Shown here: positions 1 through 64,000 of the stretch, piece by piece
How positions within the stretch are numbered: the first letter of the stretch is position 1
Layout: each line of letters opens with the position of its first letter
Source: Roseibacillus sp.
GTDB taxonomy: Bacteria > Verrucomicrobiota > Verrucomicrobiia > Verrucomicrobiales > Akkermansiaceae
Length of the DNA stretch: 64,000 bases
Assembly: GCA_028821775.1 (NCBI GenBank)
Contig: JAPKFB010000010.1
Location: forward strand, 1 to 64,000
Reading direction: 5' to 3'
Position numbers and translations under genes: made by a program
Notes under the pieces: generated by a model
The model's input: the letters and a program-made list of their open reading frames with translations, nothing else
The model's database searches: none
Told to the model about the DNA's origin: nothing

Positions 1-10
1 AAAGGCAGAC

Positions 11-2728
11 CTACCTTTTCAATTCCATGGAAATGATTTCGAGGCCGCTGAGCTGAGTGGGACCGGTGTGAGCGACGAGATCGAGTTTGATGCTGCCGGA
101 GGACTCGATTCCGGTGAACGACTTGGTAGTTCCGATCATTTTTCGTCCGGAGGGGACGTCCCTCGCGACCGGGTGACCTTGCAGATGGATGTCGGAGCTG
201 CGCCTTTCACCGGTGGGATTGGCAAAGGTGAGATGAACGCGGTATTTACCGGGCTTCAGGCCGCTGACGGTGATTGATTCGAGGCCTTCGATTCCTGAGG
301 CGGCAACCCACGGCCAGCCCTCGCCACCCTTCATCCAGAGGGAATGGTGATAGTAGGTTTTGGGTTTGGCGGGAACAGTTTTGATGGCGATGTCGGGTGA
401 GGGTCCGCCGGCGCTGGGGTAGTCGAGCCAGAGGGTGCCGCTCTCGGTCATGCGATCGGCCGGAGCGCCGAAGTTGATTCCGATGCGCTGGATTTTGCCG
501 GCGAGTTGGTCCCTGGGGATCGCGCCCCAGGTGGTCCACTGTTCGTGAGTTTGCGGTAGACTGTACAAGGAGAGGCCGGTAGGAAGCGGGTAACTGCAGG
601 TGCAGCCTTTGTAGAAATAGGGCAGGTTGAGTAATCCGTTGGCGGGGATGACGCTGTTGGTGCAGCCTGAGCGCGGCCCGCTGATGTTGATGGTGCCGCT
701 ATCGATGCGCTTGTCGTAGAAGGCGGCGGTGCCGGAACGCATGGTGTAGATATTGCCGTAGTCGAAGCCGCCGTCACAACCGTAGCTCTTGGGAAAGACG
801 CGTGGTTCTGTTTCACCGGTGAGCGGATTCTGACGATAGCCCGCTACAGGGGCCTTGGGATTCCAATCATCCTTCTGAGCCGGGGGCCGGTATTGGCTCG
901 GTTGGACGGTCTTGAGATCGACCTTGGCAAAGGGTCGCCTTTTCAGGAGGTGGGTTTCGTCGTCCGTGAGGATGCGACCGGTGTAGACATCGGAAAAGAT
1001 CGGTGGCAAGAGGCGGTAGTCAACGCGGCGCTCGCGGGTGGAGGCGTCGAGCCAGTCCTTGGTTGTGGAGATCATGACGCCGTCGATAAACTTCGGCTGC
1101 GGCGAGCGTTTGAAGTGCCCGAGGGTGTCGTCGAACCAGAGAACTCCGAGCGGAGCTTTCACGAGCGCGTCGGGGCTGGCCGAGAAGTCGCCGTGATAGT
1201 TGGTGCTGCCGGGGAGCGCTCCGTCCCGGGTGGTGGTTTGAAGACCGGTGGCGGACTGCATGATGAGTTTGCCGCCATAGGGGCGGATGGACTTGAAGAC
1301 GCGATCGCGGGAATCCAGCGAAATGCCTTGGTGGGCGAAAATGAAGTTCGCAAAATAGGGGGGCATTTCAAAGGTGGCTGGTTCAGCGAGGGTGACCGCG
1401 ACGCGGGAACCGCAGAGGCCAGAGCGGACGAGTTTGCGACGGAGATCCGCCACCCGGACAGGGTCGGAATCGACCACGATGAGGTGGAGCTTGGTCCGCG
1501 CGGCAAGGTGGCGGAGGGTGTCCAGGGTGGGAGCTCCGAGGAAGACGGCATAGCCGTGGTGGGAAGTGGTCGCGAGCAATTTGCGGGAGAGCGTGGTCGG
1601 TTCCGCGGGCCCGGCTTGGTCGAGGGCATGATGGCGAGGTTCCTTGCGATCGGATTTTCCGAAGGCATAGAGTCCGCCTGAAACGGTGGAGAGGAAGAGC
1701 TTTCCATCCGCGGCGATCATGGAGTGAATCTTGCCGGGGACTTTTGGGAATCCTTCCTTGAATCGAAAGACCCGTTCCGCGGCACGAATGGTGGTTCGAA
1801 CTTCGGGTTTTCCCTCCGCCCGCAATCGATCCTCGTGGCGCATGACGTTGATCCCCATGTCGGCGAGGAGGCTTTTCCGTTTGGTCTTTTTTTGTGCGGA
1901 CTTGCCTGGAAGAGAGGCGTACCAGCCGCCGGGATAACGGCCCCCGAGGGGGAGTTTGAAATCCTTGAGCACGCCGGTCTTCAAGTCGAAGCGGCCGGGG
2001 TAGGCGTTGCTGCTGGGAACCACGAGGTCCTCACCGTCGATCAAGAGGTAACCCTGCGGCGCGATGCCGCCAAGCGCGACGGCATTGTGGGGTTGCTGGC
2101 CGTAGAGGTGTCCGGAGCTGTCGTTGATCCAGATCTGCCTGCCGGTGGCGGCGTCGAGACAGTAAATGAAGACCCCTTCAAACGGCCACACGCCGGCGGC
2201 GAAGTAGACGCGGTCGTCATTGAGAACCGGGCCGCCGCGGATCGGCCAAACCGAGATGAGCCGGTTATTGCCGAGGAGCTTGCGATTTGAGGGGACGGCT
2301 TGGAATTTCCAAACCGGTTGGCCCGTATCGGCGGCGACGCAATAGAAGGTGCCGTCATCGGATCCAAAGAGGACGCGGTCTTTCCAAGCCACCGGAGCGA
2401 GTCGCACCGGTCCCCCGGTGAAGCATTGCCAGAGTTGCGCTCCGGAATTGGTGTCGTAGGCAGTGACCTTGTCTTCACAGTTGGAGGAGAGGAAGAGTCG
2501 TTGGCCACTCACGATCGGTTCGTAGCCGCCATCAAATTGGAGTCGAACATCGTCGAAGGCAGGCAGTGGTTTCGGCAGGTCTCGCTGCCAGAGAAGCGCC
2601 AGCTCAGCCGGAAGCTTCTGAGGGCATTCCGCAGTGCGTTCAACATCGTAGCGCCACATCGGCCAGTCGGCAGCGGGAACGGGAATTGCGGTGAAGGCAA
2701 GAAAGAGAAGACAGAGTGTGCGGCTCAT
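11..2728 (-). CDS. Secreted PQQ-like beta-propeller protein with an internal Rossmann/SAM-methyltransferase-like segment
   Basis: Signal peptide MSRTLCLLFLAFTAIPVPAADWPMWRYD; repeated propeller motifs (KVTAYDTNSGAQLWQ, TFYCVAADTGQPVWKF, IYCLDAATGRQIW). The 1020-aa ORF start at 3073 is probably too long; ATG at 2728 precedes the signal peptide. Confidence 0.75.
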   Translation of the reverse strand: MSRTLCLLFLAFTAIPVPAADWPMWRYDVERTAECPQKLPAELALLWQRDLPKPLPAFDDVRLQFDGGYEPIVSGQRLFLSSNCEDKVTAYDTNSGAQLWQCFTGGPVRLAPVAWKDRVLFGSDDGTFYCVAADTGQPVWKFQAVPSNRKLLGNNRLISVWPIRGGPVLNDDRVYFAAGVWPFEGVFIYCLDAATGRQIWINDSSGHLYGQQPHNAVALGGIAPQGYLLIDGEDLVVPSSNAYPGRFDLKTGVLKDFKLPLGGRYPGGWYASLPGKSAQKKTKRKSLLADMGINVMRHEDRLRAEGKPEVRTTIRAAERVFRFKEGFPKVPGKIHSMIAADGKLFLSTVSGGLYAFGKSDRKEPRHHALDQAGPAEPTTLSRKLLATTSHHGYAVFLGAPTLDTLRHLAARTKLHLIVVDSDPVRVADLRRKLVRSGLCGSRVAVTLAEPATFEMPPYFANFIFAHQGISLDSRDRVFKSIRPYGGKLIMQSATGLQTTTRDGALPGSTNYHGDFSASPDALVKAPLGVLWFDDTLGHFKRSPQPKFIDGVMISTTKDWLDASTRERRVDYRLLPPIFSDVYTGRILTDDETHLLKRRPFAKVDLKTVQPSQYRPPAQKDDWNPKAPVAGYRQNPLTGETEPRVFPKSYGCDGGFDYGNIYTMRSGTAAFYDKRIDSGTINISGPRSGCTNSVIPANGLLNLPYFYKGCTCSYPLPTGLSLYSLPQTHEQWTTWGAIPRDQLAGKIQRIGINFGAPADRMTESGTLWLDYPSAGGPSPDIAIKTVPAKPKTYYHHSLWMKGGEGWPWVAASGIEGLESITVSGLKPGKYRVHLTFANPTGERRSSDIHLQGHPVARDVPSGRKMIGTTKSFTGIESSGSIKLDLVAHTGPTQLSGLEIISMELKR

Positions 2729-2951
2729 GGTGGATGGCGAATGCGGCAGGATCTCAGGTGGTGCGAGGGGGATCCCTGAGGCGGGGAACCCGCGCGAGCA
2801 AAATCTGAGCTCCCTTCTAGCAAGCTCCGGGACATGATCAAGCCCGACATGGGTGGGGGGAAGGTCCGGATCCCTCGAATGTTCCAGAGGTCGGGAGGGC
2901 CTCAGCGCCTGCAGTTCCAGGCTCGGCGGCGAGAGGCTTGTGATCCTGCGG

Positions 2952-4364
2952 TTACATGCCCGCAATGCGGCGGCTGCCGACGTCGGTGGAGTGCATGACG
3001 TGGCTGTTGAAGCTCTCCAGCACAAGCTGGGCCTTGAGTTCGCGGTAGTCTGAGTGATCCCAGAGATTTTCAAATTCGTGGGGGTCGTTTTCGAGATCGA
3101 ACAATTCTCCGAGATTTTCCCGATGATAGGTTACCAGTTTGTAGCGCGCAGTGCGGTACATGGTTGCGAAGGAGGCATTGCCCGCACAGAACTGCTTGGC
3201 AAGGGCGTCGAAGTACTCCGAGCGGACGCTCCCGCGATGATGGTGGGGGGAGAGTTCGCCGGACAGGATGGGAGTCAGGCTTCTACCCTGAAAGTAATCG
3301 GGGATCGTGACGCCAGCCAGGTCGAGAATGGTCGCGCTCATGTCCAGGAGTTCGACCAGGGCCTTGCTCTGAGTCCCGGAGGCGATCGTGCCCGGGCAGT
3401 TGAAGATGAGGGGGACGCGAACAAGTCCCTCGTAGAAGCGGCATCCCTTGAGAAGGAGGCCATGATCACCGAGGGCCTCGCCATGATCGCTGGTGAAGAT
3501 AATCACGGTGTTCTCGCGCTGGCCGGTCTCGTCCAGATGCTGGATGATGCGTGCCAGCTGGTCGTCGATGAGCGCGATCATGGCGTAGTAGAGCGCCTGG
3601 ATCTTTTTGGCGTCACGTTGTTCCGGGGACTGGGCTTCTGTTTGAAAGTCGATCGGGCTCAGCTTTTTTTGGGCCGCAAGATCGCTCTCGCGGAAGTGCG
3701 GCCCGGGCATCGCTTCCGGGTCGAAGCGGTCGGCATACTCTCTTGGAGGGACGAAGGGCGGATGGGGGTCGTAGGGATTGATGTTGAGCATCCAGGGTTT
3801 CCCGACGGTGGCCGCTTGATCAAGGAATTCGAGGGCGCACTCGGTGGCCCAGGTAGTCTGGTGGAACTCGGCGGGCACGTGATCCTCGTGTGCACGCATG
3901 GCGTCGAGATCGCCGCCGCGCTCGTGTACCCAGTCCGCGTAATGGTGCCCGGTTTTCCAGTCGTCGCGTGGGGCGTGGCTGAACTTCCAGTAGGAGAATC
4001 CGTCGTCAAGACGGGGCTCGGTCCGCACGCCGGCACTCTGCAGGTGGAACTTCCCGACCAGGCCGCAATGATAACCCGCCTCGGCCACCAGCTTGCTGAT
4101 CAAGGGAGGATGGTTGACCAGGGACTCATTGCCGTTGCGAGTGCTGTGGGCCCGGCTGGGGTAGAGGCCGGTCATGAAACTGGTCCGGCTGGGAGTGCAG
4201 ATCGGGCTTTGGCAATAGGTGTGGGTAAAGGCGGTTCCTCCGGTGACGAGGGCGTCGAGAGTGGGTGTCTGCACGTGTGGATTTCCCAAGGCGCCGATTG
4301 TGTCGAAGCGTTGTTGGTCAGTGCAGTACCAGAGGATATTGGGTCGATTGTTTGCGGGGAACAT
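2952..4364 (-). CDS. Sulfatase (arylsulfatase family)
   Basis: RPNILWYCTDQQRFDTIG N-terminus, formylglycine motif CTPSRTSFMTG, VIIFTSDHGEALGDHG metal-site motif. Confidence 0.9.
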   Translation of the reverse strand: MFPANNRPNILWYCTDQQRFDTIGALGNPHVQTPTLDALVTGGTAFTHTYCQSPICTPSRTSFMTGLYPSRAHSTRNGNESLVNHPPLISKLVAEAGYHCGLVGKFHLQSAGVRTEPRLDDGFSYWKFSHAPRDDWKTGHHYADWVHERGGDLDAMRAHEDHVPAEFHQTTWATECALEFLDQAATVGKPWMLNINPYDPHPPFVPPREYADRFDPEAMPGPHFRESDLAAQKKLSPIDFQTEAQSPEQRDAKKIQALYYAMIALIDDQLARIIQHLDETGQRENTVIIFTSDHGEALGDHGLLLKGCRFYEGLVRVPLIFNCPGTIASGTQSKALVELLDMSATILDLAGVTIPDYFQGRSLTPILSGELSPHHHRGSVRSEYFDALAKQFCAGNASFATMYRTARYKLVTYHRENLGELFDLENDPHEFENLWDHSDYRELKAQLVLESFNSHVMHSTDVGSRRIAGM

Positions 4365-4388
4365 CGGATGCTTTGGATGGGGAGAAGT

Positions 4389-5858
4389 CTAGCGGTCGTG
4401 CTTGGCGGGGAGTTTCCGCTGTTGGCGGAGAGACCACCCGAGGAGCAGGGCCGCTACGGCGATGAGGATAAGCGCCCCGGGGCGGGAGAGCAACGGCCAC
4501 CAGCTGCCGCCGGAACTCATCAGGGCCGTGACCATCGCCTCTTCGCCGAGGGGCGTGAGCACAAATCCGATCACAAAGGGGGCGAGAGGGATTCGCCAGT
4601 GGTCGAAGAGAAAACCGAGGAATCCGAAGCCGAGCATGACCCAGACATCAAAGAAGCGGTTTGCGAGAGCGAAGGATCCGAGGACGCAAAAGGCGGCCAC
4701 TACGGGCATGAGGTAGGGCCATGGGACACGGGCGAGACGCGCGATGGGACGGGCGGCGAGGAGCATGATGGCGAACATCGCCACATTGGCCCACAGGTAG
4801 CTTGAGGTGATGGTGCCCACTACGGTGGGGTTGTTCTCGAAGAGCATGGGGCCGGGTTGCAGTCCGTGGATCACAAAGGCGCCGAGCAGGATCGCATCGA
4901 TCACACTGCCGGGAATGCCCAGCGCGATGAGGGGAACGAGAGCTCCGCCCACCGTCGCGTTGTTGGCGGATTCCGAAGCCACGATGCCCTCCTCGCTTCC
5001 CTGTCCGAATCGCTCCGGAGTTTTGGAGGTGCTGCGGGCGGTTGAGTAGGCGACCAGGGAGCCGATATTCGCGCCGATCCCAGGGAGAATGCCAACCCCG
5101 GTGCCAATGGCGCTGGAACGCAGCAAGTTGAGGAGCTGTGCTCGCCATTCCCTCCACCGTAGAATCAGAGAGGAGGCCGGGAATCCGTTGCCCTCCTCGA
5201 CGGGGAGGGGAGACTGGGGGGCGAGGACGCGGCTCAGGGCGAAGAGCCCGATCAGCACCGGCAGGAGCTTGAACCCGTCGTCCATTGCACTAAAGCCGAA
5301 GGTCAGTCGGATCTCCCCTGTGCCGGGCGCAATTCCGGGCAGAGCGCAGAGGATTCCGATCGCACAGGAAAGTGCGCCCCGCACAGGGGAGGTGCCGCTG
5401 ACTCCGATCACAAGGACCAGGGCCATGAGCACGAGCGCGACATACTCGAATGGACCGAGGGCGGTGGAGAGTTTGGCGATCGGCCGGGCGAGCAGAACGA
5501 GGGCTCCCCAAGAGAGAAAACCTCCGATGAAGGACGCTCCGATGCCGAGTGCGAGGGCGCGAGAGGCGTGGCCTGCCTTGGTCATGGGGTATCCGTCGAG
5601 AGTCGTGATGACGGAGGCGGGCGTGCCGGGCATGTTGAGCAGGGTGGCGCTAATCAGTCCGCCACTCACGGATCCCACGTACATGGCGACCAGGAGCGTG
5701 AGGGCGGCGGGACCCTCCATGTTGAAGGTTAGCGGTAGCGACAAAGAGATCAACATTGCTCCGGTCAGGCCCGGAATCGATCCGACAATGATGCCAAGGG
5801 TGACGCCCAAGAGGACGAGCAAGGGGAGCGACGGGTGACTGAAGATTTCGAAGATCAT
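4389..5858 (-). CDS. Tripartite tricarboxylate transporter, TctA-family large membrane subunit
   Basis: LGIIVGSIPGLTGAM, GTPASVITTLDGYPMTKAG and GIGANIGSLVAYS motifs typical of TctA; probable ATG at 5858 (MIFEIFSHPS). Confidence 0.88.
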   Translation of the reverse strand: MIFEIFSHPSLPLLVLLGVTLGIIVGSIPGLTGAMLISLSLPLTFNMEGPAALTLLVAMYVGSVSGGLISATLLNMPGTPASVITTLDGYPMTKAGHASRALALGIGASFIGGFLSWGALVLLARPIAKLSTALGPFEYVALVLMALVLVIGVSGTSPVRGALSCAIGILCALPGIAPGTGEIRLTFGFSAMDDGFKLLPVLIGLFALSRVLAPQSPLPVEEGNGFPASSLILRWREWRAQLLNLLRSSAIGTGVGILPGIGANIGSLVAYSTARSTSKTPERFGQGSEEGIVASESANNATVGGALVPLIALGIPGSVIDAILLGAFVIHGLQPGPMLFENNPTVVGTITSSYLWANVAMFAIMLLAARPIARLARVPWPYLMPVVAAFCVLGSFALANRFFDVWVMLGFGFLGFLFDHWRIPLAPFVIGFVLTPLGEEAMVTALMSSGGSWWPLLSRPGALILIAVAALLLGWSLRQQRKLPAKHDR

Positions 5859-5860
5859 GG

Positions 5861-7189
5861 TCAGGGGAGATCGATGACAAGCACCTCGGTAAAGAGGAAG
5901 AAGCAGCCCCACGCGAGGAGGGCACCGACTCCGGTCAGGAGAACCATGCCTCGCCGCGATCGTGCGCCAGCCGCCATTCCCATCAGGGGAATGAACCCAG
6001 CGGTAGCGACCGCATAGGGGAGGTTGAGGAATTGCATGGCGAGCACGTAGGCCGCGAGGACCGCGAGGGTAACGGCGAGGTAGCGTTGGTTGGTAGTCCC
6101 TTTTGCGGGCGAGGGGTGCTTGCGGGCGAGCACTCTCGCCACCGCTATTGCCATGAGCACCACGACCGCGAGAACAACCGGGACGACCGGGTCGGGAAGC
6201 CCTTGGTAGCGGACGAGGGCCGCACCGCGGAAATCGGCCTCCCGCGCGCTGAGATGCTCGTCCAGGGGTTGACCTCGCAGGAAGAGCGGATCGACTTTGA
6301 GCTCCTTCAGCTTGTCACGCACGTAGTCGGTCCGGATGGCGGCCTCAAGGGCATCGGCGAGTTCTTGCACCGCCGCAGGGGGAGTCGACTTTGGCGCCCA
6401 CCAGTACTGCACGTGAGTCATCACCACCTCGTATCCGTCCTCGCGAGCGGTCGGCAAATTGGGGAGATCCGGGTGGCGCTTTGATGCGAGGCTGGCGAGG
6501 GCGCGGACTCCTCCCTCCGCGAAGCTGGTATACTCCGCCATCGAGAACGGCGTGGCGTCGAGGTGTCCCCCAATGAGATCGTTGAAGCGTTTTGATCCGC
6601 CACCACTGGCCACGAAACGGAACTTGGCCTCTCCGGCCGCAAGCTCCAGTTTCCGTCCTGCGAAGTGGGTGGGCGTGCCCTGAGCCATTCCGAACAGAAC
6701 GCGATCCGGGTTTTTGGTCGCGGCCTCCATGAGGTCCTTGAGGGATCGATAGGGAGAGTCCTTCTGGACGCAAATCACCAATGCGGATTGTCCGGTGGCG
6801 GCGATCGGACGAAAGGCCTCGGGGCCAAAGGGGACCCGGCCGGAGTATTTCGATGAGAAAATGCCTTCGTGCAAATTAAGGATCGTGTAGCCGTCGGGTT
6901 TGGCATCGCGAACTCTCCGGCTCCCCACCGTTCCTCCTGCTCCCGGGACATTGATCACAACCATGGGCTGGGGCAGCAGATTGGCGTCCCGGATTGCCTT
7001 CTGCATGATGCGGGTAAAGGTGTCGCTTCCTCCTCCGGCGGGGAAGGGGACCACGACCTTGAGCGGTTTGCGGGGGAAGCGATCGGCAGTGGCCACCGCT
7101 TCGCCATCACGTTGCCGACATGCGCTCATCGCGAGGGTGAACACGAGGATCGTGAGACTCCAGAGGAGATGCCGAGCAGGACCCTTCAT
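5861..7189 (-). CDS. TctC-type substrate-binding lipoprotein fused to a C-terminal TctB-like membrane domain
   Basis: LAMSAC lipobox, FPRKPLKVVVPFPAGGGSDTFTRIM (TctC/Bug); after about 300 aa, four hydrophobic segments (VVPVVLAVVVLMAIAVARV ... GVGALLAWGCFFLFTEVLVIDLP) resembling TctB. Confidence 0.8.
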   Translation of the reverse strand: MKGPARHLLWSLTILVFTLAMSACRQRDGEAVATADRFPRKPLKVVVPFPAGGGSDTFTRIMQKAIRDANLLPQPMVVINVPGAGGTVGSRRVRDAKPDGYTILNLHEGIFSSKYSGRVPFGPEAFRPIAATGQSALVICVQKDSPYRSLKDLMEAATKNPDRVLFGMAQGTPTHFAGRKLELAAGEAKFRFVASGGGSKRFNDLIGGHLDATPFSMAEYTSFAEGGVRALASLASKRHPDLPNLPTAREDGYEVVMTHVQYWWAPKSTPPAAVQELADALEAAIRTDYVRDKLKELKVDPLFLRGQPLDEHLSAREADFRGAALVRYQGLPDPVVPVVLAVVVLMAIAVARVLARKHPSPAKGTTNQRYLAVTLAVLAAYVLAMQFLNLPYAVATAGFIPLMGMAAGARSRRGMVLLTGVGALLAWGCFFLFTEVLVIDLP

Positions 7190-7190
7190 C

Positions 7191-8117
7191 TCAGTTGCCG
7201 ATGAGCCAATTCTCCGGCGCGACGAAGTCCTTTTTTCCTTCGAGGAAGTCGGGGATGCCCTCGATCTTGAGGTGTCGGTGAACACGAAGTTTTTTCAACA
7301 TCGCAGCAGTACGATCCGGTTGGGCGGAGGCCAGGTTGCTCTTCTCACCGGGATCCCGATCAAGGCCAAAGAGTTCGATCCGTGGACCCTCCTTTCCTGG
7401 TTTGGCGTCGAGGACGCTGTCCTTGGCGACGATCAGTTTCCAGGAAACCTCGTTCAGGGAGATCTGTTTCGGTTGGCCCTGAGCATAGTAGCTGAACCAT
7501 TCGCGGGTGGAAGCCTCGGGTTCGCCTCGAATCACCCCTAGGAGATCGCGCCCGTCGAGCGGCATCGACTCCTTGACCTGTGATCCCGCGATCCGCTTGA
7601 GGGTGGGATAGATGTCGATGTATCCGGTGAGGGTCCCGATGCTGCGCCCGCCCTTGATGCAGTTGGGCCAGCGAACAAGAGCTGAGGTTCGGATGCCTCC
7701 TTCGTAGACGGTTCCCTTGTCCGCCCGCCAGGGGCCGTGGTCGGCCCGGCGCGTGATGCCGCCGTTACTGATGAAAAACAGGACGAAGGTATCGTTCGCG
7801 ATCGTGCGCTCGTCGGTTCCAAGTCCCCACTTGCGCCACGGAGTGATCACGGATTCGCCCATTCCATAGCGGATAGGCCACCGTTCGGTCATGAGTCCGG
7901 CGCGGATCGGTGAGCAGAGAGGGGCGCCGTGGAAGTTGCTCAAGCGCACGCTCTGGGCCGCGAGGTGATCGAGGCGTGGGGGGGCGGCCTTGTCCGTAGT
8001 CGCCGCTGGTAGGGAGGAGGATGCCAAGGAGAGGAAAGCCCAAGCCAAGCCGGCCAAGAGATGGCAGGGACGTGTTCCAGGAGTAGGGAAACGAAACCCA
8101 TTCGGCGGTGGTCGCAT
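7191..8117 (-). pseudogene. Internally deleted sulfatase remnant (ORF intact, metal-site regions missing)
   Basis: LDHLAAQSVRLSNFHGAPLCSPIRAGLMTERWPIRYGM then ERTIANDTFVLFFISNGG...KGTVYEGGIRTSALVRWPN; lacks the PNIxxxxxDD block and the KWHLG region. Confidence 0.65.
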
Positions 8118-8446
8118 GGCATCTCAACGGTGTGATGGGTCGGGCTCCCAAGTCACGCTCTGACTCGCAGTGGGCTCGCGTTTTGTTGAGAACCGCGGGC
8201 GAGGGGGGAATCCCCGGAAAGATCCTACGTGGAGCTGAATGGCCCAGGGTGGTGGCCTCGGCCTGGGTATTCTGGAGCGTTTTGGTCTTCTCCGGGAAGC
8301 TCGCGGCGGAGACCTTGCCTACATTCTACCCCTGTGGAAATACCCGGCAAGCGGTTTAAGGGCAGCGACTTAAGCGTTGGTTCTCTTCTTCTTGTTTTGC
8401 AGAGGAGGGCTCTTCCCGGGATGCGCTCGCCGCCAATCAATTTCAG

Positions 8447-8897
8447 TCAAATGGGGCAGCAGGTGAGATCATTTGCTTGCGGGAAGGTTCCAAGAACCAA
8501 AGACCAAGTCGGTTGTTTTCGCTTCCCGCTGTCCACGGGGGCCTTCTGCTTCACGATGCCGAACCCACTGGATAGAATGTGCTTCCACTCGAAGGCCCTC
8601 ACGGCATTCTCATTCATGTGGACTGGGGTGATCGATTGGGTGGGTGGAGCGGACTTCTTCCGGGCCCGCGCCAGCATTTCCTTCCTCGATTTCCGGCAGG
8701 CGGTGAAGAAACCGGGGTCCACGAGCATGGGTTTCTTCGTCATTTTCCGAAAGCTCTGATATCCCGCTGCCACGTTCGCGATGGTGGGAGAATCGAACTT
8801 GGGTTCTGACCGGTTGGGAAGTTTCTTCCTCACCGCCGGAAGCAAGAATGATCCCAAGCACGAGAAGGACGCCAAGAATTGGCAGGCAGAGTCTCAT
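8447..8897 (-). pseudogene. Frameshifted small secreted protein, possibly cytochrome P460-like
   Basis: Signal peptide MRLCLPILGVLLVLGIILASGG in one frame (from 8897); PTIANVAAGYQSFRKMTKKPMLVDPGFFTACR...HMNENAVRAFE...GIVKQKAPVDSG in another (ORF 8447..8875). Confidence 0.4.
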
Positions 8898-8974
8898 CAG
8901 GTCGAGAATGACTTGAAGTTATTAGGCGAATGTCACTGCTCTGTAAAAATCATCGCGGGGAAAGGGGCGTGAAT

Positions 8975-9994
8975 TCACTTGCGGGTAGAGGGTTGGAGTA
9001 GCCCCACTTGCCCTTTCGCGCCAGCCGCCCAAACGGTGTGGCCGGCGATGCTGAGGGTGTGAAAGCCGGCATCACCGGGTAGTGATTTCCAAGTGGCTCC
9101 GCCGTCCCGGGAAAGATTTGTCCCGGAGGGCCCGACCGCAACCAGAGTGTTGGCATTGAGGTGTCCGACCGCAGAACGAAACGGGAAGGGAGCGTCACCC
9201 TTCGGACCCGTTACCAGTTGCCAGGACCTTCCGTCATCCTTGGAGCGCATGACGTTGTCTGATCCCTCGGATTCTTTCTTGTAGTCACCGCCGACAGCGA
9301 TGCCATTCCTGCCACGGAAGGCGATGGAGAATATTCCGGTCGAGGGCTCGCCTGCGATCATGGGGGTGGCGATGACCTCCCAAGTTTTGCCCCAAGTCTT
9401 GGAGTGAAAGACCCGTGCAACATTCCCCCCACTGGTGACCCAGAGGTGGCCGTCCTTCCTCACTGTGAGATGAGTGCCGCTGGCGGCGAAAGCGTGTTCG
9501 TGTTCACCCATTCGAGGAGCGCTCTCCTGTGCGATTCGCTGCCAAGTTGCGCCGCCGTCCTTGGTGTCGAGCAGGAACAGGCGGCCGTCGACAGGATCCC
9601 CCGCGAGGAGGCCGTGCTTCTCATCTCTAAACGCGAGGCCGTTGAAGAATCCTTGAGGCTCCACATTCTGATGGACAAGTCTCCAGGTCTTCCCGCCGTC
9701 CTTGGTGAGGTAGAGTCGAGACGCTTGCCCGGTCCCGGCGCTCATCGCCACGCAGCGTTGCGAGTCGAAAGCCTGGAGGTCGCGAAAGTCGAGATCATCG
9801 TCTCCGACTCTGGTGAACTGCCAAGTCCGGCCGCCATCAGTGGTGCGAGCGACGCCCGATTTGGTTCCGAACCAGCAGACCTGGGAATTGACCGCGCTGA
9901 TCCCGCGGATGGAGGTCGTCACACCGGAATCCAAGAGAGACCAAGTGGGCTCGGCTGTTGCGACGGTGAGAGAGAGAAGGAGGAGAGGGTGCAT
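8975..9994 (-). CDS. YCF48/BNR-like beta-propeller protein (photosystem II assembly-factor-like fold), secreted
   Basis: Signal peptide and repeated TDGGRTWQF / KDGGKTWRLV / KDGGATWQRI / RDGGATWKSL motifs. Confidence 0.8.
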   Translation of the reverse strand: MHPLLLLSLTVATAEPTWSLLDSGVTTSIRGISAVNSQVCWFGTKSGVARTTDGGRTWQFTRVGDDDLDFRDLQAFDSQRCVAMSAGTGQASRLYLTKDGGKTWRLVHQNVEPQGFFNGLAFRDEKHGLLAGDPVDGRLFLLDTKDGGATWQRIAQESAPRMGEHEHAFAASGTHLTVRKDGHLWVTSGGNVARVFHSKTWGKTWEVIATPMIAGEPSTGIFSIAFRGRNGIAVGGDYKKESEGSDNVMRSKDDGRSWQLVTGPKGDAPFPFRSAVGHLNANTLVAVGPSGTNLSRDGGATWKSLPGDAGFHTLSIAGHTVWAAGAKGQVGLLQPSTRK

Positions 9995-10157
9995 GGATGA
10001 GTCGGAGGGTGCCCTGAATCATCCTCGATGGCGACCTTGAGGCAATCCTCCGGAGCGGGGAATTAGGGAAAATCATAGCTCGGAATCCTCCCTCAAATCG
10101 TGGCAGGTAGGCGGCGACCTATCCGGAGTAGACAATTCCTCAATTGAGCGAAGCACA

Positions 10158-11612
10158 ATGATCAACTTTGACAATACCTATGCGCGATTGCCTGATCGTT
10201 TTTACGCTCACGTTGTCCCCGCGAAAGTGCCCGCACCGAGCCTCGTTGGTCTCAACGAAGCGCTCGCTGAGGAACTGGGACTCGATCCTGTTTGGCTGAG
10301 CTCGGCCGAGGGCCTTGCAATGCTCTCCGGGAATCAGCTTCCCAAGGAGGCCGATCCGATTGCGCAAGCTTACGCGGGTCACCAGTTTGGGGGATGGGTG
10401 CCGGAGCTTGGTGACGGCCGGGCGATTCTTCTGGGTGAGGTCATCGATCTCCATGGCAAGCGGCGTGATCTCCAACTGAAGGGATCGGGGCAAACTCCAT
10501 TCTCCCGGCGGGGAGATGGCAAAGCCACTCTTGGTTCTGCCATTCGAGAATATCTTTGTAGCGAAGCGATGGCCGCGCTCAACGTGCCCACCACGCGCGC
10601 GCTTGCGGTAGTCGCCACGGGTGAGATTGTGCCGAGGGAACACGCGCACCCCGGTGGCATTCTCACCCGTATTGCCGGAAGTCACATCCGGGTGGGGACC
10701 TTCCAATACTTTCAGGGATTACAGGATCAGGATGCGCTGCGACAGTTGGCAGACCATGCCATGAAGCGTCACTTCCCGGAAGCGACACAGGCTCAAAATC
10801 CTTACCTCGCTTTCTTTGAGCGGGTGGTCGCAGCCCAAGCCAGCCTGATTGCCAAGTGGATGCAGCTCGGATTCATTCACGGGGTGATGAATACCGACAA
10901 CATGACGATCTCGGGCGAGACGATTGACTTTGGTCCCTGCGCCTTCATCGATTCCTTCCACCCGGACAAGGTCTTTAGTTCGATTGACCGCCATGGCCGT
11001 TACGCTTGGTCAAACCAACCTCAGGCAGCACATTGGAACCTCGCGCGCCTTGGTGATGCTCTCAGCCCCTTGATCGCGAAAGACCCTGCGGCGGGCAAGA
11101 CCCTGATCTCTGCGGCCTTGGATCGTTTTCCGCACGTGTTCAAGGAGGCTTACCACTCCGGCTTTGCAGCGAAATTTGGCCTTCTCTCGATCGCAGAGAA
11201 GGAGGAGCAATTCATTGCAGACTCTCTGCAGTTCATGGCTGAGCAAGAGGTGGATTTTACGCTCTTCTTCCGGGAGCTCACTCGAATTGCGGGGGGCTCC
11301 GAGTCCGCACGGCTGCGTGAGCTCCTTGGTTCCAGAGCGGGTGTTGAGGAGTGGATTGCCGATTGGAAAGTCCTCACGGAGGGCGAGGATGATGAGCGGG
11401 TCCGCGTGATGCAGGACTGCAATCCGGTGCTCATTCCTCGAAATCACCGGGTTGAGCAGGCCATTCAGGCCGCCGAAGCAGGGGAGTTTGGGGTTTTTCG
11501 CCGCCTCGCGGAGGCCTGGTCCGAGCCCTTCGCCGAGCACGAAGAAGTGAGTGATCTCGAAGAACCGCCGCTGTCCCACGAAGTTGTTTGCGAGACTTTT
11601 TGCGGAACCTGA
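10158..11612 (+). CDS. selO: Protein adenylyltransferase SelO/YdiU family (UPF0061)
   Basis: FDNTYARLPDRFYAHV N-terminus, AYAGHQFGGWVPELGDGRAILLGE, KGSGQTPFSRRGDGKA, HGVMNTDNM, FCGT C-terminus. Confidence 0.95.
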   Translation: MINFDNTYARLPDRFYAHVVPAKVPAPSLVGLNEALAEELGLDPVWLSSAEGLAMLSGNQLPKEADPIAQAYAGHQFGGWVPELGDGRAILLGEVIDLHGKRRDLQLKGSGQTPFSRRGDGKATLGSAIREYLCSEAMAALNVPTTRALAVVATGEIVPREHAHPGGILTRIAGSHIRVGTFQYFQGLQDQDALRQLADHAMKRHFPEATQAQNPYLAFFERVVAAQASLIAKWMQLGFIHGVMNTDNMTISGETIDFGPCAFIDSFHPDKVFSSIDRHGRYAWSNQPQAAHWNLARLGDALSPLIAKDPAAGKTLISAALDRFPHVFKEAYHSGFAAKFGLLSIAEKEEQFIADSLQFMAEQEVDFTLFFRELTRIAGGSESARLRELLGSRAGVEEWIADWKVLTEGEDDERVRVMQDCNPVLIPRNHRVEQAIQAAEAGEFGVFRRLAEAWSEPFAEHEEVSDLEEPPLSHEVVCETFCGT

Positions 11613-11964
11613 AGATCTCGTCTCCTTGGGGTGCTGGGCAACTTGAGGCGAGCCGGTAGTGGACGACTGGGCCTTCTCCAGGACAGGTCCTTGGCCCTGC
11701 CCCCCGGGCGGGACGACGCGCTCTTTGGCGAGAGCGCTGGCCTGCTCAGCCAAGCCTTCAGCTCCGATGGGATCCCCCGAGCTGAATTACTTCTGGTTTC
11801 GATTTCAATTGATATTACCAAAAAGCGCCCTACTTCTCTCCCCGCCGGAGCTTCCGAATGCTCCGGTCCTGCGTTCCTTAGCGTCTCTTCTGTCTTTTGG
11901 TGGTCCTTTCGCTAGCGCGCATTTCCGCGAGAAGAGTGTTCTGCGCGGGATTCGGGATCCTGTT

Positions 11965-12288
11965 ATGACAATCTACCTTGGAAACATCTCCTACGACTCA
12001 ACAGAGGCGCAACTCTACGACCTCCTATCGCCGCTTGGGGCAGTCTTTGACCTCAATTACCCGACCGACAGCGTAACTGGCAAACATCGCGGATACGCCT
12101 TTGTCATGATCGTCGACCGGGGCACCGCCAATGAGGTGATTCGCAAGCTCAATGGAGTTGATTTTGATGGGAGGCCACTCCGGGCCACCGAGGCCAAGGC
12201 CAAGGATCGTGGCCCTGACCAGGGAATTCCCGCCGGTTTTCGGAAGATGGGAGAAAATCCCTTCCACGGTGGTGGCAGGCGCCGCTAG
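11965..12288 (+). CDS. RRM-domain RNA-binding protein (107 aa)
   Basis: RNP2 IYLGNI and RNP1 KHRGYAFVMI; ATG at 11965. Confidence 0.9.
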   Translation: MTIYLGNISYDSTEAQLYDLLSPLGAVFDLNYPTDSVTGKHRGYAFVMIVDRGTANEVIRKLNGVDFDGRPLRATEAKAKDRGPDQGIPAGFRKMGENPFHGGGRRR

Positions 12289-12618
12289 CGGTTCTTCTGG
12301 ACAGAGGTCGTCTTGCGGCCTCTGACGTCCAAGAGCGATGCCCGCTCCTGGATGATTCTCCGAGCGTTCACATAAAAAGCTGAGGTAGAACCGGAGCTCG
12401 ATCTCGCGAGGCAGATCGACCGGTCGCACCGAAGGGGGGCGAATCTGGCGGCGCAGAGATTGATTGCTTCGATCTCCGAGTTGGGTCCCAGGCAAGAAGG
12501 TGGGCGGAAACGGGCGCCCTTCGCATTGGCGAGAACTTCGTCCCGCCGAAGCCGAGGGATTTTCAAACCCATCCGGGGTGGAGGAGAGGAGTATGGGTCG
12601 CGCGTGAGTGGTGCGAGG

Positions 12619-14319
12619 CTAATTGCGATTGGACCAAGGCAGGGTGTCCTTGGGAGCGCCAGCAAAGAGGAGGTTCAAAAAGGCATCCGACTCAATCGGA
12701 TCGATGAGCTTCTTGAGTTTCGTTGCCCTTGTCAGGTAGCCTGTCTCGGAGAGATTCCGTACCACCTTCCGGACCGCTTGCATGTAAAAATTGAGCTGGC
12801 CGTCGATGATCCGTTGATGGGTCTCTTTGAGGGCGTTCAGCCTTGCACGCCATGTCTCCTGTTCGGACTGGAGGGCGTCCGAGGCATCGTCTGGAAGGCT
12901 CTCAAGCAAGCGCCCCTCCTTGGCAGCCTCGTCGAGAGGAAGTTCGATCGTTCTGAGGATGAGGCTGCTCCCTGAGTTCTGGGCGATCTGTTTCATTGCC
13001 CGGACGTATTCCTTGATCATCGGGGTGCGTCCCTTCCGAAACTTCAAAAGCTCCGATTCGGTCTGTCCTGCGATTGTTTGGTTGGCCGTCCTCAACTCAC
13101 GCTCCCAGTTGGAGTTGACGACGGGCGCAGGAGTGGGAAGGGGATTCCACTCCAGAAGCAAGGCGGTCGCCCCGCCGCTCGATCCGTCGCTGGCCACCCA
13201 GTTGAGTTTTCGGGGGTTGGATTCCCGGTGAAGGGTGAGCCGATTGAGAAGGGGGCCTTCGCGCAGAGATTCCCAATTCCAACCAAGATTGTTCCAGCGC
13301 TCCCCAGTGAGCCACTGCCACCGGTCGTTCGGTTCGAGTCGAAATCCACCGAGCCAGAGAGCTTCGTCCTTCAGTAACTGTTCTCCAAAGGTGCCCCTGA
13401 TCCAACGATGTTCCGGGTCGCTGGAGGGGACTGCCAGAGAAGCGGCGAGGGATTTTGCATATCTCCGGGCCTCTTCCCATGAGCGGGTGGTGTCAATCAT
13501 GAGATAGCGGGAGTCCTCCCTGCTGCGTGTCCCGATGGGATACCCTGCGGCCGCAATTCCTTTGGTTTGAAGGTCGGTGATCGTTCGCTTTAATTGCGCC
13601 TCAAGGGATCCGGGATTGCTGCCATCATTTCTCCACTGGAGGATGAACCGGTAACGCTGGGAAGCGTTGGCGGGAGAGAGCCTGACTCGATCCGAAAACG
13701 CAACTCTGCGGTGAAGGCGGGAGCCGGAAACGAGTTTGTCGCTTGAGGACCACGGGGAGCCATCGATCCACTGCCAATTCTCACGCGCACCCAGTCCGGC
13801 TCCAATCCAGACGGAACCTTTGAATCGCAAACTCTTCTGAAGCCATAACCGGTAATCCGCGCGGGGAATGACCGCCAGGTGTGCTCCGTGCTCCTCCGCG
13901 AACTTTTGGGCCTCGTTCCAATTCAAGGACTGGGACGGGATGTAAAAATGATGTTCTCTCCCGACCACGGTCCCCGCCGGAAACTCGTCCCGATCGCCGT
14001 CTGCGAGTTTTTCCTTCAGTTGGGAAAGGGACTTGCGTCCTTTTGTGGCGAGACGATTGAGGGGGCGATCAGTTTGCTCCGCCTGAGACCTCGGACCGGT
14101 CGTAATTATGGTGATGGCCGCGAAGACCGCAAGAGAGGTTGCATGAGAGCAGAGCGCAGAAATGGAGGATGGCGCGCTGAGTTTCAATGGGGGGGAAGGT
14201 GTGGCGAGAAGAAGGGAATGACGGAGGGAGAGGACCAGGTGCGAATCGGTAAACTGGATGACTGACGATGGGGTCGCCCTGGCAACATGGGTCACCAATC
14301 CAATCCCTCCACCGATCAC
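12619..14319 (-). CDS. Protein with two C-type-lectin-like domains and a helical C-terminus
   Basis: SLNWNEAQKFAEEHGAHLAVI...SVWIGAGLGARENWQWIDGSPW and RSWEEARRYAKSLAASLAVPSS...ALWLGGFRLEPNDRWQWLTGERW. Start codon uncertain. Confidence 0.7.
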   Translation of the reverse strand: MIGGGIGLVTHVARATPSSVIQFTDSHLVLSLRHSLLLATPSPPLKLSAPSSISALCSHATSLAVFAAITIITTGPRSQAEQTDRPLNRLATKGRKSLSQLKEKLADGDRDEFPAGTVVGREHHFYIPSQSLNWNEAQKFAEEHGAHLAVIPRADYRLWLQKSLRFKGSVWIGAGLGARENWQWIDGSPWSSSDKLVSGSRLHRRVAFSDRVRLSPANASQRYRFILQWRNDGSNPGSLEAQLKRTITDLQTKGIAAAGYPIGTRSREDSRYLMIDTTRSWEEARRYAKSLAASLAVPSSDPEHRWIRGTFGEQLLKDEALWLGGFRLEPNDRWQWLTGERWNNLGWNWESLREGPLLNRLTLHRESNPRKLNWVASDGSSGGATALLLEWNPLPTPAPVVNSNWERELRTANQTIAGQTESELLKFRKGRTPMIKEYVRAMKQIAQNSGSSLILRTIELPLDEAAKEGRLLESLPDDASDALQSEQETWRARLNALKETHQRIIDGQLNFYMQAVRKVVRNLSETGYLTRATKLKKLIDPIESDAFLNLLFAGAPKDTLPWSNRN

Positions 14320-14592
14320 TTGTTCTCCTCCGGTTTGCGAAATTACTCAAGCTTTGGCCGCTCTCTGTCAATGCGGGCGAAATTTGTACTAAAACTAATC
14401 GATTTCGGTAAGAGGTTCCAACGAGCGAGGGGGCCATTCTGGGGCCGGAAAGGTTGTTCGCCCCGGCCGCAAGGTTTTGAATTTCGGGTTGAATGCGAGA
14501 GAATTGATCGTCACGTTCGCCTTGGTCCTCTTTCTCGTGCCTCAATTCGCTTCTTAGGCTTGCGATTGGATGGGCGGGTTGCTTGTAAGTGC

Positions 14593-16323
14593 ATGAACCC
14601 TCTCCACTCCTCCCTGTTCCTTGCCTCCCTCATGGTGGTGGGATTATCATGGGGAGATCTCTCCCGGGCGGCAGATCCGTTCACAATCGTCGTTCTTCCG
14701 GATACCCAGCACTACACGGACAATGAACAGAACTATGCCCACTTCGTCGCCCAATCGAGGTGGATTGGAAATAACATCGCAGCCGAGAACATCGTTTTTA
14801 CCACTCACCTGGGAGATATCGTGGAGAGCAATGGAGCGAATGCCCTGCAGTGGTTGCGTGCAGACCGGGTCTTGACGCGCTTCGACGCCTATCCTTCCTT
14901 TCCCTACGGGGTCGCCCTGGGGAATCACGACTACGACAATGTCTCTTCGAATCCGAGTGACAGCGCAGATACCTATGTCTCCCGCTTCGGAGCCGAGCGC
15001 TACCAGGGAAGACCATGGTATGGCGGATCCTCTCCCGACCAGCGCAGCCATTGGCAGCGCTTCTATGCGGGAGGACGGGTATTCCACCACATCACCTTGG
15101 AGTGGCAGGGTGCTTCGGCTACCAACAACAATTCTCCCGAGGTCACCAACTGGGTGCAATCCGTTCTGGATGCCCATCCGAATACCCCGACGATCCTTAC
15201 CACTCACGAGTACCTTGGCGGTCCTCTCGGCGCTGGACGGTCAGCGGCCGGGGACGACATCTTCAACTCGCTCATTCGCGAGAACTCGCAGATCTTCCTC
15301 GTGATTGGCGGTCACGCTCTGGGGGAAAATCACCGCCTCGTCCTTAATGCTGTCGGAGAGCCGGTTTATGAAATCCTGGCCAATTTTCAGAACCTTGCAG
15401 AAGGCGGGACGGGTTACCTGTTGCTTCTCAAGTTCGACGAAGATCACGGCCGCATCATGGCCTCAGTCTACTCACCGTCTCTCTTGATGCTGAAGCACGG
15501 CGAAGCCAGCCAATACAGTCTCCCGCTCACCTTCGAGGATCGGCTTGGGCCGGGCGATCGCGCGTTGCCGATATGGTGGGGGCAGCCGCAAGCTCTCGCG
15601 GTGGACGCTGAGGAGGCCGAGCTCCATGCGGCCATCAATCGAAACTCGTCGGACCTCAAAGTGGTTTGGGACACGGTGGATCGCGGAACTCGCAAGGTCG
15701 TGAACTGGGCAAATGTGGTGAGCCTTCCCGCTTGGACCGGTGGAGATGGGCTGATCGACGCGAATTTGCAGGGGCTCCGCGAGGCCACGAAGTATTGCTA
15801 CCGATTCATTGCGCGCGACCCCGGGGCGCCGACTTATTCCTGGTCGAAGCCGGGCACCTTCATGACCGGGGAGATTCGTGAGACGGCTTATCAAAGTTTT
15901 ATCGGGAGCTTTGGTCTGGAATTCCCCTCCAATCAACCGGGAGCAGATCCCGATCACGATCTGCTGACAAATCTCGAAGAGTTTGCCTACGGGCTCGATC
16001 CAGCTCGAAGCGATCACCGCACCCTCCAAGTTGATGACCTCGCGGGGAGTTATTCTAATGGCGTGCCGTTGACAATGGGGAACAATGACGCCTCGTTTTT
16101 CAGTGTGCGATTTGTTCGCAGAATCGATCATCTCGCATCCGGGCTCTCCTACAACCTTCAGTTCAGCACGGATCTTCTCGCATGGGAGGACAGCGACACC
16201 CTCCCCGCCGTCCTGCTCCAGGACCTGGCGACAGGATGCGAATTGGTTCAGGTGGCTTACCCTCTCAAAGGCGCGCTGGAAGCGCAGTTTTATCGCATGC
16301 TCATCACCCTTGAGGCAGAATGA
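14593..16323 (+). CDS. Secreted calcineurin-like metallophosphoesterase with C-terminal accessory region
   Basis: Signal peptide MNPLHSSLFLASLMVVGLSWG; VVLPDTQHY, THLGDIVESNG, VALGNHDYD motifs; C-terminal PDHDLLTNLEEFAYGLDP typical of Verrucomicrobia surface proteins. Confidence 0.85.
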   Translation: MNPLHSSLFLASLMVVGLSWGDLSRAADPFTIVVLPDTQHYTDNEQNYAHFVAQSRWIGNNIAAENIVFTTHLGDIVESNGANALQWLRADRVLTRFDAYPSFPYGVALGNHDYDNVSSNPSDSADTYVSRFGAERYQGRPWYGGSSPDQRSHWQRFYAGGRVFHHITLEWQGASATNNNSPEVTNWVQSVLDAHPNTPTILTTHEYLGGPLGAGRSAAGDDIFNSLIRENSQIFLVIGGHALGENHRLVLNAVGEPVYEILANFQNLAEGGTGYLLLLKFDEDHGRIMASVYSPSLLMLKHGEASQYSLPLTFEDRLGPGDRALPIWWGQPQALAVDAEEAELHAAINRNSSDLKVVWDTVDRGTRKVVNWANVVSLPAWTGGDGLIDANLQGLREATKYCYRFIARDPGAPTYSWSKPGTFMTGEIRETAYQSFIGSFGLEFPSNQPGADPDHDLLTNLEEFAYGLDPARSDHRTLQVDDLAGSYSNGVPLTMGNNDASFFSVRFVRRIDHLASGLSYNLQFSTDLLAWEDSDTLPAVLLQDLATGCELVQVAYPLKGALEAQFYRMLITLEAE

Positions 16324-16368
16324 GGGTCGGTTCTTGTCGAGTGCGCTTCCACCGCCGATGCTGGCGCA

Positions 16369-17109
16369 GTGCCTCGCAAACCATCAGGACGCAGAAAACA
16401 CCAACCTCTCGGGCTGGAAATCCTTCACGAGGATCGCGACATCATCGTGGTCAACAAGGCGGCGGGATTGCTGACCATCGGCACGGGGCGGGATGGCGGG
16501 CGCACGGCACACGCCGCGCTGGACGATTACGTGCGAAAGGGGAATCCCAAATCCCGTCAGCGCATCTTCATCGTGCACCGACTCGACCGGGATACTTCAG
16601 GTGTGCTTGTCTTTGCCCGTAGTGAGGAAGCGAAGAGAACCTTGCAGGACCATTGGCGAGATGCAGAGAAGACCTACCTGGCCTTTGTTGAAGGGCACCC
16701 TGATCCACTCGAGGACACCATTTCATCTTACCTCATGGAGAGTGATTCGCGGCGCGTCTATTCGACCAAGGATCCCAAGGCGGGAAAACTCGCCCACACC
16801 AAATATAAGCTTTTGAAGACGGTCGGGAAGCGCGCCCTGCTGGAGATCCAGCTTCTCACCGGGCGCAAGAACCAGATCCGAGTTCATCTGGCCGATAAAG
16901 GTTGGCCGATTGTGGGAGATGCGAAATACGGGCACAAGATACATCGGAACAAGCGCCTTGCTCTGCACTCCCACCTCTTGAGTTTCGAGCATCCCTACAG
17001 TGGGGTCCGACAATCGTTCGAGGCTCCCATTCCCGACACCTTCCACCAGATGGCCGCGGCGCCGCCGCCCCGGAAGCCTTCGGGCCGGGATCAGAATGCT
17101 TCCTCGTGA
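16369..17109 (+). CDS. RluA-family RNA pseudouridine synthase
   Basis: HRLDRDTSGVLVFARS catalytic motif; LLTGRKNQIRVHLADKGWPIVGDAKYG. Confidence 0.92.
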   Translation: MPRKPSGRRKHQPLGLEILHEDRDIIVVNKAAGLLTIGTGRDGGRTAHAALDDYVRKGNPKSRQRIFIVHRLDRDTSGVLVFARSEEAKRTLQDHWRDAEKTYLAFVEGHPDPLEDTISSYLMESDSRRVYSTKDPKAGKLAHTKYKLLKTVGKRALLEIQLLTGRKNQIRVHLADKGWPIVGDAKYGHKIHRNKRLALHSHLLSFEHPYSGVRQSFEAPIPDTFHQMAAAPPPRKPSGRDQNASS

Positions 17110-17375
17110 GGCGTGGTCATGTTCCGGCGGTTGATCAAAGGCGAAAGTAAGATGGCGAATGGCGGGGAAAGTTGACTGCTGCTCTTTGGTTTTGTGGGGA
17201 CGTCGCGCCCTGATCGGGGCGGGAATCGTTGCTGGGAATTGGTTCGTGGTGCCTGAAAGATCACTATGATGAATTGCATTTCTCTTTCCTGATTTCCCTG
17301 TGGCGTTCACAAATTCGAGCGCATGGTCACTCTTCATGTCCACAATTCGGCAAATCCTGGCACGGGGTCTTCGGG

Positions 17376-19268
17376 ATGAGTATTCGTTCGAAGTTCCGGG
17401 TCGTCAGCCTGTGCATCGTCGTCATCATGTTGGTGGTGGTGGCGGTCGGCAATTTGGTGGCGTCTGCCGAGATCACCAAGAAGGTTCACAACAATTTGAA
17501 CCTGGTTGCAGATCTCCAACTTGAGCGGGTGAAGGATGTTCTCGACCGGAACTTTGAGCGCCTTGAGCAGGTGTCTGCCCGGCGTCCTCTCCAGGAGAAC
17601 CTTGTCCTCTTCGTCGAGGACTCCGTGGAAGATAGCCGAGACAAGGTCAATGCCATTCTCCGTGACGCCAAGCAGGCGGTGGAAACCTTTGCCGAGGTTG
17701 CGATCATCAGCGAAGACGGTCTCGTGCTGGGCTCTTCAAATCTCGACAACATCGATGCGAACTACAAGGAGAAGCGGTTCTTCAAAGAGAGAAACAAGCC
17801 GGGTGGAGTGATCGCCGGCGAGCGCGGAGTCAGTTTCGAAGTCGATTCCGAGAACAGGCTGATTGTCGTGCTCTCGAAGCCATTCAAAGTGGAGGGCTCC
17901 GAGGTGTTGGGGTTGATCGTGATCTTCTCGGAGGGAGGGAGCCTCACTGCCACGGTGGATCACGGGAACGACATGAAGTCTCTCACCACCGTGCTCGTCA
18001 AGGAGGAGGGCGAAAACGGGATGGGGATCTTGACTCCACCCGAAGTAGTGGAAGGGGCGGGCACGGTTGGTAGTGCGGAAGTATTGCTACCCATGGTTCA
18101 GGCCGCCAAGGGAAAGGAGGGGTTTGAGCCCAACGCGATCGACTATCGTGGAGTGCCGGTGCTGGCGGTCACTCGCTACATTCCCAATCTTCGCCTCGGG
18201 TTTGTGGCCAAGTTGGACCGAGCCGAAGCATTTCTCGGTTTGCGACGAATTCGTAACATCTGGTTCCTCGTGCTGCTTCTCGGATTGGCAGCCTTGGAGG
18301 TGGCGTTTCTCATCATTCAGCGCTCGATGCTGAAACCGATTCAGCGCCTTGCTGAAACGGCTACCAAGATCAGCGAAGGCGACTTGTCTCAGCGGGTCAC
18401 GGTGGATCGTTCCGACGAGATCGGGGAGCTGGCGCGTGACTTCAATCAGATGACGCAGCGACTGGTTGATGCCAATGCCGGGCTCGAACTCAAGGTGAAG
18501 GAGCGAACCGAGGAGTTGGAACGATCGAATGCAGACCTCGCGCAATTTGCCTACATCGCCTCTCACGATCTGCGCGAGCCACTCCGCATGGTCACCTGCT
18601 ATGTGCAAATGTTGGAGATGCGTTACAAGGACCAGCTCGATGAGGATGCCCAGAAGTTCATTGGGTTCGCGGTGGATGGCAGCAATCGTATGCGCGAGCT
18701 CATTGATGACGTGCTTGAGTTTTCCCGAGTTGGGACCCGCGCCAGGGAGTTGGTGGAGGTTGATACCGTCGAAGTTCTCAGTGCGGTGAAAATGAATCTC
18801 AAGATCGCGATCGAGGAGGCCGATGCGGAGGTCAGGTGCGGAGAACTGCCGCACGTAGCGGGAGACTCAGTCCAGTTGATCCAGCTCTGCCAAAACCTGA
18901 TCGCCAATGCGATCAAGTTTCGTGGCGAGCGCACACCGAGAGTGGAGGTGAAGGCTGAACTCCAGGAGGATGGTCGTTGGCGGTTCTCGGTCAGCGACAA
19001 TGGGATCGGAATCGAGGAAAATTATCGCCAGCGGATCTTTCAGATTTTCCAACGCCTGCACGGGCGTGACGAGTATGAGGGAACCGGGATTGGTCTGGCG
19101 GTGTGCAAAAAGATCGTCGAGAGGCACAATGGCAAGATCGAGGTCGAGTCGGTGCTTGGAGAAGGCTCAACATTTATCTTTGATCTGCCCGCCTCTCATG
19201 AGGGTAAAGAGCCCGCCAAGGATGAGCGCGAGGAGCAGCAAGGCGCATCGGTCCCGACGATTCCATGA
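17376..19268 (+). CDS. Membrane sensor histidine kinase (extracellular sensor, HAMP, HisKA, HATPase)
   Basis: N-terminal TM, second TM near IWFLVLLLGLAALEVAFL, HAMP, IASHDLREPLRMV H-box, NLIANAIKF, VSDNGIGIEENY, GTGIGLAVCKKIVERHNG. ATG at 17376. Confidence 0.93.
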   Translation: MSIRSKFRVVSLCIVVIMLVVVAVGNLVASAEITKKVHNNLNLVADLQLERVKDVLDRNFERLEQVSARRPLQENLVLFVEDSVEDSRDKVNAILRDAKQAVETFAEVAIISEDGLVLGSSNLDNIDANYKEKRFFKERNKPGGVIAGERGVSFEVDSENRLIVVLSKPFKVEGSEVLGLIVIFSEGGSLTATVDHGNDMKSLTTVLVKEEGENGMGILTPPEVVEGAGTVGSAEVLLPMVQAAKGKEGFEPNAIDYRGVPVLAVTRYIPNLRLGFVAKLDRAEAFLGLRRIRNIWFLVLLLGLAALEVAFLIIQRSMLKPIQRLAETATKISEGDLSQRVTVDRSDEIGELARDFNQMTQRLVDANAGLELKVKERTEELERSNADLAQFAYIASHDLREPLRMVTCYVQMLEMRYKDQLDEDAQKFIGFAVDGSNRMRELIDDVLEFSRVGTRARELVEVDTVEVLSAVKMNLKIAIEEADAEVRCGELPHVAGDSVQLIQLCQNLIANAIKFRGERTPRVEVKAELQEDGRWRFSVSDNGIGIEENYRQRIFQIFQRLHGRDEYEGTGIGLAVCKKIVERHNGKIEVESVLGEGSTFIFDLPASHEGKEPAKDEREEQQGASVPTIP

Positions 19269-19392
19269 GCGCTCGCTGAGGAAAGGCAAGGAGCTGTGCT
19301 TGAGGCGGGCTCCGCAAATTTTCGAAATTCCTCCAATCTCTTGGCAAAGGAGAGGCGGGAAATCCCGCCGTCAGGTGGTTTCGAACGTCACC

Positions 19393-20805
19393 CTAGACTT
19401 TCCACGGGCCCGTGACCGCCAGCGTGATGCCCGGTTCGTAGATATTGACGAAGAGGGTGGTGCCGTCGGGCGAGAAACATGCGCCCGCCAATTCCTTGCT
19501 GTTGTATTCATTGCGCCCGATTGGATAGATCGCTCCGTTCGGGGTGATGCCCTGCAGGCGGGCGTGGCGGGGACCTTCTTCGCAGAAGATGATATCACCC
19601 CACGGTGCGATCGTGAGGTTGTCGGCGCCATGCAAGACCGCCTTGTCGTTTGGTTCGAGGAAGAGTTCGATGCGCCCTGGTTTGGCCGCTTCCGCGGGAG
19701 TGCCTTCCGCCGGGCTCGGGTAGTAGCGAAAGATCTGTCCCCACTGCTTGGCCCCACCATTGGTGCAGGCGAAGTAGAGTTCGCCATCGCCGAACCAGAT
19801 TCCTTCCCCGCGTGCAAACCGTGTTCCACCCATCTGGTAGCCTCGCTTGCGGAGGTCGTCCTCAGGGGACTCGACGTCGTCGATATCGACCCACCGGGTG
19901 TTGTGCAGGGTCAGAAGGGGAAAACCGACCGTATCCTCTTCCCAATTCCGCGTATCGAAATCCTCTTTCGCTTTTGTGACTCCGCTTTCGATGGAGAGGA
20001 ACTGCAATTTTCCGCCGGCCAGGAGCTCCTCTTTCTTGTTTGGAATGAAACGGTAGAGCAAGCCGTCGTTGCGATCTTCGGTCAGGTAGACAATGCCGGT
20101 GCGTGGATCGATGCAGACGGCCTCGTGGTTGAAGCGGCCCATCGCCTCGAGCGGTTGGGGCTTGGTGAGGACCATCTCGGTGCTTGCGGGAATTTCGAAG
20201 GCCCACCCGTGACTGCTCTCATTCTTGTTGTCGGGTTCCTCGGGCGTGCCGGCGGTGTCGACATTCTCTTCACAGCTGATCCAGGAGTTCCAGGGCGTCT
20301 GTCCGCCCGCGCAATTGCGGCAGGTTCCAGCCAGGCTGAGGAATTGTTTCTCCACTTCGCGGGTTCTCGGATTGTAGACGACAGTCGTGGTGCCTCCGAT
20401 CTGGGGAGCGATTTTCTGCCCCGGATCGTAGATCAGGTCGGTGTCGACCTTGTCGAGCAATTCGTTTTGGAGTCCGAAGGGGCCCGCGTAAGTGAGGTCC
20501 TTTTCAAGTTCATGGTTGCGCACCAGGATGGTGCAGCCGCCTGGGCCCGGGAAGGCCCCCATGCCATCGGTTCGCCCTGGCATTCGGAGACCGTCGGTCA
20601 TAAAGTCGCCTGCACGGCCGATGATCTCATAGGTAAATCCGGCGGGGAGGTCGAAGATCCGATTGGGATCAGGAAGCAGTTTGCCGTATTTGAGACCTTC
20701 CTCTCCGAGGGCTGCTTGCGCGGTTCGAATCGAAAAGCGGGAGAGTCCCAGAAAGCCGGCGGTCACGGCGGAGCGCCTCAAAAATTGGCGGCGAGAATTT
20801 GGCAT
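19393..20805 (-). CDS. PhoX/DUF839-family phosphatase-like protein, Tat-exported
   Basis: Twin-arginine NSRRQFLRRSAVTAGFLGLS; GGCTILVRNHEL, WNSWISCEEN, FNHEAVCIDPRTGIVYLTED. ATG at 20805. Confidence 0.88.
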   Translation of the reverse strand: MPNSRRQFLRRSAVTAGFLGLSRFSIRTAQAALGEEGLKYGKLLPDPNRIFDLPAGFTYEIIGRAGDFMTDGLRMPGRTDGMGAFPGPGGCTILVRNHELEKDLTYAGPFGLQNELLDKVDTDLIYDPGQKIAPQIGGTTTVVYNPRTREVEKQFLSLAGTCRNCAGGQTPWNSWISCEENVDTAGTPEEPDNKNESSHGWAFEIPASTEMVLTKPQPLEAMGRFNHEAVCIDPRTGIVYLTEDRNDGLLYRFIPNKKEELLAGGKLQFLSIESGVTKAKEDFDTRNWEEDTVGFPLLTLHNTRWVDIDDVESPEDDLRKRGYQMGGTRFARGEGIWFGDGELYFACTNGGAKQWGQIFRYYPSPAEGTPAEAAKPGRIELFLEPNDKAVLHGADNLTIAPWGDIIFCEEGPRHARLQGITPNGAIYPIGRNEYNSKELAGACFSPDGTTLFVNIYEPGITLAVTGPWKV

Positions 20806-20987
20806 GGTCAAGTAAGGGGGTGTCGCGGTGCTAGTAGATCACGGAACACGATGATCGGAAGCCGGAATTCCCGGCCGGCGAATTCAGTGGTCCAAGGACC
20901 CGGTGGAATCCGGAAACGGATGGGGGTCTGTGGGCACTGATTGCCGAGCGCTTGAGGAGAATTGAATGGTCGGATCGGCCGCGAAGT

Positions 20988-21230
20988 TCAGCCGCGATTC
21001 TTGTCACGCAGGGAATCGTGGATATACCAATTCTCGAGGCGCTCACGAGCCCACGGGGTCTGGCGCAAAAACTTCAGGCTCGATTTCACACTTGGGTTGT
21101 TCCGAAAGCACTGAATGGGAATTCGACAGCCCATCTCCTTCCAGCCATAGCAATCGAGAAGTTGTCGCAAGACAGTCTCCAAGGTGATGCCGTGCAGCGG
21201 ATCTTTTGGGTGGGAGGAGGGAGAGGCCAT
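20988..21230 (-). CDS. VF530/DUF2132 family small protein
   Basis: DPLHGITLETVLRQLLDCYGW...CFRNNPSVKSSLKFLRQTPWARERLENWY. Confidence 0.9.
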   Translation of the reverse strand: MASPSSHPKDPLHGITLETVLRQLLDCYGWKEMGCRIPIQCFRNNPSVKSSLKFLRQTPWARERLENWYIHDSLRDKNRG

Positions 21231-21252
21231 GGAGAATGAAGTGGGGGGAATC

Positions 21253-22197
21253 CTATTGCGGAATCTGTTGAGTCAAGAGGTCCTCGAGCATGTGTCGCGT
21301 GACCTTGAGGGAGATCTCGAGGCTTTCGCGGGAAATCAGATTGAGGTTGTCGCCATCAGTGTGCCACCAGGCGAATTGGCTGAAGTCGCCGATGATGTCA
21401 ATGGTGGGAATGCCGGCATTGTTGAGGGGGACGTGATCGTCAATGATCGGATGGAGCGCCTTCGTATAGCGCGCCTCCTCGCCCTCTTTCTTGGCGGCGA
21501 GGAGCAGGGCAGCTTCGAGAAGGGGAGGGGTGTCGGCCGGCAGGCGCACCTGCAGGTTTCGGTGCCCGATCATATCGAGCACGATGCCGAAGGAGGGTTT
21601 CCGGGGAGCGGTGCGCCAGCGCAGGGCGTATTCCTTGCTGCCATAGAGACCATCGGAGGGGTTGATGTTTTGACCAAAGGCTTCTTCGCCGTCGAAGAAG
21701 ACGAGTTCCAATTTGGACGCCAATTCGGGAGTGGCTTGGAGTTGTCGGGCGAGTTCCAGGATCGCACCGATCGCGGAGGCTGCATCGTCCGCGGCCAGGA
21801 AGTTCCGGTTGCGGTAGTACTTGGAGTCGAGGTGGGCTCCCAGGAGGCCCTTGATCCCCTCGTCGGACACATCGCCAAAGCGCGCGGAGAGATTGGTGAA
21901 CTTCATCTTTCGTCCGAAGTAGGCAACCTCCCTGGTGAAGGAGTGCGGGGTTGTTTTCCAACCCGTTTTTTTCAACTCAGCAATGATGTATCGTCGGGTC
22001 TTGGCAAGGGCGGCCGATTCGGGAGGGCGGGGTCCGTAGGAGAGGATCTCGCGGGTGTGATGAAACGCGGCCCGGCCTCCCAATCGTTCCCGCTCGGGAG
22101 GGAGTGCGGGCTTTTTCTTCTTCTCGCAGGCCGGCACTGCGAAAAGGGCCAGGGTGAGGGCAGTAAGGAGAATGGCGGGGATGAACCGACGGATCAT
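21253..22197 (-). CDS. M28-family peptidase / glutaminyl cyclase-like lipoprotein
   Basis: FAVPAC lipobox; LLGAHLDSKYY, AADDAASAIGAILELAR, LVFFDGEEAFG. Confidence 0.85.
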   Translation of the reverse strand: MIRRFIPAILLTALTLALFAVPACEKKKKPALPPERERLGGRAAFHHTREILSYGPRPPESAALAKTRRYIIAELKKTGWKTTPHSFTREVAYFGRKMKFTNLSARFGDVSDEGIKGLLGAHLDSKYYRNRNFLAADDAASAIGAILELARQLQATPELASKLELVFFDGEEAFGQNINPSDGLYGSKEYALRWRTAPRKPSFGIVLDMIGHRNLQVRLPADTPPLLEAALLLAAKKEGEEARYTKALHPIIDDHVPLNNAGIPTIDIIGDFSQFAWWHTDGDNLNLISRESLEISLKVTRHMLEDLLTQQIPQ

Positions 22198-22220
22198 TGG
22201 GGGGAGGTCCGAGGGGGAGG

Positions 22221-23165
22221 CTAGAGATCCTCAGTGCTCACGCCCATCATGGTGAGGAGGCGCTCAAGGTCATCGTTGCCATAATACTCCAGTTCGAGTC
22301 GTCCCTTTTTCGCGCTGTGGGTGATCGACGCGTGGGTGGTGAAGTGTTGGCGAAGTCGATTGGTGAGAGCTCGGATCATGGCTTTGGTCTCGGGGTCGAT
22401 CACTTTCGCACCCTTGCCGCCCGGGTTGGACAGTTCGCCGGCGTGTCGCATCTGAACGAGTTTTTCGGTCGCCCGCACCGTCAGTTTGCGACGCATGACT
22501 TCCTCGGCGATCTCGCGCTGTTCGCGCTTCACTTTGAATCCAAGGATGGATTTGGCGTGACCGACCGTGATTTGACCGTTGGCGACAAACTTCTGGATGT
22601 CCTTGTGCAGGTCGAGGAGGCGCATGGAGTTGGCCACGCTCGAGCGCGACTTGCCCACCCGTTTCGCAATCTCGTCCTGCTTCATGGAGAATTCCTTCGC
22701 GAGGCGGACGTAGCCGCTGGCTTCCTCGATGGCATTGAGGTCCTGGCGCTGCAGATTTTCCACCAAGGCCATCTCGAGAACCTCGCGGTCGGTGGCCTCA
22801 CGTTCGATGACCTGCACAGTATCCAGTCCCAGTTTTTCACAGGCTCTCCAACGGCGTTCTCCGGCGATGAGTTCGAGCTTCTTCCCGACCCGGCGGACGA
22901 TGAGCGGTTGGATCACACCATGTTGGCGAATGGAGTCGTGGAGTTCCTCAAGGTCGGCCTCCGGAATGGTGGTTCGCGGTTGCAACGGGCTGGGCACAAT
23001 ATCAGTAATGGGGACCTGGCGGAATTTCTTGCCAATTTCCTTCTCATTGCTCCTGGCCCGCTTCTTTGCGGTCGTGGTGCCTTCCTTCGACTCCGCCGAT
23101 CCGCTCGTTACGGTCGGCTTTTTGATGAGTGCACCCAGTCCTTTTCCCAATGCCTTTTTAGCCAT
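22221..23165 (-). CDS. parB: Chromosome-partitioning protein ParB
   Basis: KKALGKGLGALI start; IVPSPLQPRTTIPEADLEELHDSIRQHGVIQPLIVR, IAGERRWRACEKLGLDTV, KSRSSVANSMRLLDL HTH. ATG at 23165. Confidence 0.95.
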   Translation of the reverse strand: MAKKALGKGLGALIKKPTVTSGSAESKEGTTTAKKRARSNEKEIGKKFRQVPITDIVPSPLQPRTTIPEADLEELHDSIRQHGVIQPLIVRRVGKKLELIAGERRWRACEKLGLDTVQVIEREATDREVLEMALVENLQRQDLNAIEEASGYVRLAKEFSMKQDEIAKRVGKSRSSVANSMRLLDLHKDIQKFVANGQITVGHAKSILGFKVKREQREIAEEVMRRKLTVRATEKLVQMRHAGELSNPGGKGAKVIDPETKAMIRALTNRLRQHFTTHASITHSAKKGRLELEYYGNDDLERLLTMMGVSTEDL

Positions 23166-23615
23166 GCCGGGCAAGACTAATCCCTGTGGGGGGCAAAGAG
23201 CAAAACTGATTTCGTGAATTAGTCTAACAGTGGTTCTGCCCTTGGGACGACTGGCAGGCAATATGGTCGCTCCAGGGGGGAGGATTTATCTGGGGTGGGA
23301 TCCGGGCGTGGACTGCAAAAGAGGGAGCTTAGCAGAGTAATGAGGTTCTCCACAACGCCGTGCCGACGGAGAATTTCGTGGTGAAAAAAGCTGCTTCGCC
23401 AACGAGTTGAACAATCGGCCCGCGGGGCGGAACCTGTTGAAGGCGTGGGCTTTGTTGCACGTTGGTCATGAATCTCGACTCAATTCCGCCTCGCGCCGCG
23501 CCAACCCATCCAACAGGCTCCGCGCAGCATTCTCGAGAATTCCAACAGCTTGCTGGTGCCGCCGATCCTCCGGCTGGACTTGACGAGTCGGAATCCGTAT
23601 CCCATCACTAGAGGT

Positions 23616-24287
23616 GTGAGGAGTGTTCTGTCTTCCCTGCTGATCCTTGGCTCACTGCTGGGAGGGTCGCATCGCGGTCATGGCCAGACGGTGCCGCAGT
23701 CGGTCCTCGATCAAGCGGAGGCCGCGACCAAAATCCTCGGTCAGCAGGTGCTGAAAGGGAATTATTCGTTCTCATTTGAACGCATGTATTCCCGATGCAA
23801 AAAGCGGGCGGCGATTCGCCTGGTGAGTAAGGACCCGTCCCTGCGGGGGAAATCGGAGGAGGAGAAGGAGCGAATAGGCGAAGCCAAACTGGTGGAAAAG
23901 TTGACTGAGATTCCGTCCCAGATGCGGAAGAATGGCATCACGATGCTGAAATTCGAGGTTTTCAGGCCCTCCTCGGGTCACGAAGTGTTCCTTGGGAGGG
24001 GGCAGAATGAAAAGACGGGAAAAGCGATCCAGATGTATCTCGAATGGTTGGTCTTTGTGCCTACCCGGGCCGAGTATCGCATCATTGATCCCGCCACCCG
24101 AGTGCCGAAGAGGATTGAGCGGCTGGGCTACCAGGTCGCCATTGTGAAGAAAGGAACCAGCGATTGGTATTTCATCGACGGGTCAAACTTGACCAAGGCG
24201 GAACTTCGTAGTTTTTTTCCCCGGCTCCCGACCGATCAGGAATTGCTCGGGCTTCCGAAGGTGGGCGGAGCGGAGTTGAAGAACTGA
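23616..24287 (+). CDS. Secreted hypothetical protein
   Basis: Intact ORF; likely GTG start giving a signal peptide (RSVLSSLLILGSLLGGSHRGHGQ). No family recognised. Confidence 0.55.
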   Translation: MRSVLSSLLILGSLLGGSHRGHGQTVPQSVLDQAEAATKILGQQVLKGNYSFSFERMYSRCKKRAAIRLVSKDPSLRGKSEEEKERIGEAKLVEKLTEIPSQMRKNGITMLKFEVFRPSSGHEVFLGRGQNEKTGKAIQMYLEWLVFVPTRAEYRIIDPATRVPKRIERLGYQVAIVKKGTSDWYFIDGSNLTKAELRSFFPRLPTDQELLGLPKVGGAELKN

Positions 24288-24307
24288 CCGGATTGATTTC
24301 GAATCGC

Positions 24308-24922
24308 ATGTCAAAGACCAAGACGAAGAAAGGCAAGAAGCCGCAGAAGAAGCTCAAGGATGCTGCGCGCTTGCGCAGAGAACTGGAGAAGCTCATGGAG
24401 CGAGCCAAGAGTGACTATTGCGAAGTGCGGAATTCCGAGATCCACGGCGCCGGGGTCTACGCGTCGAAGGACATTCCGAAGGAGCAACGCATCATCGAGT
24501 ATCTTGGCGAGAAAATCGACAAGAAGGAGAGTGAGAAGCGGGCCAACAAGCAGATCGAGCATGCGGAGGAGACGGGTGACGCGGCGGTCTACATTTTCAC
24601 CTTGTCCAAAAAGTGGGACATCGACGGTAATGTGCCCTGGAACACGGCGCGCCTCCTGAACCACTCCTGTGCGCCGAACTGCGAGGCATGGATTGAAGAC
24701 AAGCAAATCTTCATTTACGCACTGCGTGAGATCAGCTCGGGGGAGGAACTGACCTTTGATTACGGCTTTGATATCGAGAATCACGAGGAGCATCCATGTC
24801 TGTGTGGGAGCGAAGAATGTGTCGGCTTCATTGTGAGCCGGGACTATTGGCCTGAGCTGAAGAAGCGCTTGGCCGAGAAGGAGAACGGCGTTGCCGGGAA
24901 TGGAAACGGAGTGCCGGAATGA
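24308..24922 (+). CDS. SET-domain protein lysine methyltransferase-like protein with post-SET cysteines
   Basis: EIHGAGVYASKDIPKEQRIIEYLGE, LLNHSCAPNCEAW, GEELTFDYGFD, post-SET-like CLCGSEECVG; Lys-rich N-terminus. Confidence 0.92.
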   Translation: MSKTKTKKGKKPQKKLKDAARLRRELEKLMERAKSDYCEVRNSEIHGAGVYASKDIPKEQRIIEYLGEKIDKKESEKRANKQIEHAEETGDAAVYIFTLSKKWDIDGNVPWNTARLLNHSCAPNCEAWIEDKQIFIYALREISSGEELTFDYGFDIENHEEHPCLCGSEECVGFIVSRDYWPELKKRLAEKENGVAGNGNGVPE

Positions 24923-25260
24923 CTCTTGCCTCGCGGGCACCGACCAAATTTGAAAGCCGAGTCTACGTGGCCCTCCGCGAGATTCCTCGGGGACGGGTGG
25001 TCACTTATGCGACCTTGGCCAGTCACTTGGAGTGCCGCTCCGCCCAAGCCGTGGGACAGGCCCTGAAGCGCAATCCGCTCGCTCCGGAAGTCCCTTGTCA
25101 TCGCGTGATCCGGACGGACGGATCCCTCGGTGGCTATTCGGGCAAAGTCCGAGGAGTGCGGGTCGAGCGCAAGCGCCGTATTCTGGAGGAGGAAGGGGTG
25201 CCCTTTGATGAGGAAGGACGCCTCTTGGATGCTGAACTGCTCTGGAGTTGGCAGGATTGA
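24919..25260 (+). CDS. Methylated-DNA-protein cysteine methyltransferase (MGMT/Ogt-like, C-terminal domain only)
   Basis: IPRGRVVTYATLA, VPCHRVIRTDGSLGGYSG; overlaps the SET gene by 4 nt (ATGA). Confidence 0.92.
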   Translation: MTLASRAPTKFESRVYVALREIPRGRVVTYATLASHLECRSAQAVGQALKRNPLAPEVPCHRVIRTDGSLGGYSGKVRGVRVERKRRILEEEGVPFDEEGRLLDAELLWSWQD

Positions 25261-25300
25261 CTGTTGGCAGAGTCAAAGGAGGGAGTATGCTCTCGGGACC

Positions 25301-26359
25301 ATGCGATCGCTGTTAATTATTCTGATGCTGATAGGCGTGTCCGGCGCAGTCTGGGCGGGCAATCCCGTGCGGGCCGCTCAGATCAAGAAAGAATACGAGT
25401 TGGCTACCGTGAAGTGGGCGCAGCAGTTGGAGACGGCCAAGGATGCGCAGGACCAGATGGCAATTTGGCGTGCCCGGCCGAATGCCTCCGCGCATGCCGG
25501 GCGCATGTGGGAAGAGCTCAAGAGCTCGTTGAATGACGATTGGACGATCGGATATTGTGCCTGGATCCTCGAGCAGGCACCTGTGTTTGCGGCAGAAGCG
25601 GAGGAAGGCGGGAGAAAGACGCGCGGGCAAACCGTCATGCACGCCCTGGATCGTTTCCACCTCAAGAGTGAAAAGGTCGGGCGTCTCTGCCTGGCGCTGA
25701 CCACCCAGTCGGATCCAAAGACCCTGGCGCTGATTGAGAAGATCTCCAGGGAGAATCCTCATCGGGCCGTGCAGGGTCAGGCCGCCTTGGCGATTGCAAT
25801 GCTGTTCAAGGGGCTGGGAGACAGTCGCGACGTGATGATGCATCGGCTCGAGCGGCTTCGCGAAGCGATCATCAAGTCAAATGATGTGAAGGTTGGCGAC
25901 GTGTCAGTCGAGAGATTGGCCCGGGATGAGCTCGTCGTTATTCAAAGCCTCTCCAAAGGGAGGGTTGCTCCCGACATCATCGGCGCTGATTCTGCCCGCG
26001 AACCCTTCAAGCTCAGCATGCTGAAGAGCAAGGTGACCGTGCTGGCCTTCTGGCATACCAACATGCATGACGCCGAGCGTGGCCTGGGACTCCTGCGGGA
26101 GCTCCACGATCAGTTTCACACCCGCGGGATGGAGCTCATCGGGGTGACCAGTGACCCGGTGAGTGTTCTGCGAAACTTGCGATCAAACGGGACAATTCCC
26201 TGGCGCAACTATTCCGATGTCGATGGGCGGATTGCTCTCCAATACCGGGTGCGCAACCTCCCGATTGTCTATGTCCTCAATCGACATCGCCGCATCGAAT
26301 TCATCGGCGGGCCCGGGACGTTCGTCAATCTGACCGTGGAAGCGTTGCTGGCCGAGTAG
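25301..26359 (+). CDS. Secreted thioredoxin-fold (TlpA/AhpC-like) protein lacking CxxC
   Basis: Signal peptide MRSLLIILMLIGVSGAVWAG; C-terminal VTVLAFWHTNMHDAERGLGLLRELHDQFHTRGMELIGVTSD...LPIVYVLNRHRRIEFIGG. Confidence 0.7.
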   Translation: MRSLLIILMLIGVSGAVWAGNPVRAAQIKKEYELATVKWAQQLETAKDAQDQMAIWRARPNASAHAGRMWEELKSSLNDDWTIGYCAWILEQAPVFAAEAEEGGRKTRGQTVMHALDRFHLKSEKVGRLCLALTTQSDPKTLALIEKISRENPHRAVQGQAALAIAMLFKGLGDSRDVMMHRLERLREAIIKSNDVKVGDVSVERLARDELVVIQSLSKGRVAPDIIGADSAREPFKLSMLKSKVTVLAFWHTNMHDAERGLGLLRELHDQFHTRGMELIGVTSDPVSVLRNLRSNGTIPWRNYSDVDGRIALQYRVRNLPIVYVLNRHRRIEFIGGPGTFVNLTVEALLAE

Positions 26360-27674
26360 GGGGGAGCGCTTCTGCTCCTCCACTGTCCGCCTCGGCGGGG
26401 CCTGCGGAGCCATCATCGAGGGTGGCGGGGTCCCAGATGTAGCGGGTGAAGAGGACCTTCACCGAAGCGGTGAGCGGGATGGCGAGGAGGGCTCCGAGAA
26501 ACCCGCCCAAGATGAGGGACCAGAAGAAGATGGAGAAGATGATGGTCATGGGGTGAAGACCAACCTTGTCGCCGATGACCTTGGGCTGAATGAAGAGCCC
26601 GTCAATTTGCTGGACCACAAAGAAGATCCCCAAGACGAGGGCAGGGTGTTGCCAATCACCCCAGGTCGCAGCCGCGATGATGAGGGCGGGGATGAGGGTC
26701 ACCAGAAAGCCGATGAAGGGCATGACGCCGAGGATGGCGAGAGCGAGGCCGATCACGAAGGCGTAGGGAAGCCCGATCATCCAGAGAAGAAGTCCGGTGA
26801 GCACGCCGTCAATCAGGCTCACGAGGACCTGCCCGCGGAAGAAGGCGATCAGGTAGTCGTTCATCTCACTGAGGGTGCCGATTACCTCGCGTTTCAAATC
26901 GGATTCCTTGAGCGGAAGGAAGTGGCTCCAGCGCTGTTTGATGATGGAGGTTTCCTTGAGGAAGAAGAAGAGGTAGACCGGGACCAGGAGGAATCCGAGG
27001 GTGTAGCCAATGAAACCCAGGACCTTTCCCCCCGCATCGAGCCACCTGAACTCTTTTCCGAGTTTGGCCGCCCACACCCAAGCTTCAGTCTCCTGGATGG
27101 GAACATCTTGCTGATCCTCAGCCAAGACTCCCGGCACCCAACCAGGATAGGCTTGCAGCCAGGCGTGGTAGTCGGCGAGAGGATCCTGACCCTGAGGGGG
27201 TGTTTGAGAGGAGGGCTGAGGGGGCGTCTTGGCTGGTGCGGGCTCGAAACTTTCGTGGCGGCTGAGAGCCACTTTCAGAAGCGGTCGCAGCCAGGGAGTG
27301 CTGCGGAGAGTGTTGACGGCCTGCTCGGCGTGGACCTCTTTCTTTTCAATGAGCTGGCCGGTCTGCTCGACCACCCTGGGGAGGATGAGCGAGATTCCCA
27401 AGGCGCAAAGCAGGGTCGAGAGAGTGAAGACGTAGATGATGGACCGGAGCCGAGAGAGTCCTTTCTTTTCCAGTCTCTCGACCACGGGATTGACGAGGTA
27501 GGCGAGAATGCCGGCGACGGCGAGAGGGACGAGGACCGGTTGGAGATAGTTCAGGACGTTTCCCAGGAGAACGACAAACCCGACGATGAGGGCGCCGATC
27601 ACAACGATGGCGATTCCAGTGAGCGCGCTCCAGAGAGTGCGATTTTGGAACTTGGTTGGGAACTTGCGGGGCAC
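26325..27674 (-). CDS. AI-2E/PerM family transporter
   Basis: Hydrophobic segments, VAGILAYLVNPVVERLEKKGLSR, GVMPFIGFLVTLIPALI, QQIDGLFIQPKVIGDKVGLHPM. Confidence 0.9.
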   Translation of the reverse strand: MPRKFPTKFQNRTLWSALTGIAIVVIGALIVGFVVLLGNVLNYLQPVLVPLAVAGILAYLVNPVVERLEKKGLSRLRSIIYVFTLSTLLCALGISLILPRVVEQTGQLIEKKEVHAEQAVNTLRSTPWLRPLLKVALSRHESFEPAPAKTPPQPSSQTPPQGQDPLADYHAWLQAYPGWVPGVLAEDQQDVPIQETEAWVWAAKLGKEFRWLDAGGKVLGFIGYTLGFLLVPVYLFFFLKETSIIKQRWSHFLPLKESDLKREVIGTLSEMNDYLIAFFRGQVLVSLIDGVLTGLLLWMIGLPYAFVIGLALAILGVMPFIGFLVTLIPALIIAAATWGDWQHPALVLGIFFVVQQIDGLFIQPKVIGDKVGLHPMTIIFSIFFWSLILGGFLGALLAIPLTASVKVLFTRYIWDPATLDDGSAGPAEADSGGAEALPPTRPATLPRSD

Positions 27675-27781
27675 CAGTGGGGAAGGAATAACCAGTCGGG
27701 GGAAGGACGGCGATTATAAAGTGGGGAGGGAATCCCCACGAGCGGGTTCCGGGGTGGGGCCTTCGAGCGAGAGAAGGCAGC

Positions 27782-28663
27782 CTAATTGCTGTGCTCCTTC
27801 ATCAGCCGATCAAGGACGCCGTTGACAAATTTCGGAGACTCGGTCGTTCCAAAGGAGCGGGCGAGTTCGATCGCTTCGTCGATGGCCACTGCTGGGGGGA
27901 TCTCGTCGTCGAAGAGGAGTTCGTAGGTGGCCAACCGAAGAATGGCGCGGTCCACGCGATACAGTCGTTCGGGAGTGAAATTTTCGATTACCGAGGCGAG
28001 GTGGTGATCGATGCCCGGCAAGTGAGTGCGCAAGCCCTCGAGGTAAGATTCGATGCGGTCGCAGGTGGCGGTGATTTCCGCTTCCGCCTTGGCGACTGCC
28101 TTGAGTTCGGGGAGGGAGTGCGGAGCCTCCCCAAGAGCGAGGTCGAGGCGCTCGGAAAGGAGGGCCAGGGGGGCGCGGAGAGAGAGGGCGTCCTCGCGGA
28201 GTTGTTGGAGGGCGGGGAAGTGAGCATCGGCGGCGCTGACGCGTGCGGCCGCGACGAGGGAGGCGCGATTGGCGCGACGGGTGCTTTCGAGGCTTTCCCG
28301 CAGGCGCCTGGCATCCTTGTTGCCATTCATCTCGTGGCGAAGGCCGTCGAGGGACTCCTTCAGAGCCTGCTCTTCCTTGTCCCACGTCCAGATGGCTCTG
28401 CCGAGTTCGCCATCTTCGGAGCTGATTTCGATCCGCTCGCGGGGGCGGAGGAGATCGGGAAAGCCGGTGATGATTTTGTCGCGACCTTGTTGCAGGTGAA
28501 GCACGGCCTTCGCGCGAGCGCGAGTGAGCTTTTCGCGAAGGGGTTCGAGCAGGAGCGCGAGAACAGCTTCGTCAGGTGGGGCCGCGAGTTCTTCCGCCGG
28601 GCTGACCGCGTAGAGGAACTGGACCACTGCCTCGCGGATTCGACGTCGTGAGGTATTAGCCAT
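27782..28663 (-). CDS. nusB: NusB transcription antitermination factor with a large internal insertion
   Basis: N-term SRRRIREAVVQFLYAVS and C-term FTPERLYRVDRAILRLATYELLFDDEIPPAVAIDEAIELARSFGTTESPKFVNGVLDRL are NusB; 293 aa against about 140-160 aa for typical NusB. Confidence 0.88.
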   Translation of the reverse strand: MANTSRRRIREAVVQFLYAVSPAEELAAPPDEAVLALLLEPLREKLTRARAKAVLHLQQGRDKIITGFPDLLRPRERIEISSEDGELGRAIWTWDKEEQALKESLDGLRHEMNGNKDARRLRESLESTRRANRASLVAAARVSAADAHFPALQQLREDALSLRAPLALLSERLDLALGEAPHSLPELKAVAKAEAEITATCDRIESYLEGLRTHLPGIDHHLASVIENFTPERLYRVDRAILRLATYELLFDDEIPPAVAIDEAIELARSFGTTESPKFVNGVLDRLMKEHSN

Positions 28664-29165
28664 TGCTCGGATGCATCCGGAGCGAACCTCCGCGGTCCAA
28701 TTCGGCGAAAACTTCGATCATGGCCGCTGCCGCACGGGCCGCATCCGTGCCGCGGTTCTTTTCTTCGCCCTGGCAGCGAGCTTGGGCCTGTGCCTCGTCG
28801 TTGCAGAGGAGGACCTCGTGGATGATTGGCGTTTTGTAATCGAGAGCGAGTTGTTGAAGCGCTTCCGTGACGGTGCCGGCAACGAGATCGGCGTGGGTCG
28901 TTTCGCCGCGGATGATGACCCCGAGCGCGATAACGCAGATGGGTTCTTCGAGCTCGAGCAGGGCTTTCACGGTGACAGGGATTTCGAAGGCGCCGGGCAC
29001 TCGAATGAGGTCGACCCGAGCCTGCGGCAGGTAGTCGCCCAACTCGTCGATTACGCTATCGACCAGCGCGTCAGCATAGACCTCATTGTATTTCGAGGCC
29101 ACGATCGCAAGCTTGTTGCGTTTGTTGGAAAAGACTCGAGGCTTTGGTGGAAGCGCCAGGGACAT
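28656..29165 (-). CDS. ribH: 6,7-dimethyl-8-ribityllumazine synthase
   Basis: IVASKYNEVYADALVD, VPGAFEIPVTVKALL, ALGVIIRGETTHADLVAGTV. Confidence 0.95.
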   Translation of the reverse strand: MSLALPPKPRVFSNKRNKLAIVASKYNEVYADALVDSVIDELGDYLPQARVDLIRVPGAFEIPVTVKALLELEEPICVIALGVIIRGETTHADLVAGTVTEALQQLALDYKTPIIHEVLLCNDEAQAQARCQGEEKNRGTDAARAAAAMIEVFAELDRGGSLRMHPSNG

Positions 29166-29234
29166 GAGCGAGGTATTGCGGCTGCTTTGCTGATTGTCAA
29201 TACGGGGCTGGCAGCAGGGGGATTGCGAAGAGGG

Positions 29235-30434
29235 TCAGAGCGAGTGTCCAAGCTTATCGCGCTTGGTATCGAGGTATCGTTTATTGTGGGGGTTCGCTTC
29301 GGCCCGAATGGGGATCTGATCCACGATCTCAAGGCCATAGCCCTCGAGGCCCACTACTTTTTTGGGGTTATTAGTGAGCAACCTGATTTTGCGGATGCCC
29401 AGGTCGTAGAGGATTTGGGCCCCCATGCCATAGTGCCGCAGGTCGGAGGCGAAGCCGAGTTTCTCGTTGGCTTCGACGGTGTCGAGGCCTTGTTCCTGCA
29501 GTTTGTAAGCGTGGATCTTGGCGGCGAGGCCGATTCCACGCCCTTCCTGGCGCAGATAGAGAAGCACGCCGCCATTTTCGGCGATGCGAGCCAAGGCGGT
29601 GTGAAGTTGACCTCCGCAGTCGCAGCGCCGGGAACCGAAGACATCGCCGGTGAGACACTCGGAGTGGACCCGAACAAGAATCGGTTCTTCGGAATCAATC
29701 TCGCCCCGGGTGAGAGCGAGATGATGGGAGTCATCCGTGCGCACGCGGTAGAGATGGCAATCAAACTCGCCGTACTCAGTCGGGAGCGCGATGGTCTCTT
29801 CGCGTTCGATGAGGCGTTCGGTGCGGCGACGGTACTCGATGATCTGGGCGATGGTGCAGGCCAATAAACCATGCGTGCTTTGGTAGTCACCCAGGTCACC
29901 GACCCGGGCCATGGTCCCGTCTTCGTACATGATTTCGCACAAGAGCCCGGCCTGGGGTAGGCCCGCCATTCGTGCGAGGTCGATGGCTGCTTCGGTGTGG
30001 CCTGCCCGGCGCAGGACCCCATCGTCCGCGGCTTGGAGGGGAAAGACGTGACCAGGTTGCACCAGGGTCTCGGGCCCTGCGTTCTCGTCGGCCAGGATAC
30101 CGATGGTGAGAGCGCGATCAGCGGCCGAGATCCCGGTTGCGATTCCTTGGGCGGCATCCACCGCGACGGTGAAGGCGGTGCGGTGTCCCTCCCGGTTGCG
30201 GCGGGCCATGGGTGGGAGGTCGAGGGCTTCGACACGCTGACGGGTGAGGGGGGCGCAAATCAAACCGCGGCCGTGGCTTGCCATGAAGGCGATCATTTCT
30301 GACGAAACGCGGGCGGCAGCACCAATGAGATCCGCTTCATTTTCCCGTCCGGGGTCGTCCGCCACAATCACGAGTCGACCAGCCGCAACGGCGGCGACGA
30401 TCTCTTCCATGGGGCTGAAGGTGAGGGGGTTCAT
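29235..30434 (-). CDS. ribBA: Bifunctional 3,4-DHBP synthase / GTP cyclohydrolase II
   Basis: DDPGRENEADLIGAA, HVFPLQA; VHSECLTGDVFGSRRCDCGGQL, LRQEGRGIGLAAKIHAYKLQEQGLDTVEAN. ATG at 30434. Confidence 0.96.
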   Translation of the reverse strand: MNPLTFSPMEEIVAAVAAGRLVIVADDPGRENEADLIGAAARVSSEMIAFMASHGRGLICAPLTRQRVEALDLPPMARRNREGHRTAFTVAVDAAQGIATGISAADRALTIGILADENAGPETLVQPGHVFPLQAADDGVLRRAGHTEAAIDLARMAGLPQAGLLCEIMYEDGTMARVGDLGDYQSTHGLLACTIAQIIEYRRRTERLIEREETIALPTEYGEFDCHLYRVRTDDSHHLALTRGEIDSEEPILVRVHSECLTGDVFGSRRCDCGGQLHTALARIAENGGVLLYLRQEGRGIGLAAKIHAYKLQEQGLDTVEANEKLGFASDLRHYGMGAQILYDLGIRKIRLLTNNPKKVVGLEGYGLEIVDQIPIRAEANPHNKRYLDTKRDKLGHSL

Positions 30435-30583
30435 GGGGCGAAAACGAATCACGGAGGCAACAGGAGGGTTTGGTTGCGCCGGGCAGGGATTCTTTAGGGT
30501 AGTTTTTGGGAATTGAAAGCCTGCTCTCAACTTGCCCCCGTTTGAGCTCTTCTCAAGGGGGAGCTACGATTGAATGGGGCTGA

Positions 30584-30633
30584 TTAGCTTAGGCGATAAA
30601 AATTAGCCCTGGCTAAGTTTGACTTGCTTAGTC
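30584..30633 (+). promoter_or_regulatory. Candidate metalloregulator operator cluster (DtxR/MntR-box-like)
   Basis: TTAGCTTAGGC (30584-30594) followed by dyad AAATTAGCC-CT-GGCTAAgTTT (core 30603-30616) and a further GCTTAG, just upstream of the metal ABC operon start at 30659. Confidence 0.5.
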
Positions 30634-30658
30634 GGTAGGAGAGGCGTAAATTTGCGAC

Positions 30659-31645
30659 ATGAAACGGAAATGGATTCTCGCGGTGCTGGGACTGGGGGGC
30701 GGGTCTGCGGTCGTGAGTTGCGTCGAGAGCGACGGGAACCACACCAAGAATGGACCAGATGGATATCCTTATGAAGTGGCTACCACGGTGGGGATGATCA
30801 CAGATATCGTGCGCAATGTGGCGGGTGAGCACGCGACAGTGGAGGGAATTATTGGGCAGGGAATTGATCCCCATTTGTATCTCCCCTCGACCCCTGACGT
30901 TAAGAGTCTGCGCCGAGCGGATCTCGTTTTTTACAATGGCTTGATGCTGGAGGGGAAGATGGGCGATGTCCTCGACAAAGTGGCGGCCAGTGGAAAGCCA
31001 GTGCACGCCGTGACGGCCAATCCCGAGTCATCCGGAGACTATGTCATGACCGACAATTCGAATCATCACGATCCCCATGTCTGGATGGATGTCGCGGGAT
31101 GGATCAAAGCGGTGGAGGTCGTGAAGACCTCGCTGGCGGACTACGACAAGGCCCATCAAACGGACTACGAAAAGAACGCAGCGGTCTATGTGGAACAGTT
31201 GCGCAAAATCGACGACTATGCCAAAATATCGATTGCTTCCATTCCCGAAGGTCAACGTGTGCTGGTGACCGCGCACGACGCCTTTGGATACATGTCGCGG
31301 GCGTATGGGATAGAAGTACGGGGCATCCAGGGGATCAGTACGGAGTCGAACGCTGGATTGAGGGACATTGAAGAGTTAGTGGACTTCCTGGTGCAGCGCA
31401 GGATCCCGTCGGTCTTTGTGGAGTCGTCCGTGCCGCGCAAGAACATCATGGCCCTGGTGGAAGGGGCCCGGGCCAAGGGGCACGAAGTGAAGGTTGGCGG
31501 CGAGCTATTTTCCGACGCGATGGGTAAGGCCGGAACTTATGAAGGAACCTATGAGGGCATGATCGATCACAACGTGACGATCATCACCCGGGCCTTGGGT
31601 GGAGTGGCGCCGGTCCGGGGCCTCAACGGGAAGCTTGAGGAGTAA
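30659..31645 (+). CDS. Metal ABC transporter substrate-binding lipoprotein (TroA/MntA/ZnuA family)
   Basis: Lipobox VVSC; ATTVGMITDIVRNVAGEHATVEGIIGQGIDPHLYLPS, HHDPHVWMD, TAHDAFGYMSRAYGIEVRGIQGIST. Confidence 0.92.
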   Translation: MKRKWILAVLGLGGGSAVVSCVESDGNHTKNGPDGYPYEVATTVGMITDIVRNVAGEHATVEGIIGQGIDPHLYLPSTPDVKSLRRADLVFYNGLMLEGKMGDVLDKVAASGKPVHAVTANPESSGDYVMTDNSNHHDPHVWMDVAGWIKAVEVVKTSLADYDKAHQTDYEKNAAVYVEQLRKIDDYAKISIASIPEGQRVLVTAHDAFGYMSRAYGIEVRGIQGISTESNAGLRDIEELVDFLVQRRIPSVFVESSVPRKNIMALVEGARAKGHEVKVGGELFSDAMGKAGTYEGTYEGMIDHNVTIITRALGGVAPVRGLNGKLEE

Positions 31646-31675
31646 CCCTTTGCTTGGAGCCCCACCACTTGCCTC

Positions 31676-32491
31676 ATGAAACCCTTCGTTGATCCTCCTG
31701 TCATCCCGGTCGATGGACGGCCCGAGCACCCGGATAATCTTCCGCTATCCATTCACGATCTGACCGTCGCCTACCACCGCAAGCCGGTCATCTGGGATAT
31801 CGAGTTGAACATCCCGGAAGGCAAGTTGGTGGGCGTGGTGGGACCCAATGGGGCGGGGAAGAGCACCCTGCTCAAGGCCTGTCTTGATCTTGTGCCCAAG
31901 ACCTCAGGCGAGGTGAAAATCTACGGCGAGAGTTACAAGAAGCAGCGCAGCCTGATCGGGTACGTTCCGCAGCGGGAGAGCGTGGATTGGGATTTCCCGG
32001 TCAGTGCTCTCGATGTAGTAGCGATGGGAACCTACCGAAAAATTGGCTGGTTCAAATGGGTCGGGAAGGCGCAGAAGAAGCTCGCCCGTGAGGCTCTGGA
32101 GCGGGTGGGGATCGGGCACCTCGGCGACCGGCAAATCAGCCAACTCTCAGGCGGGCAACAACAGCGGGTCTTTCTTGCCCGTGCCCTCGCGCAGGATGCC
32201 AAGGTGTACTTTATGGACGAGCCATTTGCCGCCGTTGATGCGGCGACGGAACAAGCGATCGTGGCCCTCCTCAAGGAGTTGAACAAGGCGGGGAAGACCT
32301 GCCTGGTGGTCCATCACGACCTGGCCACTGTAAAGCGTTACTTTGATTGGCTGGTCTTGCTCAACATGCGCGTGGTTGCGTCCGGGCCCACCGCGGAGAT
32401 TTTCACGAAGGACAACCTGCAGAAAACCTACGGCGGGAAGCTGAGTTTGTTGGATGACGTCGCGGAGGCGTTGCGCCATGTGGGCAGATAG
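31676..32491 (+). CDS. Metal ABC transporter ATP-binding protein
   Basis: Walker [18 protein letters not shown] signature, [12 protein letters not shown]. Confidence 0.95.
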
Positions 32492-33932
32492 GTCAGCGAT
32501 CATCCTGCGAAGGGTGATTTTGGTCATTCTGCTCCTGGGGGCGGAATCCGCTTCCGGGGGACAGGTCGACTGGCCCGAGGCAGGGCTTGTCTGGAAGGTG
32601 TTCACCTTGCAGGATTACAATACCCGTCAGGTCGTGATTTCCACCATCCTGTTGGGAGTGACCGCGGGGCTGGTGGGAACCTTCCTGCTTTTGCGCCGAC
32701 GGTCCTTGATGGGAGATGCCCTCTCCCATGCCACCTTCCCGGGAATCGGAGCGGCCTTTGTGGTGATGATCCTGTTGGGTGGAACCGGAAGATCACTTCC
32801 GGGATTGCTGGTGGGCGCGAGCGTGACCGGCCTGCTGGGCGTGCTCCTCGTAATGGCGATACGAAATACCACGCGACTGAAGGACGACGCGGCCATGGGG
32901 ATCGTGCTCAGTGTCTTCTTCGGGGTAGGGGTGGCCCTGATCCAAATGGTGAAGGACATGCCTCAAGCGGGACCTGCCGGACTGAATGATTTCATTTACG
33001 GCACTGCGGCCTCCATGATCCACAGTGACTTCCTCCTCATCCTGGTGGTGGCGATCGGCACCTGCCTGGTCTCGCTTCTTCTGCTCAAGGAACTCACCCT
33101 CCTCTGTTTTGACGAAAGCTTCGCCGCGAGCCAGGGCTGGCCCACGGTGAGGCTCGATATTGCTCTGCTCACCCTTGTCACCGCGGTGACGGTGATCGGC
33201 TTGCAAGCTGTGGGGCTCGTCCTGATCATCGCCTTCCTCATCACTCCTGCCACCGCTGCCCGATTCTGGACCCAACGACTCGGGTGGATGTTGACTCTCT
33301 CGGCCATCATCGGAGGGGTGAGTGGGTGGCTGGGGGCCTCCCTGAGTGCCCTGGTGCGCGATCTTCCCACCGGCGCGGTCATCGTGCTGGTGGCCGCCGC
33401 CATTTTCCTGCTCAGCATGCTTTTCGGTTGTGGGCGGGGAGTCGTTCCCCGCGGACTTCGCCATGCGCGTCTCCGGCGCAAGGTGGGCCGACAACACCTC
33501 CTTCGGGCGGTCTACGAGATTGTCGAATCCGGGCAACCGGATGTCGCGGAGCCCGTTCGGAATCTTCCCGTCACCTTCGATGCTCTTCTCGCCCATCGCT
33601 CCTGGTCCGCAGCGCAGGTGGGTGGGCTCCTCCGCACCGCCCGGGCGGAGGATCACCTGGAGAATACAGAGCCTGGCTCGGTGCGTCTTTCGGAGGCTGG
33701 ATTTGGGGAAGCGTCCCGGGTGACGCGCAATCACCGGCTGTGGGAGTTATATCTGATTCGTTATGCCGACATTGCTCCCAGTCACGTTGACCGGGACGCC
33801 GACCTCGTCGAGCACGTGCTTGATGCCGAGGTGGTGAGCCAGCTTGAATCCGAGCTTCAGGACCGGCCTTCTAGCCTCGAAGTGCCACCCAGTCCGCATT
33901 TTATCAACCAACCTAGCCCCGAAATCTCATGA
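32454..33932 (+). CDS. Metal ABC transporter permease (ABC-3 family) fused to a C-terminal DtxR/MntR-like domain
   Basis: ABC-3 TM region ([41 protein letters not shown]) followed by soluble [56 protein letters not shown]. The first codons overlap the ATPase gene, so the start is uncertain. Confidence 0.88.
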
Positions 33933-34867
33933 ACTGGACCATCGATGACACCTGGATCGTGATCATCGGCGCGATGTGTGCGGTGGCCTGCGCCCTGCCG
34001 GGGTGCTTCCTCGTTTTGCGGCGAATGAGCATGATGGGAGACGCCATCAGCCATGCGGTTCTTCCCGGCCTGGCGGCAGGATTTTTGCTGACAGGGAGCC
34101 GGGCCAGCCTGGTGATGTTCATTGGAGCGGGAGTGGTCGGAGTGCTCACCGCGGTCTTTACACAGTGGGTGAGCAAATTCGGGAAGGTGGACCGGGGCGC
34201 GGCCATGGGGATCGTGTTCACCACCCTCTTTGCGATTGGACTGATCATGATTCGGCAGGCCGCCGACGATGTGGATCTCGATGCCGGGTGCGTGCTCTAT
34301 GGCGCCATTGAACTGACCATTCTTGAGCAACCAGTGAGAATCGGAGCGTTCGCGATTCCTCCTGCGGCCCTCATGATCGGTTCCGTGTTGATCGCAAATT
34401 TGCTGATTATCATGCTGTTATTCAAGGAGTTCCGGATCAGCTCCTTTGATCCCGCGCTTGCCACCACGGTTGGGATCAATGCCAATTTAATGCATTACCT
34501 CCTCATGACCATGGTAGCGATCACGACCGTGGCCGCGTTCGAGGCGGTAGGCAGCATCATTGTGATTGCGATGCTGATCGTCCCCCCGGCGACCGCCTTT
34601 CTGCTCACTCATCGGCTGAGCGTAATGCTGGTCTTCAGCGTGGTAATTGGTGTGATTTCCTCGATTCTGGGCCATATGGGGGCCCTCTCAGTCCCTCTTC
34701 TCTTTGGCCTGAAAGGGACCGTGACATCTGGAATGATGGCGGCAGTGGCTGGCGGACTGTTTTTCCTAGCTTGGATTCTTGGTCCGGAGGGACTTCTCAC
34801 CACCAGAGTGCGAGGAAATCGAGAGATCGAGAAGCCGGGTTCCGTCCCTGCTGGTGAGACGGGCTAG
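33929..34867 (+). CDS. Metal ABC transporter permease (ABC-3 family), second subunit
   Basis: RRMSMMGDAISHAVLPGLAAGFLL, RGAAMGIVFTTLFAIGLIMI; 4-nt overlap with the upstream gene. Confidence 0.93.
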   Translation: MNWTIDDTWIVIIGAMCAVACALPGCFLVLRRMSMMGDAISHAVLPGLAAGFLLTGSRASLVMFIGAGVVGVLTAVFTQWVSKFGKVDRGAAMGIVFTTLFAIGLIMIRQAADDVDLDAGCVLYGAIELTILEQPVRIGAFAIPPAALMIGSVLIANLLIIMLLFKEFRISSFDPALATTVGINANLMHYLLMTMVAITTVAAFEAVGSIIVIAMLIVPPATAFLLTHRLSVMLVFSVVIGVISSILGHMGALSVPLLFGLKGTVTSGMMAAVAGGLFFLAWILGPEGLLTTRVRGNREIEKPGSVPAGETG

Positions 34868-35024
34868 ACCAAATTCCCCTGCTAGCTTCGGGTGACGCAG
34901 TTGCTCACAAGACGTTGCGATCAGGTGTTGCAGGTTTTGAATGAACCATGTTAGGTTCGACCCCCGCTGGGCGCTTTGAGACCTGTTTTCGAGTGTGAGG
35001 TGGCCCAGAAAGATACAACTTAAC

Positions 35025-38000
35025 ATGACAGAATCAACGATGTCCGCGCTGAACCCGGATCGCGCGACGCTTAATTTCCTGAACAGTTTTCCGGAGAAGG
35101 TTCGCAACCGGGGAGAAAAGCTTCAGCAAGACGGAGCTGTCACGCAAATCTTCGGTAACCACCTCTTCATTCAAGGGCGGGTCGAGGATAGCGTGGGTGT
35201 GCATCGCACCACCCTTCGTTTGCAGGGGAATCGCTGGTTTGGCAACTGCACTCAGGAGAAGGAGGATATCGCCGGGGCTGCCATGTATGCGACCATGCTG
35301 GAGCGCATGCATCGGGGTGAAGATCTTCCCGAATCGCCCAATGAGTTCGACGATACGCCCGTCATCGACCTGATTGAAGGCAAGTTGGATCGTGAGCTTG
35401 ATGATAAGGAGGCAGACTTTGTCAACAAGATCGAGAAGCGTTACCGTCGTTATGTGATCGAGGGTGAAGTCCACGATCACGACATGGTGCGTCTCAGCCC
35501 GCGCTGGGAGATTGCGAGTTACGAGCCGCTGGAGCTTTGGCCGGTTCCTCCTGGAGACATCATCGAGTTTTGGAACTACATCGCCTACGCGTTTTACAAG
35601 CGGAAGCTGAACTATCCGGATTTCATGAATGCGATCACCGACCTCGGGGCGGTGCAGCGCAAGATGAGCGACTGGGAACAGGAACGCGAAATTGCGGCTT
35701 GGTATGACCGCATCGAGCGCGTGATCGAGCGCCCGCCCCAAGTCGGACCGGTGAACGCGGAGTTTCGATTGGTCGCTACCATCAACGAAGCCCGCGTGGA
35801 AGCACGGGAAAGTGGTGGCGATTGGTATGCCTTGCGTGAGAAGCAGGAGATCGATCGCTTGCTGGAAGCCTACCGTGACTCCGCCTTGCGTCTTGACGCC
35901 TCGAGCCAGATTCTCTGGGAACACTTCCTCAACTACTACGTTGCGGAAGGGGAGGTCACCCTCGATCTCGATGAGGAGAAGGCCTGCCGATTTCTCAATC
36001 GCATGTTCTGCCAGGAGGCGGTCAAGAGTTGCCTCGTCAACCTCGATGCCCGGCAATTCAAGAAGGTCGATGAACCGCTGAAGTGGGTGTGCGAAGATGA
36101 TCCCGCGAATCCGAATTGTTTCTCTTTACAACTGGTGACTAAGAGTGGCGAGGATGTCTCGCACTCGGTGCGGTTGTTGCCGGGCCGCGAAGAGTTTTAC
36201 CAATCGGATGAGACCGTCTTTCCGGGTCCTCCGCGTTGGCTGGAAGAGACTGAAGTCATGCCCCGCTATCTCATTCCCAAGACCGTCATCGACGGTCTGG
36301 AAGGAGTGGAGTTTCTGCGGAAGATTGGGGCCAAACTTCCCGATTCGATGAAGAAGCGGGTGGTCGATCTCGACCTCTACCCGCGCTTCGAGATGAAGAT
36401 CATGCAGGGCCTCACCGCGGCGGAAACCGAACATCTGGTCATCGATGTGGCTGCCCTGGAGAAGAAAGAGCGTCGGACCGAGAAGCTCATCAAGGGGGGC
36501 TGGGATCTCGTCAACCAGAAGCCCGTCCGCGGCAAGCAGCTTCTGCGCTTTGCCCGCGAAAAACTATATCCTGTTCCCGATTTGCTGAGTGAGCTTGGCC
36601 TCTCCTATGACGAGAAGCTGGACGCATTCAAAGCGCGGATCACGAAGCAGTTTCCTGAGAAATTTGCGGAGTGGAATGAGAAGATGCCCGAGTCGATTGT
36701 GATCGAAATGGACGGGCGACTCCGCACCATCCTTGCCGATCCTGTCTCGGCGGCGGTTCGCTTCGAAGTCGTCAACCAGGAGATCGATTGGTTCGACCTT
36801 CGCATCGTGATCGACGTGCAGGGCGTGAATTTGAGCAAGGCGCAGATTCGCCAGTTGGTGGCCGCGCGGGGTGGTTATGTGCGGATGGACGACGGGTCCT
36901 GGATGCGTCTTGAGATCAAGCTCGACCCCGATCAACGTGATGCGGTGACCCGGCTCGGTCTCGATCCCTTTGACTTGTCCGGCGAGACCCACCGTATGCA
37001 CGCCATGCAGTTGGCCGACCCCAAGGCTGCCGAGGTCTTTGACCCCAAGGCCTGGAAGCGCATCAAGGACAGCGCCAAGGAGATCAAAATTGATATCACC
37101 CCTGAGGTGCCCAAGGGATTGGATGCCGAGCTTCGGCCTTACCAAGTGGAGGGCTTCCAGTTTCTCGCCTATCTCTCGTCCAACAATTTTGGCGGGATCC
37201 TGGCTGACGACATGGGTCTTGGGAAAACGGTGCAGAGTTTGGCCTACATGCTTTGGCTCCGTCAACTCGCCAAGGATAAGGGCAAGCATATGCCGATCCT
37301 CGTGGTCTGTCCGAAGTCGGTTCTCGATGTGTGGTCCATGGAGGCTGCGCGCTTCGCGCCCGAACTCTCGCTGCAGGTTTTGCGGAGTCGGGATGAGCTT
37401 GATCTCGAAGCTCTCAATACCACCCTCGATGTGCTCGTGCTGAACTACGCGCAACTCCGCGTGGGTGGTGACGAACTGAACACCGTGAAATGGCTGGTCG
37501 TCATTCTCGACGAGGGCCAGCAGATCAAGAACCCGGATTCAAAGGCCGCCAAGTGCGCCCGCGAATTGAGCTGCGAGAATCGCCTGGTGTTGACCGGAAC
37601 TCCGATTGAGAACCGCTTGATGGACATGTGGTCCCTGATGGCGTTCGCGATGCCGGGAGTGCTTGGCTCACGGGCCTATTTCAAGAAACGCTTCGACAAA
37701 CGCAAGGATCCCAACTCGCAGAACCGGCTTGCAGCACGCCTGCGTCCCTTTCTCCTGCGTCGGACCAAGGGGCAGGTTGCCAAGGATCTTCCGCCCCGGA
37801 CCGAGGAAGAGGTCTACGCCAAGATGGAAGGCATTCAGCTGGAGCTCTACAAGGCCGAGCTTAAGCGAATCCAGAAGGCCTTGCTCGGCCTGGATTCCGA
37901 CGAAGCGGTGAAGAAAAACAGTTTTGCCATTTTGCAGGGACTCATGCGACTGCGGCAGATTTGTTGTCACCCGGGACTCATCGATCCGAAGTATCTGAAG

Positions 38001-38546
38001 GAGGAGAGTTCGAAACTCACCGCGCTTTTTTATCTTCTCGATCAACTTCGCGAAGAAGGACACAAGGTGCTCGTCTTCTCGCAGTTCGTTTCGATGCTGG
38101 TGATCATCCGCACTCAATTGGAAGTCGATAGCCGCCCCTTCAACTACCTCACTGGTCAGACCAAGGACCGCAAGGGGGAGATCGAAAAGTTCCAGACCTG
38201 CAAGGAGCCTTCCGTATTTTTGCTCTCGCTCAAGGCGGGTGGTTCCGGCCTGAACCTGACCTCGGCCTCTTACGTCATTCTTTACGACCCGTGGTGGAAC
38301 CCGGCCGTTGAGAATCAGGCCATCGACCGGACCCACCGAATTGGTCAGAAGAACAAGGTGATCGCCTATCGTCTCCTCACCCGCGACACGGTCGAGGAAA
38401 AGATTCGAGTTCTCCAGCACCAGAAGACCGCGTTGGTGAGCAACGTTCTGGGTGACGAGGGCTTCGCGAGTAATCTCGACCTGGATGACCTGCAGTTCAT
38501 TTTGAGCCACGGGGGGGAGATGGAAGGGGATATTGAGGACGCCTGA
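35025..38546 (+). CDS. SNF2-family helicase/ATPase
   Basis: LRPYQVEGFQFLAYLSSNNFGGILADDMGLGKTVQSLA, LDEGQQIKNPDSKAAK, LTGTPIENRLMDMWSLM, FLLSLKAGGSGLNLT, DRTHRIGQ. Confidence 0.93.
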   Translation: MTESTMSALNPDRATLNFLNSFPEKVRNRGEKLQQDGAVTQIFGNHLFIQGRVEDSVGVHRTTLRLQGNRWFGNCTQEKEDIAGAAMYATMLERMHRGEDLPESPNEFDDTPVIDLIEGKLDRELDDKEADFVNKIEKRYRRYVIEGEVHDHDMVRLSPRWEIASYEPLELWPVPPGDIIEFWNYIAYAFYKRKLNYPDFMNAITDLGAVQRKMSDWEQEREIAAWYDRIERVIERPPQVGPVNAEFRLVATINEARVEARESGGDWYALREKQEIDRLLEAYRDSALRLDASSQILWEHFLNYYVAEGEVTLDLDEEKACRFLNRMFCQEAVKSCLVNLDARQFKKVDEPLKWVCEDDPANPNCFSLQLVTKSGEDVSHSVRLLPGREEFYQSDETVFPGPPRWLEETEVMPRYLIPKTVIDGLEGVEFLRKIGAKLPDSMKKRVVDLDLYPRFEMKIMQGLTAAETEHLVIDVAALEKKERRTEKLIKGGWDLVNQKPVRGKQLLRFAREKLYPVPDLLSELGLSYDEKLDAFKARITKQFPEKFAEWNEKMPESIVIEMDGRLRTILADPVSAAVRFEVVNQEIDWFDLRIVIDVQGVNLSKAQIRQLVAARGGYVRMDDGSWMRLEIKLDPDQRDAVTRLGLDPFDLSGETHRMHAMQLADPKAAEVFDPKAWKRIKDSAKEIKIDITPEVPKGLDAELRPYQVEGFQFLAYLSSNNFGGILADDMGLGKTVQSLAYMLWLRQLAKDKGKHMPILVVCPKSVLDVWSMEAARFAPELSLQVLRSRDELDLEALNTTLDVLVLNYAQLRVGGDELNTVKWLVVILDEGQQIKNPDSKAAKCARELSCENRLVLTGTPIENRLMDMWSLMAFAMPGVLGSRAYFKKRFDKRKDPNSQNRLAARLRPFLLRRTKGQVAKDLPPRTEEEVYAKMEGIQLELYKAELKRIQKALLGLDSDEAVKKNSFAILQGLMRLRQICCHPGLIDPKYLKEESSKLTALFYLLDQLREEGHKVLVFSQFVSMLVIIRTQLEVDSRPFNYLTGQTKDRKGEIEKFQTCKEPSVFLLSLKAGGSGLNLTSASYVILYDPWWNPAVENQAIDRTHRIGQKNKVIAYRLLTRDTVEEKIRVLQHQKTALVSNVLGDEGFASNLDLDDLQFILSHGGEMEGDIEDA

Positions 38547-39008
38547 GTGTGCTGAGGTAACAAAGAGCGTTGTCCAGCTGGTGAAATGACGAACAACTTT
38601 GCTTGGTAAAAAGCAGAGGGGAGACTGCCATCATGCTATCAGAAACCTGCTTGTTCTCGTCATTGCGGCCCTTTCCGGTCTGTATCCGTTGGTGATGGGC
38701 CCAACGCTGGATCCGCCGCCTTCCTCGATGAAGGGTTGGCAGGTCTTGGGTTTCTGAATGCCTTGGGGTGTCTCGGGGCTGATCTGGGAAACATTTTGGG
38801 AAAGAGAGGGCCGGTGCCTGCGCTCGTTCGGGACGTCACTCTGCCCCAGTGACAGCGTCCGAGGTAAGGGAGAGACGGATGTCTCCTGATCATGGGACTG
38901 TTTTGAGTCAGTTTACCGTTGTTTGCCGGGGGTGAAAGTGATGCCATGCTCAAGCCTTGATGCGATTCGAAAACTTGTCACACCAAGCCGCGTATCTCTC
39001 CTCATCTT

Positions 39009-40043
39009 ATGAGTCACTCCACCCGAATTCCTGTCGTCCTCGCCACTGTGGTGGGGTGTGTTTTGCTTGGAAACACCGCATTGGCCAAGCCGGCCGCCGA
39101 GCGTGAGACCTACAAAGAGGTCATTATCCCCATTTTGCGGGGCAAGTGCTACCAGTGCCACTCTGATGCCGCCGAGAATCCAAGCGGGAAAAAGAAGATC
39201 AAGGGGAAGCTTGAGCTGACCTCGATTGCCTCCATCAAGAAAGGTGGCGACGAGGATGTCGCTGCGGTGCCAGGGAATGTGGACGAGAGCCTCATGATTG
39301 AGCGAATCAAACTCGCGCACGATGATGACGATCACATGCCGCCTGATGGAAAGCCGCAGATCGCACCTCATGAGCTCAAAATTCTTGAGTGGTGGATTTC
39401 GGCCAGCCTGCCCGAGGGTAAGAGTTTGAAGGATTCCGGAGCTCCCGCAGAAGTGATTGCGGCAGCTGGGAAGGTGCCCTCCGATGAGGAGGTGAAGAAG
39501 ACCCTCGCAAAGGCGGCTAGTCAGACTGGAGCCGATACCGCCAAGCTTGCCGAGGCGCGCAAAGCGCTCGAAGATGTGATGACCAAGGTTTCGGAGAGCT
39601 TTCCGAATGCAATCGGTTTTGTTTCCCAGCAGGACAGTGACCTGACCTTTACCGCGGTGAGCATGCGCAAGGATTTCAAGGACGAGCACATCGCCAAGCT
39701 CGTGCCGGTGAACGGCGGTTTAGTCGACGTTAATCTGGGATCGACTTCGATCACCGATGCAGGGGTGGCCGGGTTGAGCAAGATGCCGAAGCTCAAAAAG
39801 CTCTGGCTCAATGGAACTCAGGTCACCGACAACGGCCTCGACGCGATCAAGGGGCTTGGCGAGTTGGAGTATCTCAATCTTTATGGCACCCAAGTGACCG
39901 ACGCCGGACTCAAGAAGCTGGTGGGCTTGAAAAACCTCAAGAAGCTCTACCTCTGGCAGACCAAGGTCACGCCCGGGGCAGTCGAAGAGTTCAAGAAAAG
40001 CATGAAGGATTGCGACGTGAACCTCGGAATCAGCGTTCAGTAA
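39009..40043 (+). CDS. Secreted c-type cytochrome-like (CxxCH) protein with leucine-rich repeats
   Basis: ILRGKCYQCHSDAAEN, DDHMPPDGKPQIAPHELKILEWWI; repeats ITDAGVAGLSKMPKLKKLWLNGTQVTDNGLDAIKGLGELEYLNLYGTQVTDAGLKKL. Confidence 0.85.
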   Translation: MSHSTRIPVVLATVVGCVLLGNTALAKPAAERETYKEVIIPILRGKCYQCHSDAAENPSGKKKIKGKLELTSIASIKKGGDEDVAAVPGNVDESLMIERIKLAHDDDDHMPPDGKPQIAPHELKILEWWISASLPEGKSLKDSGAPAEVIAAAGKVPSDEEVKKTLAKAASQTGADTAKLAEARKALEDVMTKVSESFPNAIGFVSQQDSDLTFTAVSMRKDFKDEHIAKLVPVNGGLVDVNLGSTSITDAGVAGLSKMPKLKKLWLNGTQVTDNGLDAIKGLGELEYLNLYGTQVTDAGLKKLVGLKNLKKLYLWQTKVTPGAVEEFKKSMKDCDVNLGISVQ

Positions 40044-40075
40044 TTTCACGAACAAAGAGCGCGTCCTCAAGCAAG

Positions 40076-40103
40076 CCCCGCAGTGAATTCCTGCGGGGTT
40101 TTT
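40076..40103 (+). terminator. Rho-independent terminator
   Basis: Perfect 8-bp stem CCCCGCAG - TGAATTC - CTGCGGGG followed by TTTTT, 33 nt after the CxxCH-LRR gene stop. Confidence 0.92.
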
Positions 40104-40309
40104 CGTGGGCTGGTGGTCTGAGGGTTGGAGGAGCGGAACTTCGGAACGGGCTTGTAGATTTCTTCTGCGAGGGAGTTGAGGCGGGAGGACTGCGGGTGGC
40201 AGGCAAGAGCACTCCGCGCCCTTGCCCCTTAATTGTCCCCTCCGAACTTCGGCAGGATATCCTCCCCCGCAAGGACTTGGTCCCTGGGTAATTCGGGGGA
40301 GTCGGGCTA

Positions 40310-41692
40310 CTACCTGTTGCCCTGGCGCCCCTGGAATTCACGAATGCTGTCGCGGAAATCCTGGCGGCGATTGGCGTCCTGGAGAACCTGCTCCTGTTGC
40401 TCGGCTGGAAGTCCACTGGAGGGAAGCCATGTGCGGGCCTCCTCCGGGTCCGACCGGATCCATGAGCGCGCTACCCCACTGAGGGTTTCGAGCCGAATCT
40501 GTTCATCGCTGATGGTGCCAGCCCAGTCCGCAGCGACCCGTGGTTCGGAGCCGTCGAGCTCATTGGCAAAGCTGCGCACGGCTGCGTCGCGAGTGGCCGA
40601 GGCCGGCATGGCGGTGAGGTATTCTCCCGCCGCCACCGGGTCTTCCTTGGTCCAGCGTTCCATCGACTGGTGGATCGCGCGGGGCTGGCTCTCGTCCGGG
40701 AGCTCGGCTAGCCAACGAACTGCAGCGCTGGGATCGTCGCGCCCAAGTTCCTCGGCTACCTCGCGGATGGCCCGCTCCGCGTACTCGTTCCCAGCGTGGC
40801 TCTTGACCCACTCTGCGGCGGCTTCCGGATCTTCTCGGGCAAAGCCTTCGGCCACCCGGTCGAAGGCCGAGGCCTTGATGGTTCCCTCGGGCAACCCTTC
40901 GGCCCAAGCGGTGGCAATGTTCATGCCGCGCTCGATTTGCGCGTTGGCGATGGTGTCGAGTTGCCGATCGAAGGCGTAGGCGCGTGCGCGCTCAATTCCT
41001 TCGCGAGTCCTTTGGTCGTCAATATTGGCGATGGATTCGCGTTGCTCGGTGTCCATCTGGAAGACGAAGGTGGTCGCGGCTCCCGGATCGGAACTCGCAA
41101 GGCCACTCACGATGCCGTGCGCGAGGCTGTTTTTCTCCCAGTCATTTTCCACTGTGGCCAAGTAAGCCTTGGCGGCCTCGGGATCTACGCTGGCCCAGCC
41201 CCTGATCGCAGCGATGCCAGCTTGACCACGGCGGCGGGGATCGCGGCCCAACTCAGCAACAGCAGCCATTGCGGCGGCGCCATTCAACTTGCCCCAGGCT
41301 TGGAGGAAGAGAGCCATCTGTTGGGCGGAGTCGCCTCCCCGGCCGCCCTTGCGCAGGGCGTCGAAGATGGCGCGGGCACTTCCTTCGTCCATCTCAAGGA
41401 TCAGGTCTGCGAAGAGTTTGTTGGCGAGCAAGGGATCTCTCTCATTCAGGAACTGACCCACCGTGACCCCGGTCCCCGCCCTGTTGCCGGAGGGGTAGCG
41501 CGAGAACCTGGAACCACTCCCGTTTGCCTCACCGGAGGCAAGGGTGCCGGAGGGTCCCGTGCTACTCTTGCCATGGACGGAATGGTCCGGGTTTCCTGGG
41601 TTGTTGTTTGAATCAACGCTGGAGCGGCCGAACAGGAAGGCGGCCGCTGCGATGGCCACCCAAGCGGCATTGAGGATCATGGATTTGTTCAT
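40310..41692 (-). CDS. Secreted/anchored helical-repeat protein (degenerate D-P-x-x-A-x-x-W/Y repeats)
   Basis: N-terminal TM; recurring ASVDPEAAKAYLA, AREDPEAAAEWVK, GRDDPSAAVRWLAELP, TKEDPVAAGEYLTAMP, DGSEPRVAADWAG, IRSDPEEARTWL. Confidence 0.7.
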   Translation of the reverse strand: MNKSMILNAAWVAIAAAAFLFGRSSVDSNNNPGNPDHSVHGKSSTGPSGTLASGEANGSGSRFSRYPSGNRAGTGVTVGQFLNERDPLLANKLFADLILEMDEGSARAIFDALRKGGRGGDSAQQMALFLQAWGKLNGAAAMAAVAELGRDPRRRGQAGIAAIRGWASVDPEAAKAYLATVENDWEKNSLAHGIVSGLASSDPGAATTFVFQMDTEQRESIANIDDQRTREGIERARAYAFDRQLDTIANAQIERGMNIATAWAEGLPEGTIKASAFDRVAEGFAREDPEAAAEWVKSHAGNEYAERAIREVAEELGRDDPSAAVRWLAELPDESQPRAIHQSMERWTKEDPVAAGEYLTAMPASATRDAAVRSFANELDGSEPRVAADWAGTISDEQIRLETLSGVARSWIRSDPEEARTWLPSSGLPAEQQEQVLQDANRRQDFRDSIREFQGRQGNR

Positions 41693-41851
41693 CGAATTGG
41701 GGGGTGGATTTGCGCCGAGAGCTCGGCAGAATATTTAGAATCAGGGCCGCCGGGGAGGAGAAATTCGAGGCGGATGTCCGAACCGGTGGAATCAACCTAC
41801 ATATGCGCGTGCTGGACGTGAGTTCCGCAGGATTTTCACAAATAGGCCCAG

Positions 41852-42499
41852 TCAGGAAGGATTGCGGATTTCACGATGGAGCCAGGTTTTCCCGTAGGTC
41901 CAGAGAGCCTCGGCGGTACGTTTTTTGAGGCCCATGGCCTCGGCCGCTTCGGCCATGGTCATCCCTACAAAATAGCGCAATTTCACCAATTCAGCGGTCT
42001 GGGAGTCCTCGGTTTCCAAGCGCTCGAGGGCTTCATGGACCGCGATCATTTCCTCTGCAGGTGCATTCACCACGATGGAGGTCGCCACGACTTCCAAGTC
42101 CACCTTGGGGGCTCCGGAACCCCGTTTCTGACTGTTTTGCTTGCGGGCGTGATCGACGAGAATGCGGCGCATGGCCTCCGCAGCGGCGCCAAAGAAATGA
42201 TTGCGGTTTTGCCAGTTGGATCCCTGCGAGTTTTCAAGTCGCAGCCAGGCTTCGTGCACAAGGGCCGTGGCTTGCAGGGTATGGCCTGCGCGCTCACCAG
42301 CCATCTTGCGGTAGGCGAGACGTCGCAGTTCCTCATAGACGGCAGGGAGCAATTCCTCCGCGGTGGACTCACCGGCTTCAATACGGCAGAGGATTCGTGT
42401 GACGTCGTCCAAGATAGCGCGAAGATTGGCATTGCCCCATGCGCTGTCAACTGTCCGGAAGGGAAGTTTCTTCCCGATCAGGTGGACAAAAGTGCTCAT
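41852..42499 (-). CDS. ECF-type RNA polymerase sigma factor
   Basis: EELRRLAYRKMAGERAGHTLQATALVHEAWLRL, AMRRILVDHARKQ, LVKLRYFVGMTMAEAAEAMGLKKRTAEALW. ATG at 42499. Confidence 0.9.
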   Translation of the reverse strand: MSTFVHLIGKKLPFRTVDSAWGNANLRAILDDVTRILCRIEAGESTAEELLPAVYEELRRLAYRKMAGERAGHTLQATALVHEAWLRLENSQGSNWQNRNHFFGAAAEAMRRILVDHARKQNSQKRGSGAPKVDLEVVATSIVVNAPAEEMIAVHEALERLETEDSQTAELVKLRYFVGMTMAEAAEAMGLKKRTAEALWTYGKTWLHREIRNPS

Positions 42500-42514
42500 G
42501 ATGGTCAACTGCGA

Positions 42515-42540
42515 GTTATCGTGATAACGTTTAGATAACG
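42515..42540. promoter_or_regulatory. Candidate operator/promoter element between sigma factor and kinase genes
   Basis: GTTATC-GT-GATAAC perfect dyad (42515-42528) followed by a second direct GATAACG (42534-42540) in a divergent intergenic region. Confidence 0.45.
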
Positions 42541-42577
42541 AAGCTCTTGGGCATCGTTATGGTGCAAAAGACAAGTC

Positions 42578-45500
42578 ATGGGCCGCAATTCAGAGATGAG
42601 TGCCAGCAAAAGCGTACGGGAGATTTTCACCGCTGCGCTCGCTTGTGACGACTCTGCTTCGAGAGTGGACCTTCTCGATGCGCAGTGTGGAGGGGATGTT
42701 GAATTGCGTGGGAAGATCGATGCACTTCTCGAGGAAACTGGGGAGGTGGGGGAGTTTTTGGAGCGTCCGGCCGTGCGGGACGAGACCCGGGAGTTGACCA
42801 GGGGGACGGGGGAGAACCTGCTTCCGGGGGAGAGTCCAGGAGATCAGATCGGCCCCTATCACCTCATCGAACTTGTCGGGGAAGGGGGAGGCGGATCAGT
42901 CTATCTTGCCGAACAGCGCGAGCCGATGCAGCGCGCCGTGGCACTGAAGATCTTGAAGCTGGGAATGGATACGCGAAGTGTCATCCAGCGGTTCGAGATA
43001 GAACGACAGTCCATTGCGGTGATGGACCACCCCAATATAGCCCGCGTTCTGGACGCCGGGGCGAGTCCCGATGGACGCCCCTACTTCGTGATGGATTTCG
43101 TGGAGGGTGAGCCCATCACGGACTACTGCGATGCGAAAGCTCTTCCCATCCGTGACCGGGTGGAGCTCTTCATCAAAGTTTGCCGTGCGGTGGAGCATGC
43201 GCACCAAAAGGGAATTATTCACCGTGATTTGAAACCCTCCAACATCCTTGTCTGCGAACAGGACGGGGAGGCCACACCCAAAGTGATCGATTTTGGAGTG
43301 GCAAAGGCGGTGGACCCGATGGAGGGTGATCGCTCGCTCACGATGAGCGAGACCGTGATCGGGACGCCGGCCTACATGAGTCCGGAACAAGCGGACCGTG
43401 ATCGCGGAGATATCGACACGAGGAGTGATGTTTACTCGCTGGGCGTTCTCCTCTACGAGCTCCTCACTGGATATACCCCGCTCGATGGCTCGAAAGTGAA
43501 GGAGGTGGGGATCGACGATCTGCGGAAGGCCTTGCGTGATGCCGAGCCCTATCGCCCCTCCCTGAAGTTGCGCCATTCGCGGGTGGAGGATCGTCCTCGC
43601 ATCGTGATGGATCGAAACACCACCAAGGCGAAATTGGAGGCAGAGGTGCAGGGGGATCTCGACTGGATTGTCATGAAATGTCTCGAGCGGGATCGCACTC
43701 GCCGCTTCGGAAGTGCCAGTGAGTTTGCCTCAGATCTGGAGTGCTATCTGCAGGGAGTGCCGGTCACCGCCAGTCCGCCCAGTGCTTCTGATCGCCTCAG
43801 CAAGTTTGTGAGGCGCAACAAGACTGCCGTTGCCGCGGGGATCGTTCTGTTGCTCATGCTGGTGGCGAGCGTGGTCGTGAGTACTGGCTTGGCCTTGCGG
43901 GCGAGGCGGGCGGAACGAGAGATTCGGGAGGCCCACCAACTGCAGTCCGAGTTGCGAGAAGCTGCCGACCGGGGACGGGAAGACGCCTTGCGGAGTGCCG
44001 AGACGGCACGCCTCCATGAGTACGTTGCGGACATTAATGTGAGTCGCCATGCACTTCGTGACGGTCACATTGCCAAAGCCCTGAACCTGCTTGAGCGGCA
44101 TGGAGGAGGGGGCCAGGAGTCCGATCTGCGAGGATTCGAGTGGCGCTATCTGGCCGGGCGTTGTCTTGGGGAGCCGCATCGCAATCTTCCCGGTCAGGAC
44201 AGTCCGATCATGAGCCTTGCGTTCTCCCCCGACGGAGATCTCCTTGCGATCGGGACTCGCAAAGACCTCTTGATTTGGGATCTGGTGAGGGATCGATTGC
44301 ACCTCAGATTGCCGGGAGGGGTTGAAGCGGTTGTGTTTTTTTCCGATGGTGATCGGATCGCGACGAGTAGTCGATCGGGAGTCTGGATTCATGATCTGGA
44401 TTCGGGCGACTCGGTTCGGGAGTTGCGGGGTCAGGGGGCGGCCCTCGCGGTGTCTCCGAATGGGGATTTGTTGGCCACCAGCGACGGACGAAACGTGACC
44501 CTTTGGGACACCTTGAGTTGGCAGCGCTGGCGGAGTCTGCCCGGGGTATCCGGACCGCTCAGCTTCTCACCGGAAGGAGATCTTCTGGCGACTGGATCGA
44601 GCGATGGGATTGTCTTGTGGTGGTTGGCGGATCAAGGGAAGAGCGTTACCCTGGAGGACTCTGCAGCGTCCTTGCGTGGCCTCTTTCCCGGTGGGAAGCG
44701 CATCATGTTTTCCCGTGACGGCAATGTTGTGATTGCACCTCATGTGGAGAAGTCGGCCCGGGGAGTCTTTTATCTGGGTGCGTGGGATTCGGAGACCGGA
44801 AAGGAGTTGGGTGTGCTTCCGGAATCACCAACCGATGAGGGGCACTCGGGGGTGATCACCTCCCTCTCCCTCGACAATGAAGACACTCTCCTGGCCAGCA
44901 GTAGCTGGGATCATTCTGTGAGATTGTGGGACTTTGAATCGCGTCGTCTTTTGCGCACTCTGCATGGTCATCGGGGGGAGGTTTGGTGCGCTGCGCTCTC
45001 TCCTCAGGGAGAGTTGCTCGCCAGTGGGAGCAAGGATGGAGGAGTGATGATTTGGCCCACGGCGGAAACGTCTCCCCTAGATTCGATCGAAGGACGCTGG
45101 CAGCCGTTGGGGTTCTCAAAGGACAGCCGTTATGTCGGCGCCCTGAACCGGGAGGGGGGGGTCTCGATCTTCAATCTCGAGACCAGGAAGGCCGTTCATG
45201 AAATTGTGTTGGAGTCCTCGGATTCGCGATTTGCACGCTATATTGTTTCGATCAGCGATGATTTGACGGCCTTGGCAGAGGCCCTTCCTGACGGGGTCGT
45301 TCGCTTGCGGCGATTGAATCAGGCCGGAGAGACTGGATTTCCCACCGGCAGTCGGAGGTTGGACGTTTTGGAGATGTCTCCAGACGCCCAGACCCTTGTG
45401 ACGGTGGGTTGGCGCGATGATCTGGCGTGGTGGGACCTCAACGATCCGGAGGAGCCAATCATGCGAATCTCGGGGAGCCACGCGGTGTTTTCGGAGGACG

Positions 45501-46003
45501 GAGGAACCTTAGTGACGGTGACTCGGGAGGGCTACAGCATCATCTGGGATGTGAAATCGCGCAAGGAGCGGGTGCGCATTGATCATGGGGGGCAATCCTT
45601 TGGGTCGAGTGCCGCCCTATCGCCGGTTGGGCGCATCCTGGCGATGACCTACGGCTTCGATGACTTTGAGAACGCAGTGAGTCTCTGGGATACCTCCAGC
45701 GGGAAACGGTTGGGCACCTTGGCAGGACACAAGCAGGCCATCTGGTCGTTGGCATTCACTCCGGACGGCAAGACCCTGGCGACCTCAAGTTCAGATGGGA
45801 CCTTGCGCCTCTGGAACGTCAAGTCCCGCCGGGAGCTTCTCTCGATCGAGGAGCCGGGAACCAATCTTTCGAATCTTCGCTTTTCCCCGGATGGAAACTT
45901 CCTGGTGGGCGGGGCGCCCTTGTTTGTAAGTCCGGGGGAGTTGCGAATCATCCACGCGCCCCCAATCACGTTCGACGAGGCAAACCGGGAACTCATCCCG
46001 TAG
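42578..46003 (+). CDS. Ser/Thr protein kinase with TM segment and C-terminal WD40 repeats
   Basis: VALKILKLGMD, IIHRDLKPSNILV, VIDFGVAKA, GTPAYMSPEQ; TM AVAAGIVLLLMLVASVVVS; repeated WD40 motifs (LAFTPDGKTLATSSSDGTLRLWNVKS). Confidence 0.95.
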   Translation: MGRNSEMSASKSVREIFTAALACDDSASRVDLLDAQCGGDVELRGKIDALLEETGEVGEFLERPAVRDETRELTRGTGENLLPGESPGDQIGPYHLIELVGEGGGGSVYLAEQREPMQRAVALKILKLGMDTRSVIQRFEIERQSIAVMDHPNIARVLDAGASPDGRPYFVMDFVEGEPITDYCDAKALPIRDRVELFIKVCRAVEHAHQKGIIHRDLKPSNILVCEQDGEATPKVIDFGVAKAVDPMEGDRSLTMSETVIGTPAYMSPEQADRDRGDIDTRSDVYSLGVLLYELLTGYTPLDGSKVKEVGIDDLRKALRDAEPYRPSLKLRHSRVEDRPRIVMDRNTTKAKLEAEVQGDLDWIVMKCLERDRTRRFGSASEFASDLECYLQGVPVTASPPSASDRLSKFVRRNKTAVAAGIVLLLMLVASVVVSTGLALRARRAEREIREAHQLQSELREAADRGREDALRSAETARLHEYVADINVSRHALRDGHIAKALNLLERHGGGGQESDLRGFEWRYLAGRCLGEPHRNLPGQDSPIMSLAFSPDGDLLAIGTRKDLLIWDLVRDRLHLRLPGGVEAVVFFSDGDRIATSSRSGVWIHDLDSGDSVRELRGQGAALAVSPNGDLLATSDGRNVTLWDTLSWQRWRSLPGVSGPLSFSPEGDLLATGSSDGIVLWWLADQGKSVTLEDSAASLRGLFPGGKRIMFSRDGNVVIAPHVEKSARGVFYLGAWDSETGKELGVLPESPTDEGHSGVITSLSLDNEDTLLASSSWDHSVRLWDFESRRLLRTLHGHRGEVWCAALSPQGELLASGSKDGGVMIWPTAETSPLDSIEGRWQPLGFSKDSRYVGALNREGGVSIFNLETRKAVHEIVLESSDSRFARYIVSISDDLTALAEALPDGVVRLRRLNQAGETGFPTGSRRLDVLEMSPDAQTLVTVGWRDDLAWWDLNDPEEPIMRISGSHAVFSEDGGTLVTVTREGYSIIWDVKSRKERVRIDHGGQSFGSSAALSPVGRILAMTYGFDDFENAVSLWDTSSGKRLGTLAGHKQAIWSLAFTPDGKTLATSSSDGTLRLWNVKSRRELLSIEEPGTNLSNLRFSPDGNFLVGGAPLFVSPGELRIIHAPPITFDEANRELIP

Positions 46004-46514
46004 GGGGATCATCCCTGAGGAGAGCCCAGCGTTCGTGATCGCGCCAAACGCCCTCAATGCGGAGAAAGTTTGGAGAGAATCCCTCCCTGCTGAATCCTGT
46101 CCGTTGTACCAGTTGAATCGAGCGCCGGTTTTCGGATTGAATGTTGGCTTCGAGGCGGTGCAGATCAAGTGAGGAGAAGGCCTCGTGCACCACGAGCTGC
46201 AGGCCTTCGAACATCAGGCCGCAACCGGCGTGGGGGAGAAAGGCGTAGAATCCCAGGAAGGAGTTTTGAAAGTAACCTCGAATGATGTTGTTGAGATTGA
46301 TCACTCCCACCAAGGCGCCGGTGTCGTGGAGACAGATCAGGCGGCTCTGGTGGTCGGATTGCTGGAAGCGCTCGAGATAGAGGTCAAAGTTTCTGCGGGT
46401 GAGAGGTGGGTGAATCCATGTGTCATGCAGGGCCCGGCTTTCGCGGGCGGCTGCGAGAAAGGCGTTGCCATCTTCTGTGGTTGGCGGGCGAATGAAGACG
46501 CGGGAGTTGCTCAT
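45993..46514 (-). CDS. GNAT-family N-acetyltransferase (RimJ/RimL-like)
   Basis: GALVGVINLNNIIRGYFQNSFLGFYAFLPHAGCGLMFEGLQLVVHEAFSSLDLHRLEANIQSENRRSIQLVQRTGFSREG. Confidence 0.9.
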   Translation of the reverse strand: MSNSRVFIRPPTTEDGNAFLAAARESRALHDTWIHPPLTRRNFDLYLERFQQSDHQSRLICLHDTGALVGVINLNNIIRGYFQNSFLGFYAFLPHAGCGLMFEGLQLVVHEAFSSLDLHRLEANIQSENRRSIQLVQRTGFSREGFSPNFLRIEGVWRDHERWALLRDDPPTG

Positions 46515-46525
46515 GGAGGCACAAG

Positions 46526-47338
46526 CTAGAGGTCCATTCCGTAAAGTTCCGCGACTGAATCGACGAAGAGTTTGTGTTTCTCAGGCACGGCCGCGCGCCA
46601 CTTGGCAAGATACTGCACGAAGGTCTCTCCCTCGGGCGAGGGAGAGGAATTGACCCAACGAATGGCGTTCCACTGTTCCGGTTTGCGCTCCACAAGAGCG
46701 AGGAGGGCGATGGCCATGGAGCCGTTCTTGTCCCGGTCGGTTCCATTCTTGCTCAGGTGCGCGGCGTGCTTCCGGTAGTAGGCGGGGAGTCCGATTTTGA
46801 GGATTTCAAGGTAGCCCACCCGCTTACGCATGATGTCGTCGGTGTAATCCCCGAGTTTGGGGGCGAAGCTTTTCCAATTCGGGTAAGGCGGGCTCTCTCG
46901 CCAGGCGCTGGACATTTTACGGAGGCAATAAAGGGAGGAAAGTTCGGCGAGGGTTTCTTCAAACCAGAGGTTTCCCTTGTAGTCGTCTTCATAGCGACAA
47001 AGGACGTGGCAGATTTCGTGGGCGAACTGGTAGGCGTATTGCGCCCAGAAGGTTTTCCCGGTGTCGAGTTTGACCTGATACTCGCCGTGTTCGCCGCGGG
47101 TGAAGAGCGCGATGGGGCCGTGCTTGCCCTTGCTGATCACGATGGTGATTTTCTCCTGACCCACCATGTGCTTGAGTAATTGGTCGCCGGCGGATTTACA
47201 AACTGCATGGATGTCGGCCTTGGACGAGTGGAATCCCTCGGGGTCGATGCGCAGGACGACGGCCTTGCGGGAGTCGGCCGAGGCCGGGAGGAGGAGCGTC
47301 GCGATGATGGTAGCGGTGAGAAGAAGGACGGTTCGCAT
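46526..47338 (-). CDS. Secreted zincin-like putative metallopeptidase
   Basis: Signal peptide MRTVLLLTATIIATLLLPASA; HEICH (HExxH) with downstream WFEETLAELSS. Confidence 0.65.
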   Translation of the reverse strand: MRTVLLLTATIIATLLLPASADSRKAVVLRIDPEGFHSSKADIHAVCKSAGDQLLKHMVGQEKITIVISKGKHGPIALFTRGEHGEYQVKLDTGKTFWAQYAYQFAHEICHVLCRYEDDYKGNLWFEETLAELSSLYCLRKMSSAWRESPPYPNWKSFAPKLGDYTDDIMRKRVGYLEILKIGLPAYYRKHAAHLSKNGTDRDKNGSMAIALLALVERKPEQWNAIRWVNSSPSPEGETFVQYLAKWRAAVPEKHKLFVDSVAELYGMDL

Positions 47339-47343
47339 GATTT

Positions 47344-47524
47344 CTATACGGTCGCCGGTTCGGTGGTTTTCAGTGGACCCCAGCCATCGTTGTCCTCGGC
47401 GAGTTTGAGGAGGCTCCAACCGGGATAGCCGTTGCCGGTCCTGCCCACGGTGACCCGGTCGTCACTCTTCGGGTGAGCTAGGCTCCGGGTAATCTGAGCG
47501 ATGGGCGAGGATCACCTTGGCCAT
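47344..47524 (-). pseudogene. Possible frameshifted small SH3-like protein
   Basis: Frame 1 from ATG 47524: MAKVILAHRSDYPEPSSPEE*; next frame: SLAHPKSDDRVTVGRTGNGYPGWSLLKLAEDNDGWGPLKTTEPATV*, whose GYPGW...DGWGP spacing resembles bacterial SH3-type domains. Confidence 0.3.
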
Positions 47525-47534
47525 GGGCGTCGTC

Positions 47535-48512
47535 TCAGTAGGGCCCGCGAATGTGGGAGTGGACCTCGTTCTGGTAGAACTCGCTCAAGGTCGCGTGAAG
47601 GTCCTTCGAGAGTGGGGGAAACTTCGAGACGGCGGCGTTCTCGCGGGCCTGCGCGGGGGTGCTCGCGCCCGGAATGATTACCGAGACCGCTTCGAAATCG
47701 AGAATCCAGCGTTGGGTCATTTGAGCCATGGTCATGTCCGCCGGGACGAGAGGCTTGAGTTGGTCTGCGAGTTCCACTCCTTTGGAAAATGGGAGGCCGG
47801 CGAAGGTTTCCCCGACATTGAAGGCCGCACCGTCCTGATTGTAGTGGCGATGATCGGTTTCAACGAAGGCGGTCTCAGCGCTGAACTTGCCACTGAGCAA
47901 CCCGCTTGCAAGCGGAAGGCGGACGATGATCCCGACCCCCCGCTCGGCCGCTTGGGGAAGGAGTTCATTCACGAGTTTCTGGCGAAAGGGATTGAAGATG
48001 ACCTGAAGCGAAAGCAGGTCGTCCTGGGCGAGGCAGGTGAGCCCCTCTTCCACGCTCTCCACGCTTGCTCCGAAGTGTTGAATAAGCCCTTCGCTCTGCA
48101 ACTCGCGGAGCCATTGGAAGATCGCCCCCTTCTGAAGGATCTCATGGGGAACGCAGTGCAATTGAATGAGGTCGAGAGAATCAACTCCCAGCCTTTCCTT
48201 GGTGTCACGGATGGAGTTGCGCAAGTTCTCCCGGCTGTAGCGGTCGGGATAAACTTCGCGTCCGGTCTTGGAAGCGACCATGATTCCCTCGCCGTTCTCG
48301 CGCAGGAACTTCCCAATCAGGAGCTCGCTGCGCCCAGCGCCGTAGACATTGGCAGTGTCGAAAAAGTTGATTCCGCTCTCTTTGGCGGCGGCGAGGATTT
48401 CGTGGGCGGTCTCTTCTGTCAACGGTCCAAAGTCAGAGCCGCCAAGTTGCCAACAGCCGAGGCCGACCTCCCCGAGATTGATGCCGGTGTTTCCGAGGCT
48501 GCGGGTTTGCAT
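47535..48512 (-). CDS. Aldo/keto reductase
   Basis: MQTRSLGNTGINLGEVGLGCWQLGG, INFFDTANVYGAGRSELLIGKFL, LDLIQLHCVP, SVIIPGASTPAQARENAAV. ATG at 48512. Confidence 0.93.
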   Translation of the reverse strand: MQTRSLGNTGINLGEVGLGCWQLGGSDFGPLTEETAHEILAAAKESGINFFDTANVYGAGRSELLIGKFLRENGEGIMVASKTGREVYPDRYSRENLRNSIRDTKERLGVDSLDLIQLHCVPHEILQKGAIFQWLRELQSEGLIQHFGASVESVEEGLTCLAQDDLLSLQVIFNPFRQKLVNELLPQAAERGVGIIVRLPLASGLLSGKFSAETAFVETDHRHYNQDGAAFNVGETFAGLPFSKGVELADQLKPLVPADMTMAQMTQRWILDFEAVSVIIPGASTPAQARENAAVSKFPPLSKDLHATLSEFYQNEVHSHIRGPY

Positions 48513-48628
48513 GGGGTGGGCGGACGATGTGGAGCGAGGGACCGATTGGCAAGGCGTGACTGAGAAAGGAGGGGGCGATGTGATCAGGATCGGGGCCCGG
48601 ATGATCGCTGAGCATGGCGCGGGCCTCG

Positions 48629-48808
48629 TCAACAGGGCTGATGGCCCCAGTCGCCGTTCTTGAGCGACTCCTCGTAGCGTGCGAGTTGCTCCTCGGGAGT
48701 GAGATCGCTGGGATCCTTGGCCTGTGATTCCTTGTCTGTAAGTGGGGCGCTCTCTTCTTTGGCCTCCTTGGAATCCTGGGCTGTGTTCCTGGCGTCGGGT
48801 TCGGACAT
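48629..48808 (-). CDS. Small acidic protein (59 aa) with C-terminal DWGHQPC
   Basis: Translated by hand: MSEPDARNTAQDSKEAKEESAPLTDKESQAKDPSDLTPEEQLARYEESLKNGDWGHQPC*. Absent from the supplied ORF track. Confidence 0.65.
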   Translation of the reverse strand: MSEPDARNTAQDSKEAKEESAPLTDKESQAKDPSDLTPEEQLARYEESLKNGDWGHQPC

Positions 48809-48828
48809 AATGCTAACATTAGAATGGA

Positions 48829-48846
48829 CTGCGGAAATTTCCGCAG
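48829..48846 (-). terminator. Perfect 18-bp palindrome; hairpin or operator
   Basis: CTGCGGAAATTTCCGCAG, about 35 nt downstream of the ThuA stop; RNA stem extends to GGGCUGCGG-AAAUUU-CCGCAGUCC, but there is no strong U-tract. Confidence 0.4.
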
Positions 48847-48880
48847 CCCACGCAGTTGGTTTGAATGTTGTGGGTGCGTC

Positions 48881-49855
48881 TTACTTGTGGTCAGAAGGTT
48901 TCACTCCCTTTTTGAACGAGCCAAATCCGTAGAAAGTGGGCTCATACTCACCGAGGGGTTCGACATTCGCATTGCCGTTGATCTTGTCTTCCATCTGGAG
49001 TCCCCAAAAGACCGCATTCACAACCAGGCGGCGAAGGCCTCTGCTCTTGAAGTCAGTCGCGGCGCCCATCGTGGTGCAGAAGATGCGGTTGGTTTTGCCT
49101 TTTGGATTCTTGTATTCGCGAGTCCAAGCCACCGGTTGCATGGGGGTGTTCTTCTTGCCGGCGATGGGTTTTGATTTGGGATCGAGAGTTTCGGTCACTG
49201 CACCGTGCAGAAGGATGGTGACATCCTTGGGGGGATGGGCCTCGTAGACATCGCTGTCTGCAAAGACGTCGGTTGCGCCCTTCAGAATGGGATGGGCCTT
49301 GTTGGCCTCTACGACCACTCCGCGGCATCCCTGCTTTTTGTGGTGGCCCCAGTGGCTGACCCAGCCTTCACCGAGGACGTCCTTTCCGAAGCGAGAGAAG
49401 TTTTTGTATTCCGATCCGCCGCCGATTTTGAAGGCGTGGGTGCTGGTGCGAAGTCCGATGATGGGAACGCCGCGATGATAGGCGTCCACGAAGTGCTTCA
49501 TGTCGCCATCCGGCCAGTTGCGGAACCGCAAAGCCATGATGATGAGGTCGGCAGAATCGAAGGCTTTCGAATTGCTGACGCTCTTCTGGTTGTTGGGATC
49601 GATGACGCCCTCGCCGTTGACCGAAAAAAGAACGGTGCAATCAAATCCGTGGTATTCCGAGAGGATTTTGCCGAGCATTGGGAGGCACTCCTCGGAGCGG
49701 TATTCTTCGTCTCCGCTGACGAGCACGATGTGCTTTCCTTTTCCGGGGCCGTCCTTGCCCTTGTAGTGGACGGAGAGATGATGGTCGGCCTGGGCCGCGG
49801 CCAGGGTGAAGGAGAGTGCGGCGCCGACAGCGAGAGTGCGATGAAGTAGATTCAT
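48881..49855 (-). CDS. Secreted ThuA-domain protein
   Basis: Signal peptide; KHIVLVSGDEEYRSEECLPMLGKILSEYHGFDCTVLF, ADLIIMALRFRNWPDGDMKHFVDAYHRGVPIIGLRTSTHAF. ATG at 49855. Confidence 0.9.
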   Translation of the reverse strand: MNLLHRTLAVGAALSFTLAAAQADHHLSVHYKGKDGPGKGKHIVLVSGDEEYRSEECLPMLGKILSEYHGFDCTVLFSVNGEGVIDPNNQKSVSNSKAFDSADLIIMALRFRNWPDGDMKHFVDAYHRGVPIIGLRTSTHAFKIGGGSEYKNFSRFGKDVLGEGWVSHWGHHKKQGCRGVVVEANKAHPILKGATDVFADSDVYEAHPPKDVTILLHGAVTETLDPKSKPIAGKKNTPMQPVAWTREYKNPKGKTNRIFCTTMGAATDFKSRGLRRLVVNAVFWGLQMEDKINGNANVEPLGEYEPTFYGFGSFKKGVKPSDHK

Positions 49856-50002
49856 GATTTTCTGAGTGGTTCGTGTAGGAACAGGCTGCATACGGGCTGG
49901 CGGCTGGCAAGGTTTCAATGGAGCGACCTTCCGTCGTAGTTCTCCACGGCTTGTGATGAGGGGGAGGAGGGGTAGAGTGCCATCAGGAGTCGGAAGTTCT
50001 CC

Positions 50003-50503
50003 TTGGTGTCAGCGATGGTGGCCACGGTCGCGGTTGGGGCCTGGGACTCTCAATCGCCAATATTCCTCGTGCTCAGCGCTGTTCTCGGAAGCCTTTCCGT
50101 GGGGGTGATTCCGGTTCTGGGGTTGGGGGTGCGTAGTGGTGTGCTGGAGGAGGAGGGAGGGGCAGAAGAGGGATTCCGGGTCCTCGCCGAGCGTCTCACG
50201 ATGAGGACAGGGTTCTGGTGGAGCAGGTCAACACCGTCGTGTTCGAGCATCAGAACTCCGAGCGCTACATCGACACCTTGATGAATAACGTGCCCTCCAC
50301 ATCTATTTCAAGGATCGGGAGTCGAGATTTTTGCCGGTGTCGCTCACGAAGTGAAGAACCCCTTGGCGACGATCTCGATGGGGCTTGAGATTGTCTCACG
50401 CCGGGCTGTCAAGGATGACGTGAAGTTGGCGGAGGCCGTGGAACGCATGCGGCGGGAAAAGCCACGGAGCCTGAATTCCAGGAGTGCAAAGCCCGGTCTT
50501 TAA
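50003..50503 (+). pseudogene. Degraded PAS-histidine kinase remnant
   Basis: ERYIDTLMNNVPS in one frame, then HIYFKDRESRF in another (50298-50330), then EIFAGVAHEVKNPLATISMGLEIVSRRAVKDDVKLAEAVERM (HisKA H-box, 50324-50503) in a further frame. Confidence 0.75.
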
Positions 50504-50625
50504 TTTCTCCGCAACGCCGCGGCTGCGGAGAAATATGTCGATGTGAATTTGGCTTTGCCAAGACGCTGAAAGGTCGGTCCCGGAGATCCGATCCTTGTGA
50601 GACTCAAGCGCGGATGATGGGATGA

Positions 50626-51924
50626 TTAGTCCAGAGTGTAAGCGGTCTCTCCGTGGGAGCTCTGATCGAGTCCGCGGTTCTCTTCGTCTTCGGAGACGCG
50701 CAGCCCGGTGGTGGCCTTGATGATCAAAACCACGATGATGGTTCCGATGACCGACCAGAGTGCGGTAAAGCCGACACTGAGCACCTGAGTGAGAAACTGG
50801 CTGCCAGCGTCCTCGACGTTGCCTCCGAGGGCGACAAGTCCCACGAAGGCCACAAGAATGGAGCCCATCATGCCGCCCACTCCGTGCACCGCGAAGACGT
50901 CAAGGGTATCGTCAATCTTGAGCTTGTCCTTGATGATGCCGCAGGCAAAGTAGCAGACTGCACCGGCGAGAACGCCGAGAATAAGTGCACCAATGGGGCC
51001 CACATTTCCCGATGCGGGAGTGATGGTGGCGAGGCCTGCCACCATCCCGGTCACGATCCCAACGAGGCCCGCTTTTCCAGTCTTGATCTTTTCGATCGTC
51101 ATCCAGGTGAGGCTCGCGGTGGCAGCCGCGATGTGGGTCACGAGCATCGTCATGCCCGCCTCGAGGCTTGCTCCACCCTGACTGCCAGCATTAAACCCGA
51201 ACCAGCCAACCCAAAGCATCGATGCTCCGATCATGACCATGCCTGGGTTGTGTGGGGGCTGAAGGTTCTTTGGAAATCCCTTGCGTGGGCCAAGCATTTT
51301 GGCGAGGACCAACGCAGAAATTCCAGCAGTGGTGTGAACGACGATGCCCCCTGCGAGGTCGATCGTCCCCTTAGTGAGCATCCAGCCATTTCCGGCCCAA
51401 ACCCAGTGGCAGACCGGAACGTAAACGAGGGGAAGCCAAAGGATGGTGAAGAGCAGAACCGCGCTGAACTTGATGCGTTCGACGAAGGCTCCCACGACCA
51501 GTCCGGGGGTGATGATGGCGAAGGTCATTTGGAACATCACGAACACCGTTTCCGGGATGGAGCCTCCATTTTCGTCAATCACCCCTCGGAGGAAGAGATG
51601 CTGCATGTCGCCGATCCACCCGTTACCGCCCGAGAAGGCGAGACTGTAGAGGCAGATCACCCAGAGGAGGGAGGCCACACAGGCGATGGCGAAGCAATGC
51701 ATGAGCACGCTCAGCACGTTCTTCGAGCGAACGAGACCTCCGTAGAAGAGCGCGAGACCGGGCAAGGTCATGAAGAGGACCAGGACGGTGGCGGTGATCA
51801 TCCAGGCGGTGTCGCCTGTGTCCAGGGTTGAGGGTGGTTCGGCACCGGCGAAGGCTGCCGGGGCGCTGAAGAGGAGAATGATGAGAAGGAGGAATGGAGT
51901 GGGTCGTCTTGAATTGTTGGACAT
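50626..51924 (-). CDS. amt: Ammonium transporter
   Basis: GLALFYGGLVRSKNVLSV, GWIGDMQHLFLRGV, DLAGGIVVHTTAGISALVLA, MLWVGWFGFNAGS, FAVHGVGGMMGSIL. ATG at 51924. Confidence 0.96.
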   Translation of the reverse strand: MSNNSRRPTPFLLLIILLFSAPAAFAGAEPPSTLDTGDTAWMITATVLVLFMTLPGLALFYGGLVRSKNVLSVLMHCFAIACVASLLWVICLYSLAFSGGNGWIGDMQHLFLRGVIDENGGSIPETVFVMFQMTFAIITPGLVVGAFVERIKFSAVLLFTILWLPLVYVPVCHWVWAGNGWMLTKGTIDLAGGIVVHTTAGISALVLAKMLGPRKGFPKNLQPPHNPGMVMIGASMLWVGWFGFNAGSQGGASLEAGMTMLVTHIAAATASLTWMTIEKIKTGKAGLVGIVTGMVAGLATITPASGNVGPIGALILGVLAGAVCYFACGIIKDKLKIDDTLDVFAVHGVGGMMGSILVAFVGLVALGGNVEDAGSQFLTQVLSVGFTALWSVIGTIIVVLIIKATTGLRVSEDEENRGLDQSSHGETAYTLD

Positions 51925-52022
51925 GTTGGACAGTTTCCGTGTTGCGGAAGATCGACTAACATTGCGGGCAAAGCTCACCAAGCGCGGAGGGTGGGGATGC
52001 TCCGGGATTCATGCTCGTGGAA

Positions 52023-52949
52023 TCAGGACCTTTCCGGGGAGAGCTTCGCCAGGGCCTCGATATTGGCTCTCATGACAGAGAGAAAGTCGCCACTGGCGGG
52101 GCGATTGCTGCAGGAAGATACCACCACGCAGGTGAGGCCCATGGTCTTGAGTTTCTCGAGATGGGCTGGCAGCGGCTCGCTGTCCCAGATGAAGTATTTT
52201 ACTCCGGGGTTGGCCTCTTGGACCTTCTTGAGGTCCGCGATCGCTTCGGTGCCCAGTTCCATCTCGGAATCCCAGAGCAGGGAGAGGATCTCGAGTCGGT
52301 AGGCCCGTTCCCAGTATTGATAAGATGGATGGGAGGCGATCACGGGTGCGTGGTTGAGATTCGAGACCACCTTCGCGGTGACCGTATGCAATTCCTTGAG
52401 ATCCGTGAGGAGAGCGGCGAGATTTTTCATCACAGCGTCCTTTTGATCCGGAAAATCGGCTCCGATGGCGGTAGCGATGGTGGTGGCCTGCATCCCAGCC
52501 TGCCGAAAATCCATCCAGGTTGTGAAGGCGGTTCCGCCATGAGAATGTTCCGCCCCCTCCTTAAGATGGGTGTGTTTGATTGCGCTCTCGATGGTGATGA
52601 AGCTCTTTTCGAACGAGGAGGACGTGTCGACGGTGGACTCAAAGGGGAGTGACGCGGTGGCCGCCCACTGGGCATAATTCGCGCCGTTGAGAAGAATGAG
52701 GTCAGCCTGCTGCATGCGGACGATTTGCTCGTCGGTCGGTTCCCAGAATGCGGGGTCCAGATCGGAGGGGGCGTCAAAGATGATGGTGGCAAACTCTCCG
52801 GCCAGGCGTTCGGCGAAGTAGGCGAGTGGATAGTTGACGACGGCGATGGTGGGCTTGTGGGCGCTCTCGATTTCGGTGGATTTCCTCTTTGCGCCGCAGG
52901 AGAAGAGAAAGCTCAGCGTGCAGGTGGCGAGGAGGAAACGGGTATTCAT
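52023..52949 (-). CDS. TroA/ZnuA-like metal-binding lipoprotein
   Basis: Lipobox LFSC; TIAVVNYPLAYFAERLAGE, EPTDEQIVRMQQADLILLNGANYAQW; His-rich HTHLKEGAEHSHGG; PVIASHPSYQYWERAYRLEI. Confidence 0.85.
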   Translation of the reverse strand: MNTRFLLATCTLSFLFSCGAKRKSTEIESAHKPTIAVVNYPLAYFAERLAGEFATIIFDAPSDLDPAFWEPTDEQIVRMQQADLILLNGANYAQWAATASLPFESTVDTSSSFEKSFITIESAIKHTHLKEGAEHSHGGTAFTTWMDFRQAGMQATTIATAIGADFPDQKDAVMKNLAALLTDLKELHTVTAKVVSNLNHAPVIASHPSYQYWERAYRLEILSLLWDSEMELGTEAIADLKKVQEANPGVKYFIWDSEPLPAHLEKLKTMGLTCVVVSSCSNRPASGDFLSVMRANIEALAKLSPERS

Positions 52950-52965
52950 GGGGAGGGTGGGAAGG

Positions 52966-54150
52966 TTAGTTGAGAAGCTGGGGAAGGAGGCCGGCGGAGA
53001 ACGATTTGGTGATCGCGGCCGAGAGAAGCGCGAGCACAATGCCCGAGATCAGAACGATCGCAACTTCGGTTGATTTAAGCATGACGAGGGAGGCAGTGCG
53101 GGCTCCGATCTTGGCGTAGGTTTGCATCTCACGTTCGCGCAGTCGGAAGGAGAGGAGGAAGACGAGGGCGGCGAGGGCAAAGGCCGTGAGACCGAGAAGG
53201 AGGAAGGCGGCGAAGGTCATCTTGCTGGTGGCGAAGAGGGTCTCGGTCAGTTGAGTGACGGCATCCAGAGGGATGACAAGCTGCCCGCTGGAAGACGGGC
53301 CTTGATAGGCTCCCAGAGCGAGAGCGCGGGATTTCTTGTCCTTGGGGATGAGAATGACGGAAGAGAGCGGGTAGTGCTCGGGATCGCCGTGAAAGTGGAA
53401 GGATGCGATGTTGTTCTCGGTCACCTCGTTGAATTCTACCACCGAGGCGTTGGCCTGGATGGAATTCCCTTCGCGCTTGCGCACTGCGTCCGCAGCGGTT
53501 GGGTTGGCCAGGTCCTGGTGACCATGCGCGAGACCTTCGATGACCCAGGTGGTCTTGAGATCGGCGAAGACCGCATCATCGTCCGGAGTGTGATTGGCGG
53601 CGAGGATGCCCGTGATGCGCATACGGAGGGGATAGACGCCGGCGAGATCGAATACGTTCTCAGGGGAAGAGGTGATCCGATCTCCGGGATGCAGATCGTT
53701 CCTGCGCGCAAGGCGAGCTCCGATCACGCAGTCGCCCAGGCGAGTGATCATGCGACCCTCCGCCACCGGGAGGGTGCGCGCATCGAAGTATGCGAGGGAG
53801 GTGCCGATGATGGGCGCCTCCTTTGCGTGGAAGCGGGCGTGGATTGGGATCGTGGTGCCGAAGCGCTCCTTGGCGAGCTTGGTGTAGGCGAGGTGCTTCA
53901 GGGAAGGGAGTTCCTGTGAAGTGAAGTAGAGGGCGTTGAGGGTGAGGTCGAGGGAGCTTCCCTTGGGGCCGAGGAGAAGGGGCGTGGAACGGGCGCGCTC
54001 CTGCAGGATGCGGGTGGACTCCGAAGTGAACACGTAGAGCGCGAGCGGAAGGTAAATCGTGAGGGCAATAGCGGCCACCAGGGTGAGGGTGCGGAGAGGC
54101 CGGTAGCTCAGGTGCTTCCAGCTCAGATAGGCAATGCCGCCGGCTCTCAT
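52966..54150 (-). CDS. FtsX/MacB-like ABC transporter permease
   Basis: N-terminal SWKHLSYRPLRTLTLVAAIALTIYLPLALYVF; large periplasmic region; C-terminal FLLLGLTAFALAALVFLLSFRLREREMQTYAKIGA. Confidence 0.85.
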   Translation of the reverse strand: MRAGGIAYLSWKHLSYRPLRTLTLVAAIALTIYLPLALYVFTSESTRILQERARSTPLLLGPKGSSLDLTLNALYFTSQELPSLKHLAYTKLAKERFGTTIPIHARFHAKEAPIIGTSLAYFDARTLPVAEGRMITRLGDCVIGARLARRNDLHPGDRITSSPENVFDLAGVYPLRMRITGILAANHTPDDDAVFADLKTTWVIEGLAHGHQDLANPTAADAVRKREGNSIQANASVVEFNEVTENNIASFHFHGDPEHYPLSSVILIPKDKKSRALALGAYQGPSSSGQLVIPLDAVTQLTETLFATSKMTFAAFLLLGLTAFALAALVFLLSFRLREREMQTYAKIGARTASLVMLKSTEVAIVLISGIVLALLSAAITKSFSAGLLPQLLN

Positions 54151-54818
54151 GAAGGGTCAGGGGCGAACTGGTTGAGATTCTCGAACTGCACGACCTCATC
54201 GAAGGCCTCAAGGAGGGCGAGATCGTGGGTCGCTACCACGAGGGTGCGATTGGCGACCTTGGCAAAGTTGACCATGAGGTCGAGGACCATGCGCTTGTTG
54301 GTGGGGTCGAGATTCCCGGTCGGTTCGTCGGCCAGCACAATGCGCGGATTGATGGAGAGGGCGCGGCAGATGGCGACGCGTTGGCGTTCACCATGAGAGA
54401 GGTTGTCGGGGCGCGTGTTCCAGTAGGGCCCGATCCCAGTTTCCTCTGCGAGTTTACGGGCCCGCTTCTCGAGGGCGTCGGGATCTGTCTGCAACCCAAG
54501 AAGACGAGGGAGCAGGATGTTCTCGCGCACGGTGAGGTGCTCAACGAGTTCGAACTCCTGGAAAATGAGGCCGATGTGGGAAAGACGATGAGTGGCACTT
54601 GCGGACGCTCCGAGCATACTGACCACGGTTCCATCGAGTTGGATGCGACCCTCTTGTGGTTGCAGAATGCCGGCGGCGAGATTGAGGAAGGTGGTTTTGC
54701 CGCACCCACTGGGACCAACGATGGCGGTGGCGCTTCCGGGGCTGCAGGCGAAGTGATCTATCCGCAGGCCGAAGGAACTGCGAGGGTAGGAGAAGACGAT
54801 TTCGTTGACAGTGAGCAC
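54147..54818 (-). CDS. LolD/MacB-like ABC transporter ATP-binding protein
   Basis: GPSGCGKTTFLNLAAGIL, LSHGERQRVAICRAL, VLADEPTGNLDPTN; 4-nt overlap with the permease gene. Confidence 0.93.
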   Translation of the reverse strand: MLTVNEIVFSYPRSSFGLRIDHFACSPGSATAIVGPSGCGKTTFLNLAAGILQPQEGRIQLDGTVVSMLGASASATHRLSHIGLIFQEFELVEHLTVRENILLPRLLGLQTDPDALEKRARKLAEETGIGPYWNTRPDNLSHGERQRVAICRALSINPRIVLADEPTGNLDPTNKRMVLDLMVNFAKVANRTLVVATHDLALLEAFDEVVQFENLNQFAPDPS

Positions 54819-54824
54819 AGAAGA

Positions 54825-56057
54825 TCAGGGGGCGGGGTCGCGTTCGCGGGCGTGCAACGTGAGCCCGGTGATTTTCCATGTTTCCTGCAGAGGCTCGATT
54901 TCAAAAGTTGCCTGATAGTGATTGGTACGATCGTGAAAGTGACCCCAGTGGCCGACGCGTCCGCTGACTTTCCAGGCACATTTCGTCAGGAATCCACGGC
55001 TGGACTTACTCGGAGTGGGGGATGAGGACTCGATCATGAGGTCTTGGACGCGAACTCGGGAGCCGTCCCGCTCGCGACTTTCGAGGGTGCGTTGGATTCC
55101 GAGGAAAATGGATTCGAGGGCCTCCCCGCCGACGACCTTGCTCAAAACGTCGTACTGCTTGCTTTGATCGCGATAGTCGAAAGCGTGGTAAACCCCTCGC
55201 AGGAGGGGATCAATAATCTCGGACGCGTGGGCTTCATCGAGGGCGTGGCCCCTGCCAGTCGGAGTATATTCAAAGGAGACGCGATCTTTCACGGCGGCCG
55301 CGGCGCCAGCAAGAACCCCGATTCCAACCAGGGCGAGGTTGGGCCGCCCTGTTTTGAGCAAGCGGAGGATGACGGGGATGGTGCAAAGAATGAGAGCGAT
55401 CGAGAGCCACGGAATTTTGATCGTGCTGAGATCGGGGGTTGGTGGGGCCTTGGGAGACTCGCGAGCTCCAAGTGGGTAACGACCGCGGATATTGAGAGAG
55501 GGTGCGAACTTGCTCAGGTTGAAGAAGCGGGTTTCCACCGCGTCAGCTACATTGATCGTAATGTAGGGCGCCTGGGCTGGGATGAGATCCCAGAAGAGGT
55601 CGATCGCCTGACTGAGATCGGTATTGGGAGCCGCGAAGACCACGCTGATGCGAAGATCGTTCACCGAAACCACAGCCTTCGGGTCGATGAGAGCAAACTC
55701 CTTGGCGTTGGGTTCGATGAAATGCACGCGATCGAGAGTGAACTCGATGGGCTCGTCCATTCTCGTAACGGGGCACTTCTTCGCCAAGAATTTGCTGATC
55801 GTGGGCTTAATGGCCTCCCGTTGTCTCGGGGTGAGGATGGAGTCTGCAGTCAGTCCCAAGTCGAGCCACTCCTGGAGGGCCAGCGGACTTACCACGAATT
55901 CTTTTTCCAATTGCCAGGCGTCGAGATAGAGGGACCCGCTGATGGTGGCCGGGGGCGGCGTAGCGGGGTCGTTCTGCGCGTTCAGAAAAGGCGAGAACAG
56001 TAAGCTGAGTGCGACCGCAGCTCGGAAGCCAGTGCGGGGGAGAGTGGGGGGAGACAT
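54825..56057 (-). CDS. Secreted/membrane-anchored protein of unknown function with His-rich C-terminal motif
   Basis: Signal peptide, central TM IPWLSIALILCTIPVILRLL and LALVGIGVLAGAAAAV, C-terminal VSGRVGHWGHFHDRTNHYQATFEIEPLQETWKITGLTL; 6 nt upstream of the ATPase gene. Confidence 0.75.
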   Translation of the reverse strand: MSPPTLPRTGFRAAVALSLLFSPFLNAQNDPATPPPATISGSLYLDAWQLEKEFVVSPLALQEWLDLGLTADSILTPRQREAIKPTISKFLAKKCPVTRMDEPIEFTLDRVHFIEPNAKEFALIDPKAVVSVNDLRISVVFAAPNTDLSQAIDLFWDLIPAQAPYITINVADAVETRFFNLSKFAPSLNIRGRYPLGARESPKAPPTPDLSTIKIPWLSIALILCTIPVILRLLKTGRPNLALVGIGVLAGAAAAVKDRVSFEYTPTGRGHALDEAHASEIIDPLLRGVYHAFDYRDQSKQYDVLSKVVGGEALESIFLGIQRTLESRERDGSRVRVQDLMIESSSPTPSKSSRGFLTKCAWKVSGRVGHWGHFHDRTNHYQATFEIEPLQETWKITGLTLHARERDPAP

Positions 56058-56094
56058 CAAGAGGACGGCTGGTGTAGCCAGATCAGAGCTGCCG

Positions 56095-56127
56095 CCTGAT
56101 TAGTATTATAAATGCCAAGTAATCAGG
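56095..56127 (-). promoter_or_regulatory. Promoter with operator-like inverted repeat for the 52023-56057 operon
   Basis: Perfect 8-bp inverted repeat CCTGATTA (56095-56102) / TAATCAGG (56120-56127) flanking a minus-strand TATAAT (56105-56110), about 48 nt before the ATG at 56057. Confidence 0.6.
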
Positions 56128-56399
56128 GCAAGCAATTGGGGGCGATCGCGCCCATGCAGCGGGAAAGTTGTTCACATGATGACGATTTTGGTGCGGCCGT
56201 GAATTATTTGGAGGGAAAATGCAGAAATCGGACCACCTGATCCGGGTTGGGGGGAATAGTCCAGTGAAGAGGTTGGATCCCGGATTCAGCTCGTATGACG
56301 GATCGATTGAGAGGTTTCGCTCTTGGCGCGAGTAGTTTAGGGTAGTTGGCTTGTAAGTCTCCTTCAGCACTGGCAACTTGGCACGCCTTCAATATTTCC

Positions 56400-59300
56400 A
56401 TGAGTCTCTTGAATAAAATTTCCCCGTCGCTGAGCTTAGCGGCGGTGCTCTCGACCGGGGCTCTCTTGGGAGCTGATATAGATTCCGAGGACCGTCCGGT
56501 CAGCTACTGGAACGACATTCGGCCGCTTCTGCAGGCGAGTTGCCAGGGATGCCACCAACCGGCGAAGGCGAAGGGGGATTATATCCTGACCGACGTGCCT
56601 CGCTTGATCGCGGGTGGTGAGAGTGAGGAGCCGGTCGTGATACCGACCAAGCCGGATGAGAGTTATTTCCTTGAGCAGATCACACCCAAGGATGGAAAGG
56701 CAGAGATGCCTCCGAAGGATGCACCTCTTCATGAGACCGAGATTGCACTGATCAAGCGTTGGATCGCGGAAGGGGCGATCGATGATACTCCTGAGAATGC
56801 GCATCAGCGCTACGACATGGAACACCCACCGGTCTATGCAGTGCCGCCGGTGGTGACTTCGCTCGATTACTCTCCCGATGGATCGCAGATTGCGGTGGCA
56901 GGTTTTCACGAAGTGCTCGTGCACAAGTCGGATGGCAGTGGTCTGATCGCGCGGCTGGTGGGACTTTCGGAGCGGATCGAGAGTGTGAAGTTTTCTCCTG
57001 ACGGCACGATGCTGGCAGTGACGGGCGGGCTGCCCGGACGAATGGGCGAAGTCCAGGTGTGGGACGTGGCGAAGAAGAAGCTCAAGGTGTCTGTGCCGGT
57101 GACCTATGACACCGTCTACGGCGCGAGTTGGTCCCCTGACAACACGCTGGTGGCCTTTGGATGTGGGGACAACACCCTGCGTGCGATCAAGGTCTCCAAT
57201 GGAAAGCAGGTTCTCTTCATGGGGGGACACAACGACTGGGTGCTCGACACGGTGTTCTCCCGCGACGGGAAAGAAGTGATCAGCGTGGGGCGTGACATGA
57301 CAGCCAAGCACACTGAGTTGGAGACCGAGCGCCTCATCGACAACCTGACCTCGATCACGCCGGGTGCCTTGAAGGGCGGAATCACGGCGGTGGCGGGTCA
57401 CCCCATGAAGGATGAAGTTCTCGTCGGGGGATCCGATGGAGTGCCACAGATCTTCCGTCTAAAGCGACAGACAGTCCGAAAAATTGGAGACAATGCCAAC
57501 GTGGTGCGGAAATTCCCAGCGATGAAGGGGCGCATCTGGGATGTGGCTTTCAGCGCCGATGGTAAGCGGGTGGCGGCGGTGAGCAGTCTAAATGGCTCGG
57601 GTTCGATCCACATCTACTCCGCAGAGTACAGCAGTGATATTCCCGGAGACATTCGCAAGATTTTTGACAAGACTCCAAATGCGCAGGAAAAGGAGAAGCT
57701 CGCCGAATACTGGGGGCGGGAGGTGAAACTTCTGCACGGAATTGACGTGCCCGAAACGGAAATGTTTTCGGTGGCCTTCTCGCCCGATGGCACGAAGCTG
57801 GCCGCTGCGGGGGCGGACGGGATGATCCGATTTGTCGAATTGGAGATTGGGAATATTTCCAAGACCCTGATGCCTGTTCCGGTGGAAGGGAAAAAGGAAG
57901 TGGCCGCAGTCGAGAGAGGAGCGCAGAAGCCCCTGAATCGGAAGCGTGGCAAGCACGCGGAACCCACCGAACGCAAATTTTCCCCGCATGAGATTGCGAG
58001 CCTGCAGGTCGAGCCCAGGGAGATCGCGTTCACTTCTTCAAATGAGTATGCGCACATCTTGGTTACCGCCACCCTGAAAAATGGGGGCAGGGCTGATGTC
58101 ACCCGCCAGGTCGTGGTGGAATCCGCGACCGGCTTGGTCGAAGTCAGCGCGCACGGGTTGGTGCAACCGGTGCGGGATGGACAGGGGGAGTTTGTGCTGA
58201 TCCTCGGGGAGCAGAAGGTCCACGTGCCGGTGAAGGTGGCGGGGAGTCTCGGCATCAAAGTGCCCGATTACGTGCGGGATGTGAAGCCCGTGATCAGTCG
58301 GATGGGATGCGACGCGGGAACCTGTCACGGGGCCAAGGATGGCAAGAACGGCTTTAAGCTTTCCCTGCGAGGCTACGATCCCATCTATGATGTGCGTGCC
58401 TTTACGGATGATATTTCCGCCCGGCGAGTGAACTATGCGTCGCCCGATGACAGCTTGATGTTGCTGAAGGCCACGGGTGCGGTGCCACATGAAGGACAGC
58501 AGGTGACCCAGCCCTACTCTGAGTATTACCGGTTGATTCGGGATTGGATTGCGAATGGAGCAGAGCTCAAGGATCACAAGAAAGTGGTGAAGAGCATCGA
58601 GGTGTTCCCGAAGAATCCGGTCATTCAGGATGTGGGCGGCCAGCAGCAAATCCGGGTGGTGGCGACCTATCTGGACGGATCGAAGCGCGATGTGACGCGG
58701 GAGTCGTTCGTGGAAAGCGCCAATCAGGATGTCGCGATGCACGATGACTTCGCACTGATGAATACCCTGCGCCGCGGGGAAGCTCCGGTCCTTGCGCGCT
58801 ACGAAGGATCCTACGCGGCGACAACGCTCACCGTGATGGGGGATCGCAGTGGCTTTGAGTGGAAGGAGCAGCCCGCGATCAACGGGGTCGACAAGTTCGT
58901 GGCCAACAAGTGGAAGCGCATGAAGATTCTGCCCAGCGGGCTTTGCACCGACGAAGAATTTTTCCGTCGCATTCATCTCGATCTCATCGGGCTCCCGCCA
59001 AATCCACTGGTGCTGCAGCTCTTCCTCCTGGATGAGACTCCGAGCGAGGAGAAGCGGGCCGGGGTTGTTGACGACCTCATTGGCTCGCCTGATTTCGTCG
59101 AGCACTGGACCAACAAGTGGGCGGACATGCTGATGGTGAACAGCAAGTTCCTCGGTGGGGAAGGGGCCAAGATTTATCGGGAGTGGATCCGCGGGGAAGT
59201 GGAGAAGAACACGCCCTACAATAAATTCGTGCACAAGATCCTGACCGCGACTGGATCGAACAAGGAGAACCCGCCGGCCTCCTACTTCAAGATCCACCGG

Positions 59301-61526
59301 GAGGCTGATCTCTTGATGGAGAACACCACCCACCTTTTCCTCTCCACGCGCTTCAACTGCAACAAGTGTCACGATCATCCTTTCGAACGCTGGACTCAGG
59401 ATCAATACATGGAAATCGCGGCCTACTTCGCCCAGGTGAAGTTGGAGGCCGACGGCAAGAACAGCGGGAAGAACAAGATCGGGGGAACTGCGGTGGAGGG
59501 CGCCAAGCCCCTCTACGAGATTGCCACGGACCTGGCCGAAGGGGAACTGAAGCATGAACGCACCGGCGTGATCACTGCTCCCTCCTTTCCCTATCCGGTG
59601 AGCTTTGAGAAACCCACGGCGTCCCCTGGTCAGAAGACGACGCGCCGCGAAGAACTTGCAGCCTGGATCACGGCGGGGGACAACGACTATTTTGCGATGA
59701 GCTATGCAAACCGGATCTGGGGTTACCTTCTGGGAACCGGTGTGATTGAGCCTCTCGATGACATCCGGGCGGGTAATCCGCCCACGAACCCTGAATTGTT
59801 GAACTGGCTTACCGCCGAGTTCGTAAAAAGCAACTTCGATGTGCAGAAGCTCATGGCGGTGATCTGCAAGTCGCGCACCTATCAGCTTTCCCTCGCGACC
59901 AACAAGTGGAACGAGGATGACGAAGTTAACTTTTCGCATGCCAAGGCCCGTCGTCTTCCGGCCGAGGTGCTCTATGACGCGGTGTATGCGGTAACGGGTA
60001 CCACGCCGAAAATCCCCGGAGTGAAAGCAGGGACGCGGGCGAACATGCTTGATGCCCGACGGGACTTGAAGAGCGGACTGCTCGCCACCCTTGGCCGCCC
60101 CAGTCGGGAGAGCGCTTGCGAGTGCGATCGCTCCAATGATGTGCAACTCGGTGCGGTGATGGCGCTCTTGAGCGGTCCTGAAATCGCGGAGGCCGTGGGG
60201 GACAGCAAGAATGCGATTGCCAAGTTGGTGACCAAGACCGCGGACGACAACGAGCTCATCCGGGAGATTTATCTACGGGTTCTCTGTCGGAAGCCGAGCA
60301 AGGGCGAGGAGTCGGTCATTCTGTCGAACTGGGCGCTCATTCAATCCGATCATGAGAATATGGTGGCGGACTTGGCGAAACGAGAGGAGGCCTGGCTCCC
60401 GGTTCGTGATGAGCGGGAAGGAATGCGATTGAAGAGCATCGAGGGGGCCAAGATGGATCTTAGCGCCTATGAGTCGAAGCACGAGGCGGAGCGGAAGCGT
60501 CTGGCCGACGAGCGCAGCAAAGCCATCGAGGCTGCCAAGAAAGCGGTCACTGACTACGAGGCCCTCCTGCCGAAGAAAGCGGAGGAGTTTGAGTCCGGTG
60601 CGAAGGGGGTGGAGATGGGAACGAAGTGGCATCTGGTGACTCCGGGAACTGCCACCACTTCAGACAAATCGAAGGTGGAGATTCTGCCTGATGGCTCGGT
60701 GCGGGGCTCTGGCAAGGAACGAGTGTTCGACTATCTGGTGACCGGGCAGACCAAGCTCCCCAAGATTACGGGAATCATGATCGAAGTCGTGCCGGATCCT
60801 TCCTTCCGAGGCGCGGGCGCCGGGCTGAACCCCGACGGAAATCTGGTTCTCACCGAACTTCAGGCTCGTTGGATGAAGTTCGGGGAAGGGGAGAAGGAGG
60901 TGGAAATTGCCTTCAGCGATGCCAAGGCAACCTTCAATCAGAAGGACTTCGATGTGAAGCGGGCCTTCGATGGAAATCTCGATAAGGGGAACAAGGCCTG
61001 GGCGCTCTCCGGTGCCAACCTGCAGCTGACCCAACGGGCGACCTTCAAGCTGAAGGACGCTGTGACTGGCGAACCAGAGGGCGTGAAACTCACGGTCGGG
61101 CTCCTTTGCCGCTATCAGCAGTATCCGGTCGGGCGTTTCCGTATTTATGTCACCAGTGACGCTGACCCTCTGTCCTTTGGCGTTCCGGCCCATATTGCGA
61201 AGACGATAGCCGCAGAGCCCGCGTCCCGGAGCGAAGAGGAGAAGAAGGTCTTTGCGGCCTGGGTCGGTGAAAGCGACGCGGAGTTTCAGAAGCGGCGCTT
61301 CGGCGTGAAGGGGAATGATGCTCCCATTCCTCCCGACAAAAAGATGGAAGAACTCAAGAAGGCCCTCGTTTACGCGGAGACGCCGATCGAAGTGGACCCC
61401 AAACTCATCAAATTCCGGTCCGAAGTGGCGATGAGCGCCGCTCAGGCCAAGAATCCTCGTTTGACCGCCGCCCAGGACCTGACTTGGGCGTTGATCAACA
61501 ACCCTGCTTTCCTGTTTAATCACTGA
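56400..61526 (+). CDS. Planctomycete-type cytochrome c (PSD1) protein with WD40 repeats and DUF1549/DUF1553 domains
   Basis: [21 protein letters not shown]40-like repeats ([37 protein letters not shown]), second haem site [67 protein letters not shown]. Confidence 0.93.
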
Positions 61527-61570
61527 AACAAGTCGAAGGCCTCGTGGTCTTCACGCAACCAGCTAATTCC

Positions 61571-63040
61571 ATGTTCCGATTTAAAGGCGCCAAAGGGCGC
61601 GATTTGTGCGATTCGCATCTTGGCAATTCTCGCCGCGACTTCCTCCGAGTAGGCGGAGCCGGGATGATGGGAATGACCCTCAACAATATTCTTGCCGCCC
61701 AGGACCAGTCGAAGGGCAGTTCGCTGGAAGGCAAGGATGGCTGGGGTAAGGCGAAGAGTGTGATCCTGCTCTACCTGCAGGGCGGGCCGAGCCATCTCGA
61801 CCTTTGGGATCCCAAGGAAAACGTGCCTGATAAGATCAGGAGTTCCTTCAAGACCATTCCGACTAAGATTCCGGGGATTCACTTCACGGAAGTGCTTCCG
61901 AAGCTCGCCAAGGTGAACGACAAGTTCACCACCATCCGGTCGATGAGCTATACCCCCAACGGGCTCTTCAACCACACCGCTGCGATCTACCAGATCATGA
62001 CCGGCTACACGACCGACAAGGTGAGTCCTTCAGGTCAACTGGAACCGCCTTCGCCGAAAGACTTCCCAAACTTCGGAGCCAACATCGTGCGCCTGAAACC
62101 GACCGACGAACCGATGCTTCCCTTTGTCATGCTGCCCCGCCCGCTGCAGGAGAGCAACGTGGTCGGGAAAGGGGGAACGGCCGGCTTCCTCGGCAAGGCC
62201 TTCGACCCCTACTACCTCTATCCGGCCGGGGATGACATGAACATGAAGAAGATGGACAACATCAAGGTCGATGATCTTCAACTTCGCCCCGAAGTGTTCT
62301 CCACCCGTCTTCGCCGGCGCGCATCCCTGCGCCAGGCCATTGAGGATCAAATGCCGACCATCGAGAAGGCGGTCGAGAAATACAATTTGGACAACTACTA
62401 CGATCAGGCTCTGAACCTGATTGTCTCAGGGCGTGCGCGTAAAGCGTTCGATCTTGAAGCGGAGAATGATGCGACCCGTGATCGATATGGGCGCAATACC
62501 TTTGGACAGAGCTGTCTCCTCGCGCGCCGTCTGGTGGAAGCCGGCACGCGGGTGGTCGAGGTGGTTTGGCCCAAGGTGGCCAACTCCGACAACCATTCGT
62601 GGGATCACCACAAGGACCTCACCAAGCGCATGGGGACGCAGTCCGGACCCATGCTCGATGGTGGACTCGCGACTCTCTTCGAGGATCTCGAGGAGCGCGG
62701 AATGCTTGACGAGACCTTGGTGGTCGCAATTGGTGAGTTCGGCCGTGCCCCGGAGAAGGGAGTGAGCACCTCCGGAAACGGCAATAGCGCCGACGGTCGT
62801 GATCACTGGCCGTATTGTTACACCTCCGTGATCGGTGGAGCGGGGATCAAGCGGGGCTATGTGCATGGCAAGTCTGACAAGACGGGTTCTGCGCCGCTGG
62901 AAGAGCCCGTTCACCCGATGGAGATCCTCGCGACAATTTATCATAGCATCGGCATCGATCCCGGAACCATCGTGCACAACCACTTGAATCAACCACGCGA
63001 GTTGGTGAAGGCGGCGGCGGTCGGAAAGCTCTTTGCCTAA
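61571..63040 (+). CDS. DUF1501 (sulfatase-like) Tat-exported protein
   Basis: [66 protein letters not shown]; paired with the upstream PSD1 gene. Confidence 0.93.
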
Positions 63041-63394
63041 CAGGAACTTGGCTTTCTCCGCCGCGCTCTGCCGCGCCGCACTGAGGGAAGTCTTGTGGCA
63101 GGAAATCCAATTACCAGGGACAAACAGTCGAAGAGGCGGTCCGTCGGGTGGAATCTATTGAGTGCGTTCAACAGGCTGTCAGGACGCCCCTTGTTCTCAG
63201 TCAGGGCTTTTTCGAACACAAAAGGTCATCGCGCTTTCTCGTCGAGACTCAGCGCGACGACGGGTGCGGAGCACGAAGGAATGGAAGAGAGAGAAAGGCC
63301 TCTGTCACCCTCGGGTTTTAGGGGTTGACTGGGCGACCAGTTGATTCCTGGAGATCTTGCCTGAAGAGGGCGCCAGACCGGAGGAGATCCTGTT

Positions 63395-64000
63395 TCAGGA
63401 TTGCTTGTGAGCGGGAACGATGGGCAACTGCTCGGCGGCCTGCTCGAAGGCCGCTGCGATGGAGGATTTGGAGCCGTCGAGAAGTGCCACGGGTTCTCCT
63501 TCATCACAACGCTGGCGGGTCTCAGGGTCGATCGGGATCTGGGCGAGGAGGGGAACCTTGAGACGTTCGGCCTCACGTTTACCGCCAGCATCGCCGAAGA
63601 GATGATACCTCGTGCCGTGGTCACATTCGAACCACGACATATTCTCGATCAGGCCGAGGATGCGGACGTTTACCTTGGCAAACATATTGATCGCCTTGCG
63701 TGCATCGATGAGAGCGATCTCCTGCGGTGTCGTCACGATGACGGCTCCGTCGAGGGCGATGGTCTGCACGATGGTGAGTTGGATGTCGCCTGTACCCGGC
63801 GGGAGATCGAGGACGAGGATATCGAGGTCGCCCCAGGCCACTTGCTGGAGAAAGTACTGGGTGTGCCTGGTTGCCATCGGGCCACGCACTATGACCGGAG
63901 AGTCATCGCTGAGAAGAAACCCCATTGAGATCAACTTGATTCCGTGCGCTTCGATCGGGATGATGCGCTCCTGTTGATCGGCCATCGGCTGCTTGCCCGC
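63395..64000 (-). CDS. mrp: Mrp/NBP35 (ApbC) family Fe-S carrier ATPase, 5' end beyond window
   Basis: GFLLSDDSPVIVRGPMATRHTQYFLQQVAWGDLDILVLDLPPGTGDIQLTI, IALIDARKAINMFAKVNVRILGLIENMSWF. The frame stays open past 63985 (GKQPMADQQERI). Confidence 0.92.
   Translation of the reverse strand, partial: AGKQPMADQQERIIPIEAHGIKLISMGFLLSDDSPVIVRGPMATRHTQYFLQQVAWGDLDILVLDLPPGTGDIQLTIVQTIALDGAVIVTTPQEIALIDARKAINMFAKVNVRILGLIENMSWFECDHGTRYHLFGDAGGKREAERLKVPLLAQIPIDPETRQRCDEGEPVALLDGSKSSIAAAFEQAAEQLPIVPAHKQS

Follow-up and report, generated by a model that had tools for sequence, protein, structure and literature searches.

A Roseibacillus operon pairing a ZnuA-type lipoprotein with a MacB/ZrgB-type permease, a candidate envelope machine for metal acquisition

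The window, a stretch of 64,000 nucleotides from Roseibacillus sp., carries on its minus strand an operon of four genes (52023-56057) which encode, in this order, a 410-aa membrane protein (ATG at 56057), a LolD-like ABC ATPase (GTG at 54818), a MacB/ZrgB-type permease (ATG at 54150) and a ZnuA-fold lipoprotein (ATG at 52949). The genes are spaced by a 6-nt gap, a 4-nt overlap (ATGA) and a 16-nt gap. This layout, as well as the histidine motifs cited in a sequence-only reading of the same DNA, was re-found in full. The arrangement goes beyond chance, since loci from many phyla share these neighbours and the histidine motifs are invariant, unlike the other histidines of the permease. A separate ABC-3 operon lies in the same genome at 30659-34867.

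Table 1. Features of the operon, with coordinates in the window and the evidence for each.
Feature	Position	Strand	Evidence
410-aa protein ('DUF410'), unnamed, exported, membrane	54825..56057	-	without Pfam match; AlphaFold model
N-terminal periplasmic beta domain, residues 36-205	55443..55952	-	Foldseek, model
Two-helix membrane hairpin, residues 217-256	55290..55409	-	sequence and model
C-terminal NTF2-like (ARC6-like) domain, residues 262-408, best-conserved part	54834..55274	-	alignment, Foldseek
Motif GHWGHFHDRTNHY, residues 369-381	54915..54953	-	alignment of 31 sequences
LolD/FtsE-like ABC ATPase	54147..54818	-	Pfam, NCBIfam; kept in related loci
MacB/ZrgB-type permease, 394 aa, three predicted transmembrane helices	52966..54150	-	Pfam, hhalign, model
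Asp190-Asp191, permease periplasmic domain, invariant	53578..53583	-	127/127 relatives
HGH (His209, His211) of permease, invariant	53518..53526	-	127/127
FHFH (His252, His254) of permease, invariant	53389..53400	-	127/127
Short C-terminal tail of permease after Gly349, 46 residues, one TM helix	52969..53106	-	tail-length survey
ZnuA/TroA-fold substrate-binding lipoprotein, 308 aa	52023..52949	-	Pfam PF01297, alignment of relatives
DPAFW, replacing first canonical His ligand (DPHxY)	52743..52757	-	His in 0/68 relatives
Putative metal loop HTHLKEGAEHSH (His126, 128, 135, 137)	52539..52574	-	alignment of 69 relatives
TTW, second canonical ligand (HxW) replaced	52515..52523	-	Thr in 59/69, His in 6/69
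His207, third canonical ligand position	52329..52331	-	kept in 62/68 relatives

The lipoprotein, which bears the lipobox LFSC, belongs to the ZnuA family (Pfam E 7e-33) and has the ZnuA fold. Alignment with its relatives shows that two canonical metal ligands have been lost and that an HxH...HxH loop is present instead, the four histidines of this loop being near-invariant (69/69, 69/69, 67/69 and 67/69 in the order of Table 1). The partners of this binding protein at the surveyed loci were not an ABC-3 permease and a ZnuC ATPase. No ABC-3 permease was ever seen beside its group in the survey, whereas the canonical ZnuA relatives of the same phylum had one, and the group is separate from the binding proteins linked to ABC-3 permeases. 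A consistent association of homologous binding proteins with ABC-3 permeases, which the sequence-only reading had named as evidence against itself, was therefore not what the survey returned.

The permease was assigned to MacB_PCD (PF12704, E 4e-7), and its match to FtsX was partial, below cutoff and confined to profile positions 2-71 of 120. Pfam and structural matching both indicated a MacB-like periplasmic domain and fold, the best PDB matches of the model (pLDDT 89) being MacB, LolCDE and YbbAP. Homology to ZrgB extended over 352 columns, nearly the full length (hhalign E 6e-43), and the family profile gave E values of 1e-42 to 7e-31 with ZrgB relatives, as compared with 3e-4 for an unrelated FtsX-type protein. 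The earlier guess that Zrg is the closest precedent is supported by this nearly end-to-end relationship. All four histidines of the HGH and FHFH motifs are kept in every one of the 127 relatives; the other histidines of the protein are not invariant. Only three hydrophobic segments were predicted, versus the four (or ten) transmembrane helices typical of type VII permeases (PMC12646458). The tail following Gly349 does not exceed 50 residues in 127/127 relatives and measures 90-93 residues in the ZrgB relatives measured. Being too short to hold the fourth transmembrane helix of MacB and ZrgB, it suggests that this helix is absent from the permease family (127/127). That the 410-aa protein might supply a substitute for it through its membrane hairpin became less plausible, because inspection of the Methylomagnum relative of that protein showed no such hairpin, and the Paracoccus relative has just one segment, which is N-terminal.

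The ATPase matches ABC_tran in Pfam, and the best NCBIfam models are LolD (163 bits for a trusted cut-off of 308) and FtsE (160 for 265), so that it falls under both cut-offs. It is retained in 81/82 related loci. For the 410-aa protein, present in 105/190 genomes of the order, no Pfam match was obtained, and an AlphaFold model was used (mean pLDDT 85). Foldseek matched the whole model to the Cu-bound Ang-1 domain of HupE/UreJ-2, which was the top match, and to ZrgA/PA4063. From the topology, these matches probably belong to the N-terminal beta domain, which is duplicated in longer relatives. Since no sequence homology of this domain to DUF2796 could be detected (hhalign probability 3), its kinship with ZrgA is claimed as a structural resemblance only. 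In the C-terminal domain, H370, W371, G372, H373, H375, R377 and N379 (HWGHxHxRxN) are invariant in 31/31 sequences from many phyla. This motif had been described as the end of a His-rich protein; it is indeed present, although some 30 residues still follow it up to the C-terminus, and the protein as a whole is not His-rich.

The permease has at least 581 relatives, of which the 80 that were examined span at least 10 phyla. In the 49 loci with enough flank, on which the module counts rest, the ATPase was present in 48, the ZnuA-type protein in 43 and the 410-aa protein in 32. The survey thus spoke against a lack of conserved synteny, another outcome that the earlier proposal would not have survived. 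Among 190 genomes of the order, the permease and the 410-aa protein were found together in 95, singly in 10 and 4, and neither in 81, and this co-occurrence holds also where the genes are unlinked. Weak class-wide relatives of the permease adjoin DUF3299, and the named ones (Phaeobacter, Sulfitobacter) adjoin DUF2796 and DUF3299. Plasmid copies occur in Methylomagnum and Paracoccus, where the adjoining gene bears the annotation 'zinc ABC transporter substrate-binding protein'; a CopC gene lies upstream in Methylomagnum.

A Pfam scan of 64 neighbour proteins revealed no recurrent metal-specific neighbour. NikR with a TonB receptor and DUF4198 were encountered near relatives, carbonic anhydrase and PCuAC once or twice, and one relative of the binding protein lies inside a cbb3-oxidase/Cu-ATPase cluster. 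No Zur-like box above chance was found upstream of 69 operons, in phyla whose Zur motif may differ, and an upstream alignment of Roseibacillus relatives gave nothing above chance. Matches to EntH and IHF were short and spurious.

The operon probably specifies an ABC machine of the MacB type (type VII), a sister system of Zrg, by which a transition metal is obtained from the envelope. The ZrgB homology, the conserved four-gene module and an invariant or near-invariant histidine motif in every exported part are the established elements of this reading. It is not a member of Zrg in the strict sense, because neither DUF2796 (ZrgA, PF10986), searched for in the operon and the genome assembly with a positive control, nor DUF3299 (ZrgE, PF11736), searched for in the assembly with a positive control included, was found. 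Against metal acquisition count the lack of a Zur-like box above chance upstream of the 69 operons, in phyla whose Zur motif may differ, the neighbours, which point to no single metal across loci, and the class itself, since type VII transporters typically pass no substrate across the membrane (PMC12646458) and this permease seemingly has even fewer helices than is usual for them. By kinship with Zrg and ZnuA, zinc would be the likeliest metal, copper or nickel being possible alternatives. The lipoprotein would capture the metal with its HxH...HxH loop, and the membrane-tethered 410-aa protein, with its ZrgA/HupE-like and HWGHxH NTF2-like domains, may be a second metal carrier. The four histidines and two aspartates of the permease could form a docking or transfer site, and ATP cycling would shift its periplasmic domain so that the metal is stripped off or passed on. 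A bolder version, which we put forward as a doubtful speculation, is a three-helix type VII motor passing no metal through the membrane, whose ATP-driven His4Asp2 domain would pull metal from the ZnuA-fold lipoprotein and load the membrane-tethered carrier. Such a machine would hand metal over by mechanotransmission, a kind of which we know no description.

The machine might instead serve enzymes of the periplasm and not the cytoplasm, carrying metal (most probably copper) to or from them, a role proposed for NosDFY in the maturation of N2O reductase. This would agree with the periplasm-side action of type VII machines (PMC12646458), the Cu-bound Ang-1 match (PMC12537917), the single cbb3-oxidase/Cu-ATPase cluster, the CopC gene and one PCuAC neighbour. 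However, no copper-enzyme neighbour recurred among 80 loci, no recognised copper gene lies alongside the copy in the window, and the nearest functional relatives, Zrg and ZnuA, handle zinc, so that copper delivery appears rather unlikely. Less likely again is the export or recycling of metal or apo-metallophore from the periplasm, comparable to the action of MacB on drugs. The permease does have the MacB fold, and an export function has been put forward for PA4063-4066, a cluster resembling Zrg (cited in PMC11761036), but the conserved module lacks a MacA-type adaptor or TolC gene, adaptor-like genes follow in few loci only, accompanied there by an ATPase and an FtsX-type gene of their own, and the recurrent partner has a binding-protein fold.

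A Lol (lipoprotein-sorting) or FtsEX (division) device without metal role, with the ZnuA-type gene as a passenger, would account for LolD and FtsE being the models closest to the ATPase. The wide shortfall from both cut-offs, the recurrence of the ZnuA-type partner in at least 10 phyla and the invariant histidine clusters make it very improbable. We give equally little credit to an ordinary ZnuABC/TroABC system whose ABC-3 permease was lost locally: the binding protein is genuinely ZnuA-fold and could be shared with the ABC-3 operon of this genome, but its group is distinct, never beside ABC-3 and devoid of canonical ligands. Its ordinary pairing with ABC-3 was rejected, as contradicted by the neighbourhood survey and the separate grouping.

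ZrgA is needed for Zn-limited growth via zrgBC (PMC9820375), and type VII transporters, which do their work on the periplasmic face, typically pass no substrate across the membrane (PMC12646458). The puzzle of Zrg is this use in metal uptake of a MacB-type transporter, a class thought to work in the periplasm and not to import (PMC9820375, PMC12646458). The pairing of a ZnuA-type protein with a MacB/ZrgB-type motor matters because this motor class is thought to push outside the membrane, not to import metals. The operon offers a second, widespread system for this puzzle, in which the permease is smaller and the binding protein has a familiar fold but has lost its canonical metal site. Its few invariant residues provide a short list for mutagenesis, and the unnamed 410-aa family of many phyla gains a candidate function. 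Caution is also warranted with the label 'zinc ABC transporter substrate-binding protein', which can cover proteins without ABC-3 pairing.

No description of a MacB/FtsX-type permease paired with ZnuA was found in the literature searched, which omits most subscription journals, and this four-gene envelope machine, widespread in bacteria, is apparently undescribed as far as could be found. FpvCDE (PA2407-2409), considered as an FtsX-type precedent, was dropped, its permease type not being stated in the literature found. Like ZrgABCDE of Vibrio (PA4063-4066 in Pseudomonas), the operon combines a ZrgB-related MacB-type permease and a LolD-like ATPase with exported partners that are putative metal binders with His-rich stretches, the model of the 410-aa protein resembling ZrgA. 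It differs in having a ZnuA-fold binding protein in place of DUF2796 and DUF3299, three predicted transmembrane helices in the permease instead of four, its own HGH/FHFH motifs and no Zur box found. With ZnuABC and the cluster A-I importers (ZnuA, PsaA, AdcA, AztC) it shares the ZnuA/TroA fold, a His-rich loop and the third histidine ligand, whereas ligands 1 and 2 are replaced in nearly the whole group and the partner is not ABC-3. As in MacB, LolCDE, FtsEX and YbbAP (type VII), a periplasmic domain lies between TM1 and TM2 and the ATPase is LolD/FtsE-like; in contrast, TM4 is apparently missing and the partners are metal-binding-like rather than MacA, LolA, EnvC or TesA. Finally, the 410-aa protein recalls the HupE/UreJ-2 'anglerases' (Ang-1, PMC12537917) by its structural match and by a putative metal-binding domain tethered to membrane helices, but it has no HupE permease domain, its N-terminal histidines are not conserved, and it adds an NTF2-like HWGHxH domain.

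The sequence-only reading described a compact operon at 52023-56057, and four co-directional genes were indeed found tightly packed in this region, with spacings of 6 nt, -4 nt and 16 nt.

Genes of the operon, with start codons and Pfam/NCBIfam assignments
Product	Start	Strand	Pfam/NCBIfam
410-aa protein	ATG 56057	minus	no match
ABC ATPase	GTG 54818	minus	ABC_tran
Permease	ATG 54150	minus	MacB_PCD
ZnuA-type lipoprotein	ATG 52949	minus	ZnuA

A divergent gene (56346-61526) encodes a protein of 1726 aa in which WD40-like repeats occur together with planctomycete-type cytochrome/PSD1-like regions; it is a conserved upstream neighbour in Roseibacillus relatives.

Conservation of the synteny, an expectation of that reading, was borne out. 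A scan of genome contigs recovered at least 581 permease relatives, and among the best 80, ranked by match to the query and kept for the survey, at least ten phyla are represented (Verrucomicrobiota, Pseudomonadota, Planctomycetota, Acidobacteriota, Myxococcota, Gemmatimonadota, Thermodesulfobacteriota, Cyanobacteriota, Armatimonadota and Methylomirabilota). The tested set comprised 82 loci, two plasmid loci included; tblastn of plasmids recovered a complete module on a Methylomagnum ishizawai plasmid and, in Paracoccus liaowanqingii, a form with a short, C-domain-only 410-aa protein. Among the 49 loci whose flanks reach 1.3 kb or more downstream and 3.5 kb or more upstream, the ATPase was present in 48, the ZnuA-type protein in 43 and the 410-aa protein in 32, and 63 of 64 ZnuA-type matches in surveyed loci fell inside the operon region. 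Of 190 genomes from the order, 105 encode the 410-aa protein and 101 the permease; both occurred in 95, only one in 10 and 4, and neither in 81, a table that leaves out two genomes with weak permease matches only and whose p-value takes no account of phylogeny. The genes are often unlinked in one family, where the 410-aa gene directly follows a Gfo/Idh/MocA-type oxidoreductase gene (loci L048, L050, L065-L068 and others), the LolD-permease pair lies elsewhere and, in several genomes, the lipoprotein gene occupies a third site. Since the genes co-occur there despite being unlinked, their co-occurrence is not mere hitch-hiking.

The same reading would have been refuted had homologous substrate-binding proteins (SBPs) consistently paired with ABC-3 permeases, which they did not. 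The SBP matches of a phylum-wide search form two sets, a strong one (best E per protein below 1e-25) and a weak one (E above 1e-16). Among the weak-set loci inspected, nearly all had an adjoining ZnuC ATPase, many with a visible ABC-3 permease, and none of the strong-set loci in this search had either gene alongside. The 5.2-Mb genome, whose nearest named relatives are Akkermansiaceae/Roseibacillus genomes (Verrucomicrobiota), encodes two more ZnuA-family proteins, one within the ABC-3 operon at 30659-34867. In the tree, 20 ABC-3-linked proteins stayed together (SH-aLRT 99), and the data do not reject a single clade of permease-linked and unlinked proteins (AU p 0.57). One row of the tree, L208, was wrongly labelled ABC-3-linked: its locus has no ABC-3 gene, and it sits on a very long branch. 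L002, the second genomic ZnuA relative, was entered in the wrong reading frame, and the Paracoccus SBP was unstable in position. The first canonical His ligand is missing in 68/68 SBP-group sequences scored, the second position is Thr in 59/69, the third His is retained in 62/68, and 67/69 carry an HxH(x)nHxH loop. A lipoprotein relative lacking a linked permease (L230 6511-7569, G360) carries a much enlarged His/Asp/Gly repeat loop.

The permease model (AlphaFold, pLDDT 89) matches MacB, LolCDE and YbbAP. The suggestion of the Vibrio Zrg zinc system as precedent held: family profile and hhalign group the permease with ZrgB (E 6e-43, 352 columns), the PA4063-4066-type operon for comparison being taken from one P. 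aeruginosa record. Class-wide weak relatives have DUF3299 alongside where tested, and both DUF2796 and DUF3299 accompany the named Phaeobacter and Sulfitobacter relatives. His209, His211, His252, His254, Asp190 and Asp191 are identical in 127/127 relatives, a set for which one of two search patterns included HGH, neither included FHFH, and 46 sequences came from pattern-free profile searches; other His residues are unconserved. Counted from Gly349, the tail never exceeds 50 residues in the 127 relatives (median 46), whereas ZrgB relatives with a locatable motif have 90-93, and hydropathy gives three strong segments, not the four helices typical of type VII permeases (PMC12646458). A frameshift is an unlikely cause, because the next gene starts 16 nt on and the short tail is conserved.

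In the 410-aa model (pLDDT 85), a two-helix hairpin lies between a beta-rich N-terminal domain and a C-terminal domain made of a helix followed by four strands. The best Foldseek PDB matches of the model (E 1e-5 to 1e-3, target TM-scores 0.5-0.7) were the Cu-bound Ang-1 domain from a HupE/UreJ-2 protein, ZrgA/PA4063 and ARC6/PARC6 domains, with NTF2-like proteins among weaker ones. As the output lacked query ranges, domains were assigned from the order of elements, by which the N-domain would correspond to Ang-1 and ZrgA, and the C-domain to ARC6. ZrgA is the nearest structure to Ang-1 according to the Ang-1 authors (PMC12537917). Longer relatives have two tandem N-domains (hhalign 93%), and H370, W371, G372, H373, H375, R377 and N379 do not vary across 31 sequences.

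At the sequence level, the comparisons establish a conserved module with altered SBP ligands, a permease homologous to ZrgB and invariant or nearly invariant His motifs in each of the three exported proteins. The lipoprotein loop may capture metal, which would be relayed through the 410-aa protein while ATP would move the periplasmic domain of the permease. Kinship favours zinc. Genes for NikR/TonB, DUF4198, CopC, PCuAC, carbonic anhydrase and a cbb3 cluster each occur near the module or its relatives once or twice only, and do not decide the metal. CopC, a TonB-dependent receptor and NikR flank the M. ishizawai plasmid module (L114 3064-15291), making nickel a possible substrate there. A permease-less lipoprotein relative (L229 3278-10931, G218) has cbb3 oxidase genes on one side (ccoN, ccoO and one for a FixG-like ferredoxin protein) and a Cu-ATPase-like gene on the other, a hint of copper or oxidase assembly. 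An alpha-type carbonic anhydrase, a zinc enzyme, adjoins the module in two unrelated loci (L172 7169-8083, L173 12777-13703).

In Verrucomicrobiota Zrg-like operons (L088, L091, L092, L108), an unnamed His-containing lipoprotein (AGMPHIHANEG...) replaces DUF2796, and DUF3299 lies downstream, at times fused to a longer protein. The Sulfitobacter sp. S190 Zrg operon has two tandem DUF3299 genes (L118 7283-8283). A 425-kb P. aeruginosa 'plasmid' record (L239, CP109682.1) holds ribD, nrdR and the PA4063-4066 operon, all of them chromosomal as a rule. A literature search of incomplete coverage found no published account in which a MacB-type permease is paired with a ZnuA-fold SBP. In working principle, Zrg is the nearest relative of the operon, but the operon lacks both defining Zrg parts tested for, ZrgA and ZrgE, and its predicted permease topology differs; the system is better called Zrg-like than Zrg.
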